In this document: piece by piece, positions 1 to 64,000 of the stretch | Position numbering within the stretch: the first letter of the stretch is position 1 | Layout of the letters: every line of letters begins with the position of its first letter | Assembly: GCA_934359185.1 (NCBI GenBank) | Contig: CAKRLE010000013.1 | Span: 1 to 64,000 of the forward strand | DNA: 64,000 nt | Direction: 5' to 3' | Origin: an uncultured Lachnospira sp. | Lineage (GTDB): Bacteria; Bacillota; Clostridia; Lachnospirales; Lachnospiraceae | Position numbers and translations under genes: made by a program | Notes under the pieces: model-generated | What the model was told of the DNA's origin: nothing | Database searches by the model: none | What the model saw: only the letters and a program-made list of their open reading frames with translations

Positions 1-93
1 TGTTCCAAAAGGTCTTACCCTTGGCTGGTCGCCTTCTACTGTTGCCAAATAATATGTCTCTGCTTCTTTTAAAAATTGTACTACTCGTTCCAT
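1..93 (-). CDS. Pyridoxamine 5'-phosphate oxidase-like flavin/split-barrel protein, N-terminal fragment (runs off window)
   Basis: The minus strand from an ATG at 93-91 encodes 31 residues to the window edge, including YYLATVEGDQPRVRPFG, which resembles the first strand pair of PNPOx-like split-barrel FMN proteins (pattern yLATv.gdqPrvRPfg). A perfect Shine-Dalgarno AGGAGG lies at 101-106, eight bases before the ATG. Family members bind FMN or heme/F420 and are often small reductases of unknown substrate. The rest of the gene lies outside the window, so the function beyond the fold is not shown. Confidence 0.75.
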   Translation of the reverse strand, partial: MERVVQFLKEAETYYLATVEGDQPRVRPFGT

Positions 94-112
94 GATGTAA
101 TCCTCCTGATAG

Positions 113-229
113 TTACTTAAATAAATCCATAATGCCAAAGCTCGTCTTCTTATAAACTTTATTGTAAGCTGTTTTCTTTGGATTCTTAATCGCCTCCGTT
201 GTTCCATAAAAATCACCTATTATTACTAT
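113..229 (-). other. Short open frame between promoter and PNPOx-like gene, possible small protein or remnant
   Basis: One frame is open for 38 codons, ends FGIMDLFK-stop, and stops just before the ribosome site of the PNPOx-like gene. Its composition looks protein-like (FYGTTEAIKNPKKTAYNK), but it has no ATG in frame before residue 34. The other frame starts at ATG 207 with a weak AGGTGA site and reads straight into the PNPOx-like gene as a basic N-terminal extension. I do not recognise either product. It may be the tail of a decayed gene. Confidence 0.25.
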
Positions 230-243
230 CTATCAATAATAGG

Positions 244-273
244 ATTATACCACCATTTACACCTCTTCAACAA
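244..273 (-). promoter_or_regulatory. Promoter for the PNPOx-like gene, with inverted repeat at the start site
   Basis: On the minus strand, -10 TATAAT is at 249-244 and -35 TTGTTG at 273-268, with an 18-base spacer. Directly downstream, CCTATTATT (216-224) and its reverse complement (235-243) form a 9-bp inverted repeat with a 10-base loop. This could be an operator or a 5' hairpin. Confidence 0.5.
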
Positions 274-299
274 ACACAATACCATAGATTTTCTCAGAC

Positions 300-873
300 T
301 TAAGATATTTCCCAGACTACAGTAACTGTATCAGTAACATCTATATCGTCTGCTTCAATATCTATGTCATATGCTGCCGGGGGCACTCATTTCACATTCG
401 CTGCTGTTGTAAGTACCTGTGCCTTTTGAATGGAATCCTCAATTGCTTTATGTAACAGCTCATTTTTACATTTTTCTACATCAGCTACAGTATATTCAAT
501 AGAAAACTCTGGTTTTAATGAACTATGTATGTGCCAAAGCATATAGCACCTGTCCCAGCTTTTTTGTTATCAGAAGCAAACTCTATTTTCATATGATGAA
601 TATACTTATATCCCTCAAATCTTCGCTTCCACCTCTTATCCCTGTCCTGATAGCTTTCATATTCTGTATCAACATTAAAATATACTGTTTTAAGGTTTTT
701 TCTCTGAAATCCAAGTTTTTAAAATAAATCCTTGAGCAGCTCTGTATTTTCTGTTGACCTACGAAGAGTTTCTTCATATTCCTGGCAAAGATCTTCCTTG
801 TTTACATATAATCGGATCATATCCGGCTTTACTGCTATTTTCCTTTTCCCGTAACTTTAATTGTTCTCATCAT
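300..873 (-). pseudogene. SIMPL-domain (DUF541) protein, multiply disrupted
   Basis: Joining frames on the minus strand gives MRTIKVTGKGK..AVKPDMIRL, then LLKDLF.KLGFQRKNLKT, MKIEFASDNK.KLGQVLYAL, LKPEFSIEYTVADVEKCK, AIEDSIQKAQVLTTAANVK and finally DDIDVTDTVTVVWEIS. This is the order of motifs in SIMPL/DUF541 proteins (N-terminal TGxG, central F-x-dp, C-terminal I-v-sd-tVtvvWe). Lesions I can place: loss of one A in an A-run near 837-842; an in-frame TAA at 719-721; a frameshift in an A-run near 559-567; a 4-bp tandem duplication (ATGT twice, 525-532); and a TGA at 387-389 followed by a deletion that removes the segment before the last strand. A ribosome site AGAAGGA precedes the ATG at 873/870. 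The gene cannot make a full protein. Confidence 0.85.
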
Positions 874-888
874 CTTTGTTCTTCCTTC

Positions 889-932
889 TGTATACAATGT
901 TCAACCCTTATGTATACAATGTTCAACCCTTA
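889..932. repeat. Two tandem 22-bp repeats
   Basis: The 22-base unit starting TGTATACAATGTTC is present twice head to tail (889-910, 911-932), and the first five bases of a third copy (TGTAT) follow. It lies just upstream of the SIMPL pseudogene, over its probable promoter region. From 933 to 1139 I see no gene; the stretch contains CCCT-ATAA-AGGG near 992-1003 but nothing I can name. Confidence 0.8.
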
Positions 933-1139
933 TGTATTTTCCTTTGTTTTTGCCCTTATGAGCAGTTTGGGAAAGTGTAAACTTGTGTGAAACCCTATAA
1001 AGGGATAAGGCGAACACATTGCGATAAATCCTTTGTTTTCAAGGCTTTTGGAGGTCTTTATTGATAACCTATAACTTCTTGTTAAGATGTCATAATTTGC
1101 TACAATTCAAACTGTTATTTGTTACTTAGGAACCGACCG

Positions 1140-1568
1140 TTAATATCCCCAAGTCATTAATTTCCATGTTCCGCCTTCGCTACGCGCCAACCACCATGAC
1201 CATGTGTATTCTTCATTAGCGTTCCACGCTCCACCTCCATTTTTAGGTGACCTGAAACTACTATCAAACGAAATACATTGTGTGAAACTCTCTTTATTGT
1301 CGTTTGCTTCCTCCAATTCATTCATCCAGGCAATATTATCCTCATTATTGCACGCATCATCAGATGTATAAGATAGTCTGTGCAATTCACACCCCTCAAA
1401 AGAACTAAATTGTTTCTTTACAACATCAATAGCTTCATCCATGTCATCTTTTGTGTATATAGATGATGTCCCATAATCAATAACTAAATTTTTTGTATTT
1501 CCTTTTCCACAACCAGCTAAAGATATAACAAATAAAAGACAAAGAACCATTGCTATCAATCTTTTCAT
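1140..1568 (-). CDS. Small secreted lipoprotein of unknown function
   Basis: The protein has 142 residues. The start used is ATG 1568, because a GAGGTAGTG ribosome site precedes it; an upstream ATG at 1601 adds 11 residues with no such site. Residues 1-20 form a type II signal peptide: KR, hydrophobic LIAMVLCLLFVISL, then lipobox LAGC with the lipidated cysteine at about 20. The mature part is acidic, and its last ~50 residues are rich in Trp (NEEYTWSWWLARSEGGTWKL). I do not recognise a characterised family, although similar small lipoproteins are common in Firmicutes. It stands alone, between the SIMPL pseudogene and the GH105 gene. No function is claimed. Confidence 0.8.
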   Translation of the reverse strand: MKRLIAMVLCLLFVISLAGCGKGNTKNLVIDYGTSSIYTKDDMDEAIDVVKKQFSSFEGCELHRLSYTSDDACNNEDNIAWMNELEEANDNKESFTQCISFDSSFRSPKNGGGAWNANEEYTWSWWLARSEGGTWKLMTWGY

Positions 1569-1764
1569 AATCACTACCTCTTCCAGTACATCATTTCGCA
1601 ACCAGCCGAGCTAAATACGCCGAGAATTTTTGATATGCGCTATCCAGAAGCCAGGCAGCCTTTTCACCCAGTTATTTCGAAAGCGATGCACTTCTTATGA
1701 TGTTGGGGTCAAAAGGTATTTTCCCCCTGATATCTTTTTATTAGCAATTTCCTATATCATAAAT

Positions 1765-1787
1765 AAGGCGCTCTGACAGAGCGCCTT
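1765..1787 (-). terminator. Hairpin terminator after the GH105 gene
   Basis: AAGGCGCTCTG and its reverse complement form an 11-bp perfect stem with a very short loop, 14 bases beyond the GH105 stop codon. The following bases on the minus strand (ATTTATGATA) are only moderately T-rich. Between 1602 and 1764 I see no gene. Confidence 0.65.
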
Positions 1788-1800
1788 AAATTTTCAGATT

Positions 1801-2904
1801 TTATTCATGAAATGCCTTATATACCTCAGTGCACATTAAAATAAATGCTCCTGCACCATGGAGGTCATTTTCACTTGTCGGTCTTGCACAGTAGAATGCG
1901 TAATCACCTACACATGTACCAACGCAGATATTGTCGATGATAACACCATTCTCGTTATACTTCAGACGATTGATAATTCCCTTGTAACCAAGCTCTGCAA
2001 TTTCCAGATAAGACTTATCCAGATATCCTGCCTTTACAGCCTTGCAGATAGCAGCTACATACAGACAGGTACAGGATGATTCCAGCCAGTTGTCTTCCTG
2101 TCCCATTTTATTTACTACCTGATACCACAGTCCGCTTTCCTTATCCTGGAATTTCACTATTGCCTTAATCAGGTCAAGGGTCAGACGAACCAGCTCTGCT
2201 CTATCCTTATGATCCTTCGGGAAATAATCCAGCTCCTCCAGAATAGCTACCGGAACCCAGCCAATAGAACGTCCCCAGAATTCAGGAGCCAGTCCTGTCT
2301 CAGGATTTGCCCAAGGCTGAACCTTCTTTGCATCCCAGGCATGATACCATAATCCGGTCACAGGATCCTTGGTCTTCTTCTCCATCAGAAGTGCCTGGAA
2401 AGCGCAGATATCAAAATATTCCGGCTGGTCAAAGGTAGCGGCGAATTCTGCACTGATAGGTCCTGCCATGTATAAGCCATCCAGCCACATCTGGTAAGGA
2501 TATTTTTCCTTATGCCAGAAACCGCCTTCATCGTTCTTCGGGAAGTTCTTGATTAATTGAAGTAATGTGAACAATGCCTTCTTATATCTTTCATCGCCGG
2601 ACTTTCTGTATAATTCATAAAGAAGTACGCCTGGCTGGATATCATCAAGCTGTCCCTTATCAAAGGTTTCGATTGTTCCATCTTCTTTGATAATAGAATC
2701 TACCCATGCCTTAATATAATCATAATACTTTTCTTCCTGGCAGATATCATAGGTCTTCTGCATACCGGATAAAAATACACCCTGATGATAGTGGAATCTG
2801 CCCTTTGGAGGAAGATCCGGTGCATCAAACTTCTTCATCAATGTGTCGCATGCCATTTTCGCATAATCCAATGCGGTGTGATCCTTGTAAACTAAATCTT
2901 TCAT
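1801..2904 (-). CDS. Unsaturated rhamnogalacturonyl hydrolase, glycoside hydrolase family 105 (YteR-like)
   Basis: The enzyme has 367 residues and no signal peptide, so it acts in the cytoplasm. Family GH105 removes the 4,5-unsaturated galacturonyl residue from the non-reducing end of oligosaccharides made by rhamnogalacturonan lyases. The sequence is full length for an (alpha/alpha)6 barrel. It contains MWLDGLYMAGP, whose Asp (about residue 142) matches the catalytic Asp143 of Bacillus subtilis YteR, and FWGRSIGW, a typical GH105 substrate-site motif. I chose the second ATG (2904), because AAAGGAG lies seven bases before it and would overlap the first ATG (2910). It is preceded on the same strand by a ribbon-helix-helix regulator gene 105 bases upstream. 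The gene points to pectin use. Confidence 0.92.
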   Translation of the reverse strand: MKDLVYKDHTALDYAKMACDTLMKKFDAPDLPPKGRFHYHQGVFLSGMQKTYDICQEEKYYDYIKAWVDSIIKEDGTIETFDKGQLDDIQPGVLLYELYRKSGDERYKKALFTLLQLIKNFPKNDEGGFWHKEKYPYQMWLDGLYMAGPISAEFAATFDQPEYFDICAFQALLMEKKTKDPVTGLWYHAWDAKKVQPWANPETGLAPEFWGRSIGWVPVAILEELDYFPKDHKDRAELVRLTLDLIKAIVKFQDKESGLWYQVVNKMGQEDNWLESSCTCLYVAAICKAVKAGYLDKSYLEIAELGYKGIINRLKYNENGVIIDNICVGTCVGDYAFYCARPTSENDLHGAGAFILMCTEVYKAFHE

Positions 2905-3009
2905 ATTCATTCTCCTTTATATATATATTAATGCTTCGTTCGGGGCTCCGTTTCCAGAAAGATACAACGGAAGATCTTTTCTCCTTTCTCAAAAAGAAAA
3001 GAGCCTGCA

Positions 3010-3183
3010 TTACTTCTGGTCAGCCATTAGTTTCTCTAAGACCGCCATTTTAACTACTTGCGTCATAGTCATGTTATGATTTTTGGTGTATTCAAGCAGC
3101 AATTCATGTTCTTCACCATTCAGTCTGATTGTAATCCTCTTATCAGCAGGATTTTCAGCCTTTGGTCGTCCCATCTTTGCCAA
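3010..3183 (-). CDS. Ribbon-helix-helix (CopG/MetJ-fold) DNA-binding protein
   Basis: The protein has 57 residues. I start at TTG 3183, because a strong GGAGGTGA ribosome site lies seven bases upstream; an ATG further upstream (3210) would sit at the -10 box, and the next ATG (3174) is too far. ADKRITIRLNGEEHELL is the N-terminal DNA-binding strand with alternating polar residues, followed by helix 1 (HELLLEYTKNH), a turn (NMT) and helix 2 (TQVVKMAVLEKL). The class acts as dimers that insert paired strands in the major groove. A 21-bp palindrome between its -35 and -10 boxes fits autoregulation. No toxin gene accompanies it; the next gene is GH105, which it might also control. Confidence 0.85.
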   Translation of the reverse strand: MAKMGRPKAENPADKRITIRLNGEEHELLLEYTKNHNMTMTQVVKMAVLEKLMADQK

Positions 3184-3205
3184 TATATCACCTCCATTTG
3201 AACAT

Positions 3206-3234
3206 AGCATACTTTATGTCAGACATAAAGTCAA
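3206..3234 (-). promoter_or_regulatory. Promoter and operator of the ribbon-helix-helix gene
   Basis: On the minus strand, -35 TTGACT (3234-3229) and -10 TATGCT (3211-3206) are separated by exactly 17 bases. The spacer holds a perfect inverted repeat: ACTTTATGTC (3211-3220), one central base, then its reverse complement (3222-3231). An operator filling the spacer is the normal layout for a self-repressing RHH protein. Confidence 0.75.
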
Positions 3235-3259
3235 GTATATTAATGCAAACTTTATCTCT

Positions 3260-3370
3260 GATAGGCGATTGCTTCACACCCACAAGCCGTGGATTCTTTA
3301 TATCCAGCCCCGTTTCCTCTTTCATTTCACAGATAACCGCATTAACGAAAGATTCTCCCTTCTTCTTTTT
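3260..3370 (-). pseudogene. NUDIX hydrolase remnant
   Basis: One minus-strand frame reads KKKKGESFVNAVICEMKEE followed by TGLDIKNPRLVGVKQ. This is recognisably the NUDIX box (G-x5-E-x7-REExGL) with the first Arg of REE replaced by Lys, plus the next strand. The N-terminal domain before the box and everything after VGVKQ are missing. The fragment lies between the 3' end of the YgjP-like gene and the RHH promoter, so it looks like what is left after a deletion or insertion. Confidence 0.7.
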
Positions 3371-3386
3371 CGGAGCAGGAAGTTCT

Positions 3387-4001
3387 TCATACATCACTTC
3401 CAGCAATTCTTAATTCTTCAACGCATTTTTTGTACTCCGGATAAAATCTGCCGACTTCATTCCAGAATTCTTTAGAATGATCCATGTGCCTCCTGTGCGA
3501 CAATTCATGCACAATCACATAATCCATGAGATGCTGTGGCATATAATACAAACGAAAGTTAAAGTTAAGATTGCCTTTGCTGCTGCAGCTCCCCCAGCGT
3601 GTTTTCTGGTCTCTTATAGTAATCCTGTTATAAGATACTCCCATAATATCTGCATAATAAGAAACCCTGTCTTCAAATGCTTTTTTAATAACCGCTTTAT
3701 CTTTAGCCGGCAGTTCAGCATATACCGGGAATCTGTCAGTTCCCATGCCACTGAATGGCTTTACATCGTCAATATTGCCATAACCATCCCCCTGTTGTCT
3801 CTTAGTTCTTGCCGCCAGCTTTTTCTTAAGCCATCCAGCATGTTTTTGCAGAAAAATATCACGTTCTAAATCTGAAAGCCTGCGTGGAATCCTTAATCTT
3901 ATGCCAACAGATGTTATCTCTAAGCTTATGGTTCTTCTTATGCTCCTGATTACTTCTATATCATAATCAGTTCCGTCTATATTAACACTTACTTTCTCCA
4001 T
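3387..4001 (-). CDS. YgjP-like (DUF45/M48-related) zinc metallopeptidase domain protein
   Basis: The protein has 204 residues. It carries HELSHRRHMDHSKEFW (HExxH at about 165-169, third ligand His downstream) and the family hallmark TRWGSCSSKGNLNFN just before it, the usual order in YgjP/SprT-like metallopeptidases. The family's substrate is unknown; members are soluble and often sit next to restriction or repair genes. I start at ATG 4001, because AAAGGTG lies eight bases upstream. The ATG at 4025 overlaps the -10 box and could not be translated from this promoter. The 3' end abuts the NUDIX remnant. Confidence 0.85.
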   Translation of the reverse strand: MEKVSVNIDGTDYDIEVIRSIRRTISLEITSVGIRLRIPRRLSDLERDIFLQKHAGWLKKKLAARTKRQQGDGYGNIDDVKPFSGMGTDRFPVYAELPAKDKAVIKKAFEDRVSYYADIMGVSYNRITIRDQKTRWGSCSSKGNLNFNFRLYYMPQHLMDYVIVHELSHRRHMDHSKEFWNEVGRFYPEYKKCVEELRIAGSDV

Positions 4002-4023
4002 CACATACACCTTTCTGTTTGCC

Positions 4024-4052
4024 ATTATACTATGACAACCAGTTCATATCAA
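4024..4052 (-). promoter_or_regulatory. Promoter of the YgjP-like gene
   Basis: -10 TATAAT is at 4029-4024 and -35 TTGATA at 4052-4047, with a 17-base spacer. This decides the start codon of the gene: transcription begins downstream of the upstream ATG. Confidence 0.7.
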
Positions 4053-4131
4053 CTTGATATATTCGATAAAAAATGATACAGTGAACCTAAATTTGATTTA
4101 GTAACAAATAATATATAAACGAGGTACAATT

Positions 4132-4758
4132 ATGCAGCCGGATAATTTTCCTAAAGAATATATGGATAGATTAATTGCGGTGACAAACCGCCACTTAACA
4201 GACGAATCAAGGACATTTATGCAGCAGATTGAAAAAATCGGACATGCTCATCCACACGCATTAATCCTGCGTGAGAAAGACCTTACAGATTACGAATATA
4301 GAATTATCGCAAAAGATGTTCTCAAAATATGCAATAACAGCAACGTGACATGCATACTCCACACATTTGCAGACATAGCCGTAGAACTGGGATGCCGCAG
4401 AATACACCTTCCACTTAATTTGTTAAAAGCAATTGCAGATAACGATTATAAAACAGATAAAGGAAATGATTTGCGCACATGCTTTGATGTAATCGGAACA
4501 TCCGTACACTCCATCGAGGATGCGGTATCAGCAGAGAAGCTTGGGGCTTCTTATGCAACCGCAGGACACATATACGCAACTGATTGTAAAAAAGGACTGC
4601 CGCCAAGAGGAACAGAATTTCTTAAAAATGTCTGTGAACATGTATCAATTCCAATATATGCAATCGGCGGCATACATTTTGACACCACACAGATAGACGA
4701 AGTTATGCAGTGCGGTGCAGATGGAGCCTGCATCATGTCAGGCTTTATGAGATATTAA
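4132..4758 (+). CDS. Thiamine phosphate synthase-like TIM-barrel protein (ThiE/TenI family)
   Basis: The protein has 208 residues, the usual length. It has LILREKDL at about 44-51 (the strand 2 ...REK motif that binds the thiazole/pyrimidine phosphates), GTSVHSIEDAVSAEKLGASY, then a phosphate-loop region TAGHIYATDCKKGLPPRG, IYAIGGI and GADGACIMSGF. ThiE joins the pyrimidine pyrophosphate to thiazole phosphate to make thiamine phosphate; TenI paralogues aromatise the thiazole instead. The retained Lys/Arg and Gly loops favour a catalytic member, but the sequence alone does not separate ThiE from TenI. It has a weak AGGT ribosome site, stands alone and converges on dnaK with a 5-base gap. No TPP riboswitch is visible upstream. 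Confidence 0.8.
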   Translation: MQPDNFPKEYMDRLIAVTNRHLTDESRTFMQQIEKIGHAHPHALILREKDLTDYEYRIIAKDVLKICNNSNVTCILHTFADIAVELGCRRIHLPLNLLKAIADNDYKTDKGNDLRTCFDVIGTSVHSIEDAVSAEKLGASYATAGHIYATDCKKGLPPRGTEFLKNVCEHVSIPIYAIGGIHFDTTQIDEVMQCGADGACIMSGFMRY

Positions 4759-4763
4759 ACATA

Positions 4764-6527
4764 TTAATACGCAATATTAAACTGATTCAGCAGTTGTTCA
4801 AGATTGTTCTTGGCAGCTGCTATTTTGTCTGCCTCATCTATAGTCACATTCTCCGGTTTAACGCCATTTAAAGCCTTATGCAGTGCACCAGCAGCATCTT
4901 TTATCTGCTTACGCATAGGTTTATCCCAGTCCTTCTTATGAGCCGCAAGCTCGGCATTAATTCTGTTTGCAAGATTACCAGCATCTATGACAAGCTGCAC
5001 AAGCTCTCCTGCCTCGTTATCCTGTTTCTCATATACTCTCGCTTCCCATCTTGCTCTCTCTATCTCTTCCTCTGACATATTAGAGTTAGATGTGATTGTT
5101 ATAGACTGGAGATTGCCTGTCCCAAGGTCTTTGGCAGACACGTTGACAATACCATTGACATCTATATCAAATGTAACTTCAATCTGTGGTGTTCCAGCCA
5201 TTGCACGCTTTATTCCAGATAACTTGAAATTGCCAAGAAGTTTATTATCTCTCGTAAACTTTCTTTCTCCTTGGAATACTTTAATATCAACCGATGTCTG
5301 GAAATTGCCGGCAGTTGTAAATATCTGGCTGTGTCTTGTCGGAATTGTTGTGTTACGCTCTATAAGCCTGCTTGCAATTCCACCGACAGTCTCTATTGAC
5401 AGACTCATAGGTGTGACATCCATAAGAATAATGTCTGATGCAGCACTTCCTGCCACAAGCTGTCCTCCAAGCTTTCCACCCTGAATAGCTGCTCCCATAG
5501 CAACACATTCGTCCGGGTTAAGATTTCTTGATGGCTCTTTACCCATAAGCTTTCTTACCTTATCCTGAACTGCAGGTATTCTGGTTGAACCGCCGACAAG
5601 CAGAACCATATCAATGTCCTGCTTGCTAAGAGATGCATCATGGAGTGCATTTTCAACAGGTGCAACTGTCCTGTCCACAAGGTCAGATGTCATATTTTCA
5701 AACTGACGTCTTGTAATCTGTGTATCCATATGAAGCGGACCTTCTTTAGTCATCGCTATGAATGGAAGATTGATATTAGCTGTCATGGCAGATGAAAGCT
5801 CTTTCTTCGCCTTTTCTGCCTCCTCACGGATTCTTGCCATCGCAGCAATATCCTTTGCAAGATTTACCCCATTGATAACCTTGAACTGGTCAACAAGATA
5901 CTCAACAATTCTTGCATCAAAATCATCACCACCAAGATGATTATCCCCGGAAGTAGCAAGCACTTCTATCACATTATCACCTATATCAATAACTGATACG
6001 TCAAATGTTCCACCGCCAAGGTCATACACAAGAATCTTCTGTGCATGTCCATTGTCAAGCCCATATGCAAGTGCCGCTGATGTAGGCTCATTAATTATTC
6101 TTAATACATTAAGACCAGCTATACGTCCGGCATCTTTAGTAGCCTGACGCTGTGCATCGTTAAAATACGCAGGAACAGTTATGACTGCATCTGTAACCTC
6201 AGTGCCTAAGTAATCCTGCGCATCCATCTTTAACTTGGATAATATAAATGCAGACAGCTCCTGTGGTGTGTATGATTTGCCATCTATCTTTTTCTTATAA
6301 TCAGTTCCCATATGTCTCTTGATTGAAAATATTGTCCTGTCAGAATTGACAGCAGCCTGTCTTTTTGCCACGTCGCCGACAAGCCTGTGTCCATCCTTTG
6401 AGAACGCAACAACTGAAGGTGTCGTGCGGTATCCTTCACTGCTTAAGATAACCTTAGTCACTCCACCTTCCATAACTGCCACACAGCTATTAGTTGTACC
6501 TAAATCAATTCCTATAACACTACCCAT
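4764..6527 (-). CDS. dnaK: Hsp70 chaperone DnaK, orphan copy
   Basis: The protein has 587 residues. The nucleotide-binding domain (about 1-365) shows [25 protein letters not shown], the linker-side motif [10 protein letters not shown] and [11 protein letters not shown]. The linker and substrate-binding domain follow ([14 protein letters not shown], then a lid rich in Lys/Glu). It ends right after the lid helices, without the flexible acidic tail of housekeeping DnaK, which is typically 20-50 residues longer. It is monocistronic: no hrcA, grpE or dnaJ lies nearby, and I find no CIRCE element (TTAGCACTC-N9-GAGTGCTAA) upstream. It is therefore probably a second, non-heat-shock-operon DnaK. A TGGAG ribosome site precedes the ATG. 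It folds or refolds client proteins with ATP, presumably with J-proteins encoded elsewhere. Confidence 0.95.
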
Positions 6528-6650
6528 ATGCGCTCCATTTCTACATAAGAACTCTAATCTGTTTTTTATTCTAACACATATATATGAATTTTAGTATTAA
6601 GTAAAGCAATTAAATTCTAAAATATTTATTAAAGGTTTTACCTGATTGCA

Positions 6651-6690
6651 TTGACATGATGTATCATTTGTATTATATATTATAATACAA
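6651..6690 (+). promoter_or_regulatory. Promoter and perfect palindromic operator of the first gntR gene
   Basis: -35 TTGACA is at 6651-6656 and a TATATA -10 at 6674-6679, 17 bases apart. Over the -10 lies a perfect inverted repeat: TTGTATTATA (6668-6677), three bases, then its reverse complement (6681-6690). An operator that covers the -10 box fits autorepression by the GntR protein encoded directly downstream. Confidence 0.7.
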
Positions 6691-6771
6691 GTAAGACAAA
6701 CATACATAATCACTTCAACAGACATAATAGCTGCCAAAGCCAGCTAAAACCTGGCAGAAAGGAGATTTTAC

Positions 6772-7155
6772 ATGGTTATCGAATTAGATATGGACAGCAG
6801 CACCCCTATATACGTGCAGCTTAGGAACCAGATAGTTAAAGGAATTGGAAAAGGCGAGCTTGCTGTCGGAGAAAAACTGCCTACAGTAAGACAGTTAGCC
6901 GAAGATGCAGGAGTTAACACTATGACAGTCAACAAGACATACCAGATTCTTAAAGCAGAAGGCTATATCAAGATTGACCGGCGTCTTGGTGCCTGCGTAT
7001 CAGAAAATATTGACATGAGCATACAGTTCCGTGAAAAGATGGAATCTGAACTTGAACTTCTGTCAGCAGAAGCCTATATAACTGGTATGAGCAAATCAGA
7101 ATTCTTACAGATATGTGACAGTATGTATTCAAGAATGAAACCTGCCACACCCTGA
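6772..7155 (+). CDS. GntR-family transcriptional regulator, YtrA subfamily
   Basis: The protein has 127 residues. Residues 8-75 are the winged helix: PIYVQLRNQIVKGI, then KLPTVRQLAEDAGVNTMTVN (recognition helix) and EGYIKIDRRLGACV (wing). A short C-terminal helical segment of about 45 residues follows, which is the YtrA architecture with no ligand domain. AGAAAGGAG is well placed. The gene is followed after 62 bases by a large membrane protein on the same strand, so the regulator probably controls itself and that gene, as is typical for YtrA-type pairs acting in the cell-envelope response. Confidence 0.9.
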   Translation: MVIELDMDSSTPIYVQLRNQIVKGIGKGELAVGEKLPTVRQLAEDAGVNTMTVNKTYQILKAEGYIKIDRRLGACVSENIDMSIQFREKMESELELLSAEAYITGMSKSEFLQICDSMYSRMKPATP

Positions 7156-7217
7156 AACAAAATCTGCTGCCAATACAGACAAAGATGTGCCAGCCTGGCA
7201 CAGGAATGGAGATTAAT

Positions 7218-8618
7218 ATGAGTATAGCACTTTTTATAATAATTTTTGTCACTGATATGTTCCTTTTTGCCATATTCCATTATGTGTACGAGTCCAACTA
7301 TCAGTACAAAAGCGGAATGTACCTCGGTGTACATATTCCATCAGAACACAGCAATGACGAAGAAGTTCTGTCTATCGTCTCAACATGCAGACGTACTATG
7401 AAGCGTTTCAACCTGATTAATGCGGTACTGTCAATTGCAGTTACCTTATTGATTTTTTATAATCTAATTATATTTACATTTGTATACTGCTTATGGCTTA
7501 TTATATACTGTGGTGGTTTACAATATCTTTTAATTGCATCACACAGAAAAATGTATGCCCTGAAGATATCAAACAACTGGATTATAGAATCACAGAAGCG
7601 CAAATTATACATTGACACCAAAATAAGTGCCGACACTGGAAAGACACATGTCACATACTGGTATCACATATTATTTATAATAATCCAGACAGCACTGTTT
7701 ATTCCATTTATCAGAATGAGAAACAAGGCAGACTATGAAATAATATTTATATTCTTTATAAGTTCTGTGATAGTCTCTGCTGTCGCCCTGGCATTTCACA
7801 TTGCAATAGGCAGGCTTCAGAAAAATATATACAGCACAGACTCTGCACTTAATTATAAAGTTAACACCACAATTAAAAAATACGCAGGTACTGCCCTTAT
7901 ACTATTAAGTGCTGTCAACACAATTGCATGGTCTTACACAGCCATTGCTACATTGATAACTGGCACTTTGATATCATCAACAATATTCGTGTATACATTT
8001 ATTGAAATATTATCAGCAGGACTTCTCATCATTCCATTAATAATGGCAAGACATAAAAAAGATGAGCTGTTATCAGCTGATAATAATATTGAATATATTG
8101 ATGATGATGACTACTGGAAAACAGGATTTTACTATAATCCTACTGACAGAAGGACCTTTGTCCCAGACAGGCTGCAAAGTACCAACTACTCCTTAAACTA
8201 TGCCAAAAAAGGTGCATGGGTATTCACATGTACTACAGCCGCAATAATAATTGCATGCTTTATATTTATGGCAGCTGTACTTCTTCCATTCATCAATGTT
8301 CACATCGATACAGAAATAACTGACAACACATTCACAGTATCAGCAGGCGGTTACACATCTAAATTGAACATTTCGGACATAACTGATATACAGTTACTTG
8401 ACGAACTTCCAAATGACCATTTTATCAGAGTGAATGGCGGTTCTACAGATACATATGATGTCGGCATATACAAAGGCGACACATATGGCAGATGCAGATT
8501 ATATATCATGCACGATGCATCGCCAGTCATGATGATAAAGACTGATAACCAGCTCATATTCATGAACTCGCCAGAAGATGGTGTAATCAATAATCTGTAT
8601 GAACAGCTGCGCAGGTAA
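7218..8618 (+). CDS. DUF5808-type multi-pass membrane protein with a C-terminal PH-like domain
   Basis: The protein has 466 residues. I use ATG 7218, because TGGAG lies six bases upstream; an earlier ATG (7206) overlaps that site. There are about seven hydrophobic segments (1-20, 70-110, 155-220, 230-285, and one near 340-365). A DUF5808 motif near residue 300 reads YWKTGFYYNPTDRRTFVPDR with the following NYSLNYAKKGAW. The last ~95 residues after the final membrane span form a soluble beta domain like bacterial PH domains (SKLNISDITDIQLLDELP). It is paired with a YtrA-type GntR regulator. DUF5808 proteins of this kind occur beside such regulators in many Firmicutes, but their activity is unknown to me. 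Confidence 0.8.
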   Translation: MSIALFIIIFVTDMFLFAIFHYVYESNYQYKSGMYLGVHIPSEHSNDEEVLSIVSTCRRTMKRFNLINAVLSIAVTLLIFYNLIIFTFVYCLWLIIYCGGLQYLLIASHRKMYALKISNNWIIESQKRKLYIDTKISADTGKTHVTYWYHILFIIIQTALFIPFIRMRNKADYEIIFIFFISSVIVSAVALAFHIAIGRLQKNIYSTDSALNYKVNTTIKKYAGTALILLSAVNTIAWSYTAIATLITGTLISSTIFVYTFIEILSAGLLIIPLIMARHKKDELLSADNNIEYIDDDDYWKTGFYYNPTDRRTFVPDRLQSTNYSLNYAKKGAWVFTCTTAAIIIACFIFMAAVLLPFINVHIDTEITDNTFTVSAGGYTSKLNISDITDIQLLDELPNDHFIRVNGGSTDTYDVGIYKGDTYGRCRLYIMHDASPVMMIKTDNQLIFMNSPEDGVINNLYEQLRR

Positions 8619-8649
8619 ATTTATTGCAAAAAATGTGTCACAATATAAA

Positions 8650-8694
8650 CGTCCCTTTATAGTGGGTTACCAACAACACCTGCCTAAAGGGACG
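8650..8694. terminator. Bidirectional hairpin between converging genes
   Basis: CGTCCCTTTA (8650-8659) pairs with TAAAGGGACG (8685-8694) as a perfect 10-bp stem with a 25-base loop. It lies between the end of the DUF5808 gene and the converging fic gene. T-runs are poor, so termination strength is uncertain. Confidence 0.5.
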
Positions 8695-8712
8695 CTTATC
8701 ATTTTCATCTTT

Positions 8713-9251
8713 TTATAAATCCTGTGCCTTATATATAGCATATCCCTCATAATAATAACTATGGTCTATGCCCTTCATATACACTTCTCTGTCTTCTACT
8801 TTATCAGTCAGAGCCTGTTTTAAAATATATTTTATCTCAATATCCTTTATCGGACTTCTCTCCATTGCCAGAAGATAATCTTCTTTGTCAACCACACTCC
8901 AGTCTACAACCCGGTTCAGCTCTTTTTTCAGAATCAAATCCAGCCATATTCTTGTACTTCTTCCATTGCCCTCCCTGAATGGATGAGCTATATTCATCTC
9001 AACATATTTTTCAATTATCTCATCAAATGTGGACTGCGGCATCTTCTCAACATTTTCGATAGCTGCCTGCAGATACATAACCGGCGCAAATCTGAAATTG
9101 CCCTTTGCCATATTCACAGTTCTTATTTTGCCTGCAAAATCATATATTTCATCAAATAAATATTTATGAATTGCTGAAAGCATTTTAAATTTTCTTCCAT
9201 TCTGGCTAATTCTGTGGAATCTGTGATATTAAGTTTATTCTCTAAAGCCAT
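8713..9251 (-). pseudogene. fic: Class III Fic-domain AMPylase, N-terminal frameshift/deletion
   Basis: The gene should start at ATG 9251 (ribosome site AAAGGA) with [20 protein letters not shown]. Near 9183-9197 that frame runs into KCFQQFIN and stops, while the Fic domain continues in another frame. Compared with intact relatives, roughly 15-20 residues are lost there. The remaining 156-residue frame (from ATG 9183) keeps the complete active-site loop [12 protein letters not shown] (HxFx[D/E]GNGRxxR) and ends with SYYYEG, which matches the (S/T)xxxE(G/N) inhibitory helix at the C terminus that defines class III Fic proteins. Such enzymes transfer AMP to a target protein. The ATG 9183 fragment has no clear ribosome site, so I treat it as broken. 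It could still make a truncated protein. Confidence 0.7.
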
Positions 9252-9292
9252 AACGCTTTCCTTTCTGAATATCCATTGACCTATTACATTTA

Positions 9293-9350
9293 ATTATATC
9301 ATTCCAGATTCATACTTGCAAAGATAATGTATTCAGCTTGCAAAGATAAT
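9293..9350 (-). promoter_or_regulatory. fic promoter with two direct repeats
   Basis: -10 TATAAT is at 9298-9293 and -35 TTGCAA at 9321-9316, spacer 17. The 14-base sequence CTTGCAAAGATAAT occurs twice, at 9315-9328 and 9337-9350, a 22-base period. The first copy covers the -35 box, so the pair may be a regulator binding site on one face of the helix. Confidence 0.6.
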
Positions 9351-9353
9351 ATA

Positions 9354-10769
9354 TCACTTATTCCCATGTGGAAGTCTCACTCTGAACACGGCCCTCTTTA
9401 ACTTTTCTCCATCAAATGGAATGAGTGGTGCAAGATAACTTTTGCCCGATATTGTGTTATTAAATGCAACCGCTGCAAGCCCAATCACACATCCTGCCAC
9501 AAATCCCGGCACATTAAATATTGCAGTGAGAATCAGGGTCAGCACTCTCACAAATTTCATGGCATATCCCATCTCAAAGCTTGCCTGTGAATATGTTCCA
9601 ACGGTGACAACTGCCATATAAAGCAGAGATTCTGTATTAAACCAGCCTGAACTTACCGCATATTCGCCGACAACAATACCTGCAACTATGCTCAACGGAG
9701 TTGACAGAAGCGATGGCGTGTTGACAGCCGCCATTTTAAGTCCATCAACAGACATTTCAAGTATAAGAAGCTGCCACACTATAGGTACAGTTATGTCATC
9801 GCTCACTGTGATGAATGACAGCCACTCCGGAATCCATGACGGATTATTGATAAGAAGAAGCCACACAGGCGTAAGAAGCATTGTGACAAATGTAAACACA
9901 AACCTCGACAGCCTGAGATAAGTTCCGATAACCGGCGCAAAATTATAGTCATCTGCCTCTTCCACAAGGTCGAATATAGATGTCGGAATTATCATAACTG
10001 CCGGCGAATTATCCACAAGAACAACTATATTGCCATCCAGTATTGCTGCCGCCGCTGTGTCCGGGCGCTCTGAATATTTAAACTTGGGAAACGGGCTTAT
10101 CCATCTGTGCGGCAGAAGACATTCCGCAAGGCTCTCGACATTCATAGTAAGCGACTCAACTTTCACTTTAGAAATGCGCTTTTTAATATCATCAAGCAGA
10201 CTCTTGTCAACAAGGTCACTTATATAGCACACTGCAACATCAGACCTTGAACGCTCTCCAACTGAATATATTTCCATACAGAATTTCTCATCACGTATAC
10301 GCCTTCTTAAAAGTGCCGCATTGTGAACCATTGTCTCAACAAAGCCATCTCTTGAACCTCTAAGCACCCTGTCCTTCCATGGCTCCGACACATTTCTTGC
10401 AGGATATGTCCTGCAATCAATAAGAACTGCACTCTCAAATCCATCTATAAGCATGAGTGTGACACCTGATAGAAATGCAGTAACCGCCTTTTCAACATCA
10501 TCACAGCTTTCCGCCTCTGTGTACGGCATTCCTTTCACTAAAAAGGTATCGATATCAGACAAATCTTCCGGCTTTAATGAATAAAAAAACTGCATAAGCT
10601 TCTCTATCATATCTTCCTGCACAAATCCATCCACAAAGAAAAAACCGGCTTTTCTGCCGCCGATAACGATATTTCTTGTAAGAATATCGAAATTAGCTGG
10701 CACATTAAGCCGGTTATTGATAAGGGTCAGGTTTTCATCAAGTTTATTAGAAAATTTATTATGTGACAT
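9354..10769 (-). CDS. GerA-family spore germination protein (GerAA/SpoVAF type)
   Basis: The protein has 471 residues. I start at ATG 10769, with GGGAGAG six bases upstream. The N-terminal ~270 residues are the soluble domain (NFDILTRNIVIGGRKAGFFF, then KGMPYTEAES). The C-terminal half has about five membrane spans, with the family core LLTPVWLLL, SVDGLKMAAVNTPSLLSTPLS, SLLYMAVVTVGTYSQASFEMGYAMKF and NVPGFVAG. GerAA proteins are A subunits of germinant receptor channels in the inner spore membrane; SpoVAF is the paralogue in the spoVA operon. Here no gerB, gerC or spoVA gene is adjacent, so the gene is an orphan. It shows that the lineage carries sporulation-related genes. Confidence 0.9.
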   Translation of the reverse strand: MSHNKFSNKLDENLTLINNRLNVPANFDILTRNIVIGGRKAGFFFVDGFVQEDMIEKLMQFFYSLKPEDLSDIDTFLVKGMPYTEAESCDDVEKAVTAFLSGVTLMLIDGFESAVLIDCRTYPARNVSEPWKDRVLRGSRDGFVETMVHNAALLRRRIRDEKFCMEIYSVGERSRSDVAVCYISDLVDKSLLDDIKKRISKVKVESLTMNVESLAECLLPHRWISPFPKFKYSERPDTAAAAILDGNIVVLVDNSPAVMIIPTSIFDLVEEADDYNFAPVIGTYLRLSRFVFTFVTMLLTPVWLLLINNPSWIPEWLSFITVSDDITVPIVWQLLILEMSVDGLKMAAVNTPSLLSTPLSIVAGIVVGEYAVSSGWFNTESLLYMAVVTVGTYSQASFEMGYAMKFVRVLTLILTAIFNVPGFVAGCVIGLAAVAFNNTISGKSYLAPLIPFDGEKLKRAVFRVRLPHGNK

Positions 10770-10787
10770 AACAGGCTCTCCCTTCAA

Positions 10788-10812
10788 GAAACACTTACTA
10801 TTAAAGTGTTTC
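10788..10812 (-). terminator. Hairpin between permease gene and gerA-like gene
   Basis: GAAACACTT (10788-10796) and its reverse complement (10804-10812) form a 9-bp stem with a 7-base loop. It lies between the end of the gntR-ATPase-permease operon and the GerA start. The T-run after it is short, so it may terminate only partly. Confidence 0.45.
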
Positions 10813-10857
10813 CTGAAAAGATACGCTTATTCATGTCAAATCACATGGTACATTTAA

Positions 10858-13020
10858 CTACTGCAGATAGAAGTAAAATGTGCTATTCGTTCCTGAGTAG
10901 TAATCAGATCTGGAGCCGTTTCCATATATTCCTAAATCAATCTGATAGAAAGGCTTTGATGGATCAATTGTTATGCTGTTATCAAAATTATTAAGTTTAT
11001 CCTTTACCTCTTCCAGCATGCCTGACACTGATGTCATATCTTTATCATCACCATGATATGCCTTTTTGCTTTTTGACTCACCATCTTCACCATATATAGA
11101 ATCTGAGAACAAAACATCCTGTGTTGCATTAGGAATATCAATTCTATATATATTCAGCTGTACAGAATCAGCTATAATCTGTGTGAGAGAATCATTATCT
11201 ATTGAATTGATTACTATGCTTCTGGCTTTTTCAAAGTTAACTCCCTCCACCATAAGGGATTTGCTCTTTTCACTAACCATCTTCATATACATTGATGTTG
11301 TCTTGGGAATAGCTGATGTAAGAGGCACTCTTATATTCCACTCAACGCCATCTTCTATGAATTTAACTCTTAATTTATCACATACACCAGATGCCTGTCT
11401 TGCTGCCATATATGTCGTAAAGTCTGTATTTCTAATCTCTTCCTTAGCTGATTCGTATATCTTCTTAGCCTCTTTCTGGTCAAGCGGAACATCATTATTA
11501 AATCCGATATTTACTCCATTAGAGTCTGGCAGGCTAAGATATATATTCTGATACTCCTCAGACTTGCTAAGACTGCTAATTATGTCATTATACTGTTTTG
11601 AATTAACAAGGATTTTTCTATGTCTTCCAAGCAATCCATCCTTAAAATATATATCTATATCATATACCCTGACATTCTTTGAATTGTACATGTCAATTCT
11701 GCTCTTTCCCTTACAGTTATCGTATGCGTCAACAAACTTCTTAACAGATTCCTTATCATCTATTTTAAAAGAGAACAGCTTATTATTGTAATAGTCATCA
11801 TATCCTGTATAATCACTGTTAAATCTGTAATCACCAGATTCAATCTTCACATATGATATTTTATCCACATCAGGATTATATGCTTTCATTCTGACAGTAC
11901 CTATCGCAATAATACCAGTAAATACAATCGAGCATACAAAAGCTGCTGCAAATGATATGGCTGTTTTTTTCAATAACAGTGTCTTGTCACCTGTGAGCAG
12001 TTCATATACAAGCATCGCAATGAATGCCCCGATAATAACAAGTCCTACAGACATAATTGTACTTACGTTGGATATATCATTAATTGAATTTACTATTGCC
12101 ATCACAGCAAAATCGAGAATAACAAAACCAATAACAGTTCTAATTGCAAACTGTGCTTTGTTACCTACTGTCGCCTTACCTGCTATCTCACTCTTTCTTC
12201 TGTTAAAGAAATAAAAACCAGCAGCAGTATATATAACAGCAAGCACCAGTGTATAAATCATGCTGGATCTGCTAGTCAGTGTTCCTGTCAGTCCACCTGT
12301 TGTATAGGTCCTTGCTCCAAGTCCCATAACATCACCAAATACAACATTTACAAGCATATTTCTCATTTTTCCAATCACAGGGACTGTAACCGTGTGCGAT
12401 GCAAAGTCAAACATACTTTGAACTGTAAAAATCATCAACTCGCTTAACACCGCTGGAAGAAACATGATTATTCCTGAAAGACATATATTACTGATAAGAT
12501 TACCAGTAACTGAACATGCAAGCACAATAGATGCTCCACATATCAGATTACATATTATTATTCCCACAACAGTCCATACAAGCGATGAGACAGAATATAC
12601 AAAATACTCATGATATATAGCCATTGGCACTGCAACCGCCACAAATACAGCAGCGAACATAATTAACTGCCATGCTAACACTGCCGCAAGCTTTGTAAGA
12701 TACATGTTAAGCCTTGTGTATGGAAGTGAATTATAGAAATCCGAGCTGTTTCTCTTATTATTATAATTAAATGCCATAAGCATAAGTATAGGCGTTACAA
12801 CAACAAATGTAGCTATTAACACAGTAAAATCAGATATAGTAACTGATGTCGAAATACTGCTTCCTGTCTGCCTGAAATAATTCTGATTTGCTGAGCCTTC
12901 TGATATTAACGTAATAGCCGGTATTACTGCCATTATGACAGTGGCAAGTATTCCTATAATCTTTAACTGCAGGAAATTATTAATAAACAGCGGTATGCTA
13001 AACACCTTCTTATTATTCAT
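10858..13020 (-). CDS. ABC transporter permease (ABC-2 type) with long extracytoplasmic domain
   Basis: The protein has 720 residues. About ten hydrophobic segments lie in residues 15-365 (for example GILATVIMAVIPAITLI, LIATFVVVTPILMLMAF and VIGFVILDFAVMAIV). The marker SSDFYNSLPYTR near 90-101 is seen in YtrC/ABC-2 permeases. One more membrane segment (AAAFVCSIVFTGIIAIG) near residue 355-375 is followed by about 330 hydrophilic residues, probably outside the membrane. It starts within the last codons of the ATPase gene (8-base overlap), so the two are translationally coupled. It is the last gene of a gntR-ATPase-permease operon of the YtrABC type. In Bacillus, such operons respond to lipid II-targeting antibiotics; that role here is inference. 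Confidence 0.85.
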   Translation of the reverse strand: MNNKKVFSIPLFINNFLQLKIIGILATVIMAVIPAITLISEGSANQNYFRQTGSSISTSVTISDFTVLIATFVVVTPILMLMAFNYNNKRNSSDFYNSLPYTRLNMYLTKLAAVLAWQLIMFAAVFVAVAVPMAIYHEYFVYSVSSLVWTVVGIIICNLICGASIVLACSVTGNLISNICLSGIIMFLPAVLSELMIFTVQSMFDFASHTVTVPVIGKMRNMLVNVVFGDVMGLGARTYTTGGLTGTLTSRSSMIYTLVLAVIYTAAGFYFFNRRKSEIAGKATVGNKAQFAIRTVIGFVILDFAVMAIVNSINDISNVSTIMSVGLVIIGAFIAMLVYELLTGDKTLLLKKTAISFAAAFVCSIVFTGIIAIGTVRMKAYNPDVDKISYVKIESGDYRFNSDYTGYDDYYNNKLFSFKIDDKESVKKFVDAYDNCKGKSRIDMYNSKNVRVYDIDIYFKDGLLGRHRKILVNSKQYNDIISSLSKSEEYQNIYLSLPDSNGVNIGFNNDVPLDQKEAKKIYESAKEEIRNTDFTTYMAARQASGVCDKLRVKFIEDGVEWNIRVPLTSAIPKTTSMYMKMVSEKSKSLMVEGVNFEKARSIVINSIDNDSLTQIIADSVQLNIYRIDIPNATQDVLFSDSIYGEDGESKSKKAYHGDDKDMTSVSGMLEEVKDKLNNFDNSITIDPSKPFYQIDLGIYGNGSRSDYYSGTNSTFYFYLQ

Positions 13021-13927
13021 CTTCCTTCACCTCCATCTGCTTATCAAATTCATATCCTAACGCTTCCATCTCATATGTGAATACCTCTTCTAATGTAAGT
13101 GGCAACACATCTAATACAATAGGATTCATAGCTCTGAATCTTTCAATCATCTGCTCTCTGTCACCATTAACTATCATGTTGGCAACTGAACCCATCTGAC
13201 GGTATCTTGTTATATTCATATCCCAGAATTTACTCTCATTAAATTCATGGTCAAATGCAACCTGAACCTTAAACTGTGTAGTCTTCATCTCCAATACATC
13301 ACTATCAAGCACAAGTCCGCCCTTGTGAAGCAGTGCAAGATGATCGCATATATCCTCAAGCTCTCTCAAAGAATGTGATGTAACTATAATTGTTGAATTC
13401 TTCTCTGCCACATCATCACATATAAGCTTCTTTACAAGATTTCTCATAACCGGGTCAAGTCCGTCAAATGTCTCATCAAAGAACATATACTTTGCTCTTG
13501 TTGAAAGTGTGAGAATAATCGCCGCCTGTCTTTTCATTCCCTTAGAGAAATTCGCTATATTCTTATCAGGGTCAAGCTTGAATATTCCTGTAAGCTCCTT
13601 AAATCTTTCCATATCAAAGCTGTCAATAAGCCTGGCATACATCTTCGCCATCTTATTCATGCTCGCACCTGGAAGAAAATATAAATCATCTGCAACAAAT
13701 GCTATATTACTTTTAGCCACTGGATTCTCATATACTGGTTCATCATCAATATACGCCAGCCCCGAATCAGGCTTATATATTCCGGCAAGTACTCTTAAAA
13801 ATGTAGATTTACCAGCACCATTTGATCCTACAAGACCATATACACAGCCATCCAGGATATTGCAGCTGACTTCATCCAGCGCCACAAATGAATCAAACTT
13901 CTTAGTTATGCCCGCCGCTCTAATCAT
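13013..13927 (-). CDS. ABC transporter ATP-binding protein (YtrB-like)
   Basis: The protein has 304 residues. Walker A is GLVGSNGAGKST near residue 33-44, the signature is FSKGMKRQAA (with K at the position after SxG) near 128, Walker B is YMFFDETFDGLDP near 148, and the switch is VTSHSLRELEDICDH. The C-terminal ~85 residues are an accessory domain usual in YtrB/CcmA-like exporters. It overlaps gntR upstream by 8 bases and the permease downstream by 8 bases. It powers transport by that permease. Confidence 0.92.
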   Translation of the reverse strand: MIRAAGITKKFDSFVALDEVSCNILDGCVYGLVGSNGAGKSTFLRVLAGIYKPDSGLAYIDDEPVYENPVAKSNIAFVADDLYFLPGASMNKMAKMYARLIDSFDMERFKELTGIFKLDPDKNIANFSKGMKRQAAIILTLSTRAKYMFFDETFDGLDPVMRNLVKKLICDDVAEKNSTIIVTSHSLRELEDICDHLALLHKGGLVLDSDVLEMKTTQFKVQVAFDHEFNESKFWDMNITRYRQMGSVANMIVNGDREQMIERFRAMNPIVLDVLPLTLEEVFTYEMEALGYEFDKQMEVKEDE

Positions 13928-14330
13928 TATCTTTCACCTCTGCTCCATTATATTTTTTATTAAAACATCCATCAACTATATCAATCAGCTCCTGCTTCGA
14001 TACGCCAGCTATAACAAGCCCTGAAACCATCTCCCTGAACTCTGACAGCTTATCCTTGGCTAATACACTTGCTTTCTCCACAGCATCATCAGCAATAAAC
14101 GCTCCTTTACCTGGCACCGTGATTATAACCCCTCTTCTTTCAAGCTCCGAATATGCTTTCTGAATTGTATTCGGGTTAATCGCAAGCTGCATAGAAAGCC
14201 CTCTCACTGACGGCATCTTAGTTCCCGAAGCCATAATCTTCATAAGAACCTTCTGCTCAACCTGATTAATAACCTGTTCATAAACCGGCACTCGAGACAT
14301 CAAGTCAATTACAAACATGTTATCACTCAT
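13920..14330 (-). CDS. GntR-family regulator, YtrA subfamily (second copy)
   Basis: The protein has 136 residues. The winged helix is at 10-80: VPVYEQVINQVEQKVLM, KMPSVRGLSMQLAINPNTIQKAY and RRGVIITVPGKGAFIA. A short dimer tail follows (SKQELIDIVDGCFNKK). GGAGGGAAT gives a good ribosome site. It is the first gene of the operon with the ATPase and permease and probably represses it through the inverted repeat at 14360-14386. Confidence 0.92.
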   Translation of the reverse strand: MSDNMFVIDLMSRVPVYEQVINQVEQKVLMKIMASGTKMPSVRGLSMQLAINPNTIQKAYSELERRGVIITVPGKGAFIADDAVEKASVLAKDKLSEFREMVSGLVIAGVSKQELIDIVDGCFNKKYNGAEVKDND

Positions 14331-14359
14331 AACATTCCCTCCGATAATATTTTTGTCAC

Positions 14360-14386
14360 AACTGTACTATGTATGTTAGCACAGTT
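14360..14386 (-). promoter_or_regulatory. Putative GntR (YtrA-type) operator
   Basis: AACTGTACTA (14360-14369) is matched by the inverted copy TAGCACAGTT (14377-14386), nine of ten bases, with a 7-base centre. It lies about 30-55 bases upstream of the gntR start codon, where the promoter must be. The GTACTA...TAGTAC core is of the kind YtrA-type regulators bind. Confidence 0.6.
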
Positions 14387-14489
14387 GATATATATAAAAT
14401 ATCCCCTCCTGCCATTTTTGTCAAGAGGGAATTAAAAATTTTTATTACATAAAGCAAATCTCAAACCAGACGAGGTTTCGTTAGAAACC
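14387..14489. other. AT-rich gap with a small hairpin, no gene seen
   Basis: This stretch joins the gntR promoter region to the large palindrome. It holds a short hairpin, GGTTTC-GTTA-GAAACC at 14474-14489, directly beside the palindrome, and an A/T block at 14430-14455. I find no open frame or RNA gene. Confidence 0.5.
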
Positions 14490-14808
14490 ATTAATTGCGT
14501 ATTTGCGCGCCCTGTGTGCGAACAGCCCCACCGCCTCACAGTCTGCAGCTTCCCTGTCTGCGTATGCTTACTTCACCTGGCGTTCTGTCGTGTTGGTCTT
14601 AGGCTGGTGTTAGACAAATGCCAATCAGAATGCTAAACGTCCAAGCGAAGCGCGTTTTTAGCATTCTGATTAAACAGGCATTGTCGTGCCAGCCTTAGAG
14701 CAACTAGACAGGTTAGACCCCGTGAAGTAAGCATACGCAGACAGGGAAGCTGCAGACTGTGAGGCGGTGGGGCTGTTTGCGCACAGAGCGCGCAAATGCG
14801 CAATTAAT
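14490..14808. repeat. 319-bp near-perfect palindrome (long hairpin element)
   Basis: The outer arms 14490-14576 and 14722-14808 are inverted copies, 83 of 87 bases identical, with the last 56 (14521-14576 and 14722-14777) perfect. All four differences are transitions. Inside, a weakly paired part (matches such as AGGCTGG and GACAA) leads to a second perfect stem, AATCAGAATGCTAAA (14623-14637) with its reverse complement (14657-14671), around a 19-base loop. Composition is clearly richer in G+C than the flanks. The right end contains the TAA stop of the neighbouring CmpB-type gene. No open frame of note lies inside. Possibilities: a repeated mobile palindrome, a structured RNA, or a fold-back at a transcript end. 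Confidence 0.9.
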
Positions 14809-16132
14809 CTATCGTGGTGGCATTAGGATATATCCTCTTCATCCTCGCATCATCATAATGCACATCCATCCACTCCTGCCAGCTCTCTGCCGCAGGCACT
14901 TCCTTTCCACGCTCATCATATCTAATAAGTGCCATGCACGAAACCACAATATTACAACACATAAATGCAACAAGTGCCCATGTCAGCACCTTTCCAAACT
15001 TCAGAGGAATCTTTTCAATCCACGAAGAAACCGTAGGGTACAACAATTTAAACCATACAACAGCAGCTATTCCCCAGAAGAAACAGTACAGCAGATTAAT
15101 CCTTCCTCCAAGATTATACTTAAATCCACTGTAATCCCAGAAAACCTTTCCAAATACTATCTCTGTAAATACAGAGCACAGATATTCATATGCACCACCA
15201 AGTAATGTTCCTACCCAGAATAAGAACCAGTCACTCTTATCCTTGTATCTATAAAGAAGTGCTGTTACAATCGCAATCGCAAGTCCCCACACAATACTGA
15301 ATGGTCCCCATACAACACTGCTTCTGCTCATCCACACGCCTGCCGTTATGCGGCAGAATATAGTCTCTGTTATATCACCTAAAAATGCTCCTATAAAAAA
15401 CAGCATGATTATTTTATAAATATCACATCCACTTGCAAATACATTTTTATCTCTCTCCTGTACTTTGACAGCAGATGCCTCTGGATATGCCCTGTCTATT
15501 CTATGGGTTACTTTGTTATAAATCCAGTTGCCAAGCCTTTTACTGAATTTATCTATATTGTCATTGGCATTCTCTAGCCACTCCGCATTCTTTTGCTGTC
15601 CTGCATTTCTTAAATTCTTTTTTTCTTTTCCCTTAACCAGCACAAATGATGCTGCAATATCAACTGAAAGAAGTGCAATAAGTGCTATAAGTATAATGTG
15701 CATGACAAGTTTTGGCATATTGGAATATACGCTAAGAAACATATCATTGCCATATCTTACAGCCAGAAATCCAAGTGAACCTTTCACTAACGATACTGCA
15801 GCACAGATATATCCGTCAAAATTCCATTTGAAACTGCCATAATCCCACCACCGCTCATGGAAATATCTCTCAATCAGATGTCCAGCACCCCACTCAATAA
15901 CTGCCGCATATATAACAGCAAATACAAACAGCGCAATCCCAGTCATTCCCTTAAGACCTATTGACATAAGGATTGCACCGATTCCATATAAAACACAGAA
16001 TGGTCCATTCACAAGACCTCTGTTGACAAATCTTTTGTGTTTCGTTGCCCCTACACACACTTCATAAATCCATCCAAGAAATGAATATATGAAAAAGAGC
16101 CACAATAACTGATATACACTATAATTACCCAT
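14804..16132 (-). CDS. Membrane protein with two tandem CmpB-type (PF06541-like) domains
   Basis: The protein has 442 residues. The sequence is an internal duplication: half one (about 8-160) has FFIYSFLGWIYEVCVG, VNGPFCVLYGIG and WWDYGSFKWNFDGYI. Half two (about 235-400) has FFIGAFLGDITETIFC, VWGPFSIVWGLA and FWDYSGFKYNLGGRI. Each half has four or so membrane spans, and a charged linker (KGKEKKNLRNAGQQKN) joins them. Such proteins are annotated as putative ABC transporter permeases, but no ATPase accompanies this one, so transport is unproven. A strong AGAGGAGAT ribosome site is present. The stop codon lies in the end of the 319-bp palindrome. Confidence 0.82.
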   Translation of the reverse strand: MGNYSVYQLLWLFFIYSFLGWIYEVCVGATKHKRFVNRGLVNGPFCVLYGIGAILMSIGLKGMTGIALFVFAVIYAAVIEWGAGHLIERYFHERWWDYGSFKWNFDGYICAAVSLVKGSLGFLAVRYGNDMFLSVYSNMPKLVMHIILIALIALLSVDIAASFVLVKGKEKKNLRNAGQQKNAEWLENANDNIDKFSKRLGNWIYNKVTHRIDRAYPEASAVKVQERDKNVFASGCDIYKIIMLFFIGAFLGDITETIFCRITAGVWMSRSSVVWGPFSIVWGLAIAIVTALLYRYKDKSDWFLFWVGTLLGGAYEYLCSVFTEIVFGKVFWDYSGFKYNLGGRINLLYCFFWGIAAVVWFKLLYPTVSSWIEKIPLKFGKVLTWALVAFMCCNIVVSCMALIRYDERGKEVPAAESWQEWMDVHYDDARMKRIYPNATTID

Positions 16133-16212
16133 TATTATTATCTCCTCTGTCCGTTATAGCACATGTATACCATATTTTAGCCAGTCACGCAACGAATTAT
16201 AACCCGAAACTT

Positions 16213-18294
16213 CTACCTGTTCTCTTTTATTATATTTCTGCTATAGATATATGTCACGACAAAATACCCACCATATATAGCCAGCAGGAATACAAACGTC
16301 ATTCCAACCGATGCAAGCATTGCTCCCATCCCAAGCGAATCAAGTATAATTCCTATAAACTTAATTCCAAAGATAGAATGTATAATTGCAAGAATCAATG
16401 GAAATGCAAAAAATATTCCTATCTGCTTAAACAGTGCCATGTCAATCATTCTCTCATCGACACCGATTTTCCGTATCATTCCGTATCTTTCTTTATTATC
16501 CGAGCTGTCTGACAACTCTTTAAGTGCAAGAATAGCTGCACTGCTTATAAGAAAGATAATCCCAAGATACAGAGCTATAAAAGTGACCATCGCTCCAAGT
16601 CCCACACTGCTGTCTATCAGCTCCTGGCGTGTATTGAATGTAAGCCAGCTCGACTCATTATATATCTTCTCACATATATCATTAATCTGTTTATCTACCG
16701 CTTCTTTATCAGCCTTAGAAGACACGCTATAATCAGCACACATTCCCACACTTGAACACTGTGATTCATCAACAGTATTATCTGCAACAAGGATAATCCC
16801 ATTATTCATATGCTGTGCTGCAATCTGTACAAAACCATACTGACACTCATTATATCCTGCCTTTAACTTCTTTCCGTTCATTTCAATGGTTACACCATTT
16901 TTCAAAGCCATATTATACATATCTACAAAAGATTTGTAATCTGTGAGCATAATAAATTCATCATCATCAAGCTCATATGTCTTATTGCCGTAGAGCGTTG
17001 CAACTTTATTATAATCGCTTATCTTCATGACCTGACATCTATTTGTATAGATAATATTCGGATACATCTGCTGTATTCTTTCAAAGCTGCCTCCAAGGGC
17101 ATCCTTTAGTTTAACATCAGTTTCATACACACTGTAATTAACAATATCTTTTAATTTTCCTTCAACATCAAATCCATTAGCTTTAAGTGTCTCTGCGATA
17201 CTAAGCTTTGAATCCTCTAAAATTTTGTCATTCCTTTCGCTGCCGCTATCTGGCTCTGATGTACTGAACGCATCTTGTATCTGGGCATAACCTGGCTTAA
17301 AAAACTGTACGTCAACAGGTGCAGTCTCATTGATATTGCCTGACATAGAATCCTTCATTGACAATGCACCAGAAAGTACACTTATCGTAATAAACAGCAT
17401 AAGGCAGATAATTGTCGTTGAGAATACAGTTGTGTTAATCTTGCTGCAGAACTGCCTTAAAACAAAGCTGTTTATGCCCTTATAATACACACTTTTTATG
17501 CTTGAAAAAATTCTTATAAGAAGACCTGACAACGACCAGAATATAAGAAATGTCGCTATGCTTCCAAGCGCTATCGGTATACCGATTTTATCAATAGTAT
17601 TCATCTTATATACGCCTTTAGTAACCATCCAGTATGCGTATGATAAAATTCCCACAGCTATTATGAAAACTACCGTACAAAGCCATGGATTCTTCATGCT
17701 GACTTTTTCTGATTTCCTGCTGGCATTGATAAGGTCAATAATCCTGCATCTGCTTATGTTAATTGTATTAAATACCATCACAATCATATACATGATAGCA
17801 AAATAGATAAGTGTCTTAACACATGCCGGTGCTGAGAATACGAACTTGAATTTAGTCATGTCCGCTTCAAACAGATTAGCGACAAGAACGCTCATAAACT
17901 GGGATGCCACAACTCCGACAACTAATCCGACAGCTAATGAAATAATTCCTATAAGAAATGTTTCCATGAACAGAATCATTGAAATCCTGCGTTTGCCCAT
18001 TCCAAGTATCATATATGTTCCAAATTCTTTATTTCTTCTCTTTATAAGAAATCTGCTCGCATATATAATCAGGAAACCTAATATCATCGAAACGAAAACA
18101 CTCACACCTGACAGCATTTCATTCATCAAATCTATAATCTCATAGGTTGTTTCATTCACATCCATCATAACTGTCTGGCTGTCAAGTGAATTAAACACAT
18201 AGAATACTGCCACACCTAAGATAAGAGTAAAGAAATAGACGGCATAATCTTTAAAACTCTTTCCTATATTTTTAAGAGATATTTTAAAGAGCAT
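16213..18294 (-). CDS. BceB/VraG-type ABC transporter permease (FtsX-like)
   Basis: The protein has 693 residues. It opens with LFKISLKNIGKSFKDYAVYFFTLILG, typical of BceB N termini. Ten membrane spans are arranged 1+3, 2, then a ~230-residue extracytoplasmic domain (about 320-540), then the final spans. This layout is the BceB hallmark: the large loop senses or binds lipid II-targeting peptides. Cytoplasmic motif ASRFLIKRRNKEFGTYMILGMGKR fits FtsX-like permeases. It begins 11 bases inside the ATPase gene. With the ATPase, kinase and response regulator upstream it forms a complete Bce module for antimicrobial peptide (bacitracin-like) detection and resistance; which peptide is unknown. Confidence 0.92.
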   Translation of the reverse strand: MLFKISLKNIGKSFKDYAVYFFTLILGVAVFYVFNSLDSQTVMMDVNETTYEIIDLMNEMLSGVSVFVSMILGFLIIYASRFLIKRRNKEFGTYMILGMGKRRISMILFMETFLIGIISLAVGLVVGVVASQFMSVLVANLFEADMTKFKFVFSAPACVKTLIYFAIMYMIVMVFNTINISRCRIIDLINASRKSEKVSMKNPWLCTVVFIIAVGILSYAYWMVTKGVYKMNTIDKIGIPIALGSIATFLIFWSLSGLLIRIFSSIKSVYYKGINSFVLRQFCSKINTTVFSTTIICLMLFITISVLSGALSMKDSMSGNINETAPVDVQFFKPGYAQIQDAFSTSEPDSGSERNDKILEDSKLSIAETLKANGFDVEGKLKDIVNYSVYETDVKLKDALGGSFERIQQMYPNIIYTNRCQVMKISDYNKVATLYGNKTYELDDDEFIMLTDYKSFVDMYNMALKNGVTIEMNGKKLKAGYNECQYGFVQIAAQHMNNGIILVADNTVDESQCSSVGMCADYSVSSKADKEAVDKQINDICEKIYNESSWLTFNTRQELIDSSVGLGAMVTFIALYLGIIFLISSAAILALKELSDSSDNKERYGMIRKIGVDERMIDMALFKQIGIFFAFPLILAIIHSIFGIKFIGIILDSLGMGAMLASVGMTFVFLLAIYGGYFVVTYIYSRNIIKENR

Positions 18295-19051
18295 TGTTCA
18301 GATCTCCTCCAAGAAGTGTTACAACATCAATGATTTTATCAAAAAATGCTTTGCGGGAATCACTGCCCTTGTGAATCTCGTTAAATATTTTTCCGTCCTT
18401 GATAAATATCACTCTGCCAGCATAGCTTGCTGTAAAAGCATCATGTGTAACCATAAGGATTGTCGCTCCAAGGTCGCCATTAAGATAATTAAAGCTTTCA
18501 AGAAGCATTCTTGATGACTTGGAATCAAGTGCTCCTGTTGGTTCATCTGCAAGCACCAGCTTAGGATTAGTGACAATCGCTCTTGCACTTGCAACTCTCT
18601 GCTTCTGTCCACCTGACATCTGATATGGATATTTGTTAAGCACCTCTCTTATTCCAAGCTTGGATGATATATCCTTAACCCTGACATCAATCTCTTTTGC
18701 TTTCACATTCTGTATTGAAAGTGCCAGTGCAATATTTTCATACGCTGTAAGTGTATCTAAAAGATTAAAATCCTGAAATATGAATCCAAGTTCCTCTCTT
18801 CTGAATTTATTTAATTTGTTGCCTTTAAGTCTGGTTATATCTTCACCTGCAACATATATATTGCCTGATGTCACCTTATCAAGAGTTGATATACAGTTAA
18901 GCAGTGTCGTTTTACCGGAACCACTCGCTCCCATTATCGCAACAAACTCACCATCGTCAACTTCAAATGACATGTTATCAATCGCTTTAGTAAGACTGGA
19001 TCTGTTGCCATAATACTTTTCAATTCTGTCAATTTTAAGTATTGTATCCAT
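18284..19051 (-). CDS. BceA-type ABC transporter ATPase
   Basis: The protein has 255 residues. Walker A is GASGSGKTTLLN (about 40), the Q-loop is FIFQDFNLLD, the signature is MSGGQKQRVASARAI (about 145) and Walker B is LVLADEPTGALDS. This is the MacB/LolD-BceA class. AAGGAGATGG is well placed. The 143-base gap after the histidine kinase gene contains a BceR-like box and a possible promoter. It supplies ATP hydrolysis to the BceB-type permease and, in known systems, drives signalling to the kinase. Confidence 0.94.
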   Translation of the reverse strand: MDTILKIDRIEKYYGNRSSLTKAIDNMSFEVDDGEFVAIMGASGSGKTTLLNCISTLDKVTSGNIYVAGEDITRLKGNKLNKFRREELGFIFQDFNLLDTLTAYENIALALSIQNVKAKEIDVRVKDISSKLGIREVLNKYPYQMSGGQKQRVASARAIVTNPKLVLADEPTGALDSKSSRMLLESFNYLNGDLGATILMVTHDAFTASYAGRVIFIKDGKIFNEIHKGSDSRKAFFDKIIDVVTLLGGDLNNAL

Positions 19052-19129
19052 TATTCCATCTCCTTATATTTTATGTGATGTGAAATCCGGGTTCTTACAC
19101 CTCTCTGTCATTTTCCACATCATGGATAT

Positions 19130-19192
19130 ATAATAGTCTTACTTCGGCATTTTGTCGCATTTCCAATGTTACACAACATTACAAATCTGTAA
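19130..19192 (-). promoter_or_regulatory. BceR-like operator and promoter of the bceAB-type genes
   Basis: TTACA-N4-TGTAA lies at 19179-19192, matching the published BceR consensus TNACA-N4-TGTNA. A second inverted repeat, AATGTT-N4-AACATT, abuts it at 19165-19180. A TATTAT -10 candidate is at 19135-19130. The site lies between the kinase and transporter genes, where BceR sites control bceAB in Bacillus. Confidence 0.65.
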
Positions 19193-19194
19193 TA

Positions 19195-20247
19195 TTACAA
19201 TACCTGTTTAAAGAAGTCATTTTTATAGAATGTTATATTAACCTGTGTATATTCTCCCTCTTTTGATTCTAATTCAATCTTATGTCCAAGCTTATCGCAT
19301 AATTTCTTTACAATATATAATCCCATTCCTGTCGCCTTGGAATAATTCCTTCCATTCTGCCCTGTAAATGATTTATCAAATACTCTTGTAATATCCGCAT
19401 CACATATTCCAATCCCATTATCATATATACTTACGACAACGCAGCTCTTATCCTCTGTCGCTGCAATCATAATTATATTTTCCGCCTTTTCTTTATCGTG
19501 ATATTTGATACTGTTGCTCACAATCTGGTTTAATATGAATTCAAGCCATTTTGAATCGGTCATGATATCCATGCCAAGATTATCTACCTCAAGATTAATG
19601 CGGTTTTCCAATAGATAATCTTTATTCCTTATTGCCACAGCATTGACAACCTTTGAAAGACGGCATTCATTGATGATGTAATCTTTCTCAGCATTTTCAC
19701 TGCGGACATAATAAAGAATCTGCTCTATATAATTGTTTATGCGCGATAACTGTGTCGATATCTTATCAATCAGCTCTTTCTCCTGCTTTGCATTACTGTT
19801 CTGGTAATTATGCAGCATAAGCGTAAGTGAAGCCATAGGAAGCTTGATTTCATGAATCCACATTTCAACATATTCCTTGAAATCTTCCATTCCTACGCGG
19901 TACTGTTTGACATTTTCAGCCATAGAACGCTCTGTCTCATAAAGCACATTATAGAGAATCTCGCCCTCATAAAAATCTGGTTTTGACACAGTTTCAATGA
20001 CCAAGTATTTCTTATCTATTCCCTCAAGATTACTGAGTAATTCATTATAAAAGTGTTTCTTTTTATAATAGTCAATCGCAGCTATCAATATATCCGCTAT
20101 ACATTCTAACAATGCTAATGCCAGAATAAGTTCTGTCTGCACTTTAAATGCAATACATAACATAATGCTTAACACCAAAGTTACACATATGATAATAACT
20201 GTGTATATCCTGTCTTTAACATATCTTCTAAAATCAAAATGTCTCAT
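19195..20247 (-). CDS. Intramembrane-sensing histidine kinase (BceS-type)
   Basis: The protein has 350 residues. There are two membrane helices at about 13-32 and 37-57 with almost no external loop, which is the BceS/intramembrane-sensing class. The H-box is WIHEIKLPMASLTLM near 132-146 (phospho-His in HEIK), the N-box NQIVSNSIKYH, G1 DNGIGI and G2 GMGLYIVKKL. Its first codon overlaps the response regulator stop (ATGA, 4 bases). In known modules these kinases do not sense the drug themselves but read the activity of the BceAB transporter, here encoded directly downstream. Confidence 0.93.
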   Translation of the reverse strand: MRHFDFRRYVKDRIYTVIIICVTLVLSIMLCIAFKVQTELILALALLECIADILIAAIDYYKKKHFYNELLSNLEGIDKKYLVIETVSKPDFYEGEILYNVLYETERSMAENVKQYRVGMEDFKEYVEMWIHEIKLPMASLTLMLHNYQNSNAKQEKELIDKISTQLSRINNYIEQILYYVRSENAEKDYIINECRLSKVVNAVAIRNKDYLLENRINLEVDNLGMDIMTDSKWLEFILNQIVSNSIKYHDKEKAENIIMIAATEDKSCVVVSIYDNGIGICDADITRVFDKSFTGQNGRNYSKATGMGLYIVKKLCDKLGHKIELESKEGEYTQVNITFYKNDFFKQVL

Positions 20248-20960
20248 ACGAGTATATATCCCTGTCCTTTTCTAGTCTCAATCGCATCATCATAGCCTAT
20301 ATCTTTAAGCCTTGCGCGCAGTCTGCTTATATTGACTGTAAGCGCATTGTCATTAAGATATTCTTCGTTATTCCACAGCTCTGTCATAAGCTCATCTCTT
20401 GACACGATTGTATCTTTCTTAGATAGCAGATACATAAATATTGTCATCTCATTCTTGGTAAGAAGAATCTCTTTCTCGGCAGTATCGCCAACACCTGACA
20501 TACTGCCATCTGCATTTTCTACATCACTGGTCTTATATCGTATAACACCTTTCTGCGGAAGTATCGTAAGTCCTCTGTATGTCGCATTAGTCTGTCTGCT
20601 CTCAAGTCTTTTAAATATCGCATTAATCCGAAGCAGAAGAATTGTCGGATTGTATGGCTTGGTAATGTAATCATCTGCCCCATAGCTCATAGACAGCACT
20701 TCATCTGTCTCTGAATCCCTGCTTGTCACCATAATCACCGGAATATCAGATACCTGTCTTAACTGCTGCAGCACCATCTCTCCGTTCATGTATGGGATAT
20801 TGATATCAAGAAGCACAAGGTCTGCACCTGACGATACAATTGCCTCTTTCACATTATCAAATGCTTCCAGCACATCCGCTTCATATCCTGAATTATCAAG
20901 CAGTGCCTTTAACTCGCTGCTTATGTCTTTGTCATCTTCAACTATCAATATCTTTTTCAT
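20244..20960 (-). CDS. OmpR/BceR-type response regulator
   Basis: The protein has 238 residues. I start at ATG 20960, with AAAGGAG six bases upstream. The receiver domain is at 1-120, with acidic pair EDD at 8-10, phospho-Asp in VLLDINIP (about 53), and T/K residues VTSRDS and YITKPYNP. The winged-helix domain is at 145-236 (LLTKNEMTIFMYLLSKKD, then DNALTVNISRLRARL recognition helix, TRKGQGYIL). It is the first gene of the Bce module and probably binds the box at 19179-19192. A TATAAT just upstream (20987-20982 area) follows the iolB terminator. Confidence 0.93.
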   Translation of the reverse strand: MKKILIVEDDKDISSELKALLDNSGYEADVLEAFDNVKEAIVSSGADLVLLDINIPYMNGEMVLQQLRQVSDIPVIMVTSRDSETDEVLSMSYGADDYITKPYNPTILLLRINAIFKRLESRQTNATYRGLTILPQKGVIRYKTSDVENADGSMSGVGDTAEKEILLTKNEMTIFMYLLSKKDTIVSRDELMTELWNNEEYLNDNALTVNISRLRARLKDIGYDDAIETRKGQGYILV

Positions 20961-20983
20961 ACGAAGCTCCTTTATAAGCATTA

Positions 20984-21043
20984 TAAACCGACTCCGTCAG
21001 CACATTTGGAAGTTACCTTCACATAGTGCCAACAGAGTCGGTT
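20984..21043 (-). terminator. Branched hairpin between iolB and the response regulator
   Basis: A 19-base arm AAACCGACTCTGTTGGCAC pairs with GTGCTGACGGAGTCGGTTT with three wobble or mismatched positions. The loop holds a small extra hairpin (GAAG-GTAA-CTTC). It lies directly after the iolB stop and before the response regulator promoter, so it probably ends iolB transcription. Confidence 0.6.
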
Positions 21044-21053
21044 TTATTAATTT

Positions 21054-21869
21054 CTATACCATCTTTTCTACTGCTTTTACCCATGCATGATCAGGGTCAT
21101 CACATGGTGTGAGCTGTCTGGTATCAGCGCCTGCCATAACCCAGAGATAATACACCTGATATCCCGGAGCTGCTGCCACTGGATGATAACCATTTTTAAT
21201 GGCTACACTGTCACCATTTTTAATAATATAACTTTCTCTTAAAGTCATATCATCATTATACATTACCTGAATGCCAAAGCCCTGTCCAGGATTTACCTTA
21301 AAATGATAGATTTCCTCCATGTTTACCTCAAATGGAAGATTATCTGTATCATGCTTATGTGATGGATAACTAGACCACTGTCCCGACATGCTGTAAGTCT
21401 CACCAAGTACAATTCTGTCTACCTTTCCCTCATATTTTGATGTAATAATGTCATTGACATCTCTCTGCCAGTTAAGCTTGCCTCTATGCTCTGTAGTAAC
21501 GTCATCTTTGTCTATTACAAATGCTTCATACTTCTTTCTTGCTTTTACCTTACATACACCAATTTCAAGCATAAGGCTTCCTGTTGCTGTAACTTCATAC
21601 TTAGAATCTCTTGGAACATACACTGTAACCGGCTTTCCATCAAATACGTTTCTTCTTGAACCCAGATTATCAAAATTAACACCATCTACTTTGACATTAC
21701 ATGTTCCCTGCAAGATGACTAAACCAATCTCATACTCTCCTGAATCATATTTACCGCTCTCACCTGGCTCAAGTCTTATTAAATCAAAACCTATTAAATC
21801 CAGCTCAGATTCTTTATCTACTATCTCCTGATATCCCTTATTATCATTACCTTCATAAAATCTTCTCAT
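21054..21869 (-). CDS. iolB: 5-deoxy-glucuronate isomerase
   Basis: The protein has 271 residues. It is a bicupin of full family length. Motifs include SSYPSHKHDTDNLPFEVNMEE (metal-binding HxH and E of the C-terminal cupin, about 170-188), YHFKVNPGQGFGIQVMY and NGYHPVAAAPGYQVYYLWVMAG (last metal His in GYHP). IolB converts 5-deoxy-glucuronate to 2-deoxy-5-keto-gluconate in myo-inositol breakdown. No other iol gene is in the window, so it is a lone copy here. Strong ribosome site TAGGAGGAA. Confidence 0.93.
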   Translation of the reverse strand: MRRFYEGNDNKGYQEIVDKESELDLIGFDLIRLEPGESGKYDSGEYEIGLVILQGTCNVKVDGVNFDNLGSRRNVFDGKPVTVYVPRDSKYEVTATGSLMLEIGVCKVKARKKYEAFVIDKDDVTTEHRGKLNWQRDVNDIITSKYEGKVDRIVLGETYSMSGQWSSYPSHKHDTDNLPFEVNMEEIYHFKVNPGQGFGIQVMYNDDMTLRESYIIKNGDSVAIKNGYHPVAAAPGYQVYYLWVMAGADTRQLTPCDDPDHAWVKAVEKMV

Positions 21870-21932
21870 GCGATTTTCCTCCTAGCTTTAATCAATATCA
21901 GAATATCGGGATTGCGTGAGGGTGTCAAGAGT

Positions 21933-22371
21933 TATCGCTTATCACTTTGTTCTTTAATTTCATACCGCATATCATCCGTTGGCGGTTCTAAATTCCCCTC
22001 AAGATATGCATCTGGTAAATGTCTTTTATATACATTTGTTATAACAGTTCCGGCTGTCCTTATTCCCTAGACATTTCATTTAATATAATTCCCACATTCC
22101 TCATGTAATAACTGTATACCAGATGAACTATCAATGCAAATAATGCATTTACTACAATAATAGGCATGCACCAGACTACTCTTATTATCACAAATGTCCT
22201 GTACACATAAGCTGCAACAACATGTGGTAAAATAAATCCGATTATACAACTGCCAAATGCCACAAATAACCACATCCATGTAAAAACTCTCTTTTTCGCT
22301 TTTAAAGATATTCCATGATGCTTCTTTCGGATTATAATTAAAAATATTAATAAACATGAGGCTTCTGGCAT
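21933..22371 (-). pseudogene. Decayed small membrane protein
   Basis: The first frame (from ATG 22371) encodes about 103 residues with three membrane spans (MWLFVAFGSCIIGFILPHVVAAYVY, VVWCMPIIVVNALFALIVHLVYSYY) and stops after LNEMSRE. A second frame carries on with TAGTVITNVYKRHLPDAYLEG and ends DMRYEIKEQSDKR at 21933, reading naturally as the missing C terminus. The apparent start codon lies inside a hairpin (22358-22386) and has no ribosome site, so the true N terminus is also lost. I do not recognise the family. Confidence 0.55.
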
Positions 22372-22386
22372 AATGGTGGAAGCCTC
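22358..22386. terminator. Orphan hairpin at the 5' end of the decayed membrane gene
   Basis: GAGGCTTC (22358-22365) and GAAGCCTC (22379-22386) form an 8-bp stem followed by TATTTTATTC on the plus strand. No plus-strand gene ends here, so it looks like the leftover terminator of a deleted gene. From 22387 to 22520 I see nothing else. Confidence 0.45.
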
Positions 22387-22522
22387 TATTTTATTCTTAT
22401 ATAATACACATTTATTTTTATTTTTTCATAACGGGTACATTATGTCGGTTATCGGGTATATTTTGCAATAAATAGATAAAATTTATAACTTTCGAATTTC
22501 AATATTACTCTCAAAATATATA

Positions 22523-22551
22523 TTGCACATTTAAAATATATATGATATATT
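22523..22551 (+). promoter_or_regulatory. Promoter of the Rpn-type nuclease gene
   Basis: -35 TTGCAC is at 22523-22528 and -10 TATATT at 22546-22551, spacer 17. Confidence 0.6.
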
Positions 22552-22597
22552 CATTATATAGTGATGCATAACTAAATATATTAAGGAGATTTCATCG

Positions 22598-22624
22598 ATG
22601 AATTGTATAATGAATGGAGAATAA
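22598..22624 (+). CDS. Eight-codon leader reading frame overlapping the nuclease start
   Basis: A strong AAGGAG (22583-22588) is spaced nine bases from ATG 22598, which encodes only MNCIMNGE before TAA. The nuclease gene itself starts at ATG 22614, inside this mini-frame and in another register, with no strong site of its own. Either translation is coupled through the leader or a small deletion has shifted the original start. Confidence 0.35.
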   Translation: MNCIMNGE

Positions 22625-23681
22625 CAACAAGGATTACTACTCTGATGCTATAACCCAGATTCGCAGCAATCCACAGATGTATGAGCAGTATATAAAATTA
22701 TCATCAAATCCTTCGTGGAAAGAACGATTTGATGATTTTCTAAGAGGAACAAAGACACTTCCTCTTCTATATGATCCATTTTTCAAGGCTATATTCAATG
22801 CAGATATCCACAGAGAACGACTTTCAGAATTAATCAGTGCCATTCTTGGACAAGAAGTGAGTGTTGTTGAGGTAATACCTAACGAGGACAGTACTTACAT
22901 GGGCGCACTTATTATTATGGATATCGTGGTAAGAATGTCTGACGGAAGTCTTGCCAATATTGAAGTCCAGAAGGTTCCATATCTGTTCCCGGCTGAACGA
23001 ATATCGTGTTACTCGTCTGATCTGCTTATGAGGCAGTACACCAGACTTAAGAACGCAAGTCTTGCTAATGGAGAAAATGTATTTTCTTATAAGAATCTGC
23101 GCCATGTCCATACTATCATCTTCTATGAAAGGAGCAGCGAGAAGCTTATAAGCAGCCTTGATGAAAAATTTTACTTTCATGTCGGAAAAACCATATTTAA
23201 CACAGGCATCAATGTCGAACTTTTGCAGGACTTTCATCTTATAAACCTTGACACTTTCATCAAATACAGATATTCTGATATTATCAATGGTGATACCACA
23301 GTGACACGATATGATTATGATGAGTCTGTATACAAGAATGAACCAAGCGATGATATGAAGCAGAAAAGGCTTATGTATCTTATGCTCCTGACCACAGATA
23401 ATGTATGCGATATGGACAGACTTCTTAAGTTATACCCTCAGCTTGCTGGTATCATAAATGACATTAACGAATATATCAGCAGACCTTGGGAGGTGTTGAA
23501 TATGTTTTCAGAAGCATTACGGATATTGGATAAGAATTCAATGGATTTACTTATAGATGAGATGAAGCAGGAAGTTGATAAGGCTCATGCGGAATTAGAA
23601 GCAGAAAGAGAAAATTCTCAGGCTGAGATTGCCCGATTAAAAGCCGAGATTGCAGAACTAAAAAAGCAATCAAATTCTTGA
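22614..23681 (+). CDS. Rpn-family PD-(D/E)XK nuclease / putative transposase-related protein
   Basis: The protein has 355 residues. The N-terminal nuclease fold (about 45-215) contains LYDPFFKAIFN, then MDIVVRMSDGSLANIEVQ, the D...ExQ version of the PD-(D/E)XK core with catalytic Asp near 102 and Glu-x-Gln near 116-118, and RISCYSSDLLMRQY. This is the layout of Rpn/PDDEXK-family transposase proteins (recombination-promoting nucleases) that occur in many copies in gut Firmicutes. The last ~40 residues form a coiled coil (KAHAELEAERENSQAEIARL). It stands alone, with its own promoter and terminator. No insertion-sequence ends flank it. The role in the cell is not established. Confidence 0.85.
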   Translation: MENNNKDYYSDAITQIRSNPQMYEQYIKLSSNPSWKERFDDFLRGTKTLPLLYDPFFKAIFNADIHRERLSELISAILGQEVSVVEVIPNEDSTYMGALIIMDIVVRMSDGSLANIEVQKVPYLFPAERISCYSSDLLMRQYTRLKNASLANGENVFSYKNLRHVHTIIFYERSSEKLISSLDEKFYFHVGKTIFNTGINVELLQDFHLINLDTFIKYRYSDIINGDTTVTRYDYDESVYKNEPSDDMKQKRLMYLMLLTTDNVCDMDRLLKLYPQLAGIINDINEYISRPWEVLNMFSEALRILDKNSMDLLIDEMKQEVDKAHAELEAERENSQAEIARLKAEIAELKKQSNS

Positions 23682-23715
23682 ATACAGCAATAAGCATATA
23701 ATTTAACAACGTATA

Positions 23716-23754
23716 AACTCCCCTGACAGCATATTATCTGTCAGGGGAGTTTTT
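23716..23754 (+). terminator. Rho-independent terminator of the nuclease gene
   Basis: AACTCCCCTGACAG and its exact reverse complement form a 14-bp stem with an 8-base loop, followed by a TTTTT run. A textbook terminator. Confidence 0.92.
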
Positions 23755-23776
23755 ATAAAAATCACTCTCTTGCATG

Positions 23777-23820
23777 GCAATTTCTAAGCGTGGTGCTATC
23801 GCACCACACTAAGAAATTGC
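23777..23820 (-). terminator. Long hairpin after the PFOR gene
   Basis: A 20-bp stem with two mismatches (GCAATTTCTAAGCGTGGTGC against its inverted copy) and a TATC loop lies three bases past the PFOR stop codon. It has no T-run on the minus strand but is strong enough to protect or end the transcript. Confidence 0.7.
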
Positions 23821-23823
23821 TCA

Positions 23824-26800
23824 TTACTTGTAAAGCTCAACAAGTTTAAGAAGGTGCTCATATCTATCCTTAGCAGCCTGCTCAGACTTAGCAAAGAGTT
23901 TCTCTGCTCTTTCTGGGAATGGCTTAATAAGTCTTGTGTAACGAGCCTCATTATTAAGGAATTCCTGATATGTACCATCTCCCTCTTTAGATGTAAGAGT
24001 GAATGGATTCTTGCCCTCTGCCTTGAGTGCTGGGTTGAATGAGAAGAGATTCCAGTAACCAGCCTTAACAGCCTTCTTCATCTCATCCTGGCAATGGTTC
24101 ATACCACCCTTAGCGATACCGTGAAGTTCGCAAGGTGCATAACCAATAATAAGTGATGGACCATTGTATGCTTCAGCTTCCTTGATAGCCTTAAGAGCCT
24201 GTGCTGGATTAGCACCAAGTGCGATCTGAGCAACATATACATAACCATAGCTCATAGCGATTTCAGCAAGTGACTTCTTACCGATTTCCTTACCAGCTGC
24301 AGCGAACTGACAAACCTCACCGATGTTAGAAGCCTTAGAAGCCTGTCCACCTGTATTAGAATACATCTCTGTATCGAATACCATTACGTTAACATTCTCG
24401 CCTGATGCAAGTACATGATCAAGACCACCGAAACCGATATCGTAAGCCCAGCCATCACCACCGAAGATCCATACAGACTTCTTAGCGAGGTAGTTCTTCT
24501 TAGCTAATACTTCTGGAGCTGTTGGGCAACCCTCAGCAGCAGCCTTCTCAAGTTCAGCAACTAATGCATCTGTTGCTGGTGTGTTAGCCTTAGTATCATC
24601 CTTTGTCTCGATGTACTTAGCTGCAGCAGCCTTGAAGCTCTCAGATGCCTTATCTGATGCTGCCATCTCTTCTATCTTAGCGATAGCCTGGTTACGGATA
24701 ACCTTCTGACCAAGATACATACCAAAACCATGTTCTGCATTGTCCTCAAATAATGAGTTAGACCATGCTGGTCCCTTTAATGAATCCTTGTTAACTGTAT
24801 ATGGTGATGTAGCAGCTGGACCACCCCAGATTGAAGAACAACCTGTTGCGTTAGAAATGTACATCTGCTCACCGAATAACTGAGTAATAAGTCTTGCATA
24901 TGATGTCTCTGCACATCCTGCACATGAACCTGAGAACTCAAGTAATGGCTGATTGTACTGAGAACCGATTGGTGTCTCAACAAGCGCTGGCTTAATCTCT
25001 TTCTTGCCAACATTAGCAACTAAGTAATCAAATACTGGCTGCTCTGCTGCCTGAGATTCCTGTGGAACCATCTTTAAAGCATCTCCTGCCTTAGGACAAA
25101 CAGTAACACACTCGCCACATCCCATACAATCTAATGGAGATACTGACATTGTATACTTCATAGTTGTATCTGTTGCATGCTTAGAATCAACAAGCTTAAT
25201 CTGTGATGGAGCTGCATTAACTTCATCAGCACTTAAGATAAATGGTCTGATTGTAGCATGTGAACAAACGAATGCACAGCTGTTACACTGAGCACAGCTC
25301 TCAGGATTCCACTCTGGAACCATAACTGCTGTACCACGCTTCTCATATGCAGAAGCACCTGTCTCGAACTGACCATCAGCGATATCCTTGAATGCTGATA
25401 CTGGAAGGCTGTCACCATCCATAAGTCCGATAGGATCAAGAAGTTCGTTAACCATCTTAACTGTGGCTGGACGGCCTTCTCTCTTAACTTCCTTCTTCTC
25501 ATCTGTAGCATTAGCCCAGTCAGCTGGAACTTCTACTTTATGTATAGCATCTACACCGGCATCAATAGCCTTGTAGTTCATCTCTACTACAGCATCACCC
25601 TTCTTGCTGTATGACTTCTTAGCAGCAGCTTTCATGAACTCAACAGCCTGATCGATAGGCATTACGTTAGCAAGCTTGAAGAATGCTGACTGTAAGATTG
25701 TATTAGTTCTCTTACCCATACCAATCTCAATAGCCTTATCAATAGCGTTGATTGTGTAGAGCTGGATATTGTTGTTAGCAATATATCTCTTAGCCTCTGC
25801 TGGCATATGGTGGTTAAGTTCCTCGTCTGACCACTGGCAGTTGATCATGTAGATTCCGCCTGGCTTAACGTCCTGAACCATCTTGTATCCCTTAACTACA
25901 TATGATGGGTTATGACATGCAACGAAGTCAGCCTGATTGATGTAGTATGGGCTTCTGATTGGCTTATCACCAAATCTTAAGTGGCTGATTGTGATACCAC
26001 CTGTCTTCTTAGAGTCATACTGGAAGTATGCCTGGATATACTTATCTGTATGGTCACCGATAATCTTAGTAGAGTTCTTGTTAGCACCTACTGTACCATC
26101 ACCACCGAGACCCCAGAACTTACACTCAACTGTACCAGGAGCTGAAGTGATAGGAGCTGGCTTAACCTCTGGAAGTGAAAGGTTAGTAACATCATCAACG
26201 ATACCGATAGTAAATCTGTTCTTAGGAGCATCCTTAAGGAGCTCTGTATATACAGCAAATACTGATGAAGGTGGTGTATCCTTAGAACCAAGACCATAAC
26301 GTCCACCAACAAGTGTAACATCATTCATGCCTGCTTCACGAAGTGTTGCAGCAACATCAAGGTAAAGTGGCTCACCAAGTGAACCTGGCTCCTTAGTTCT
26401 GTCTAATACTGCAATCTTCTTAGCTGTCTTAGGAATAACCTTTAAGATAGCTTCTGATGACCATGGACGGTAAAGTCTTACCTTAACAAGACCTACCTTC
26501 TCGCCCTTAGCTGTAAGGTAATCAATAACCTCTTCTGCAACATCACAGATAGAACCCATAGCGATGATTACTCTGTCAGCATCTGGAGCACCATAGTAGT
26601 TAAATAAATCATAGTTAGTACCGAGCTTGTCATTAATCTTCTTCATGTACTTCTCAACTACTGCTGGAAGAGCATCATAAACTGAGTTACATGCCTCACG
26701 ATGCTGGAAGAATACATCACCATTCTCATGAGAACCACGCATAGCTGGGTTGTTAGGATTAAGAGCATGTGCACGGAATGCTTCTACAGCATCCATTGGA

Positions 26801-27384
26801 CACATTTCCTTAAGATCTTCATAATCCCACTTCTCAATCTTCTGAATCTCGTGAGATGTACGGAAACCATCGAAGAAGTTAATAAATGGAACTTTTCCCT
26901 CTAATGCTGCAAGATGTGCAACTGGGCTTAAATCCATAACTTCCTGTGGGTTTGTCTCTGCAAGCATAGCAAAACCAGTCTGACGACAGGCATATACGTC
27001 ACTGTGGTCACCAAAAATGTTAAGTGACTGTGTAGCTACTGTACGTGCAGATACATCGAATACGCAAGGAAGCTGCTCAGCAGCAATCTTATACATATTA
27101 GGAATCATAAGAAGAAGTCCCTGTGAAGCTGTAAATGTTGTAGTTAAAGCACCTGCTGCTAATGAGCCGTGTACTGTACCTGCAGCACCAGCCTCAGACT
27201 GCATCTCTGATACTGTCACTGTGTTACCAAAAATATTCTTTCTTCCCTCTGCAGACCACTGATCCACATAATCTGCCATAGGGCTTGAAGGTGTAATTGG
27301 ATAGATACCTGCTACTTCTGTGTAGGCATACGCTACATGAGCTGCGGCTGTATTACCATCCATTGACTGTCTTTCTCTAGCCAT
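23824..27384 (-). CDS. nifJ: Pyruvate:ferredoxin (flavodoxin) oxidoreductase
   Basis: The protein has 1186 residues, the length of single-chain PFOR. It oxidises pyruvate with CoA to acetyl-CoA and CO2 and reduces ferredoxin. Domain I (MDGNTAAAHVAYAYTEVAGIYPITPSSPMADYVD) binds pyruvate. The ferredoxin domain near 690-770 has two [4Fe-4S] motifs, CAQCNSCAFVC and CMGCGECVTVC, each followed by the expected fourth Cys-Pro/His. The C-terminal TPP domain has CAGCAETSYARL, TGCSSIWGG and GGDGWAYDIG...YSNTGGQASK. A further Cys near 1085 (YAPCELHG) completes the proximal cluster set. Strong AAGGAGGA ribosome site. Monocistronic, a central enzyme of fermentation in strict anaerobes. Confidence 0.98.
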   Translation of the reverse strand: MARERQSMDGNTAAAHVAYAYTEVAGIYPITPSSPMADYVDQWSAEGRKNIFGNTVTVSEMQSEAGAAGTVHGSLAAGALTTTFTASQGLLLMIPNMYKIAAEQLPCVFDVSARTVATQSLNIFGDHSDVYACRQTGFAMLAETNPQEVMDLSPVAHLAALEGKVPFINFFDGFRTSHEIQKIEKWDYEDLKEMCPMDAVEAFRAHALNPNNPAMRGSHENGDVFFQHREACNSVYDALPAVVEKYMKKINDKLGTNYDLFNYYGAPDADRVIIAMGSICDVAEEVIDYLTAKGEKVGLVKVRLYRPWSSEAILKVIPKTAKKIAVLDRTKEPGSLGEPLYLDVAATLREAGMNDVTLVGGRYGLGSKDTPPSSVFAVYTELLKDAPKNRFTIGIVDDVTNLSLPEVKPAPITSAPGTVECKFWGLGGDGTVGANKNSTKIIGDHTDKYIQAYFQYDSKKTGGITISHLRFGDKPIRSPYYINQADFVACHNPSYVVKGYKMVQDVKPGGIYMINCQWSDEELNHHMPAEAKRYIANNNIQLYTINAIDKAIEIGMGKRTNTILQSAFFKLANVMPIDQAVEFMKAAAKKSYSKKGDAVVEMNYKAIDAGVDAIHKVEVPADWANATDEKKEVKREGRPATVKMVNELLDPIGLMDGDSLPVSAFKDIADGQFETGASAYEKRGTAVMVPEWNPESCAQCNSCAFVCSHATIRPFILSADEVNAAPSQIKLVDSKHATDTTMKYTMSVSPLDCMGCGECVTVCPKAGDALKMVPQESQAAEQPVFDYLVANVGKKEIKPALVETPIGSQYNQPLLEFSGSCAGCAETSYARLITQLFGEQMYISNATGCSSIWGGPAATSPYTVNKDSLKGPAWSNSLFEDNAEHGFGMYLGQKVIRNQAIAKIEEMAASDKASESFKAAAAKYIETKDDTKANTPATDALVAELEKAAAEGCPTAPEVLAKKNYLAKKSVWIFGGDGWAYDIGFGGLDHVLASGENVNVMVFDTEMYSNTGGQASKASNIGEVCQFAAAGKEIGKKSLAEIAMSYGYVYVAQIALGANPAQALKAIKEAEAYNGPSLIIGYAPCELHGIAKGGMNHCQDEMKKAVKAGYWNLFSFNPALKAEGKNPFTLTSKEGDGTYQEFLNNEARYTRLIKPFPERAEKLFAKSEQAAKDRYEHLLKLVELYK

Positions 27385-27414
27385 TAATATAAGTCCTCCT
27401 TAGATTAAATATAT

Positions 27415-27470
27415 GAGATTACATAATCTCTGCTATTAATTATTTTAGTATCTTTTACGCCAAAAGTAAA
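27415..27470 (-). promoter_or_regulatory. Promoter of the PFOR gene with a leader palindrome
   Basis: -10 TAAAAT is at 27447-27442 and -35 TTTACT at 27470-27465, spacer 17. A perfect inverted repeat GAGATTA-CA-TAATCTC (27415-27430) lies just downstream of the start point and may be an operator. It does not match the Rex consensus. Confidence 0.55.
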
Positions 27471-27550
27471 GCTGATATTTGACAAAAGATTTTCAGATGT
27501 AAGAATTATTGCAAACCATATAATAATTGTATAAATATTCATACAATAAA

Positions 27551-27591
27551 GCTCTGACACTGCCATACTTATTGTATAGCAATGCCAGAGC
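27551..27591 (-). terminator. Terminator after the Amt-PII gene
   Basis: An 18-bp stem (GCTCTG...CATAC against GTATAGC...CAGAGC) with three wobble positions and a 5-base loop, followed on the minus strand by TTTATTG. It lies 84 bases past the stop codon. Confidence 0.6.
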
Positions 27592-27674
27592 CTGTTAATA
27601 AAGGGATACATTTATATCATAGCGATAAGCCATAATACCTGGAATAATATTACCATTAATATTGATATCTTTGA

Positions 27675-29420
27675 TTAATCATCTGCACCCTGGAGAGCAT
27701 CATAACCTGTCTCACCAGTACGAACCTTAACAACATCCTCAACATCATAGATAAATATCTTGCCATCACCGATGTGTCCTGTGTAAAGAGCCTTTCTGGC
27801 TGCGTTAATAACATCCATTGGAGATACCTTAGATATAACCATCTCAACCTGAATCTTAGGAAGAAGCTGCATTTCCATCTGGACTCCACGATAATACTCA
27901 GGAGCACCTTTCTGTGTACCACATCCGAGAACCTGTGTAACTGTCATACCTGTTACACCGATATCGTTCATAGCCTTCTTTAACTTCTCGAATCTCTCCT
28001 GCTTCATAAGAATCTCAACCTTAGTAATCTTCTTATCATCAGAACCAGCAGACTTCTGTACTACTGCAGGAACTGCATCTTCCATCTTGGCTGTACCAAC
28101 TGTCTCGAAATCTGATGCATCAAATGTAAGGTCTGTTGTAGATACTTCAAATCCAGCATAAGCTGATGTAAGACCATGTTCTGTGATATCAAGTCCCTTG
28201 ATTTCCTCTTCTCTGCTTGCACGAAGACCAATTGTAGCCTTGATAACAAGGAAAAGAATTGTTATTGTCACTGCTGTCCATGCTGCTACTGATACAAAGC
28301 CAAGTAACTGAAGTCCTAAAAGTTCAAATCCACCACCGTAGAATAAACCTTTAATCTCCTCACCTGCTACATTGGCAATTGAATATTCTGGAGCTGATGG
28401 AGTTGCAAATAAACCTACTGCAAGTGTTCCCCAGATACCATTCATCATATGTACTGCTACAGCACCAACCGGGTCATCAATATGTAACTTATAATCAAGA
28501 AGCCATACACCAAATACTACTAAAAGACCTGCTACAATACCTATACAGATAGAACCAAATGCATCTGTTACATCACAAGAAGCTGTGATAGCTACAAGAC
28601 CTGCTAATGAAGCATTTAAGCACATTGAAACATCAGGCTTGCCATACTTAATCCATGTAAATATCATACATGTAACAGTTGCTACTGCTGGCGCAATTGT
28701 TGTTGTAACAAATATTGAGCCTAACTGGTCAACAGATGTTGCAGCTGCACCATTAAATCCATACCAGCCTAACCAGAGAATGAATACACCTAATGCTCCA
28801 ATAGGAATATTGTGTCCTGGGAATGCGTTAACCTTAATAACTTTGCCGCTTGAATCTTTTTCAAACTTACCAATTCTAGGTCCTAATATCTTGGCACCAA
28901 TAAGTGCTGATATACCACCAACCATATGAATTGCACAAGATCCAGCGAAATCATGGAATCCAAGCTGTGATAACCAGCCGCCGCCCCATATCCAGTGAGC
29001 TTCAATTGGATATATAAGTGCTGATATTACAGCTGAATAAACACAGTAAGATAAGAACTTTGTTCTCTCTGCCATAGCTCCTGATACGATAGTAGCTGTT
29101 GTTGCACAGAATACTAAGTTAAATACGAAGCTTGACCAGTCAAAATCTGCATAAGCTGTAAAGATATCAAATCCTGGCTTACCAATAAGACCTGCTAAAT
29201 CTTCACCTAAAAGTAAACTGAAACCTATAAGTATGAACATTACTGTACCAATACAAAAGTCCATAAGGTTTTTCATAATAATGTTACCTGAGTTCTTTGC
29301 TCTTGTGAAACCAGTTTCAACCATTGCGAAACCAGCCTGCATCCAGAATACCAGAGCGGCACCGATAAGGAACCAGACTCCAAATACTTCTGCGTCAACT
29401 GCTGTAAGAATTTCTTCCAT
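27675..29420 (-). CDS. Ammonium transporter fused to a PII signal protein (Amt-GlnK fusion)
   Basis: The protein has 581 residues. Residues 1-410 are an 11-span Amt channel: ETGFTRAKNSGNIIMKNLMDF, IEAHWIWGGGWL (Trp gate region), DFAGSCAIHMVGG and DDPVGAVAVHMMNGIWG (the paired pore His residues). A ~50-residue linker leads to a PII domain (about 464-575): KITKVEILMKQERFEKLKKAM, VTGMTVTQVLGCGTQKG and GDGKIFIYDVEDVVKVRTGE. In separate systems GlnK plugs Amt when nitrogen is plentiful; here the plug is covalently attached. The T-loop reads EYYRGVQMEMQLLPK, so the uridylylated Tyr51 of GlnB/GlnK is replaced by Met. AGGAGGAAGGA ribosome site; long hairpin-bearing leader upstream. Confidence 0.95.
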   Translation of the reverse strand: MEEILTAVDAEVFGVWFLIGAALVFWMQAGFAMVETGFTRAKNSGNIIMKNLMDFCIGTVMFILIGFSLLLGEDLAGLIGKPGFDIFTAYADFDWSSFVFNLVFCATTATIVSGAMAERTKFLSYCVYSAVISALIYPIEAHWIWGGGWLSQLGFHDFAGSCAIHMVGGISALIGAKILGPRIGKFEKDSSGKVIKVNAFPGHNIPIGALGVFILWLGWYGFNGAAATSVDQLGSIFVTTTIAPAVATVTCMIFTWIKYGKPDVSMCLNASLAGLVAITASCDVTDAFGSICIGIVAGLLVVFGVWLLDYKLHIDDPVGAVAVHMMNGIWGTLAVGLFATPSAPEYSIANVAGEEIKGLFYGGGFELLGLQLLGFVSVAAWTAVTITILFLVIKATIGLRASREEEIKGLDITEHGLTSAYAGFEVSTTDLTFDASDFETVGTAKMEDAVPAVVQKSAGSDDKKITKVEILMKQERFEKLKKAMNDIGVTGMTVTQVLGCGTQKGAPEYYRGVQMEMQLLPKIQVEMVISKVSPMDVINAARKALYTGHIGDGKIFIYDVEDVVKVRTGETGYDALQGADD

Positions 29421-29485
29421 AAATCCTTCCTCCTGTTTTCATTTCTTTCTTAATTAAATAAAAGCATTAATCATATACGCAAAAT

Positions 29486-29519
29486 AGGCGTGCAACCATT
29501 TACCTATGGTTGCACGCCT
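29486..29519 (-). promoter_or_regulatory. Attenuator-like hairpin in the amt leader
   Basis: AGGCGTGCAACCA (29486-29498) and its exact reverse complement (29507-29519) form a 13-bp GC-rich stem with an 8-base loop; on the minus strand it is followed by TATTTTGC. A TATAAT box at 29556-29551 suggests transcription from near 29544, putting the hairpin in the 5' leader about 65 bases before the amt start. Both flanking genes point away from it, so it is not a gene-end terminator. Confidence 0.6.
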
Positions 29520-29685
29520 TTGTGCTTTGCTTTATTTAATTTATGTTGACATTATACATCATGAATTATATAATTATTGAATAAATCGGACATGTTTTAT
29601 AATTTTCTAAAATTTCTTTAATATTTATTTTATAAAACTTACCCACATGCCTTTTATACGTAATATACGAAAGGAGCTTTAAGCC

Positions 29686-30495
29686 ATGAAATCAAACATT
29701 TCAACAATACAGCCATACATACATATCACATTCAGGGATGTTCCTGAAAAGGAGCTTACAACTCCATGCAGAATGCATATATACGATGCATGTTCTAAGA
29801 ACCTGCATGGTATGTCTGTTCCTGATTCATTAAGCGTAATACCTTCTGCTGGATGCGTATGGATAATTGCATACAATTCACCAGCACAGTCACGTTTTAT
29901 ATGCATAGGAAGCCAGTCAGAAAAAACAGATGTAGACATAAGCGGCTATGACAATTATTTCATAGCTGTATTTGATGATGACGCAGTATATTTTAATAAA
30001 GGAGCTTCTGATACACTTACTCCTGCTGCCATTGCAGACAGAATCATTGATTTCAAACCAGATAAAACATGTCCTGAATATGATTTCTTAACAGAAATTG
30101 CTGACATTGATAATTTTGATGACAAATGCAAAGCTTTTAATGAATATCTCTCATCAAGCAAACGCCGTTATATATCAGGCAAAGAGGTTGCCAATATGCG
30201 TTCTGTCATACTTAATGCAGACGGTGACTGTTCTGTTAATACGTTATCTGAGATAACAGGGTATTCATGCAGGCATATTAACAGGCTTTTCAACGCATCA
30301 TATGGTTTCGGTCCTAAGGATTTGTGCAAACGTCTTAGATTCCAGCATGCCCTCAATGAGATTTTTACAGACTGCAGCCGTCAGAATTCTGAATTTATCC
30401 AGAACATAGGCTACTCCGACCAGGCACATTTCCAGCGTGAATTCAAATCCTTCATGGGCGAGACACCTAAACAGTTCATCCACAGGATAAAATAA
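29686..30495 (+). CDS. AraC-family transcriptional regulator
   Basis: The protein has 269 residues. The C-terminal ~100 residues carry the two helix-turn-helix motifs: CSVNTLSEITGYSCRHINRLFN, then FIQNIGYSDQAHFQREFKSFMGETPKQF, the standard AraC signature ending. The N-terminal ~160 residues (VPSAGCVWIIAYNSP, FIAVFDDDAVYF) look like the DUF6597/cupin-type ligand part seen in short AraC proteins; the ligand is not evident. AAAGGAGC ribosome site. It is divergent from the Amt-PII gene and converges on hemW with an 18-base gap. Control of amt is possible but unsupported. Confidence 0.88.
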   Translation: MKSNISTIQPYIHITFRDVPEKELTTPCRMHIYDACSKNLHGMSVPDSLSVIPSAGCVWIIAYNSPAQSRFICIGSQSEKTDVDISGYDNYFIAVFDDDAVYFNKGASDTLTPAAIADRIIDFKPDKTCPEYDFLTEIADIDNFDDKCKAFNEYLSSSKRRYISGKEVANMRSVILNADGDCSVNTLSEITGYSCRHINRLFNASYGFGPKDLCKRLRFQHALNEIFTDCSRQNSEFIQNIGYSDQAHFQREFKSFMGETPKQFIHRIK

Positions 30496-30513
30496 CACAG
30501 CTTCCATACTGCC

Positions 30514-31665
30514 TCACAGCATGAAATCAGCCATAACTGTATTGCTTATATCAATTCCACGTTCTGTAAGCCTTAAACTTACACCGCCGCCCTCATTGAT
30601 ATACTCACAGAGCAGTCCGTTATGGCAGTTGTTTTCTATCTCTTTTGCATAAATGCTTTTAATATCGCACCCGAATATCTTCTGAAACTCGTCATATGAT
30701 ACGCCATCCATCTTTCTAAGCCCAAGAAACATGAATTCTTCCATCATATCATTAGATGTTTCTTTATGCCTTTCGCACGCCTGTCCCGGAATTTCCTCCG
30801 CAGCGCACCTGATATACTCCTTCATATCTGCCGTATTAGTATAACGGTATCCCTTATAATATCCAGATGCACCAAGCCCCGTTCCTATATAATCTGTCAA
30901 TTCCCAGTACGAACAGTTATGACGCGACTCAAATCCCGGTCTGGCATAATTAGATATCTCATATCTTTTATATCCCATTCTGGTAAGATAATCTAATGTC
31001 CCATGATACATTTCACGCTCAACATCCTCATCTGGCAGCTCTGGATAATGTGATAGATTATCATAAAGCTGTGTGCCTTCTTCCACTATCAGACTGTATG
31101 CTGATATATGCTCCGGATTCAGAGATACAGCTTTTGCCAGCCCTTCCATATAGGAATCCATTCCCTGTCCTGGAAGCGCCGCCATCATATCTATATTAAT
31201 ATTGTTAAATCCCGCCTCTCTTGCACACATAAAACTTTCAACAAACTTCTCATATGTATGTATTCTTCCAAGAAGTTTAAGTGTTGCATTATCAGTTGAC
31301 TGTAACCCAAAACTTATCCTGTTAATGCCACTGTCAATGTATATTCTCGCTTTTGTCCTGGTAAGTGTTTCCGGGTTGCACTCTATCGTCACCTCTGCAT
31401 TATCTGCAAACCGGAATTTGTCATGCAGCGCGTCCATCACAGCTGCAATATGCCTCTCATCTATGCATGACGGCGTACCGCCTCCGATAAATACAGATGC
31501 CACAGGGCGGTTATCTGGTTCAAGGCTTTTTATTTCATTAACAAGTGCTGCGATATATTTCTTTTTGGTATCCTCATCACTGGCATATGACAGAAAATCG
31601 CAGTAATTGCATTTTTTCACACAAAAAGGGATGTGGACATACACCCCAAAAACATCTGGATTCAT
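30514..31665 (-). CDS. hemW: Radical SAM heme chaperone HemW
   Basis: The protein has 383 residues. VYVHIPFCVKKCNYCDF gives the CxxxCxxC cluster site with the Phe after the last Cys, followed by VASVFIGGGTPS and the SAM-binding residues EVTIECNPET and RISFGLQS. The C-terminal HemN_C-like part is present (FMFLGLRKMDGVS). HemW inserts or traffics heme; it is often mis-annotated as oxygen-independent coproporphyrinogen oxidase, from which it differs by the C-terminal part and length. I use ATG 31665 with AAGGGG seven bases upstream. It follows lepA by 18 bases, the common lepA-hemW pairing. Confidence 0.93.
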   Translation of the reverse strand: MNPDVFGVYVHIPFCVKKCNYCDFLSYASDEDTKKKYIAALVNEIKSLEPDNRPVASVFIGGGTPSCIDERHIAAVMDALHDKFRFADNAEVTIECNPETLTRTKARIYIDSGINRISFGLQSTDNATLKLLGRIHTYEKFVESFMCAREAGFNNINIDMMAALPGQGMDSYMEGLAKAVSLNPEHISAYSLIVEEGTQLYDNLSHYPELPDEDVEREMYHGTLDYLTRMGYKRYEISNYARPGFESRHNCSYWELTDYIGTGLGASGYYKGYRYTNTADMKEYIRCAAEEIPGQACERHKETSNDMMEEFMFLGLRKMDGVSYDEFQKIFGCDIKSIYAKEIENNCHNGLLCEYINEGGGVSLRLTERGIDISNTVMADFML

Positions 31666-31683
31666 ATACACACCCCTTAATCT

Positions 31684-33498
31684 TTATTCTTCATCAAGTT
31701 TTAATACGCTCATGAATGCCTTCTGAGGAATCTCTACATTGCCAATCTGACGCATACGCTTCTTTCCCTCTTTCTGCTTCTCAAGAAGCTTCTTTTTACG
31801 GGAAATATCGCCGCCATAACATTTTGCAAGGACATCCTTACGAAGTGCCTTAACCGTCTCTCTTGCTATAACGCGGCTTCCGATAGCGGCCTGGATAGGA
31901 ATCTCAAACTGCTGTCTAGGAATCTCAGATTTGAGCTTCTCGCACATCTTACGTCCTCTCTCCTCTGCACTGCCTGCAAATACGATGAACGAAAGTGCAT
32001 CAACCTCTTCCTTGTTAATAAGAATATCAAGCTTACAGAGATTAGATTTCTCATACCCCTTCATCTCATAATCGAATGATGCATAGCCTCTTGAACGTGA
32101 TTTAAGTGCATCAAAGAAATCATATATAATCTCATTAAGCGGCAGGTCATATTTTAACAATGCCCTGGTCTGCTCTATATATTCCATTCCATTGTATATG
32201 CCTCGTCTTTCCTGGCATAACTTCATTATAGGACCGACAAACTCTGTTGTTACCATAATCTCAGCACTTACCATAGGTTCTTCCATATATGCAATCTCAG
32301 ATGGATCTGGCATATTCGATGGATTCGTAAGGTCTATGACCTCTCCATTAGTCTTATGAACCTTATATATAACACCCGGAGCAGTTGTCACAAGATCGAG
32401 ATTATATTCTCTCTCTAATCTTTCCTGTATAATCTCAAGGTGCAATAATCCCAGAAAACCACATCTGAATCCAAAACCTAATGCAATTGAAGTCTCTGGC
32501 TCAAACTGGAGTGAAGCATCATTGAGCTGGAGCTTTTCCAATGCATCACGTAAATCCTGGTACTTTGAACCATCTGCCGGATAAAGGCCACAGTAAACCA
32601 TAGGATTAACCTTTTTATAACCTGGAAGTGGTTCTGCACATGGACGCATATCATCGGTTATAGTATCACCAACTCTTGTATCTGATACATTTTTAATACT
32701 TGCTGTAACATAGCCAACCATTCCTGCGCTTAATTCATCGCAAGGAATAAACTGTCCAGCTCCGAAATAGCCAACTTCAACAGCTTCCTCGACAGCACCA
32801 GTTGCCATCATACGGATTTTAGTACCTTTCTTAACTGTACCCTCTACAACTCTGCAGAATACTATAACACCCTTATACGCATCATAAAGTGAGTCAAATA
32901 TAAGTGCTGATAAAGGTGCCTCTGGATCTCCTGTTGGCGCTGGAATCTTTTCAACGATTTTTTCAAGAACCTGGTCGATATTGATACCATTTTTGGCGCT
33001 TATCAGTGGTGCATCCTGTGCCTCTATGCCAATCACGTCCTCTATCTCTTCAATAACTCTCTGTGGTTCAGCACTTGGAAGGTCTATCTTATTAATAACA
33101 GGAAACACATCAAGGTCGTGGTCAAGTGCAAGGTATACATTAGCAAGAGTCTGTGCCTCTATGCCCTGTGCTGCATCTACAACAAGGATTGCTCCATCAC
33201 AGGCTGCAAGTGCTCTTGAAACCTCATAATTAAAGTCAACATGTCCCGGTGTGTCAATAAGGTTAAATATATATTCCTGTCCATCACTGGCTCTATATAC
33301 AGTTCTTACAGTCTGTGCCTTGATTGTTATTCCACGCTCTCTCTCAAGATCCATGTTATCAAGCACCTGCTCCTGCATCTCACGGCTTGTAAGAAGCCCT
33401 GTCTTTTCTATAATTCTGTCAGCAAGTGTAGACTTGCCATGGTCAATATGAGCTATTATACAAAAATTTCTGATATTCTTCTGGTTAATCTTAGCCAT
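31684..33498 (-). CDS. lepA: Elongation factor 4 (LepA), back-translocating GTPase
   Basis: The protein has 604 residues, full length. GTPase motifs: [13 protein letters not shown] (G1), DTPGHVDF (G3) and INKIDLPSA (G4). The LepA-specific C-terminal domain is complete ([27 protein letters not shown]). It acts on the ribosome during elongation or assembly. I use ATG 33498, preceded by GAGGAAT. It lies between the degenerate amidase (10-base gap) and hemW, in one operon. Confidence 0.97.
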
Positions 33499-33508
33499 CA
33501 ATTATTCC

Positions 33509-34336
33509 TCATTTCTTTTCTTTAAAGTATGTCACTATTCCCTGCGCTATCTTAGATGCCACTTCCGAATCATTATTCTTTAGAAGTGATGCATCCTCTT
33601 TGTTGCTTATAAATCCTAACTGTATAACAAGGCTGGCACATTTGGACCTGGAATTAACATAATAATTCTCATCAGCATTAGTAACTGTACCATATTTAAC
33701 GCCTCTGTTCCTTATACCAGTTATCGTTGACATGCTCTTTCCTATAGCGTCTGCCGCCGATACTGAATTGGCTGGTTTCTTGTTGTTAACCCATAGTTCA
33801 AATCCACTTACCGCAGTATTCTGTGCTGAATTCAGTCTCAGGGAAACAAGCAGATCTGATTGTGATTTGTCACATACAGAAACTCTTGCTTCATTGGCAA
33901 CTGTTTTATCTGAGTCCCTTGTAAGGACAACTTTGATGCCCCTCTGCTCAAGTTCGCTTTTAAGCTTCAAGGCAACAGCAAGCGTGACATTTTTCTCTGT
34001 AAGCCCATTAGCACTTGCACCAGAATCACTTCCACCAAGTGCCGGGTCTATACAGACTGTATAACTCCTGCCAAGCGTTTCTGCCTGTGTGACAGCTGAC
34101 GTACTTGTGTTTTCCTGCCTGCTTTTTACTGTAGCTGACGTACTTGCAGCACTTGTTTCCTGCTGTGGGATATTATTAATTTTATTATTTTTTAGAAATG
34201 CAGACAGATCATAGCCATTATAATCAGCATATACCATTAATCCAAATGCAGCTATTGCTAACAATGTAATAACAGCTATAAAGTTATCTAATCTGAATGG
34301 TTTCTTTGAAGGCTGTTTTGAATTCCTGTTCTTCAA
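33509..34336 (-). CDS. Amidase_3-fold protein with lost active-site residues (pseudo-amidase)
   Basis: The protein has 275 residues. It starts at TTG 34336, with a perfect AGGAGG six bases upstream. It has an N-terminal membrane anchor (18-37) and a Ser/Thr/Gln-rich linker to about 92, then an N-acetylmuramoyl-L-alanine amidase (Amidase_3) fold: CIDPALGGSDSGASANGLTE, then VVLTRDSD, VSLRLNS and LVIQLGFISNKED. Compared with the family pattern (DPGHGGxD; E; SIHaN; lvElGFisN), the first zinc His is Leu (about 100), the second is Arg (about 167) and the catalytic Glu is Gln (about 239); only Glu 114 remains. It should not hydrolyse peptidoglycan. It may bind it, or act as a regulator. First gene of an operon with lepA and hemW. 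Confidence 0.85.
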   Translation of the reverse strand: MKNRNSKQPSKKPFRLDNFIAVITLLAIAAFGLMVYADYNGYDLSAFLKNNKINNIPQQETSAASTSATVKSRQENTSTSAVTQAETLGRSYTVCIDPALGGSDSGASANGLTEKNVTLAVALKLKSELEQRGIKVVLTRDSDKTVANEARVSVCDKSQSDLLVSLRLNSAQNTAVSGFELWVNNKKPANSVSAADAIGKSMSTITGIRNRGVKYGTVTNADENYYVNSRSKCASLVIQLGFISNKEDASLLKNNDSEVASKIAQGIVTYFKEKK

Positions 34337-34415
34337 TTCAATCCTCCTAAGTTTTGCTTAACATATCTATTTTCTATAAGCCAGGCAAAAATGTCAATAC
34401 CAATTCGATATTTGT

Positions 34416-35156
34416 TTATGAATTCTTTACCATTTCCTTCTTTAATCTTCTGATTATCTTCTTTTCAAGTCTCGATATGTACGACTGTGATATGCCAAGC
34501 AGATCGGCAACCTCTTTCTGTGTCATTTCCTCGCCATCAGAACTTGTAAGTCCGTATCTTAAATCAACTATTTTTCTTTCCCTGTCAGACAGCTTTGCTA
34601 TTGCACTGTTTAATATCTTCCTCTCCGCCTCATTTTCTATATCTTTATATATAACATCCTCATCTGTTCCTAATATATCAGACAATAAAAGCTCATTTCC
34701 ATCCCAGTCAACATTGAGAGGTTCATCAATCGAAACCTCTGCCTTAGTTTTGTTATTTCTTCTAAGATACATAAGAATTTCATTCTCAATACACCTTGAT
34801 GCATATGTTGCAAGCTTGATATTTTTATCAGGCTTGTATGAGTTAATAGCCTTTATAAGTCCTATTGTTCCTATTGAAATAAGGTCTTCGACACCCACTC
34901 CTGTATTATCAAATCTTTTTGCTATATACACTACAAGCCTTAAATTATGTTCTATCAGGCATTTCCTGGCGTCACCCTGATTATCTGTTGCAAGCTCCTT
35001 TATAACTCTTGCTTCTTCATCTGCCGCAAGTGGTGCCGGCAGCACCTCTGAACCGCCTATATAATGTACATCTGGCTGTGAGATTGTAAATAAACTTTTA
35101 AATCCCGGTACCACCTTAAACTGAAATCTATCCTCTACTGCTACCTTTAATACCAT
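34416..35156 (-). CDS. sigE: Sporulation sigma factor E
   Basis: The protein has 246 residues. Region 2 is at about 60-130 ([54 protein letters not shown]), and region 4 at 180-240 ([37 protein letters not shown]). The ~25-residue N-terminal pro-sequence removed by SpoIIGA is present ([11 protein letters not shown]). SigE directs mother-cell transcription early in sporulation. It lies 2 bases after spoIIGA, with its GGGAG site inside the spoIIGA end. The sigG gene that often follows in Clostridia is absent here. Confidence 0.95.
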
Positions 35157-35158
35157 AA

Positions 35159-35983
35159 CTATTGTCTCCCATTTTTTATTAATAACGGATTTACCAGCAT
35201 GTCATAATCATCCCCATGTGATATGACATTTTCGCTGATTCCTACCAGAACATCTTTTAGATTTATTTCGATACTGCTGTTGTATATTCGGAACGTTTCG
35301 GCTGTAAACACTTGTATCACACTATTCTCACAGCCAACTGAACTTATGGGAATATAGTGTACTTTTTCCTTCTGACCTATATATATGTTGTCAGGAACAG
35401 CATTTTTATCTATAACACATACCGGCTTGCCATTATATGGATCTGTGAGATGATTTCCGGTATCAACCAGCCCTCTCACCGTAAAGCGTCTGCCTGCAGC
35501 ACCAATATCCACTTTTACCATATACTCTCTTATCTGCATAATCTTCACAACAGCCTGCGCGCATATTTTAATAATAGCTGCTGCGACAATCACATATGCC
35601 AGAAGTTCCGGACGTGATAATATCCTTTGTCCAATAAACCTTCCCATGCCTGTATATGACACAAGCATATGGACAGCCCCTGCAAGAGTAAATGTTATAA
35701 CGTAAAGAATAACTGTTCCTTTAATATTTCTTTTAGGATTATATGTACCACTGATAATCATAATCATCAGGAAGCTGACTACCAGATATGTACATATATG
35801 AAAAATGTTTCTGACGGTTCCTGTGCTTATCTGTACAATGACAGCCCACAGTGCTCCTAAAGTGGCTGAAAGAAAAATCTTTGAGTATGAAGCAGCATAC
35901 CCACAGACCTTATCCGTGTAATAAAGCACTATGTAATCCATAAACAGATTAAGCAGGAAAAAAACGTCAAGATATACAACGAT
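35159..35983 (-). CDS. spoIIGA: Sigma-E processing peptidase SpoIIGA, with an ATC at the expected start
   Basis: The normal N terminus is present in frame: [21 protein letters not shown], the typical first membrane span of SpoIIGA. The codon before it, at the position of the start Met, is ATC (35983-35981), nine bases after a strong GGGAGG site. No ATG, GTG or TTG is available in frame until ATG 35941 (residue 14 of DYIVLYY), which has no ribosome site and would lose half of the first membrane helix. Five membrane spans are followed by a soluble aspartic protease domain with the catalytic [11 protein letters not shown]. SpoIIGA cleaves pro-SigE in the mother cell. Length from the ATC is 274 residues. 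Function depends on whether AUC can start translation. Confidence 0.85.
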
Positions 35984-36050
35984 TGTCTATCGCCTCCCTC
36001 TCTATCAGAACATCCTGTTGTTGTCATTACCATTGCTGACAACATGATGT

Positions 36051-36084
36051 ATTATAGACAGGTCGTGATAAGAAATTTGTCGCA
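36051..36084 (-). promoter_or_regulatory. Possible Spo0A-dependent promoter of spoIIGA-sigE
   Basis: TATAAT lies at 36056-36051. About 21 bases upstream is TGTCGCA on the plus strand (36078-36084), six of seven bases of the Spo0A box TGTCGAA. The Bacillus spoIIG promoter has the same wide spacing with 0A boxes at its -35 region. The match is modest. Confidence 0.4.
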
Positions 36085-36111
36085 AAGAGAGGATAGAAAA
36101 ATTTTATTTAG

Positions 36112-36145
36112 AAAAAAATGCCCCGCCAGTTACCTGACGGGGCAT
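36112..36145 (-). terminator. Rho-independent terminator of ftsZ
   Basis: ATGCCCCG/CGGGGCAT plus an inner CAG/CTG pair form a stable stem with a TTAC-type loop, followed on the minus strand by seven T's (36112-36118). It separates ftsZ from spoIIGA-sigE, which therefore need their own promoter. Confidence 0.9.
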
Positions 36146-36163
36146 ATAAAAATTATTAAATTA

Positions 36164-37372
36164 TTATCTACGATTCTTCTGAAGGAATGTTGGTATATTA
36201 ATTCCCTTTTCAACCTTACTGCTTGTAATCTCACCAGGAGTCTTAAGACCTGGAACTGGCTCTTCTGAAGCATATGAAGGTGTAATTGATGCTGCTGCCG
36301 GCTGAACAGGTGCTGTAGATGCCTGTCCACCTGAATATGAATATGTAGGCTTAGCTGCTGGTCTTACACCTGATGCAACTCTTGTCTGTGCAGAAAATCC
36401 TGCCATTGCATTGTTAACATTAGTGTCCTCAAGACCTGTAGCGATAACTGTAATAGATGCGAAATCTGTAACTGAATCATCATATACAGCACCGAAGATA
36501 ATATTAGTATCATCCCCTGTAAGCTCTCTTACATAATCTGCCGCATCATTAGCTTCCATAAGTGAAACATCACCAGAAATATTAATGATGACATCTGTTG
36601 CATTATTAATAGTTGTCTCAAGAAGCGGACTCTCAACAGCAATCTTAACAGCCTCAAGAGCTTTATCATCACCTGTTGCTGAACCGATACCGATATGGGC
36701 AACACCCTTATCCTGCATAACAGTCTTAACATCGGCAAAATCAAGGTTGATATCACCAGGATTATTGATAAGGTCTGTGATACCCTGAACGGACTGCTGA
36801 AGAACTTCATCAGCTTTCTTCAATGCCTCTGGCATAGTTGTTCTTCTGTCTACTATCTCTAAAAGCTTATCATTAGGGATAACGATAAGTGTGTCTACGC
36901 TCTCCTTAAGTCTCTCTATTCCTGAAAGGGCATTATTCATACGTGTCTTAGCCTCAAATCTGAAAGGCTTGGTAACAACACCAACTGTAAGAATCCCCAT
37001 CTCCTTAGATACCTTAGCAACAACAGGAGCTGCACCAGTTCCTGTTCCACCACCCATACCACAGGTAACAAATACCATATCTGCACCCTTGATGGCCTGT
37101 GTAATCTCTTCTATGCTTTCCTCTGCTGCCTTCTCTCCAACTTCTGGATTGGCACCTGCGCCCAGTCCCTTAGTCAGTTTCTCACCAATCTGAATAGCTA
37201 CAGGAGCTTTACATAACTGCAATGCCTGTCCATCTGTATTAATCCCGATGAACTCTACTCCTCCAACATTCTCATCTATCATTCTGTTAACTGCGTTGTT
37301 TCCAGCTCCACCAACGCCCACTACTATTATCTTTGCTGATGACCCTGAGTCATTTGTCATAATTTCTAACAA
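36164..37372 (-). CDS. ftsZ: Cell division protein FtsZ
   Basis: The protein has about 402 residues. I start at TTG 37372, because AAGGAGG lies eight bases upstream; the later ATG (37360) is the alternative. GTP-binding core: [14 protein letters not shown], the tubulin signature [10 protein letters not shown] (about 105) and the T7 loop [11 protein letters not shown]. It assembles the division ring. The C-terminal linker is Ala/Pro/Ser-rich and ends with the conserved tail [12 protein letters not shown], which binds partner proteins. Last gene of the division cluster, with a strong terminator. Confidence 0.97.
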
Positions 37373-37441
37373 GGGAACTGCCTCCTTTTTTTGCACTACT
37401 AAATATAATATAAAATTTACAGTAAAATATCAATATGTTTT

Positions 37442-38191
37442 TCAATTTTCTTTCTTAAATATGACTGATGAATTATTGCCATTATACTCTGAAAGATACA
37501 ATGTACCATTCATCCCTTCAAGGCTGTCCTCCATCTGCTTTAACACAAATAACTTTTCTGTGCAGTCCTCCACACTTCCAAGTTCTATTTTAACATCATC
37601 CATATATAATGTGACATTATAAGATGAATCGAAATATATCTTATCTATACCAAGCTGATACTTATCAAACGCCTGTGTAAGATCAAGAATATTACCAAAT
37701 ACAGACATATTATCAATCTCAAGCTTTGAATTAAGGACTATGCTTTTAAATTCGAGTCCTTCTATCTGTGGAACACCTTCATACTTCAAAGATGAGCTCT
37801 CTACAACTGTACCATCCTTATCAAAGTACATGTTGCAGCCCATATAGCTTATATACCCGACTATCGGCTTCTCATACACTGTAACTGTCAGTTTGTCAGG
37901 CCATGTCACATCCACATCATATTTCTGTACAAATGCTATCTGCTTATCTTTCTTTCCAAACAGCATATAAAACAGTATGTTAGGATTGTCGCCGCCAAAT
38001 ATGACATTATTGAGTTCTCCCGGCGCATAGTGGGTTCCACCTATATACTCTATAGATACAGCCCTGAATACATATGCACTTACACCTGCAAACGCTGCCA
38101 CAACAACAATCAGTATGATAATAAGGCGCTTTAATATTTTCTTTTTATGTGCATTTCTGTCAAGCTTTGTACCAATACCACCCATATTCAC
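37442..38191 (-). CDS. ftsQ: Cell division protein FtsQ/DivIB
   Basis: The protein has about 249 residues. A basic cytoplasmic N terminus is followed by one membrane span (LIIILIVVVAAFAGVSAYVF, about 24-43), the POTRA domain (VSIEYIGGTHYAPGEL to VTWPDKLTVTVYEKPIVGYI) and the beta domain. It links FtsL and the class B PBP at the septum. AAAGG is spaced five bases from GTG 38191; an ATG three codons later is also possible. It lies between ftsW and ftsZ. Confidence 0.88.
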   Translation of the reverse strand: MNMGGIGTKLDRNAHKKKILKRLIIILIVVVAAFAGVSAYVFRAVSIEYIGGTHYAPGELNNVIFGGDNPNILFYMLFGKKDKQIAFVQKYDVDVTWPDKLTVTVYEKPIVGYISYMGCNMYFDKDGTVVESSSLKYEGVPQIEGLEFKSIVLNSKLEIDNMSVFGNILDLTQAFDKYQLGIDKIYFDSSYNVTLYMDDVKIELGSVEDCTEKLFVLKQMEDSLEGMNGTLYLSEYNGNNSSVIFKKEN

Positions 38192-38199
38192 CAACGCCT

Positions 38200-39354
38200 T
38201 TACATCTCAAGTTTAATCTGGCCAGACACATTCATAACAATCCCAACCTCTGCAAGCAGTACTACTGCCGACGAACCGCCATAACTTATAAACGGAAGCG
38301 AGACACCTGTATTAGGAATAATATTGGTAACAACGGCTATATTAAGCACAACCTGTATTGCTATATGTGCAAACACACCTGCTGCCAGAAGCGTTCCAAA
38401 TAAATCTGGTGCATTCTGTGCTATATGCGCTATTCTCCACAGCATAACAACAAATACAAGAATAATGCACACCGCTCCAAATAATCCAAGCTCCTCACAT
38501 ATAATAGAAAATATCATATCATTCTGGGACTCTGGTATGTATCCAAGCTTCTGAAGGCTCTTTCCTAATCCTTTTCCAAACAAACCGCCTGAACCAATGG
38601 CATATAATGCCTGCACAGTCTGATAACCTTTGCCAGTAATGTATTTTTCAGGATCTACCCACACAAGTATTCTGTTAAGACGGAAACTTCCTGTCATCTT
38701 ATTAGAATTAATCATGCCTGACACCCATGTATACAGACCAACAAAACCCGCAACAGCAGCCGCTCCTAATGCTGCAAATATCTTATATCCTGGATATGCC
38801 ACAAATATCATGACAAACCCTATTGCAAATATAATAAGCGCACTGCTCATGTTATTAGATATTATAAATACTGCAACTCCCTGTATTCCTGCCGAAATCA
38901 TAAAGATTATAAATGCATTTTTAAGCTTGCGGACCTGCTTGCCATATCCACATACAAGAGCTGCAATCAGAACAATGACTGCGAACTTAGACACGTCGGC
39001 TGGCTGCACGCCACCAAACACAGGGAATCTTATCCATCGCTTGGCGCCATTAGCACTGCTTCCAAACGGAATAAGTGCAAACACAAGTCCTAATGCAAAT
39101 ATATACAGGACTAATGCATATTTCTGCCAGATATGGTAATCAAATCTGTATGCCATATACATAGCAACAAATCCAACTATTGTAGATAAAAGCTGCTTGA
39201 CAAAATAAGATGCTGCATTGCCACTCTCCATCTGTGCAGTATATGAACTTGTACTATATATCATCACCAGTCCAAAGCCAACCAGAAATATAGTCACAAA
39301 TAAAAGACTGTAATCAAAATATCTCTCTTTTGGCTTTTTAACTCTTTTTGCCAT
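38200..39354 (-). CDS. ftsW: Septal peptidoglycan glycosyltransferase FtsW (SEDS family)
   Basis: The protein has 384 residues with ten membrane spans. SEDS motifs: MIYSTSSY near 30, GAKRWIRFPVFGGVQPAD near 105-122 (catalytic Asp in QPADVSKF), ISNNMSSALIIF, PESQNDMIFSIICEELG and NTGVSLPFISYGGSS. It polymerises lipid II with its partner class B PBP. SpoVE is a close paralogue; the position in the division cluster favours FtsW. Ribosome site AGGGG. Confidence 0.93.
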   Translation of the reverse strand: MAKRVKKPKERYFDYSLLFVTIFLVGFGLVMIYSTSSYTAQMESGNAASYFVKQLLSTIVGFVAMYMAYRFDYHIWQKYALVLYIFALGLVFALIPFGSSANGAKRWIRFPVFGGVQPADVSKFAVIVLIAALVCGYGKQVRKLKNAFIIFMISAGIQGVAVFIISNNMSSALIIFAIGFVMIFVAYPGYKIFAALGAAAVAGFVGLYTWVSGMINSNKMTGSFRLNRILVWVDPEKYITGKGYQTVQALYAIGSGGLFGKGLGKSLQKLGYIPESQNDMIFSIICEELGLFGAVCIILVFVVMLWRIAHIAQNAPDLFGTLLAAGVFAHIAIQVVLNIAVVTNIIPNTGVSLPFISYGGSSAVVLLAEVGIVMNVSGQIKLEM

Positions 39355-39369
39355 ATAAAACCCCTATTA

Positions 39370-40725
39370 TTAAAGTTTGTTAACAAAATCCTTGAACATT
39401 CTTCCACGCTGCTCATATGATTCAAACATATCCCAGCTTGCACACGCAGGAGATAAAAGGACTGCATCACCTGGTCTGGCGTTATCAGCACATATCTTTA
39501 CAACCTCTTCCAGCGAATCTGCAAACACATAATTCTTAAATCCATATTTATCTGCTGTCTTTGCTATCTTAGGTGCTGTAACCCCCATAAGGACAAGCAT
39601 CTTAACCATCGGATTAAACGCTTTCACATATTCATCAAACTCTGAGCCCTTATCGTATCCTCCACCAATAAGAATTGTTGGACGCGACATCGCCTTGATT
39701 GCCTTGATTGCTGCATCGGGATTAGTTCCCTTGGAATCATTGTAATATACAACATCATTCTTGGTTGCAACATATTCAATTCTATGTTCTACTGCTTTGA
39801 ATCTCTTAATCTCATGAAGCATTATGTCCTCTGGAACACCTGCTGCTTTAGTAATATCTATTGCAGCGCATACATTTTCATAGTTATGCTCACCTATCAG
39901 ATTCATATCATGCACATTCATAAGAACTTTGTCTGTGCTTCCATCATAATAGTGTATGTTTTCATCTTCTACATACGCACCCTTAGGTGGTCTCTGCCTG
40001 CTTGAGAACCATACAACATCTGCCTTGCACTCATTAAGTCCGAACTCTCTTAACACATCATCCTCATAATTAAGGACACATACCTGGTCTTTAGTCTGGT
40101 TCATGCTTATATCCTCTTTAGTCCTGATATAACATTCCATGGTATGGTGTCTGTTAAGATGGTCTGGTGTTATGTTAAGTATAGCACTGACAAGCGGCTT
40201 GAACTCGTGTATAGTTTCTAACTGGAAACTGCTTATCTCTGCTACAGTATATGAATCATCTGTTGTTTTTGACACTTCTGTTGTGTATGGATTACCAATA
40301 TTGCCAACAACAAATGTATTATCCTTCCATGCTTTCATAATCTGTCCTGTAAGCGCTGTTGTTGTAGTCTTTCCATTAGTTCCTGTTATTGCAAGAAGTG
40401 TCCCCTTATCAAAATGATATGCAAGCTCTATCTCTCCCCATACAGGAATACCTGCGTTCTTAAAATTAAGGACAAGTTCGCTGTCAATTGGAACTCCAGG
40501 GCTTATGACAAGCAGATCATATTCCTTCTCACTTCCCTGTGGATAACTTCCAACATACACTTCCATTACAGGCATACCCACTTTTGCTTTAATATCCTCT
40601 GGTTTTAATTTATCATTGCCATCATAAAGCACAACGTCTGCATTTTCCTGTATCAAAAGCTTAGCTGCACCAATTCCGCTTATTCCAGTACCTGCTATGA
40701 ATACTTTTTTCCCTTCAAATTCCAT
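39370..40725 (-). CDS. murD: UDP-N-acetylmuramoylalanine-D-glutamate ligase
   Basis: The protein has 451 residues. ATP site ITGTNGKTTTTALTG (about 112-126), N-terminal nucleotide-like fold VFIAGTGISGIGAAK, central ISSFQLETI and NHHH-type NRHHTMECY, and C-terminal IGGGYDKGSEF with LLSPACASWDMFESYEQRG. It adds D-Glu to UDP-MurNAc-L-Ala. It lies between the PBP gene and ftsW; mraY, which usually precedes it, is missing. Confidence 0.96.
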   Translation of the reverse strand: MEFEGKKVFIAGTGISGIGAAKLLIQENADVVLYDGNDKLKPEDIKAKVGMPVMEVYVGSYPQGSEKEYDLLVISPGVPIDSELVLNFKNAGIPVWGEIELAYHFDKGTLLAITGTNGKTTTTALTGQIMKAWKDNTFVVGNIGNPYTTEVSKTTDDSYTVAEISSFQLETIHEFKPLVSAILNITPDHLNRHHTMECYIRTKEDISMNQTKDQVCVLNYEDDVLREFGLNECKADVVWFSSRQRPPKGAYVEDENIHYYDGSTDKVLMNVHDMNLIGEHNYENVCAAIDITKAAGVPEDIMLHEIKRFKAVEHRIEYVATKNDVVYYNDSKGTNPDAAIKAIKAMSRPTILIGGGYDKGSEFDEYVKAFNPMVKMLVLMGVTAPKIAKTADKYGFKNYVFADSLEEVVKICADNARPGDAVLLSPACASWDMFESYEQRGRMFKDFVNKL

Positions 40726-40806
40726 AATCCATCCTCCGTGTTACGACTGCATTATCGCGCAATATGCGTCAATCGTATATCTTTTAATTTTACTATCATT
40801 CATATA

Positions 40807-42525
40807 TTATTTCAAGGTATATGGCAGTACATTTTCAAAGAGTTCTCTTATAACAGGAGCTGCTATCGTTCCGCCATAATATGCCCCGACCGGCTCATCA
40901 ATAAGGCACATCGCCATAATCTGCGGGTCATCAACGCTTGAAAATCCTATAAAGCTTGCAATGTATCTGCCAGAACCTCTTGGAAGCTTCTGTGACGTGG
41001 CAGTCTTTCCTCCAATGGAAAATCCTTCTATATAAGCTTTACTGCCTCCACCTTTTTCCACAACCTGCCCAAGTATATCCCTCATTACATCACTAGTATG
41101 TTTATCGATTGCATCAGACTGTATACTGTATGTAAATTCATTAACAGTTTCATTATTATTGTCAACCGTCTTTACAGCAAAATGTGGTGTAACAAGATTC
41201 CCGCCATTAACAATTGCTGCTGCCGCTCTTATCATCTGCATGGGCGTTATCTGGAATGACTGCCCGAACGACATTGTAGCAAGCTCTACCTCGCCAACTT
41301 TTTCCTGCTTATGTATAATTGTTGAAGCTTCTCCTGCTATATCTATGCCTGTTTTAGACAAAAGCCCAAGTTTTCCCATATATTTATAAAATGATGATAC
41401 ACCTACTCTTCTTCCCCACTCAATAAATGCAGGATTACATGAATTCATAACCGTTTCAGTAAAAGTCTGGCTGCCATGTCCTGTTGTCTTATGACATCTT
41501 ATCGTCCTGTCAGCCACAACTGTCCTTCCACCGCATGAATAGTGGTCGTTAAGCGTACACACGCCTGTCTCCAGCGCTGCCGCCGCAGTTACCATCTTGA
41601 AAATCGAGCCCGGTTCATATGTATCATTGATGCAGAAGTTTCTCCATCTGGCATTGAGAATATTCATATCTGTCTCACCTGAATATGGGTCATTCAGATC
41701 ATATTCAGGTGTATTTACCATTGCAAGTATCTCGCCATCGGACGGATTCATCACAATTATAGATACACTTTTTGCCTGGCATGACAACATTGTTTTTTCA
41801 GCAAGCTGTGTTGCATAGCTCTGAATGTTATAATCCAATGACAGAACAAGATTATCGCCCTTATCAGGCTCATCTCTCATCTCCTGATACTCATCAAGCT
41901 CAATCCCCCATGCGTCTGTCACTGTAAGTATCCTGCCTGATTCGCCCGAAAGCTGTTCATCATACTTAGCCTCTATCCCTAATATTCCCTGATTATCTGC
42001 ACCTGTAAATCCTATCACCTTGGACGCAAGGCTTCCATATGGATAATACCTTTTATAATCCTCATCAACTTTGACACCTGGATAATTGTAATTCCTTATC
42101 CTGTCCCCAGTCTCCTTGTCTACATTAGATTTAACCTTCTCTATAGACGATACTTTTTCAACCCTTTTCCGCGCAGTCTGCTCATCTATAGCAAGTTCTC
42201 TGACAAGCATCTGTATGACGCCTTCAGCATCTTCAATCTGGCTGTGAATCACAGACACTGTACATACTGTGCGGCTTGAAGCAAGCACAACACCATTTCT
42301 GTCTAATATCTGGCCACGCATCGCCTTAATGCTTCGTTGACGCTCATGCAGATCAGAAGCCTTATTTGAATAATATTCTGACTGGCATACCATAAGTACG
42401 CACAGCCTAACAATAAGAACCACTGATGCCGCCACAACGCACATAGCAGCAGCGAACATTTTCTTTCGATGCCTCATATACGGCATTCTGTTAGTTGTGT
42501 TAAACTTTAATACATTTTTATTCAT
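40807..42525 (-). CDS. Class B penicillin-binding protein (SpoVD/FtsI type), KTG motif changed to KTA
   Basis: The protein has 572 residues. One membrane anchor (24-45) is followed by the dimerisation domain (MRGQILDRNGVVLAS) and the transpeptidase domain with SxxK as EPGSIFKM (about 290), SxN as SCN in VMNSCNPAF, and the third motif SIGGKTATSQ, so K-T-A instead of K-T-G. No PASTA domain. It crosslinks septal or spore-cortex peptidoglycan with FtsW or SpoVE. It is the second of two class B PBP genes in tandem; which one serves vegetative division cannot be decided from sequence. Confidence 0.88.
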   Translation of the reverse strand: MNKNVLKFNTTNRMPYMRHRKKMFAAAMCVVAASVVLIVRLCVLMVCQSEYYSNKASDLHERQRSIKAMRGQILDRNGVVLASSRTVCTVSVIHSQIEDAEGVIQMLVRELAIDEQTARKRVEKVSSIEKVKSNVDKETGDRIRNYNYPGVKVDEDYKRYYPYGSLASKVIGFTGADNQGILGIEAKYDEQLSGESGRILTVTDAWGIELDEYQEMRDEPDKGDNLVLSLDYNIQSYATQLAEKTMLSCQAKSVSIIVMNPSDGEILAMVNTPEYDLNDPYSGETDMNILNARWRNFCINDTYEPGSIFKMVTAAAALETGVCTLNDHYSCGGRTVVADRTIRCHKTTGHGSQTFTETVMNSCNPAFIEWGRRVGVSSFYKYMGKLGLLSKTGIDIAGEASTIIHKQEKVGEVELATMSFGQSFQITPMQMIRAAAAIVNGGNLVTPHFAVKTVDNNNETVNEFTYSIQSDAIDKHTSDVMRDILGQVVEKGGGSKAYIEGFSIGGKTATSQKLPRGSGRYIASFIGFSSVDDPQIMAMCLIDEPVGAYYGGTIAAPVIRELFENVLPYTLK

Positions 42526-42581
42526 AAAAATCCGAAAAGCAGCTGATTATAATATAATATTAGCCGCCTTCCGGATATATG

Positions 42582-44474
42582 TTAATTATTCTCTGGAACC
42601 TGTACAGTTGACTCTACAGGACTGTCAGATGTATCCTGTGGTTCCTCTGATATATCTTTGTATATATTAAGATATGGAAGTATTTCCTCATATATGTCAT
42701 GTGTAAGATTAAGTGCATCATTAGTAGAACCACCTGTTCCATTAGTTCCATATGGTTCATCAATAACAATATACAACACAATCTGAGGATCATTCATAGG
42801 CGCGCATCCTATATATGAAACAACCCATTTATTCTCCGAACGTGGCTGCTTCTGGGCTGTACCCGTCTTACCACCAATTGAATATCCGGTAACACCAGCC
42901 TTCTTAACTAATCCGTTATCAACCGCATTCTTAAGATATTTTCTCATAAGTTCAGATGTCTTTTTTGTTACAGTATATCTTACAAGTGTAGGCTCTATAT
43001 TCTTAACAACCTCACCTGTACTCTTTTCTATCCTCTTCACAACATGTGGCTGGTAATAGCTTCCACCATTGACTACAGATGAAAATGCTGCAGCCATCTG
43101 AATCATATTAACATTAAGATTCTGGCCGAATGAGTTACAGGCTGCATCAAGCACTGTCATATCAGAACCCTTTATAAGACCCGCTTCTTCTCCAGGAAGG
43201 TCAATTCCTGTTTTGCTTCCAAATCCAAGCTGTATCTGATAAGCTGCCATCTTCTTGCCTCCAAGTCTGGATGAAAGCTGTATCATGGCAGGGTTACATG
43301 ACTGCGCAAGTGCATCTGCAAGCGTGATTATTCCATGGCTGCCTTTACTTGACGATACATGGCACTTAATCTTCTCACCGCTTACCTCCTCATACCCTTT
43401 ACAGTTAAACGTATCTCCATCAAACGTAACGCCTTCCTCTAATGCTTCTGCTTCCGTGAATACTTTAAATGTCGAACCTGGCTCATATATATTCGAAACA
43501 CAGTAATTATTCCATAGTGCATACATAGCATTAGTCATATCAACATCTGACATGCCGCTTAATTCTTCTGTCGTATATATCTTAGTCAAATCCCTTGGAT
43601 TATTAAGGTCAAACGATGGGTAATTTACCATTGCAAGAATCTCACCTGAATTTGGATCCATAGCAATAACTGCTGTAGATTTAGAAGGCCGTTCTGCATT
43701 AAGTGCTGCCACTTTCTGCTCTATTACCGACTGCACTTTATAATCAATAGTTGTGACTATATTATTGCCATCCACTGCCTTCTTTTCATTAGTCTGGACT
43801 TCAAGATTCTCACCGACATAGCTGTATGCCATTCCATCCGTTCCTGAAAGCTCATCATTATAATAACTTTCAAGACCTAACTCGCCACCATTAGCTGCAC
43901 TTGCAAAGCCTATAACATCGCATGCAAGTGTATTAAACGGATACTTTCTTATATAGCTGTTCTCAAACCACACGCCTTTAATATCTGGATTATTCTTGGT
44001 ATCTGCCACCATATCCTGAAATTCTTTAATCTGGTCAGATGTAAGTTCCTTTAACAGTTTTTCATACTGACTGTTTGGCTTAGACGCAAGAATTGATTCA
44101 AGATCCGACCTGTTAAGCCCGAAGCACCGCACCAATGCACTCAGTGTAGGCTCCTTATACTTTGAATCAGAAAGTACTGTCTTGGGGTCAAGTATAAGAT
44201 TATACACTTTCTCACTATACGCAAGGATTGTTCCATTCTTATCCTGAATCTGGCCTCTCTTATATGGAATAGTTGTAGAGGTATATGTCTGATGATCCAG
44301 CACTATCTTTGAGTAAGTTTCGCCCGACGTATAATTAATATGTATAATACGTGCTATTATGCCTAAAAAACACACAACAAATACAAAAAAAGCAACGCCA
44401 ACCTTTTTTTGTGTAACTCTCAGCATTGCTTTTTTCTCTCGTAATTTTTTTCTTTTAATATCTTCGCTATTCAT
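42582..44474 (-). CDS. Class B penicillin-binding protein (FtsI/PBP2B type)
   Basis: The protein has 630 residues. Membrane anchor about 24-44; dimerisation domain with KRGQIQDKNGTILAY; transpeptidase motifs EPGSTFKV, AQSCNPAM and IGGKTGTAQ, all canonical. The C-terminal tail after the domain is acidic and Ser/Pro-rich (SEEPQDTSDSPVES), with no PASTA repeats. It directly follows ftsL, the normal place of the divisome transpeptidase. AAGGAAAC ribosome site. Confidence 0.92.
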   Translation of the reverse strand: MNSEDIKRKKLREKKAMLRVTQKKVGVAFFVFVVCFLGIIARIIHINYTSGETYSKIVLDHQTYTSTTIPYKRGQIQDKNGTILAYSEKVYNLILDPKTVLSDSKYKEPTLSALVRCFGLNRSDLESILASKPNSQYEKLLKELTSDQIKEFQDMVADTKNNPDIKGVWFENSYIRKYPFNTLACDVIGFASAANGGELGLESYYNDELSGTDGMAYSYVGENLEVQTNEKKAVDGNNIVTTIDYKVQSVIEQKVAALNAERPSKSTAVIAMDPNSGEILAMVNYPSFDLNNPRDLTKIYTTEELSGMSDVDMTNAMYALWNNYCVSNIYEPGSTFKVFTEAEALEEGVTFDGDTFNCKGYEEVSGEKIKCHVSSSKGSHGIITLADALAQSCNPAMIQLSSRLGGKKMAAYQIQLGFGSKTGIDLPGEEAGLIKGSDMTVLDAACNSFGQNLNVNMIQMAAAFSSVVNGGSYYQPHVVKRIEKSTGEVVKNIEPTLVRYTVTKKTSELMRKYLKNAVDNGLVKKAGVTGYSIGGKTGTAQKQPRSENKWVVSYIGCAPMNDPQIVLYIVIDEPYGTNGTGGSTNDALNLTHDIYEEILPYLNIYKDISEEPQDTSDSPVESTVQVPENN

Positions 44475-44495
44475 AATCAGTTTCCTTATCTGTGA

Positions 44496-45029
44496 TTACC
44501 TGGCAGATGGAATATCCTTATACTGCTTAACATATTCACTTGTAGCAGAATCATATGTAATAACCTGGTTTCTGTCAGGATATATCATACCAAGTTCATT
44601 AACTGCTGTGTCAAATATAAGCTCATAATCAATACTGGTATTGATTTCGACCTCTCTCTCATCATTCTCATTAGTTATCTCGTTAAGCTTTGTCTGTAAC
44701 TGTGTAACAGTATTCTGATTACCCTGGACTGCTGACTGGATATTAAGATACTGTACGCACATAATAAATATAGTAACTACTATAGCAGATACGCCAAGTG
44801 TATACAGGAAATTAACCTTATTAGCCCTGCGGATTCTCCTGTTATTTAAACGTTCCTGTCTTAAAGCTTCTTCATCTCTTCTTACAGGTGCTTTTTTTCT
44901 TGCAGGAGCAGCCTTTTTTGCTGGTGCTGCCTGTGATTCCTGCTGTGGTACAGAGACCGCATTGCCATACACATATGGATTAGTATTTCTTGTCATCATC
45001 GCCTTGTTAAAATCAATACTACTAGCCAT
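44496..45029 (-). CDS. ftsL: Cell division protein FtsL (septum formation initiator-like)
   Basis: The protein has 177 residues. I start at ATG 45029 (MASSID), downstream of GGGGGAGG; the ATG at 45065 lies in the end of rsmH. A basic, Ala/Lys/Arg-rich cytoplasmic region (AAPAKKAAPARKKAPVRRDEE) is followed by one membrane span near 82-103 (TLGVSAIVVTIFIMCV) and a coiled-coil stretch (NTVTQLQTKLNEITNEND). Topology and position between rsmH and the PBP gene identify it; sequence similarity in FtsL is weak by nature. Confidence 0.85.
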   Translation of the reverse strand: MASSIDFNKAMMTRNTNPYVYGNAVSVPQQESQAAPAKKAAPARKKAPVRRDEEALRQERLNNRRIRRANKVNFLYTLGVSAIVVTIFIMCVQYLNIQSAVQGNQNTVTQLQTKLNEITNENDEREVEINTSIDYELIFDTAVNELGMIYPDRNQVITYDSATSEYVKQYKDIPSAR

Positions 45030-45051
45030 CCTTTGGCGTCCTCCCCCTACA

Positions 45052-45987
45052 TTATATTTTCTCAAAGACTCTTAATTTAGAACTCTTTGATCTTTTGTTC
45101 TCATTAAGCTCCTCCTCTGATGGAAGAACTGGCTTTCTTGTGATAACCTTCCCCTTAGAAACCTTGCCACATACGCACACCGGAAAATCTGGTGGGCATG
45201 TACATGGATTCTCATTATTCTTAAATCGTGTCTTAACAATCCTGTCTTCCAATGAATGGAATGTTATGATACATATCCTGCCTTTTGGATTAAGCCTGTC
45301 TATCATCATGTCTATAGAATTCTCAAGCACATCAAGTTCATGGTTAAGCTCAATTCTTATCGCCTGATAAGTTTTCTTAGATGGATGTCCTCCTACTGCA
45401 CGGCACTTCATAGGAATTGCAGCCTTGATTATCTCATTGAGCTGGAATGTTGTTGTTATCTCTTCATTCTGCCTTGCCGTAACTATATGCTTGGCAATGT
45501 TCTTGGCGAACTTATCCTCACCATAATCTCTTATAATTCTATAAAGGTCATATTCACTATAACCATTAATAATATCTTTTGCTGTGAGTGTCTGTCTCTG
45601 ATCCATGCGCATATCAAGAGGTGCATCTGCTTTATATGTGAAGCCCCTCTCTGCTGTATCAAGCTGGTATGACGACACACCCAGATCCAGTATTATTCCG
45701 TCAACTTTATCAATTCCAAGTTCATCAAGTACGAGATTCATATTGCAGTAATTATTTCTTACTATTGTCACTCTTGATGAAAATTCCTGCAGTCTCTCTG
45801 TTGCTGCCCTGATAGCATCCTCATCCTGATCAATTCCTATAAGTCTTCCATTATCTGAAAGTCTCTTTGCAATCTCATATGAATGGCCACCTCCGCCGAG
45901 TGTTCCATCAACATATATACCATCAGGTTTAATATTAAGATTGTCTATTGTCTCATCCAGTAAAACTGACTTATGTCTGAATTCCAT
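45052..45987 (-). CDS. rsmH: 16S rRNA (cytosine1402-N4)-methyltransferase RsmH
   Basis: The protein has 311 residues, standard length. Motifs: [25 protein letters not shown] (SAM site), [23 protein letters not shown] and [17 protein letters not shown]-terminal [16 protein letters not shown] and [13 protein letters not shown]. Methylates C1402 in the ribosomal P site. AAGGGGTGATGG site. Second gene of the division cluster. Confidence 0.97.
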
Positions 45988-46015
45988 ACCATCACCCCTT
46001 ATCAGATATCAAAAT

Positions 46016-46453
46016 CTATATACTGAATCCAAGGTTCTCCATGTTCTCAGCAACTTCATCCATATCAGTATCGTACGTATTAACTGACTCTTCCCAGACC
46101 TCTTTACTCCATATCTCAATCCGGCTTGCGACTCCAACTAATACCACATCTTTCTCAAGCTTTGCAAATTCCCTTAATACCTGTGGTAAAAGTATTCTTC
46201 CCTGTTTATCTACTTCACAGGCTGCTGCTCCAGCCAGGAAGAATCTTGTAAATTGTCTGGCGTTCTTGTTGGTAAGTGGGAGAGTCCTTAACTTCTCTTC
46301 AAAAGCGTTCCATTCGGAATTGGAATACACAAACAAGCATCCATCAAGGCCTTTAGTCACTACGAATTCGTCACCAAGTGCCTCACGAAATTTAGCTGGA
46401 ACAATCAGACGCCCTTTAGCGTCAATGGTATGATTGTATTCACCCATAAACAT
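46016..46453 (-). CDS. mraZ: Transcriptional regulator MraZ
   Basis: The protein has 145 residues. I start at ATG 46453 ([11 protein letters not shown]) with TGGAGG upstream. Two SpoVT/AbrB-like halves each carry the DxxxR motif: [16 protein letters not shown] and [16 protein letters not shown]. MraZ forms rings and binds repeated GTGG boxes upstream of its own operon, repressing it. Four such boxes lie directly upstream (46471-46510). Confidence 0.97.
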
Positions 46454-46470
46454 AAATTTCGTCCTCCATC

Positions 46471-46510
46471 TACCACTTTCAACCACTTGCTACCACTTTC
46501 AACCACTTTA
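46471..46510 (-). promoter_or_regulatory. Four phased MraZ boxes upstream of mraZ
   Basis: Four exact 10-bp units follow each other: GAAAGTGGTA (46471-46480), GCAAGTGGTT, GAAAGTGGTA and TAAAGTGGTT (46501-46510), read on the minus strand. The core AAGTGG with one-turn spacing matches MraZ operators described in other bacteria. A TATAAA -10 candidate lies just upstream (46524-46519). Confidence 0.88.
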
Positions 46511-46555
46511 GTGTCAATTTTATACTTATTTAATATAAATTTCAACCCTTTTTTG

Positions 46556-46603
46556 CAAAAAAATAATGGGCAGAAGCCAGATTTTATCTAGCTTCCGCCC
46601 ATT
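46556..46603 (-). terminator. Rho-independent terminator of ychF
   Basis: AATGGGC-GAAGC-AGAT pairs with its inverted copy around a short loop (46565-46603), followed on the minus strand by A and seven T's (46557-46563 area). A clear terminator that also insulates the mraZ promoter. Confidence 0.88.
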
Positions 46604-46652
46604 TATACACCATGTAGTGCTGCATGGTACTAGTACCACATTATGTAGGTTA

Positions 46653-47750
46653 TTATACATTAAATCTGAATAAAATTACATCGCCATCTTTAACAACGTA
46701 ATCTTTACCTTCCATTCTTACTAATCCCTTCTCTTTAGCGGCATTGTAAGAACCACAGTCAAGTAAATCCTGATAATAGACAACCTCAGCTTTGATGAAT
46801 CCTCTCTCGAAATCACTATGGATTTTACCAGCTGCCTGAGGGGCTTTAGTACCCTTAGTAATTGTCCATGCTCTTGTCTCTGTCTCACCTGCTGTAAGGT
46901 AACTTATAAGTCCAAGAAGTGAATAGCTCGCTGATATAAGCTTATCAAGACCTGATGAGCTGATTCCAAGATCTTCTAAGAACATCTTCTTCTCGTCATC
47001 ATCCAGTTCAGATATCTCCTGCTCAATCTGTGCACAGATAACGAATACGCCACAGTGCTCCTTCTCTGCGAACTCTCTTACCGCTGCTACATATTTATTG
47101 TCAGCACCATCATCTGCGAGGTCATCCTCTGTAACATTAGCTGCAAATATAACAGGCTTAGCTGTAAGAAGGTTATACTCCTTCATAAGTGCCTCTTCAT
47201 CTTCATCTGCAAGCTCAAAATTCTTTGCAAGATTGCCTGCCTCAAGATATGCTATAAGTCTCTCAAGAAGGTCAACTTCCTTTGCAATATCCTTATTGTT
47301 ATATGCTGCCTTTTTCTGCTTTGCAAGTCTTCTCTCAAGGACTTCCATATCAGAGAATATAAGCTCAAGATTAATTGTCTCTATGTCACGGAGTGGGTCA
47401 ATATTTCCCTCTACATGAACTATGTTAGTATTCTCAAAACATCTTACAACATGTACGATTGCATCAACTTCTCTGATGTTAGCAAGGAACTGGTTGCCAA
47501 GTCCTTCACCCTTGGATGCTCCCTTTACAAGTCCTGCTATATCAACGAACTCGATAACCGCTGGTGTTATCTTAGCTGAATTATATAATGCAGCAAGCTT
47601 GTCAAGTCTCTCATCTGGTACTGTAACAACGCCGACATTAGGGTCGATTGTACAGAATGGATAGTTTGCTGACTCCGCTCCTGCCTTAGTAAGTGAATTA
47701 AATAATGTGCTCTTTCCTACGTTAGGAAGACCAACGATACCGAGTTTCAT
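46653..47750 (-). CDS. ychF: Redox-regulated ATPase/GTPase YchF (OLA1 family)
   Basis: The protein has 365 residues, the family length. Start ATG 47750 with AAAGGAG. Motifs: [15 protein letters not shown] (G1), [32 protein letters not shown] (G3 region), and FAANV in place of the NKxD motif, which explains the ATP preference known for YchF. The C-terminal TGS domain is present ([17 protein letters not shown]). Ribosome-associated translational regulator. Monocistronic. Confidence 0.96.
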
Positions 47751-47845
47751 ATCTTTATCTCCTTTATATCCATGTATTGTTCTGATAACATAATTTAGTA
47801 TTATACTACACGAGTACTCTAATCTCAATCTAAAAATGTATCCTG

Positions 47846-48502
47846 CTAAATTGTACTCATAACGCCCTTAAAATCAGATACATTCTCTGCCGCATCACCG
47901 CCAAATATAGCTGAACCTGCAACTATTACATTGGCACCGGCTTCAAGCACTGACAGCAGATTATCGACATTGATTCCACCATCAACCTCTATATCGAAGT
48001 TAAGTCCTAATTCATCTCTTAACTTCTTAACCTCTCTTAATTTATCAAGAGAACTTACTATGAACTTCTGTCCGCCGAATCCCGGATTAACGCTCATGAC
48101 AAGTACCATATCTACCATATGCATATATGGCTTGATTGCAGATACCGGTGTGTCCGGATTAAGTGTTATTCCAGCTTTAACTCCTGCTGCCTTAATCTTT
48201 TCGATAGTTGCCACAACGTCAGAACATGCCTCAACATGAACAGTTATTATATCTGCCCCGGTCTTAACAAATTCATCTATATACCTTATAGGCTCATTAA
48301 TCATAAGATGTACATCAAATACCTTATCTGTCACCTTTCTGACAGACTTTATCACTGGCATTCCAAAAGAAATACTTGGAACAAATAATCCATCCATAAC
48401 ATCTACATGAACATATTCTGCCCCTGCTTCATCTATTGTTTTGATTTCTTCTCCAAGTCTTGCAAAATCTGCAGACAATATAGAAGGTGATAAAATGTTC
48501 AT
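47846..48502 (-). CDS. rpe: Ribulose-phosphate 3-epimerase
   Basis: The protein has 218 residues, a full TIM barrel. LSPSILSADFARL, YVHVDVMDGLFVPSISFGMPV (metal His and Asp), FDVHLMI, ADIITVHVEA, VLVMSVNPGFGGQKF and FDIEVDGGIN are all present. Interconverts ribulose-5-P and xylulose-5-P. It is the last gene of the priA-to-rpe operon, 2 bases after rsgA. Confidence 0.97.
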   Translation of the reverse strand: MNILSPSILSADFARLGEEIKTIDEAGAEYVHVDVMDGLFVPSISFGMPVIKSVRKVTDKVFDVHLMINEPIRYIDEFVKTGADIITVHVEACSDVVATIEKIKAAGVKAGITLNPDTPVSAIKPYMHMVDMVLVMSVNPGFGGQKFIVSSLDKLREVKKLRDELGLNFDIEVDGGINVDNLLSVLEAGANVIVAGSAIFGGDAAENVSDFKGVMSTI

Positions 48503-48504
48503 CT

Positions 48505-49383
48505 CTAATACTTTACCTTTCTTTTCAATTCATCATAAAGACATATATAACTGTCATATCTTTCTTTGCTTATAGTACCATCACTCACCGCCTGCTTAAC
48601 TGCACAGTCAGGTTCATTGACATGCACACATCCGTTAAATCTGCACGTTCCCTCATACTCTGTAAACTCTGGCACATAAAATCTTAATTCCTGCGCTTCA
48701 ACATCTGGCAGGATAAGTGATGTAAATCCTGGTGTGTCACATACATATGAATCCTCACACATACAGAATATCTCTGAATGTCTTGTTGTATGCCTTCCTC
48801 TTCCTATACGGCTCACGTCACCAGTCTCCATTTTAGATTCTTCCAGAAGATAATTAGTTAGTGACGACTTACCTACGCCTGATGGTCCTGCAAGAATTGT
48901 TGTCTTTCCTTTAAGAACAGCTTTTACTTCTTCAAGTCCGCTCTGGTCAAGTGTACTTGAAAACATAATCCGGCATCCACACCCGGCATATATATTCCTT
49001 ATACGCTCACACTCTGCATCATCCACAAGGTCAGACTTGTTAAACAATATTATAGTTGGAACGCTCTGATAATCCATCATAATAAGGAATCTGTCTAAAA
49101 GATTAAGATTAGGCTGTGGATTTGCGATTGAAAATACAACAAGTGCCTGGTCAACATTGGCTGCTGCCGGTCTTATAAGTTCATTTTTTCTTGGAAGTAT
49201 ATCTGTAATATTGCCAGTTTTCTCTTCTTCATCCAGAACCTCTATAACAACATCATCACCAACCAGTGGCTTTACCTGATTCTTTCTGAATATTCCCTTG
49301 GCTTTACACTCATATACACCAAGGGAATCAACATAGACATAATAAAATCCTGCAATTCCCTTGATTATCTTACCCTTGCTCAT
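48505..49383 (-). CDS. rsgA: Ribosome small subunit-dependent GTPase RsgA
   Basis: The protein has 292 residues. Circularly permuted GTPase: G4 (FNKSDL) precedes G1 (LAGPSGVGKSSLTNYL), then G3 (VCDTPGFTS). N-terminal OB fold; C-terminal zinc site CRFNGCVHVNEPDCAVK (Cys, His, Cys). Late 30S assembly factor. Ribosome site GGAGACTG. Standard neighbour of prkC and rpe. Confidence 0.96.
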   Translation of the reverse strand: MSKGKIIKGIAGFYYVYVDSLGVYECKAKGIFRKNQVKPLVGDDVVIEVLDEEEKTGNITDILPRKNELIRPAAANVDQALVVFSIANPQPNLNLLDRFLIMMDYQSVPTIILFNKSDLVDDAECERIRNIYAGCGCRIMFSSTLDQSGLEEVKAVLKGKTTILAGPSGVGKSSLTNYLLEESKMETGDVSRIGRGRHTTRHSEIFCMCEDSYVCDTPGFTSLILPDVEAQELRFYVPEFTEYEGTCRFNGCVHVNEPDCAVKQAVSDGTISKERYDSYICLYDELKRKVKY

Positions 49384-49414
49384 ATATCAGTCTCCATATT
49401 GCAAGTTCATAGTA

Positions 49415-51469
49415 TTAATTATTAGTGCTCTTAGTTGTTGCACTGTTAGAAGCTTTAGTTGTACCTGATGTCGAAGAAGTCGTCGCTTGTGTTGAACTTG
49501 AGTTACCTGATTTCTTTACATTAATTGTAACTGTAGCTCCCGCTGCAACCTTATCTCCTGCCTTTACAGACTGTCCGAATACATATCCTTCTTTTACATT
49601 GCCTGCTGATGACTGGTATGACACCTTACAGTTGATTCCAAGCTCTGTAAGCTTAGCCTTGGCATCTGCCTCTGTAAGTCCGACAACATTAGGAACTGTA
49701 GCTGATTTAGCCTCTTCCTTTCCCTCACTTACTGTTATAGTAACAGTAGCACCAGGAGTAGTTGCACTTGATGCAGATGGAGACTGGCTTATAACCTTTC
49801 CTGCCTCAACAGTATCACTATATGATTTCTTGACACTTACCTTAAATCCGGCTGACTCTATTGCATTAGATGCCTCAACCTGATCAATTCCAATAACATT
49901 AGGTACTGTAACACTGTCAGGACCAGAACTTATTGAAAGCGTTATTGTTGTATTCTTATTAACCTTAGTTCCTGCCGTTGTTCCCTGTGATATAATTTTG
50001 CCCTCAGGTATTGTTGATGATGCCTGCTTAACTGCTTTATATCCAAGGTTAACTGCATTAAGAGCCTCTTTTGCTTCTTCCTCTGTCTTGCCAACAAGAC
50101 TAGGAACTGTTACTTTGTCCTTATCCTTATCTGATGACTGTGCTGTTGCCTTAGTTGTTGAAACTGCTGTTGTAGTCTCCTGCTCTGTTCCTGAACCAAA
50201 TCCACCACCTGCAAATAACTTCACAGCAACTGCAACTGTTATGATAACAATAAGAGCAACTATACCTATTCCGATATACATAATAGCCTTATCAAGCTTA
50301 TCATTGCCCTCGTCATCTATATCATCATCATCAAACTCATCAAACTCATCATCATCATCATCATCAAGAAGCTCATCATCTGGCTCTCTTCTTCTCTTAG
50401 ATTTAGATGCAGGCTTTGGTCTGCCTGTGTCATCATCATCGTCCTCTATCAGAAGGCTGCTCAATTCCTGATCTGCCTTGTCGTCCGCTACTTTATCTAT
50501 AACATCTTCCTTTACTGGTGCTACAGGACGTACCATCTTTCTTGAAGATACATCTTTGACATCAACTTCCTCTACAGCAAGCTCATGTGCCTGATTATCA
50601 GATGCATTCCTGCCATATGAAGGTGCCATTGAAACAAAATCTTCATCTGGCATTACAAGTGATTTCTTAAGATCTGTTATCAGATCTGATGCATTCTGAT
50701 ATCTTCTCTCTGTCTTTTTCTGGGCACACTTTAATATTATTTTGTCAATGCTTATAGGAACACCGTCAACTATAGATGATGGCGCTGGAATATCATCCTG
50801 TATATGCTGTACAGCAACAGAAACTGTTGAATCACCATCAAACGGTACTGTACCTGTTATCATTTCAAACAATGTTATACCAAATGAATATATATCACTT
50901 CTTTCATCTGAATAACCGCCTCTTGCCTGCTCCGGACTGATATAATGTACAGAACCCATTGCCGCAGATGAATTAATTGTACTTGAAGATGCTGCCTTGG
51001 CAATGCCAAAATCAGTAACCTTTACCTTTCCATCCTTAGATATAATAATATTCTGTGGCTTAATGTCTCTGTGGACAATATGATGGCTGTGGGCTGCTTC
51101 CATACCCTTTGCAACCTGTATAGCTATGCTGACAGCTTCTTTATATGGAATTCTGCCACGCTTTTCAATATATCTTTTGAGAGTAATCCCCTCTACCAGC
51201 TCCATAACGATATAATAGATCCCATCTTCATCACCAACATCATACACATTAACAATATTAGGGTGTGTGAGTCCCGCTGCTGACTGTGCTTCTGCACGGA
51301 ACTTGGATACAAATGTCTTATCCTCGCTAAATTCTTTCTTTAAGACCTTGATAGCTACATATCTGTTAAGCTTATGGCATTTTGCCTTGTATACGTCAGA
51401 CATTCCGCCAGTGCCAATCTGTTCTAATATTTCATATCTATCAGCCAAAAACATTCCTTTTCTTAACAT
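49415..51469 (-). CDS. prkC: PASTA-domain serine/threonine protein kinase PrkC
   Basis: The protein has about 684 residues. Start taken at ATG 51469 (MLRKGMFLADRYEIL), the position where relatives begin; the ATG at 51490 adds seven residues. Kinase domain 10-270: IGTGGMSDVYKAK, YVAIKVLK, HRDIKPQNI, DFGIAKA and GSVHYISPEQARGGYSDERSDIYS. The juxtamembrane region has acidic runs of Asp (340-400). One membrane span near 405-425 (IGIGIVALIVIITVAVAV). Three PASTA domains (VTVPSLVGK..., VTVPNVIGI..., ATVPNVVGL...) bind muropeptides outside. The tail is Ser/Thr-rich. It senses cell-wall fragments and phosphorylates division, wall and translation proteins; Stp opposes it. Confidence 0.95.
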   Translation of the reverse strand: MLRKGMFLADRYEILEQIGTGGMSDVYKAKCHKLNRYVAIKVLKKEFSEDKTFVSKFRAEAQSAAGLTHPNIVNVYDVGDEDGIYYIVMELVEGITLKRYIEKRGRIPYKEAVSIAIQVAKGMEAAHSHHIVHRDIKPQNIIISKDGKVKVTDFGIAKAASSSTINSSAAMGSVHYISPEQARGGYSDERSDIYSFGITLFEMITGTVPFDGDSTVSVAVQHIQDDIPAPSSIVDGVPISIDKIILKCAQKKTERRYQNASDLITDLKKSLVMPDEDFVSMAPSYGRNASDNQAHELAVEEVDVKDVSSRKMVRPVAPVKEDVIDKVADDKADQELSSLLIEDDDDDTGRPKPASKSKRRREPDDELLDDDDDDEFDEFDDDDIDDEGNDKLDKAIMYIGIGIVALIVIITVAVAVKLFAGGGFGSGTEQETTTAVSTTKATAQSSDKDKDKVTVPSLVGKTEEEAKEALNAVNLGYKAVKQASSTIPEGKIISQGTTAGTKVNKNTTITLSISSGPDSVTVPNVIGIDQVEASNAIESAGFKVSVKKSYSDTVEAGKVISQSPSASSATTPGATVTITVSEGKEEAKSATVPNVVGLTEADAKAKLTELGINCKVSYQSSAGNVKEGYVFGQSVKAGDKVAAGATVTINVKKSGNSSSTQATTSSTSGTTKASNSATTKSTNN

Positions 51470-51511
51470 ATTTAAAATAACCCTTTCCATCTATGAATAA
51501 CAACAATCCTG

Positions 51512-52231
51512 TCACTGTTTAACGATAACTACTGATATATTATCTTTACCACCATTATCATTAGCCGTGCTGATAAGTATTCTGGCAGCCTCCTCTATAT
51601 CAGGATTTGATTTCACTATCTGTAGAATCTGCTCGTCATCTACCATATTAGATAATCCATCTGAACACATAAGTACTATATCGTCAGGCTTTAGTTCTAC
51701 CGAGAACATCTCAGCCTCAACGTGGCGTTCCCCGCCTATCGCCCTTGTTATTATATTTTTTCTTGTGTCAATTCTGGCATCAGCCCTGTCAAGCTGGCCA
51801 CTGATAACCATCTCTTCTACTAAAGAATGATCCCTTGTTATCTGTATTATATCATCACCGATAATGTACAATCTGCTGTCACCCACATTAGCAACCTTTA
51901 GTACATTATTGAATATCGTTGCAACTACAAGAGTTGTTCCCATTCCCGCGTAATCTTCTGACTCAGCAGCCTTATTGATTACCTCTTCATTCGCTTTGAT
52001 AATCGTATCGTTGATAAGCGTTATATAATCCCTTCCATTTGATTTTGACAACTGGCTTGTAACACTGTCAACTGTAAGACGCGAAGCTATATCTCCAGCC
52101 TTATGTCCTCCCATTCCATCTGCCACTATGAACAGGTTAGGAAGACTTCCAATAGGTTCAACACTGCTATACACACAATCCTGATTAATCTCTCTTATTC
52201 TGCCTACATCCGTAGCCGCAACCGCTCTCAT
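51512..52231 (-). CDS. stp: PP2C-type serine/threonine phosphatase Stp/PrpC
   Basis: The protein has 239 residues. Metal-binding motifs of PP2C: IREINQDCVY, FIVADGMGGHKAGDIASRL, GMGTTLVVA, VGDSRLY, DIVLMCSDGLSNMV and NGGKDNISVVIV. It removes phosphate from targets of PrkC, whose gene follows 21-42 bases downstream. GGAGGAAT site. Confidence 0.96.
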   Translation of the reverse strand: MRAVAATDVGRIREINQDCVYSSVEPIGSLPNLFIVADGMGGHKAGDIASRLTVDSVTSQLSKSNGRDYITLINDTIIKANEEVINKAAESEDYAGMGTTLVVATIFNNVLKVANVGDSRLYIIGDDIIQITRDHSLVEEMVISGQLDRADARIDTRKNIITRAIGGERHVEAEMFSVELKPDDIVLMCSDGLSNMVDDEQILQIVKSNPDIEEAARILISTANDNGGKDNISVVIVKQ

Positions 52232-52241
52232 TATTCCTCCA

Positions 52242-53315
52242 CTAAGTTAAATCTGCATCAACATTATCGATGTAGTTCTTTCTTAATTGTCCACAGGCAC
52301 CATCAATATCCCTGCCCATTTCCCTTCTAATAGTAACATTAATTCCACATTTTTCAAGCTTATTTTTAAATTCAGCTATCGCTCTGTGCTCTGACTGCTC
52401 GTAATCTCTCTCCTTAATCGGATTAACTGGAATAAGGTTGACATGGCAGTTCATGCCTCTTAGCAGCTTGACAAGCATGTCAGCGCATTCTTTTGTATCA
52501 TTAACACCTTTTACAAGGCTGTACTCAAATGAAATTCTTCTGCCAGTTTTTTCTATATAATACCTGCACGCATCCATTATCTCACTGATTGAATACTTGT
52601 TAGCTATCGGCATCATCGTCTTTCTGAGTTCATCCTCTGGCGCATGAAGCGAGATTGCAAGTGTAATCTGCAGATTATTATCAGCCAGTTCATATATCTT
52701 AGGCACAAGCCCGCATGTTGACACTGTTATATTGCGCTGGCTTATATTAAGTCCCTTCTCACTGTTAAGAAGATGAATGAATTTGATAACATTGTCATAG
52801 TTATCCATAGGTTCTCCTGAACCCATAATAACTACATTAGATACTCTCTCACCTGAAATGCTCTGAATCCTGTATATCTGGTCAAGCATTTCTGACGGAT
52901 TAAGGCTTCTGACGCATCCATCAAGTGTTGATGCACAGAATCTGCATCCCATCTTACAGCCAACCTGTGATGATATACACACAGAATTGCCATGATGGTA
53001 TTTCATAAGAACACTCTCTATAAGATTGCCATCATACAGCTCAAACAGGTACTTGGACGTGCCATCAAGCTGTGAGGTCTGCACCCTTATCGGTTTTAAA
53101 GCTGTAAGTATTGTCTTTTCTTTAAGGACAGCGCGCAGATCTGCCGGTATATTCGTACACTCATCATAATCCGTAACAAGCTTCTGGTGAAGCCACTGAT
53201 ATAGCTGCGCCGCCCTGAATTTTTTGCCGCCTAAGGATACAATATACTCTTCAAGCTGCGAATATGACAGTGATTTGATGTCACATAGATTATTTAACTG
53301 TTCGTAACTGCTCAT
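52242..53315 (-). CDS. rlmN: Dual-specificity RNA methyltransferase RlmN
   Basis: The protein has 357 residues. Radical SAM motif CKMGCRFCASTLDG, catalytic Cys pair including STCGLVP and the C-terminal CGINVTIRREMGRDIDGACGQL. Also NVVIMGSGEPMDNYDN. It methylates C2 of A2503 in 23S rRNA and A37 in some tRNAs. 10 bases from stp and 13 from rsmB, within the operon. Confidence 0.97.
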   Translation of the reverse strand: MSSYEQLNNLCDIKSLSYSQLEEYIVSLGGKKFRAAQLYQWLHQKLVTDYDECTNIPADLRAVLKEKTILTALKPIRVQTSQLDGTSKYLFELYDGNLIESVLMKYHHGNSVCISSQVGCKMGCRFCASTLDGCVRSLNPSEMLDQIYRIQSISGERVSNVVIMGSGEPMDNYDNVIKFIHLLNSEKGLNISQRNITVSTCGLVPKIYELADNNLQITLAISLHAPEDELRKTMMPIANKYSISEIMDACRYYIEKTGRRISFEYSLVKGVNDTKECADMLVKLLRGMNCHVNLIPVNPIKERDYEQSEHRAIAEFKNKLEKCGINVTIRREMGRDIDGACGQLRKNYIDNVDADLT

Positions 53316-53328
53316 ATCTGTCCTCTCA

Positions 53329-54654
53329 TCATACTCTTCTTAATCTTGCAATGAAAAATCCGTCATTGCCAAGGTCACCTGGAGCTATATTAATCATGTC
53401 TGTAATAAGTTCATATGGATAATTGGAAGTAAACCATTCCACATTATCCTGATTTTCAGCCCTGTCCACTGTACAGGTACTGTATATAAGAACGCCTCCC
53501 TCTTTGACATAAGAAGAAACCGTTGAGAGTATCTGTCTTTGCAGCTCTGCCAGTGACTGGACTGACTCTTTAGTAACATTGTATCTTATGTCTGGCTTAC
53601 GTCCCATTATTCCAAGACCAGAACAAGGAAGGTCTGCTATAACAACATCATATCCACCGACAGCCATCTCGTCTGTCACTGTCGCATCCCATACCTTTGT
53701 CGTCACATTTGTAATTCCAAGTCTTGCTATATTATCATCAATAAGTGACGTCTTGGCTTCACTTACATCTCTTGAATCAACGCTTCCATCTGCCGCTATG
53801 AGTGCTGCATTAAGTGACTTTCCACCTGGAGCTGCACATACATCAAGACACCTGGCTGACTTGCCTATAACATCACCCGCCGCAAGCATGGAGCTTATAT
53901 CCTGAACCCAGAAAAATCCCCTGTTAAATGTATCAAGTGATTCAAGATAATCATATCCTTCTATTGCAAGTGCATACTCTGGTATATCATGCGCAGAATC
54001 AGTTATTATATCCTTTGCATATCTGGCATTAACATTTTCTTTAGAAAGCATATCAATAAGCTGTTCAGGTGTAACCTTTCCAGTATTACATCTTATAAAT
54101 GTATATTTGTCATGTGATATTGCTTTAAGCATTGACTCCGTCTTATCTGTTCCATATTCTTTCTGCCACATTTCTACAATCCACTGTGGCATGGAATACG
54201 TAACACTAAGATATGTTAAAGGATCTGACTGTGAATCAGGATATGCTGTACTGTCAATATTTCTTGAAATATTCCTAAGCACTCCATTGACAAAACCTTT
54301 AAGTGTCCTGAATCCCTTCTTCTCCGCAAGCTTTACAGACTCATTGCACGCAGCACTGACTGGAACCTTATTCATATATTTAAGCTGATAAACGCCCATT
54401 CTTAATATACATCTGATAACAGGTTTCTGCTTTGATACCTTGGTTGTTGAAAACTGGTCTATTATATAATCCAGCTCAATCTTATGCTCTATAACACCAA
54501 GTGACAGCCTTGATATAAAGCTTCTGTCCTGCTTATCAAGATACTGGTATTTTTTCAGCGCATTTCCAATTACAAGATGGCTCAGCTGTCCCTTTTCAAC
54601 TTCCATAAGAATCTCAAGAACAATCATTCTAAGATTAACTTTAGTCTCTGTCAC
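53329..54654 (-). CDS. rsmB: 16S rRNA (cytosine967-C5)-methyltransferase RsmB
   Basis: The protein has 441 residues. GTG start at 54654 with GGAGG eight bases upstream; the gene overlaps the end of the metallopeptidase gene by 14 bases. N-terminal NusB-like domain (1-140: RSFISRLSLGVIEHKIELDYII, RCILRMGVYQLKYM). Methyltransferase part: CLDVCAAPGGKSLNAALIA, DLPCSGLGIMGRKPD (catalytic Cys region) and LIYSTCTV (second Cys). Confidence 0.96.
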   Translation of the reverse strand: MTETKVNLRMIVLEILMEVEKGQLSHLVIGNALKKYQYLDKQDRSFISRLSLGVIEHKIELDYIIDQFSTTKVSKQKPVIRCILRMGVYQLKYMNKVPVSAACNESVKLAEKKGFRTLKGFVNGVLRNISRNIDSTAYPDSQSDPLTYLSVTYSMPQWIVEMWQKEYGTDKTESMLKAISHDKYTFIRCNTGKVTPEQLIDMLSKENVNARYAKDIITDSAHDIPEYALAIEGYDYLESLDTFNRGFFWVQDISSMLAAGDVIGKSARCLDVCAAPGGKSLNAALIAADGSVDSRDVSEAKTSLIDDNIARLGITNVTTKVWDATVTDEMAVGGYDVVIADLPCSGLGIMGRKPDIRYNVTKESVQSLAELQRQILSTVSSYVKEGGVLIYSTCTVDRAENQDNVEWFTSNYPYELITDMINIAPGDLGNDGFFIARLRRV

Positions 54655-55357
54655 TCTTGTTTCCTCCAAAGAGAATTATAAGTCTTAAAAGCTGTAAAAT
54701 TGCAGCAGCTGCTGATGCTACATATGTCAGGGCTGCCGCCGATAATACCTTTCTTGTTCCGCCTATTTCCCTGCCATCGAGTATTCCCTGGGCTTCAAGC
54801 TGCTCAAGCGCTCTTGATGATGCGTTAAACTCGACAGGAAGTGTTACAAGCTGGAATAATACAGCTAATGAGAACATTAATATTCCTATAGTTATAAGTG
54901 TATGGTTGTAGCTTAAAATAAGTCCAAGTATGATAAATACCCATGATAACTGCGAACCAATATTAGCCACCGGAACAAGTGCTGACCTGAATGTCAGTGG
55001 AACATATCCAACATCATGCTGTATAGCATGTCCGCACTCATGCGCAGCAACACCTACTGCTGCTACAGAAGTTTTATTATAAACTGTCTCTGAGAGATTA
55101 ACTGTCTTAGTTCTTGGATCGTAATGGTCTGTAAGGCTTCCTGAAACTCTCTGCACTGTAACATCATTGATTCCATTGGCACGCAGAATTATCTCTGCCG
55201 CCTGTGCACCTGTTATTCCTCTTGCACCTGCAACTCTTGAATAACGTGAAAATGTTGACTTGACAAGTCCCTGTGCTATAAGCGAAATAATCGCAGCAAT
55301 AATTATAAGTATATAAGTAGGATCTATTCCATATCCATAATAATATCCGTATCCCAT
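54641..55357 (-). CDS. YugP-type membrane zinc metallopeptidase
   Basis: The protein has 238 residues. Start ATG 55357, with GGAGG six bases upstream. A Tyr/Gly-rich start (MGYGYYYGYGIDP), a first membrane span (YILIIIAAIISLIAQGL), the zinc motif VAAHECGHAIQHDVGYVPL (HExxH near 118-122) followed by further spans (WVFIILGLILSY, IGILMFSLAVLFQLVTLP) and EFNASSRALEQL (third ligand region). It is always found in the fmt-rsmB region of Firmicutes. Substrate unknown. Confidence 0.93.
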   Translation of the reverse strand: MGYGYYYGYGIDPTYILIIIAAIISLIAQGLVKSTFSRYSRVAGARGITGAQAAEIILRANGINDVTVQRVSGSLTDHYDPRTKTVNLSETVYNKTSVAAVGVAAHECGHAIQHDVGYVPLTFRSALVPVANIGSQLSWVFIILGLILSYNHTLITIGILMFSLAVLFQLVTLPVEFNASSRALEQLEAQGILDGREIGGTRKVLSAAALTYVASAAAAILQLLRLIILFGGNKSDRD

Positions 55358-55397
55358 AACAGCCTCCATTTCTGCATTACAATAGCATTCACTGTAA

Positions 55398-56327
55398 TCA
55401 GCCTAATTTTTCATTATCTTTAACAGAATATCCTCTTAAGAAATCTGCTGTCTTCATTCGTTTCTTTCCCTCAAGCTGGAGTTCATTAATAACGAGATAC
55501 CCTCCATCACATTTCACCTTGAAATATGTCTTCTTGTCGGTAACCACACTTCCGCACTCTTTATCATCATCTACTGCTTCAACTGAGGCATCCCATATCT
55601 TAAGGAGCTTTCCCTCAATATGTGTAAATGCACTTGGCCAAGGATTAAGTCCTCTCACCATCCGTTCAAGCACTTCTGGCTTCTTGGTAAAATCAAGAAG
55701 TCCAAATGATTTATTTAACATCTTTACATATGTCGCCTCATTTTCATCCTGCTTAACTGGATGAAGCTCTCCGCTCTCAGCCTTCTTTAATGTTTCAACT
55801 AAAAGCTTTGCTCCTACAACACTTAATCTGTCAAATAGGCTTCCACCTGTCTCTTTTTCATCCAGCTTTACCTTTGCAGTTTCTAAGATATCACCTGTAT
55901 CAAGTCCCTCATCCATCTGCATTGTTGTAACACCTGAATACTCACAGCCGTCAAGAACTGCCCACTGGATAGGTGACGCTCCTCTGTACTTAGGAAGAAG
56001 TGATGCATGGACATTGATACATCCATACTCAGGCATGTGTAAAATCGAATCTGGAAGGAGCTGTCCGAATGCCACTACAACAATGACATCAGGATTATAT
56101 GTCCTAAGTTCCTCCACAAAGCTTTCCTCTCTTGCTTTAACTGGCTGCAGCACTGTCAGTCCATGCTTAATTGCGCATTCCTTCACTGCAGACATAGACA
56201 TTGCGCCGCCGCGTCCCTTTGGTTTATCCGGCTGTGTAACAACAGCCACAACTTCATGTCCTGCCTCTACTATAGCTTCAAGCGTTCCAACTGCAAAGTC
56301 AGGAGTTCCCATAAATACAACTCTCAT
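55398..56327 (-). CDS. fmt: Methionyl-tRNA formyltransferase
   Basis: The protein has 309 residues. VVFMGTPDFAVGTLEAI, TQPDKPKGRGGAM, catalytic CINVHASLLPKYRGASPIQWAVLDG (Asn-His in NVHASLLP) and MDEGLDTGDIL. The C-terminal OB-like domain is present. Formylates initiator Met-tRNA. Its start is 3 bases after the def stop, coupled. Confidence 0.97.
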   Translation of the reverse strand: MRVVFMGTPDFAVGTLEAIVEAGHEVVAVVTQPDKPKGRGGAMSMSAVKECAIKHGLTVLQPVKAREESFVEELRTYNPDVIVVVAFGQLLPDSILHMPEYGCINVHASLLPKYRGASPIQWAVLDGCEYSGVTTMQMDEGLDTGDILETAKVKLDEKETGGSLFDRLSVVGAKLLVETLKKAESGELHPVKQDENEATYVKMLNKSFGLLDFTKKPEVLERMVRGLNPWPSAFTHIEGKLLKIWDASVEAVDDDKECGSVVTDKKTYFKVKCDGGYLVINELQLEGKKRMKTADFLRGYSVKDNEKLG

Positions 56328-56330
56328 ATT

Positions 56331-56798
56331 CTACTCTTCCTGTTCTACATCCATTAATTCACCTTCAACCTTATCAACATAAAGGATTCCGTTAAGGTGG
56401 TCTATCTCATGGCAGAGGCATCTTGCAAGGAGCTCCTCTCCCTCAATTATATATTCTTCAAAGTTTTCATCTAATGCTTTAACTTTAGCATAATCAGGTC
56501 TTGTCACAACACCAACCTTGCCTGGCACTGAAAGGCAGCCCTCATTGCCAGTCTGGCTTCCGCTTGTCTCAAGTATCTCAGGATTGATAAGTACAAGAGG
56601 CTGATCGCCACAATCTATAACAACTATTCTCTTTCTTATTCCCACCTGCGGAGCTGCAAGACCTACACCATTAGCTGCATACATCGTATCAAACATATCG
56701 TCTATAAGCTCCGTTATCTTAGGTGTAAGCTCTGTTACCTCCTTCGCAGTCTTTGTAAGAATCTCATCTCCAATTTCTCTGATATTTCTGATTGCCAT
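56331..56798 (-). CDS. def: Peptide deformylase
   Basis: The protein has 155 residues. Start ATG 56798 with GGAGG. The three deformylase motifs are [18 protein letters not shown] (metal Cys) and CHEIDHLNG (HExxH). Removes formyl from nascent N termini, pairing functionally with fmt next to it. Confidence 0.97.
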
Positions 56799-56829
56799 TG
56801 TAACCTCCATTCATATGCATATGTAATAA

Positions 56830-59052
56830 CTAATTAAAATCATACTGCACTAAAATATTATCATATTTTTTATTATCTTTTATATATTCTTCCACAGCAT
56901 CCTTAAATCTTATAAGCTTATCATATTCTGGTGATTTAATACATAGAATCTGTGAATATATATCTTTGACCTTGTATACCGGTGCAGGAACCGGTCCCGC
57001 CACTGCTGCCATATTATCCTTATTACATGCATATTTTATACTCCATGCCTTAATATCATCACATGCTGCTTCAAGCTTTTCACTATCTTTTAATGAAAAT
57101 GCTATTCTTAACATATTCTGAATTGGCGGATATCCAAGCAGGCTTCGGTATTCTATCTCTTCTGAATAAAATGTATTATAATCATTTGCTGCAGCAGTTA
57201 CAATACTATAATGTTCCGGTGTATAACTCTGTATAACAACCTCACCTGCCTTGCCAGCCCTTCCTGCTCTTCCAGAAGCCTGTACAAGAAGCTGGTAAGT
57301 TCTTTCAGCAGATGCATAATCATTGCCATAAAGTGACATATCTGCAGCAAGAATCCCCACAAGTGTTACATCAGGGAAATCATGCCCTTTTACTATCATC
57401 TGTGTTCCAACGAGAATATCTGCTTCATGATTGGCAAAGCTCGACAGTATCTTTTCATGTCCACCTTTCCCCTGTGTAGTATCCATATCCATCCTGAGCA
57501 CCTTTGCAGATGTGAATTCCTGATTTAATATCTGTTCAATCTGTTCGGTCCCTGCCCTGAAGCCTGATACATACTTAGACCCACACTTTGGACATATCCT
57601 GACAGCTGGCTCTTCATAACCACAGTAATGGCATACCATTCTTCCATTCTTGTGGTATGTAAGTGACACATCACAATGCGGGCATTTGAATACATGTCCA
57701 CACGACCTGCACGATACAAATCCTGCAAAGCCACGTTTATTTAAAAACAGCATTATCTGCTCTTTTTTTCTTAACCTGTCCTCCATAAGTTCTCTTAATT
57801 TTCTTGAAAATATGGAACGGTTGCCTGATTTCAACTCATCTCTTAAATCGACTGTATACACTGTAGGCATAACAGCCCCCGCCGCTCTTTTTTCAAGTTC
57901 AAGAAGCTTATATTTTCCTGTAGCAGCCATATAGAAGCTCTCAACTGATGGTGTTGCAGAACCAAGCACAACAGAAGCATTCATTGTTTCAGCTATATGA
58001 ATCGCTGTACGTCTTGCGTGATACCTTGGCGAACGCTCTGATTTATAACTGCCCTCATGCTCCTCATCTATGACTATAAGCCCTATATCTGAAAATGGTG
58101 TGAACAATGCTGACCTTGGCCCGATTATTATATTAATCCCACCATTCATTGCTCTCTCAAACTGGTCATATCTCTCGCCCTTGGACATTCTTGAATTAAT
58201 GATTGAAACTGAATCACCAAATCTTTTATAGAATCTCTGTACTGTCTGATATGTCAGGGAAATCTCAGGAATAAGTACTATTACCTGCTTTCCCATAGCC
58301 ACAACATGTTCTATCATCTCCATATAGCACAGTGTTTTTCCGCTTCCAGTCACACCATACAACAGATATATCTTTCTTATGTTATTATCATAGTCCTCTA
58401 TAAATGTATCAACCGCCCTTTTCTGTGCCTCATCAAGAGTAAATCTGTAATCCCCCTCTGAATGTCCTGTATTGATAGGATTGCGGTATACATTATCTGA
58501 TATAATCTTAATTATTCCAGCTTCCTCAAGGCTTTTTATCGTCTGTGCAGAAATATTAAGTTTAGTTTTAACAATATCAGATTCTATTATTTTATCATCT
58601 TTTAAAGCCTCAAGCAGCCTCAGCCTCGCCTTGGCGTTGCCCTTGCGGTTCTTTTCAATTGCCTCTTCAAGCTGTGCATCATCCACATTAAGTGCAATGC
58701 TTTTCTTCTCAATATTCTTTACTTTATCTTTAACCGGAAGTACAGTTTTAAGAGCCTGATTCATGGTAGAACCAAATTCATGCTTCATCCAGAAAGCAAG
58801 ACGTATCATTCTCTCAATTGCAGGAACACTATGTCCATCAATGCTGTCGATATATTTTATCCTGCCAGCATCAAACGATGGCTCATTAGTTATGTTAACT
58901 ACATAGCCAGATATAAGCCTGTTGCCTTGACCAAATGGAGCAAACACTCTTGTTCCTATAGTTATCTGACCTTCAAGCTGTGCCGGTATGGCATATTGAA
59001 ATGTCTTATCAAGTTTGTCATAAGATATATCTACAATTATATCTGCGTACAT
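56830..59052 (-). CDS. priA: Primosomal replication protein N' (PriA helicase)
   Basis: The protein has 740 residues, full length. N-terminal DNA-binding domain (YADIIVDISYDKLDKTFQYA), Walker A LLYGVTGSGKTLCYMEM, Walker B IGLIVIDEEHEGSYK, zinc-binding cysteines in CRSCGHVFKCPHC and CHYCG...CPKCGSKY, helicase motif VLVGTQMIVKGHDFPDV and motif VI QASGRAGRAGK. Restarts replication at stalled forks. Its ATG overlaps the murE stop by one base (TAATG). Confidence 0.97.
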   Translation of the reverse strand: MYADIIVDISYDKLDKTFQYAIPAQLEGQITIGTRVFAPFGQGNRLISGYVVNITNEPSFDAGRIKYIDSIDGHSVPAIERMIRLAFWMKHEFGSTMNQALKTVLPVKDKVKNIEKKSIALNVDDAQLEEAIEKNRKGNAKARLRLLEALKDDKIIESDIVKTKLNISAQTIKSLEEAGIIKIISDNVYRNPINTGHSEGDYRFTLDEAQKRAVDTFIEDYDNNIRKIYLLYGVTGSGKTLCYMEMIEHVVAMGKQVIVLIPEISLTYQTVQRFYKRFGDSVSIINSRMSKGERYDQFERAMNGGINIIIGPRSALFTPFSDIGLIVIDEEHEGSYKSERSPRYHARRTAIHIAETMNASVVLGSATPSVESFYMAATGKYKLLELEKRAAGAVMPTVYTVDLRDELKSGNRSIFSRKLRELMEDRLRKKEQIMLFLNKRGFAGFVSCRSCGHVFKCPHCDVSLTYHKNGRMVCHYCGYEEPAVRICPKCGSKYVSGFRAGTEQIEQILNQEFTSAKVLRMDMDTTQGKGGHEKILSSFANHEADILVGTQMIVKGHDFPDVTLVGILAADMSLYGNDYASAERTYQLLVQASGRAGRAGKAGEVVIQSYTPEHYSIVTAAANDYNTFYSEEIEYRSLLGYPPIQNMLRIAFSLKDSEKLEAACDDIKAWSIKYACNKDNMAAVAGPVPAPVYKVKDIYSQILCIKSPEYDKLIRFKDAVEEYIKDNKKYDNILVQYDFN

Positions 59053-60545
59053 TAAATAAGCCCCTCTACGCCTTCTTCCTTTAACTCTTTAACTGCATCA
59101 GCCACAAGAGTTCTCTCGTCCATCGGATATCTTACGCCATTGATTTCCTGATAATCTTCATGTCCTTTACCAGCCACAATTATAATATCCCCAGGTTCAC
59201 CATTCTTAATAGCATATTTGATAGCCTCTGCCCTGTCTGTAATCTTAACATACTTACCACCTGTCTTTACAAGTGATGACTCTATATCAGCGATAATATC
59301 CTCTGGATTCTCATATCGCGGATTATCAGATGTAATAATCGTAAAGTCTGCAAGTTCACCTGATATCTTGCCCATATCATACCTTCTGTCTTTAGACCTG
59401 TTGCCACCGCATCCAAACAGACAAACAAGTCTGTGAGGCTTATACTGTCTTAAATCTTCAAGTATACTCTTTAATGCCATCGCATTGTGGGCGTAATCTA
59501 TCATAAGTGAAAAATCCTCTGAAACCTTCACAAGTTCCATTCTTCCCTTTACCTTAACTGATAAAAGTGCTTCTTTAAGATGATTAATCTCAACATTAAA
59601 ATGTCTTGTAACCGCTATTGCACACAATGAATTATATACTGTGAATAATCCTGGAAGATGTACCTCCACATCAAAATCACACAATCCATTACATTTATAT
59701 GTAAGACCAATCTTACCTCTCTGATGGAAAAGATTGATATCAGAAGCATACAGGTCGTTAGTACTTTTAAGTCCAAATCTTTCGACATTACATGTGCTGT
59801 TCTTTAATATATCCTCGACATGTTCATCATCGCCATTAACTATTCCAAGCCTGCACTGTCTGAAAAGCCTTGATTTACATTCCATGTAATCCTCAAAGCT
59901 GTCATGCTCATTAGGACCTACATGGTCAAGTGCAAGATTAGTAAACACACCTATATCAAACATAATTCCTGCAGTACGATCTAACTTAAGTCCCTGTGAT
60001 GAAACTTCCATAACAACAGCCTTACATCCAGCCTCTACCATTCTGGCAAAGCTTTCGTGAATCTGGATTGACTCCGGTGTTGTATTCTTTGCAGGAACAG
60101 ATGTATCTCCTATGATTGTCTCTATAGTACCTATAAGTCCAGTCTTGATACCACAACTCTCTAATACATTCTTAATCATGTATGTAGTTGTAGTCTTTCC
60201 TTTAGTTCCTGTTATTCCGATAGTGAAAAGCTTCTCTGCCGGATTGCCATAGTAAACAGCCGAAACAAGAGCGAGTGCGAGTCTGGTATTGTCAGCACGC
60301 AAAACAACGCAGCCCTCTTTAATGTCAGATAAATTAATATCATCCTCAACAATCAAAGCCTTAGCACCATTTTCTATTGCGGCTGGTATGAACTTATGTC
60401 CATCACTCATAGCACCTTTGATTGCTATGAATAGTCCGCCTTCCGTTACTTTTCTTGAATCTGATGTTACCCCTGTTATCTCTACGTCTGTAGTACCAGA
60501 TAAAACTGTGTATTCAACTTTTGAAACTAATTCCTGCAACTTCAT
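59052..60545 (-). CDS. murE: UDP-N-acetylmuramoyl-tripeptide synthetase (meso-DAP adding)
   Basis: The protein has 497 residues. ATP site GITGTKGKTTTTYMIKN (about 110), VMEVSSQGL, NLALDHVGPNEH, and the amino-acid selector TSDNPRYENPEDI: the DNPR motif indicates meso-diaminopimelate rather than lysine. C-terminal KGHEDYQ. It is separate from the mraZ-ftsZ cluster and instead starts the priA-def-fmt operon, coupled to priA. AAGGAGC site. Confidence 0.96.
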   Translation of the reverse strand: MKLQELVSKVEYTVLSGTTDVEITGVTSDSRKVTEGGLFIAIKGAMSDGHKFIPAAIENGAKALIVEDDINLSDIKEGCVVLRADNTRLALALVSAVYYGNPAEKLFTIGITGTKGKTTTTYMIKNVLESCGIKTGLIGTIETIIGDTSVPAKNTTPESIQIHESFARMVEAGCKAVVMEVSSQGLKLDRTAGIMFDIGVFTNLALDHVGPNEHDSFEDYMECKSRLFRQCRLGIVNGDDEHVEDILKNSTCNVERFGLKSTNDLYASDINLFHQRGKIGLTYKCNGLCDFDVEVHLPGLFTVYNSLCAIAVTRHFNVEINHLKEALLSVKVKGRMELVKVSEDFSLMIDYAHNAMALKSILEDLRQYKPHRLVCLFGCGGNRSKDRRYDMGKISGELADFTIITSDNPRYENPEDIIADIESSLVKTGGKYVKITDRAEAIKYAIKNGEPGDIIIVAGKGHEDYQEINGVRYPMDERTLVADAVKELKEEGVEGLI

Positions 60546-60570
60546 AACATCTGCTCCTTATTATAATAAG

Positions 60571-62250
60571 TTAGAATAATCCTGTAATAACACTTGCATT
60601 CTCATCAAAGTCAATTCTTTCAGCCGCTGGTGACTTAGGAAGTCCCGGCATAGTAAGTACCTTTCCTGTTAGTACTACAACAAATCCGGCACCAGCATTG
60701 ACATACACCTCTCTTACATTGACATCAAAGCCTTCTGGTCTGCCAAGAAGTGCTGGATTGTCTGATAAAGAATACTGTGTCTTAGCCATACATACCGGCA
60801 TGCCGCCAAATCCCATTTCTTCTATATGTTCTAGCTCTTTCTTAGCTGCATCACTGTATGACACGCTTCCAGCACCATATATCTTTTTAGCTATTGTCTC
60901 TATCTTATCTGTGAGTGAAAGTTCATTATCATATAATGGCTTATACTCTGATTTCTTGTTCTCAAGTGTATCAATCACCTTCTGTGCAAGCTCCTGACCG
61001 CCTTCTCCACCTTTTTCCCATACGTTGGCAAGTGCGAATTCACATCCTAAGTTCTCACAATGTTCCTTGATAAAGTTGTACTCTGCCTCTGTGTCAGTTA
61101 CAAATGCATTGAGTGTAACTACAACTGGTACTCCGAACTGCTTCATATTCTCAATATGCTTATCAAGGTTAACAATTCCTTTCTTGACAGCTTCAAGATT
61201 TTCTTCCTTTAACTGATCCTTAGGAACACCTCCGTTATATTTAAGTGCTCTTACTGTTGCAACTATAACAACTGCATCTGGCTTCATTCCACCAAGACGG
61301 CATGTGATGTCCATAAACTTCTCTGCACCAAGGTCTGCACCAAAGCCAGCCTCTGTAACAGCATAATCTCCAAGTTTCATGGCAAGCTTAGTTGCTCTTA
61401 TTGAATTACAGCCGTGTGCAATATTAGCAAATGGACCACCATGTACAAGAACTGGTGTATTCTCAAGTGTCTGGATCATATTAGGGTGAATTGCATCCTT
61501 CAAAAGAGCTGCCATCGCACCTACTGCCTTAATATCTGCAGCAGTAACCGGGGCACCATCATAATTATATGCAACAATTATCTTACCAAGTCTTTTCTTT
61601 AAATCTGCCATATCATCAGCAAGGCATAAAATAGCCATAATCTCTGATGCAACAGTAATTATAAAATGGTCTTCTCTTACAACACCATCTGTCTTATTAC
61701 CCATTCCAATGATGATATTTCTAAGAGCTCTGTCGTTCATATCAAGACATCTCTTCCACACAACTCTCTTAGTATCAATTCTTAACGCATTGCCCTGCAT
61801 TATATGGTTATCAAGCATTGCGGCTAAAAGATTGTTAGCTGAAGTTATTGCATGGAAATCCCCTGTAAAATGAAGATTAAGGTCTTCCATAGGTACAGCC
61901 TGTGCATATCCACCGCCTGCTGCACCACCTTTGATACCAAAGCATGGTCCCAGTGATGGCTCTCTTAATGCCACAACTGCATTCTTTCCCATCTTGCAAA
62001 GGCTCTCTGTAAGTCCGATACTTATAGTAGTCTTGCCCTCACCTGCTGGTGTAGGATTGATAGCTGTAACAAGAATAAGCTTGCCATCTTCCTTGTTTTC
62101 CAATCTCTTGAACACATCATCAGATATTTTTGCCTTGTACTTTCCGTACATCTCGATATCATCAGCATTTAATCCAACCTTTGCTGCTATATCTGCAATA
62201 TTTAACATATCCGCTTCCTGTGCAATCTCAATATCGCTCTTTACTTCCAT
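60571..62250 (-). CDS. fhs: Formate-tetrahydrofolate ligase
   Basis: The protein has 559 residues, standard. ATP site [18 protein letters not shown] (P-loop of FTHFS), [31 protein letters not shown] and [11 protein letters not shown] at the C terminus. Makes 10-formyl-THF from formate and ATP for purines, formyl-Met or one-carbon flow. Ribosome site AAAGGAGATG. No THF riboswitch is visible in the 68 bases upstream. Confidence 0.98.
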
Positions 62251-62318
62251 GAGAACATCTCCTTTGTCTTATATAAAATTAAATGTAGTTTTAACTTTTT
62301 AAAATCTGGTTATCCAGT

Positions 62319-64000
62319 TTAATCAGGATTATTCTTAAGAAATTCTTCAAACTCCTCATTAGTCATAAGAATCTTTCTTGGCTTGGTTCCAACCTCCGGA
62401 CCTACAACTCCTGCATCAGCAAGCTGATCCATGATTCTTCCTGCCCTGTTAAATCCAACCTTGAAATATCTTTGAAGCATTCCTATTGAACCTTTTTCCT
62501 TCTCAATAACAAATCTTCCTGCATCTGCAAATAATGAATCTCTATCCTGCTCATTTTCTTTGCCAGCCACATTGGACTCCATTGATGTTATTGAATTAGT
62601 AACTTCCTCGTCATATACAACTTCCTCAGTCATATTAGCTTTAAGGAAATCAACTACCCTTCCAACTTCCTCATCTGATACGAATGCACCCTGAACTCGT
62701 ACAGGCTTAGGATAGCCTGATGGGAAGAACAGCATATCACCTTTACCGAGAAGCTTCTCAGCACCATTCATATCTATTATAGTTCTTGAATCAACACCCG
62801 ATGATACAGAAAATGCTATTCTTGAAGGAATATTAGCTTTAATTATACCTGTAATTACATTAACTGATGGACGCTGTGTAGCAATTACAAGATGTATTCC
62901 TGCTGCTCTGGCAAGCTGTGCAAGACGACATATAGCATCTTCAACCTCGCCTGGAGCTACCATCATCAGATCTGCAAGCTCATCAATAATTATAACTATC
63001 TGAGGCATCTTTGCCGGTGGCTGCCCACCATCTGGCATCTGCATCTTTGCAACCTTGGCATTATATCCTTTCAGATCCCTTACATTCATCTGTGCAAACT
63101 TCTTATAACGCATTGTCATCTCTGACACTGCCCAGTTAAGCGCACCCGATGCCTTCTTAGGGTCTGTTACAACCGGTGTAAGAAGATGAGGTATGCCATT
63201 ATATACACTAAGCTCAACAACCTTAGGGTCAACCATGATTAACTTAACATCATCAGGATGAGCTTTATACAGGATACTCATAATAATTGTGTTGATACAT
63301 ACTGATTTACCCGATCCAGTAGCGCCTGCTATAAGCAGATGAGGCATCTTGGCAATATCTGCAACTATAGTCTTTCCAGCTATATCCTTACCAGCCGCAA
63401 ATGCAATTGCAGATGGGGCATTCTTAAATGTGTCTGACTCGATAAGCTCCCTGAAATGTACACTTCCCGGCTCCTTATTAGGAACCTCTATACCAATAGC
63501 TGCCTTGCCTGGAATCGGTGCCTCAATTCTGATATCAGAAGCTGCCAGATTAAGCTTTATATCATCTGATAATGATACTATCTTACTGACCTTAACGCCC
63601 TGCTCTGGCTGCAGTTCATACCTTGTTACAGATGGTCCACAGCTTATATCTGTGATAGTAACCTTGACACCAAAATTCTGTAATGTCTGTGCAAGCCTTA
63701 TAGCTGTATCATGATTTTCCAATGCCTGATTGCCGTTCTTCCTGCCATTGCCTGCTGTAAGAAGCTCAATAGGCGGAAATACATATGTATCATGTGAGCT
63801 GGCAGTAGAATCAGTATTCTTTTCCAGCTGGACATCTGTCGTCTGGTTATCTGTCACCTGGCTAATTTCTTGAATATGCTCTGTCTGTGTTAAGTTATTA
63901 TCAGATTCTTCTGGTTCATAACTTATATCATTATATTCTGATACATTTTCTGTTAATTCAGTGATCGTGACATCTGATTCTTCCTCGGCAATATTGATAT
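62319..64000 (-). CDS. ftsK: DNA translocase FtsK/SpoIIIE, C-terminal part (gene continues past the window)
   Basis: The frame is open to the window edge, so the real start and the membrane domain lie beyond 64000. Visible: a Glu/Thr/Ser-rich linker (about 110 residues), then the motor: Walker [16 protein letters not shown], Walker [31 protein letters not shown] and [13 protein letters not shown]. The C-terminal gamma winged helix is complete ([38 protein letters not shown]) and reads FtsK-orienting polar sequences. Pumps DNA through the division or sporulation septum. Confidence 0.96.

What the first reader, a model, noticed from the sequence alone, without database searches (positions are those of the whole stretch)
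14490..14808. 319-bp near-perfect palindrome with a nested second stem, in no known feature class
The 87-base outer arms (14490-14576 and 14722-14808) match at 83 positions, with 56 in a row perfect, and a separate 15-bp perfect stem sits at the centre. All four differences are transitions. In RNA copied from the plus strand, three of them become G-U pairs (86 of 87 paired); in the minus-strand RNA only one does. That bias hints at a structured plus-strand RNA, although the flanking genes are read from the minus strand. The composition differs from the AT-rich surroundings, and the element supplies the stop codon of the neighbouring gene. It may be a non-autonomous mobile palindrome, a large regulatory RNA, or a recombination-prone hairpin.
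Basis: partly seen in the sequence, partly recalled or inferred. Interest (0 to 1): 0.7.

Follow-up and report, generated by a model that had tools for sequence, protein, structure and literature searches.

The report
Giant hairpin repeats with shared loop
The 319-base palindrome is one copy of an apparently undescribed family of very long DNA hairpins scattered between genes in some gut Lachnospiraceae (including Eubacterium eligens), whose arms differ from copy to copy while a 19-base tip loop stays nearly the same, and some copies appear to have spread as mirror images into neighbouring genes.

Summary
The palindrome is real and far beyond chance. It folds as one hairpin with a 15-bp apical stem, a 5-nt bulge and a 19-nt loop, CGTCCAAGCGAAGCGCGTT. 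That loop, not the arms, is the signature: it recurs at the tips of long hairpins in nine other Lachnospiraceae genomes (35 copies in G207, 11 in [Eubacterium] eligens ATCC 27750, 3-17 in five, one each in two). Of 103 loop hits examined, 101 carry an apical stem; of 8 single hits in other genomes, none. Stems differ between copies but stay complementary (98% of cells paired, 15 of 16 pairs changed on both sides). Elements sit mostly 3' of genes in a preferred orientation (60:15). In about half of 30 copies mirror symmetry runs into unique flanking DNA, sometimes coding. No Rfam family matches, and a Y1 transposase does not track with it. Best reading: a REP/ERIC-like mobile hairpin recognised by its loop, arms kept paired by template switching; the enzyme is unknown.

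The parts
14490..14808 (+). whole hairpin element (orientation: strand that carries the loop as CGTCCAAGCG...)
   Evidence: inverted repeats and folds; absent from orthologous loci L086 and L087
14490..14576 (+). left outer arm
   Evidence: 83 of 87 complementary to 14722-14808
14722..14808 (-). right outer arm
14577..14622 (+). imperfect middle stem, 5' side; ATGCC 14618-14622 pairs with GGCAT 14677-14681 below the bulge
   Evidence: folds
14623..14637 (+). apical stem, 5' side (15 bp)
   Evidence: covariation of this stem across 31 copies
14638..14656 (+). conserved 19-nt apical loop CGTCCAAGCGAAGCGCGTT, the family signature
   Evidence: identical in two G207 copies, variants with one or a few changes in the others; only match in the window
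14645..14651 (+). GCGAAGC mini-hairpin motif inside the loop
   Evidence: compensatory G-C to A-T in 4 of 31 rows and G-T in 1
14657..14671 (+). apical stem, 3' side
14672..14676 (+). 3'-side bulge AAACA (counterparts GTAATA, AATAA, AATA, TACTA in other copies)
14677..14721 (+). imperfect middle stem, 3' side
14490..14495 (.). ATTAAT, self-complementary; probable target sequence or duplication
   Evidence: the orthologous site L086 reads GATTAATATTAAT
14803..14808 (.). second ATTAAT; holds the stop codon TAA (14804-14806) of the neighbouring gene
14804..16132 (-). flanking gene that reads into the element (Pfam ABC_trans_CmpB)
13920..14330 (-). flanking gene on the other side (GntR-family regulator); a promoter-like site (consensus match only) lies at 14424-14396

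Best explanation
The palindrome is one copy of a dispersed, non-autonomous hairpin repeat family of Lachnospiraceae. Shown: copies share a 19-nt loop on a roughly 14-15 bp stem with a 3'-side bulge; stems and arms differ between copies but stay complementary; copies lie mostly 3' of genes in a preferred orientation; some related genomes lack them; in several copies mirror symmetry continues into unique flanking DNA. Inferred: copies spread when the sequence is single-stranded and folded, through a trans-acting enzyme that reads the loop and bulge, and not through terminal repeats. Also inferred: once in place, the hairpin (with a very stable GCGNAGC tip) makes the replicating strand fold back or switch template, so that one arm is copied into the other. 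This keeps the arms paired while they drift and lets the palindrome grow outward, even into genes.
For: Same loop at hairpin tips: 101 of 103 loop hits (best hit per place; window and nine further genomes) carry an apical stem of at least 9 of 14 Watson-Crick pairs, against 0 of 8 single hits in other genomes and 3.3% of random flanks, and 0 of 17 exact 16-nt loop hits in viral contigs. Counts are 35 in G207 and 7 in G312 with 0 in the reversed-pattern control, and 11, 17, 16, 11 and 3 in five Lachnospira genomes with 1 control hit in 22 genomes. Patchy: G207 is the only one of 9 genomes in its genus and of 325 in an order sample, both centred on it; 9 of 397 family genomes, of which 4 are hairpins. 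Covariation: 98.0% of 496 cells paired, 143 two-sided changes, 0 of 500 shuffles as high on any measure. Sites without element: window locus in G023 and G020, L293 locus in G006, G013, G021 and G022. Mirror copying: own-arm score 18.4 against 10.3 for mismatched copies 260-340 nt out, where copies no longer resemble each other; inverted copies reaching into a 5-FTHF cyclo-ligase gene (L210) and a Cys/Met PLP-enzyme gene (L241). Two copies lie in a complete isolate record, so a MAG artefact is excluded for the family. Template switching with hairpin-loop priming is a described idea (PMC8794818, abstract and Discussion read); GCGAAGC melts at 78 deg C as a DNA mini-hairpin and GNA loops behave alike (PMC4686876, passages).
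Against: No mobility enzyme was found; Y1 transposase (PF01797) is in 5 of 9 bearing and 11 of 25 non-bearing genomes and was not found in G207 and G312. The L293 'empty' site could be a deletion between short TATACA repeats, because G006 and G013 keep an outer hairpin there; similar losses are seen at L326/L287/L313. The window element shares only the apical hairpin with other subfamilies; beyond it no clear similarity is detectable. Between orthologous copies stems are mostly conserved (median identity 1.00 and 0.93), so fast stem turnover is not general. Within 120 nt of the apex a copy's own arms are no more alike than the same arm of different copies (0.857 and 0.820 against left-left 0.859 and 0.819), so arm-to-arm copying shows mainly further out. 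The window's own genome is not held, so copy number in that species is unknown.
Confidence: 0.55

Rival explanations
1. A structured RNA element: the hairpin is the 3' untranslated region or terminator of the gene that reads into it (minus strand in the window), and the loop is a protein- or RNA-binding site that stabilises, ends or processes the transcript. Spread is a side effect.
For: Right-hand gene reads into the element in 60 of 75 cases, tandem pairs 24:7; where it does, its end lies a median 138 nt from the apex (75 copies); strong covariation with a conserved loop is typical of structured RNA.
Against: No G-U bias towards either strand overall (229:243); no Rfam match at gathering in the window or at E<=1 in 7 loci with copies; palindromes of 500-700 bp and mirror copying into coding sequence are not needed for such a role; no transcript data.
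Confidence: 0.25
2. A classical MITE: a deletion derivative of an insertion sequence moved by a DDE transposase acting on terminal inverted repeats, here the 87-bp arms.
For: Palindrome with flanking ATTAAT copies; multi-copy, intergenic, patchy.
Against: The ends are not conserved between copies even inside one genome; the conserved part is the tip. A terminal-repeat pattern gave hits in 26 of 397 family genomes and 23 viral contigs, none with this element; one (L154) has another roughly 150-nt hairpin next to the hit, without the loop sequence looked for, not followed.
Confidence: 0.1
3. An attC-like recombination site: folded single-strand DNA site placed 3' of genes and read by a tyrosine recombinase.
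For: Structure kept while sequence varies, bulge, 3'-of-gene orientation.
Against: No cassette arrays seen: the neighbours looked at are ordinary-looking genes; conserved part is the apex and the outer ends are copy-specific. No integrase was looked for.
Confidence: 0.04
4. A one-off inverted duplication or an assembly artefact with no family.
For: No DNA match for the whole element in phages, plasmids or 22 Lachnospira genomes.
Against: Loop and architecture recur in nine other genomes, including E. eligens.
Confidence: 0.01

Closest known systems
REP / REPIN elements with RAYT (TnpA-REP) transposases
   Same: dispersed intergenic palindromes with hairpin structure, non-autonomous (movement as folded single-strand DNA: recalled and abstracts in the listing)
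   Different: REPs are described as 20-40 bp with a GTAG or CGTC tag at one end (PMC3733652, passages read; 'firmicutes' and 'clostridi' occur 0 times in its main text); here the element is about 200-700 bp, the conserved motif is the apical loop, and Y1 transposase does not track with it
ERIC and other prokaryotic MITEs
   Same: multi-copy, intergenic or 3'-UTR, copy number differing between strains (PMC10969869, passages read); imperfect palindromes (recalled)
   Different: those families are recognised by conserved sequence and terminal repeats (recalled); here ends and stems differ from copy to copy and only the loop is shared by all
Integron attC sites
   Same: conserved folded structure with variable stem sequence, bulge, location 3' of genes (attC features recalled; papers seen as search listing only)
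   Different: no cassette arrays seen; conserved apex and not conserved ends
Template-switch hairpins (Monttinen and Loytynoja 2022, PMC8794818)
   Same: inverted copying keeps or creates stems; hairpin-loop priming proposed (abstract and Discussion read)
   Different: there short RNA stems; here dispersed hairpins hundreds of bp long that share one loop and extend into genes

Membership tests
REP/RAYT | short (20-40 bp) palindrome tagged by GTAG or CGTC at one foot | tested here: not met
   319 bp in the window, other copies mostly 200-700 bp; conserved block is the loop; definition from PMC3733652
REP/RAYT | Y1 (HUH) transposase in the genome | tested here: not met
   PF01797 in 5 of 9 bearing and 11 of 25 non-bearing genomes; none found in G207 (35 copies) or G312; completeness of these assemblies is not told
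MITE of a DDE transposase | conserved terminal inverted repeats shared by copies | tested here: not met
   outer arms copy-specific in G207; terminal-repeat pattern gave no copy of this element
MITE of a DDE transposase | target site duplication | tested here: inconclusive
   ATTAAT at both ends in the window is self-complementary; L293/G006 share TATACA, which deletion could also explain
ERIC | ERIC consensus sequence | not tested
   no ERIC sequence was compared; named by analogy only
Integron attC | site inside a gene-cassette array with an integrase | tested here: inconclusive
   copies looked at stand beside ordinary-looking genes; integrase not searched
Known structured RNA (Rfam 15) | covariance-model match | tested here: not met
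   0 matches in the window at gathering; 0 at E<=1 in 7 loci with copies
This loop-hairpin family | 19-nt loop on a complementary apical stem with a 3' bulge | tested here: met
This loop-hairpin family, Lachnospira/G207 subfamily | conserved core blocks beyond the apical hairpin | tested here: not met
   window against Lachnospira: 15 of 300 (5' side) and 34 of 300 (3' side) shuffles as good; other comparisons no better

The most novel reading that the evidence does not exclude
The conserved tip is a mobile self-priming cassette: a stable mini-hairpin that, wherever it lands 3' of a gene, makes DNA synthesis fold back, so that it turns the flank into a mirror image and builds and extends palindromes of hundreds of bases from local DNA, including coding ends. 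It would be a selfish element whose only conserved part is a primer-like loop.
Probability: 0.2. Interest if true: 0.85.

Novelty: new variant of a known kind. Interest (0 to 1): 0.62.

Why it matters
Long palindromes are expected to be unstable in bacteria (recalled), yet some Lachnospiraceae carry dozens. A family with one near-fixed loop and varying arms gives natural replicates for asking how hairpins stay paired over evolution and whether template switching can rewrite gene ends. It also points to a hairpin-recognising mobility system to look for in a human gut species with a complete genome, E. eligens. In the literature searches made (open-licence papers only) no paper describing it was seen.

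Tried and rejected
Whole-element DNA searches: phages, plasmids, 22 Lachnospira genomes at E<=1e-3 and 397 family genomes at E<=0.01 (4 genomes with weak hits). The informative ones were to the loop in G207 (E 0.003 and 0.005), so the genus search with the stricter limit was blind to it and was repeated by pattern. The other weak hits (L081, L082, L084) lie in what looks like coding sequence without the hairpin and were set aside as chance.

Terminal-repeat idea: patterns from the ends gave 23 viral contigs and hits in 26 of 397 genomes, none a copy of this element. L164 has a 30-nt palindrome at the hit and L154 another roughly 150-nt hairpin beside it, neither with the loop motifs looked for; idea dropped, L154 not followed. 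Loop pattern in viral contigs: 17 exact hits to 16 nt, none with an apical stem (stems 5-8 of 14), 0 for the longer form, 0 for two arm patterns.

Plus-strand RNA from G-U bias: not supported. Hypervariable stems between orthologs: I first thought so from L308/L325, L274/L269 and L287/L326, but over 28 ortholog pairs stems are mostly conserved; dropped as a general claim.

IS200/RAYT partner: not supported. Copies with different stem registers were not forced into one model; pair counts use 31 rows with one register, leaving out all G207 and G312 copies, GTTG or extra-T variants and most orthologous duplicates. One search left out 5 of 35 G207 copies cut by contig ends; one search tested 6 chosen copies; one search used 90 copies, dropping those whose best arm alignment did not start near the apex (only 3 of 7 G312 copies remained) and 2 G207 copies not given. 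One search counts one copy per ortholog group and leaves out L171. Distances between convergent genes: right side nearer in 22 of 34, sign test p = 0.12, Wilcoxon p = 0.0035; not pressed. The right-distance list typed lacked 4 of 75 values; one search repeats it with all 75 (median 138 in both). No covariance model was built. The output was cut, so part of those folds was not seen; searches cover the same loci.

Full report
Observation. The sequence at 14490-14808 is as described: 87-nt arms matching at 83 positions, four transitions, 56 perfect pairs in a row, and an inner perfect 15-bp stem. Both RNA strands and the + DNA strand fold into one hairpin with z-scores of about -24 to -27 and none of 100 shuffles as stable. 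Self-comparison shows the middle pairs too, at about 80% over the whole length. No copy of the element lies elsewhere in the window and no Rfam family matches the window at gathering scores.

Where it sits. The window is from an unheld genome related to Lachnospira: its formyltetrahydrofolate synthetase-like protein is 81% identical to a Lachnospira MAG (the protein name is my reading of the sequence). The element lies between an ABC_trans_CmpB gene (14804-16132, minus) and a GntR/ABC gene pair (13013-14330, minus). Two genomes of the same genus (G023, G020) have the same gene order without the element. In one of them (L086) the gene ends GAT TAA exactly as in the window, so the stop codon is probably ancestral, and ATTAAT is the likely target. 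The window also has about 40 extra bases with a small hairpin (14474-14489) beside the element.

The family. A whole-element search of 397 family genomes gave only weak matches in 4; the informative ones were to the loop, at two places in genome G207. Both places turned out to be long hairpins with unrelated stems and the same loop. Searching the loop (up to 2 mismatches) gave 9 of 397 family genomes. Arm analysis showed true hairpins in four (G207, G312, G332, G099) and not in five. G207 has 35 and G312 7 loops with up to one mismatch to a shorter motif. G207 is the only one of 9 genomes of its genus and of 325 in an order sample with a match; both searches were centred on it. In Lachnospira 8 of 22 genomes gave hits: G006 11, G013 17, G018 16, G021 11, G022 3, and single hits in three others that are not hairpins. 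Two of its copies lie between annotated genes of that complete record. In all, 101 of 103 examined loops (window, G207 35, G312 7, G332 1, G099 1, Lachnospira 58) have at least 9 of 14 stem pairs; the exceptions are L213 (8) and L318 (5). Of the 8 single hits elsewhere none does; random flanks reach it in 3.3%, and none of 17 viral-contig loop hits does.

Anatomy. The shared structure is a 14-15 bp apical stem, a loop close to CGTYCAAGCGNAGCGCGTT, and a 4-6 nt bulge on the 3' side (one G312 copy, L209, does not fold better than shuffles as a short ssDNA piece). On 31 copies including the window, 98.0% of 496 cells pair (67.4% in shuffles, at most 46% when slid), 15 of 16 pairs change on both sides, and the outer G-C pair of the inner GCGAAGC becomes A-T in four rows and G-T in one. 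As DNA, GCGAAGC is described as an extraordinarily stable mini-hairpin melting at 78 deg C, and GNA loops as alike (PMC4686876, passages); the search motifs required most of this sequence, so its conservation is partly built in. Lachnospira and G207 copies, and the 5' side of G099, share further core sequence; G312, G332 and the window share only the apical hairpin. So the window element is a member by loop and architecture, not by overall sequence.

Position and orientation. With simple longest-ORF gene calls and one copy per ortholog group, the gene on the loop's 3' side reads into the element in 60 of 75 cases (p = 1.6e-7), the gene on the other side in 44 of 75 (p = 0.17); tandem pairs are 24:7 (p = 0.003), convergent pairs 34, divergent 7 (all copies). 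In the window too the right-hand gene reads in. For two E. eligens copies the ORF calls agree with the annotation. G332's copy lies among phage tail genes.

Arms are copied. In 30 of the 35 G207 copies, the zone 260-340 nt from the apex no longer resembles other copies (left-left score 10.8, background), yet a copy's own two arms still match (18.4 against 10.3); the own arm is the best match in 16 of 30; beyond 340 nt there is no signal. Inside the shared zone own arms are more alike than opposite arms of different copies (0.857, 0.820, 0.872, 0.826 against 0.792, 0.769, 0.806, 0.774), but in the inner 120 nt not more than the same arm of different copies (left-left 0.859, 0.819). In L210 the right arm runs through the C-terminal codons of a 5-FTHF cyclo-ligase gene (Pfam match to residue 178 of 190) with a mirror copy on the left. 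In L241 the left arm lies in the end of a Cys/Met PLP-enzyme gene. Of six chosen copies five gave 0 of 1000 and one 3 of 1000 shuffles as good. The simplest cause is template switching or fold-back synthesis at the hairpin, a process proposed for RNA stems (PMC8794818, abstract and Discussion). Between 28 pairs of orthologous copies stems are mostly conserved (medians 1.00 and 0.93), so stem replacement is occasional.

Mobility. For: many copies, patchy presence, loci without the element. At L293 (G018), of 8 genomes searched, four (G006, G013, G021, G022) show both flanks close together without it. Against: G006 could have lost it by deletion between TATACA repeats, and G006 and G013 keep an outer hairpin. 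Elsewhere half-elements, apex losses and deletions are seen. A Y1 transposase does not track with the family. The enzyme is unknown.

RNA or DNA. Over 90 copies isolated mismatches are 229 G.T and 243 A.C (p = 0.55), though G207 (66:114) and the five Lachnospira genomes (159:122) lean opposite ways. This does not favour an RNA of either strand overall and fits pairing kept at the DNA level, but it does not exclude an RNA role.

Verdict. A chance repeat is excluded. It is a structurally defined family of dispersed hairpins, nearest in kind to REP/ERIC elements but recognised by its loop. Shown: family, covariation, orientation, copy-specific mirror symmetry. Inferred: movement as folded DNA, template switching as the cause. 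Literature was searched without finding it; the library holds open-licence papers only.

Noticed in passing
window 14474-14489: Small hairpin GGTTTC-GTTA-GAAACC directly beside the element, in about 40 bases absent from the orthologous intergenic regions L086 and L087.
   Followed up: partly
L326 1380-2120; L323 1250-2300: Two elements of the family lie about 360 and 520 bp apart in opposite orientation; relatives appear to keep one, a half, or a copy without its apex.
   Followed up: partly
L171: In genome G332 a copy lies between phage tail genes (tail sheath, tail tube), so the family reaches prophage or tail-like gene clusters.
   Followed up: partly
L241: Ends of two convergent genes (a Cys/Met PLP enzyme and an ORF without Pfam match) share short DNA patches as inverted repeats while both frames stay open, which suggests mirror copying inside coding sequence.
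   Followed up: partly
L286 about 1278-1365: A single arm of an element ends abruptly at the inner loop, a half-element remnant.
   Followed up: no
L085 about 1786-1862: A second, separate imperfect palindrome (78 aligned nt) lies about 160 bases from the G207 element; it carries GATTTATGACGTATCAT, similar to the family's 5' block.
   Followed up: no
L154 about 1537-1688 (genome G041): Another roughly 150-nt imperfect hairpin in a Lachnospiraceae genome, beside a terminal-repeat pattern hit; the loop motifs looked for are absent, so possibly a different hairpin family.
   Followed up: no
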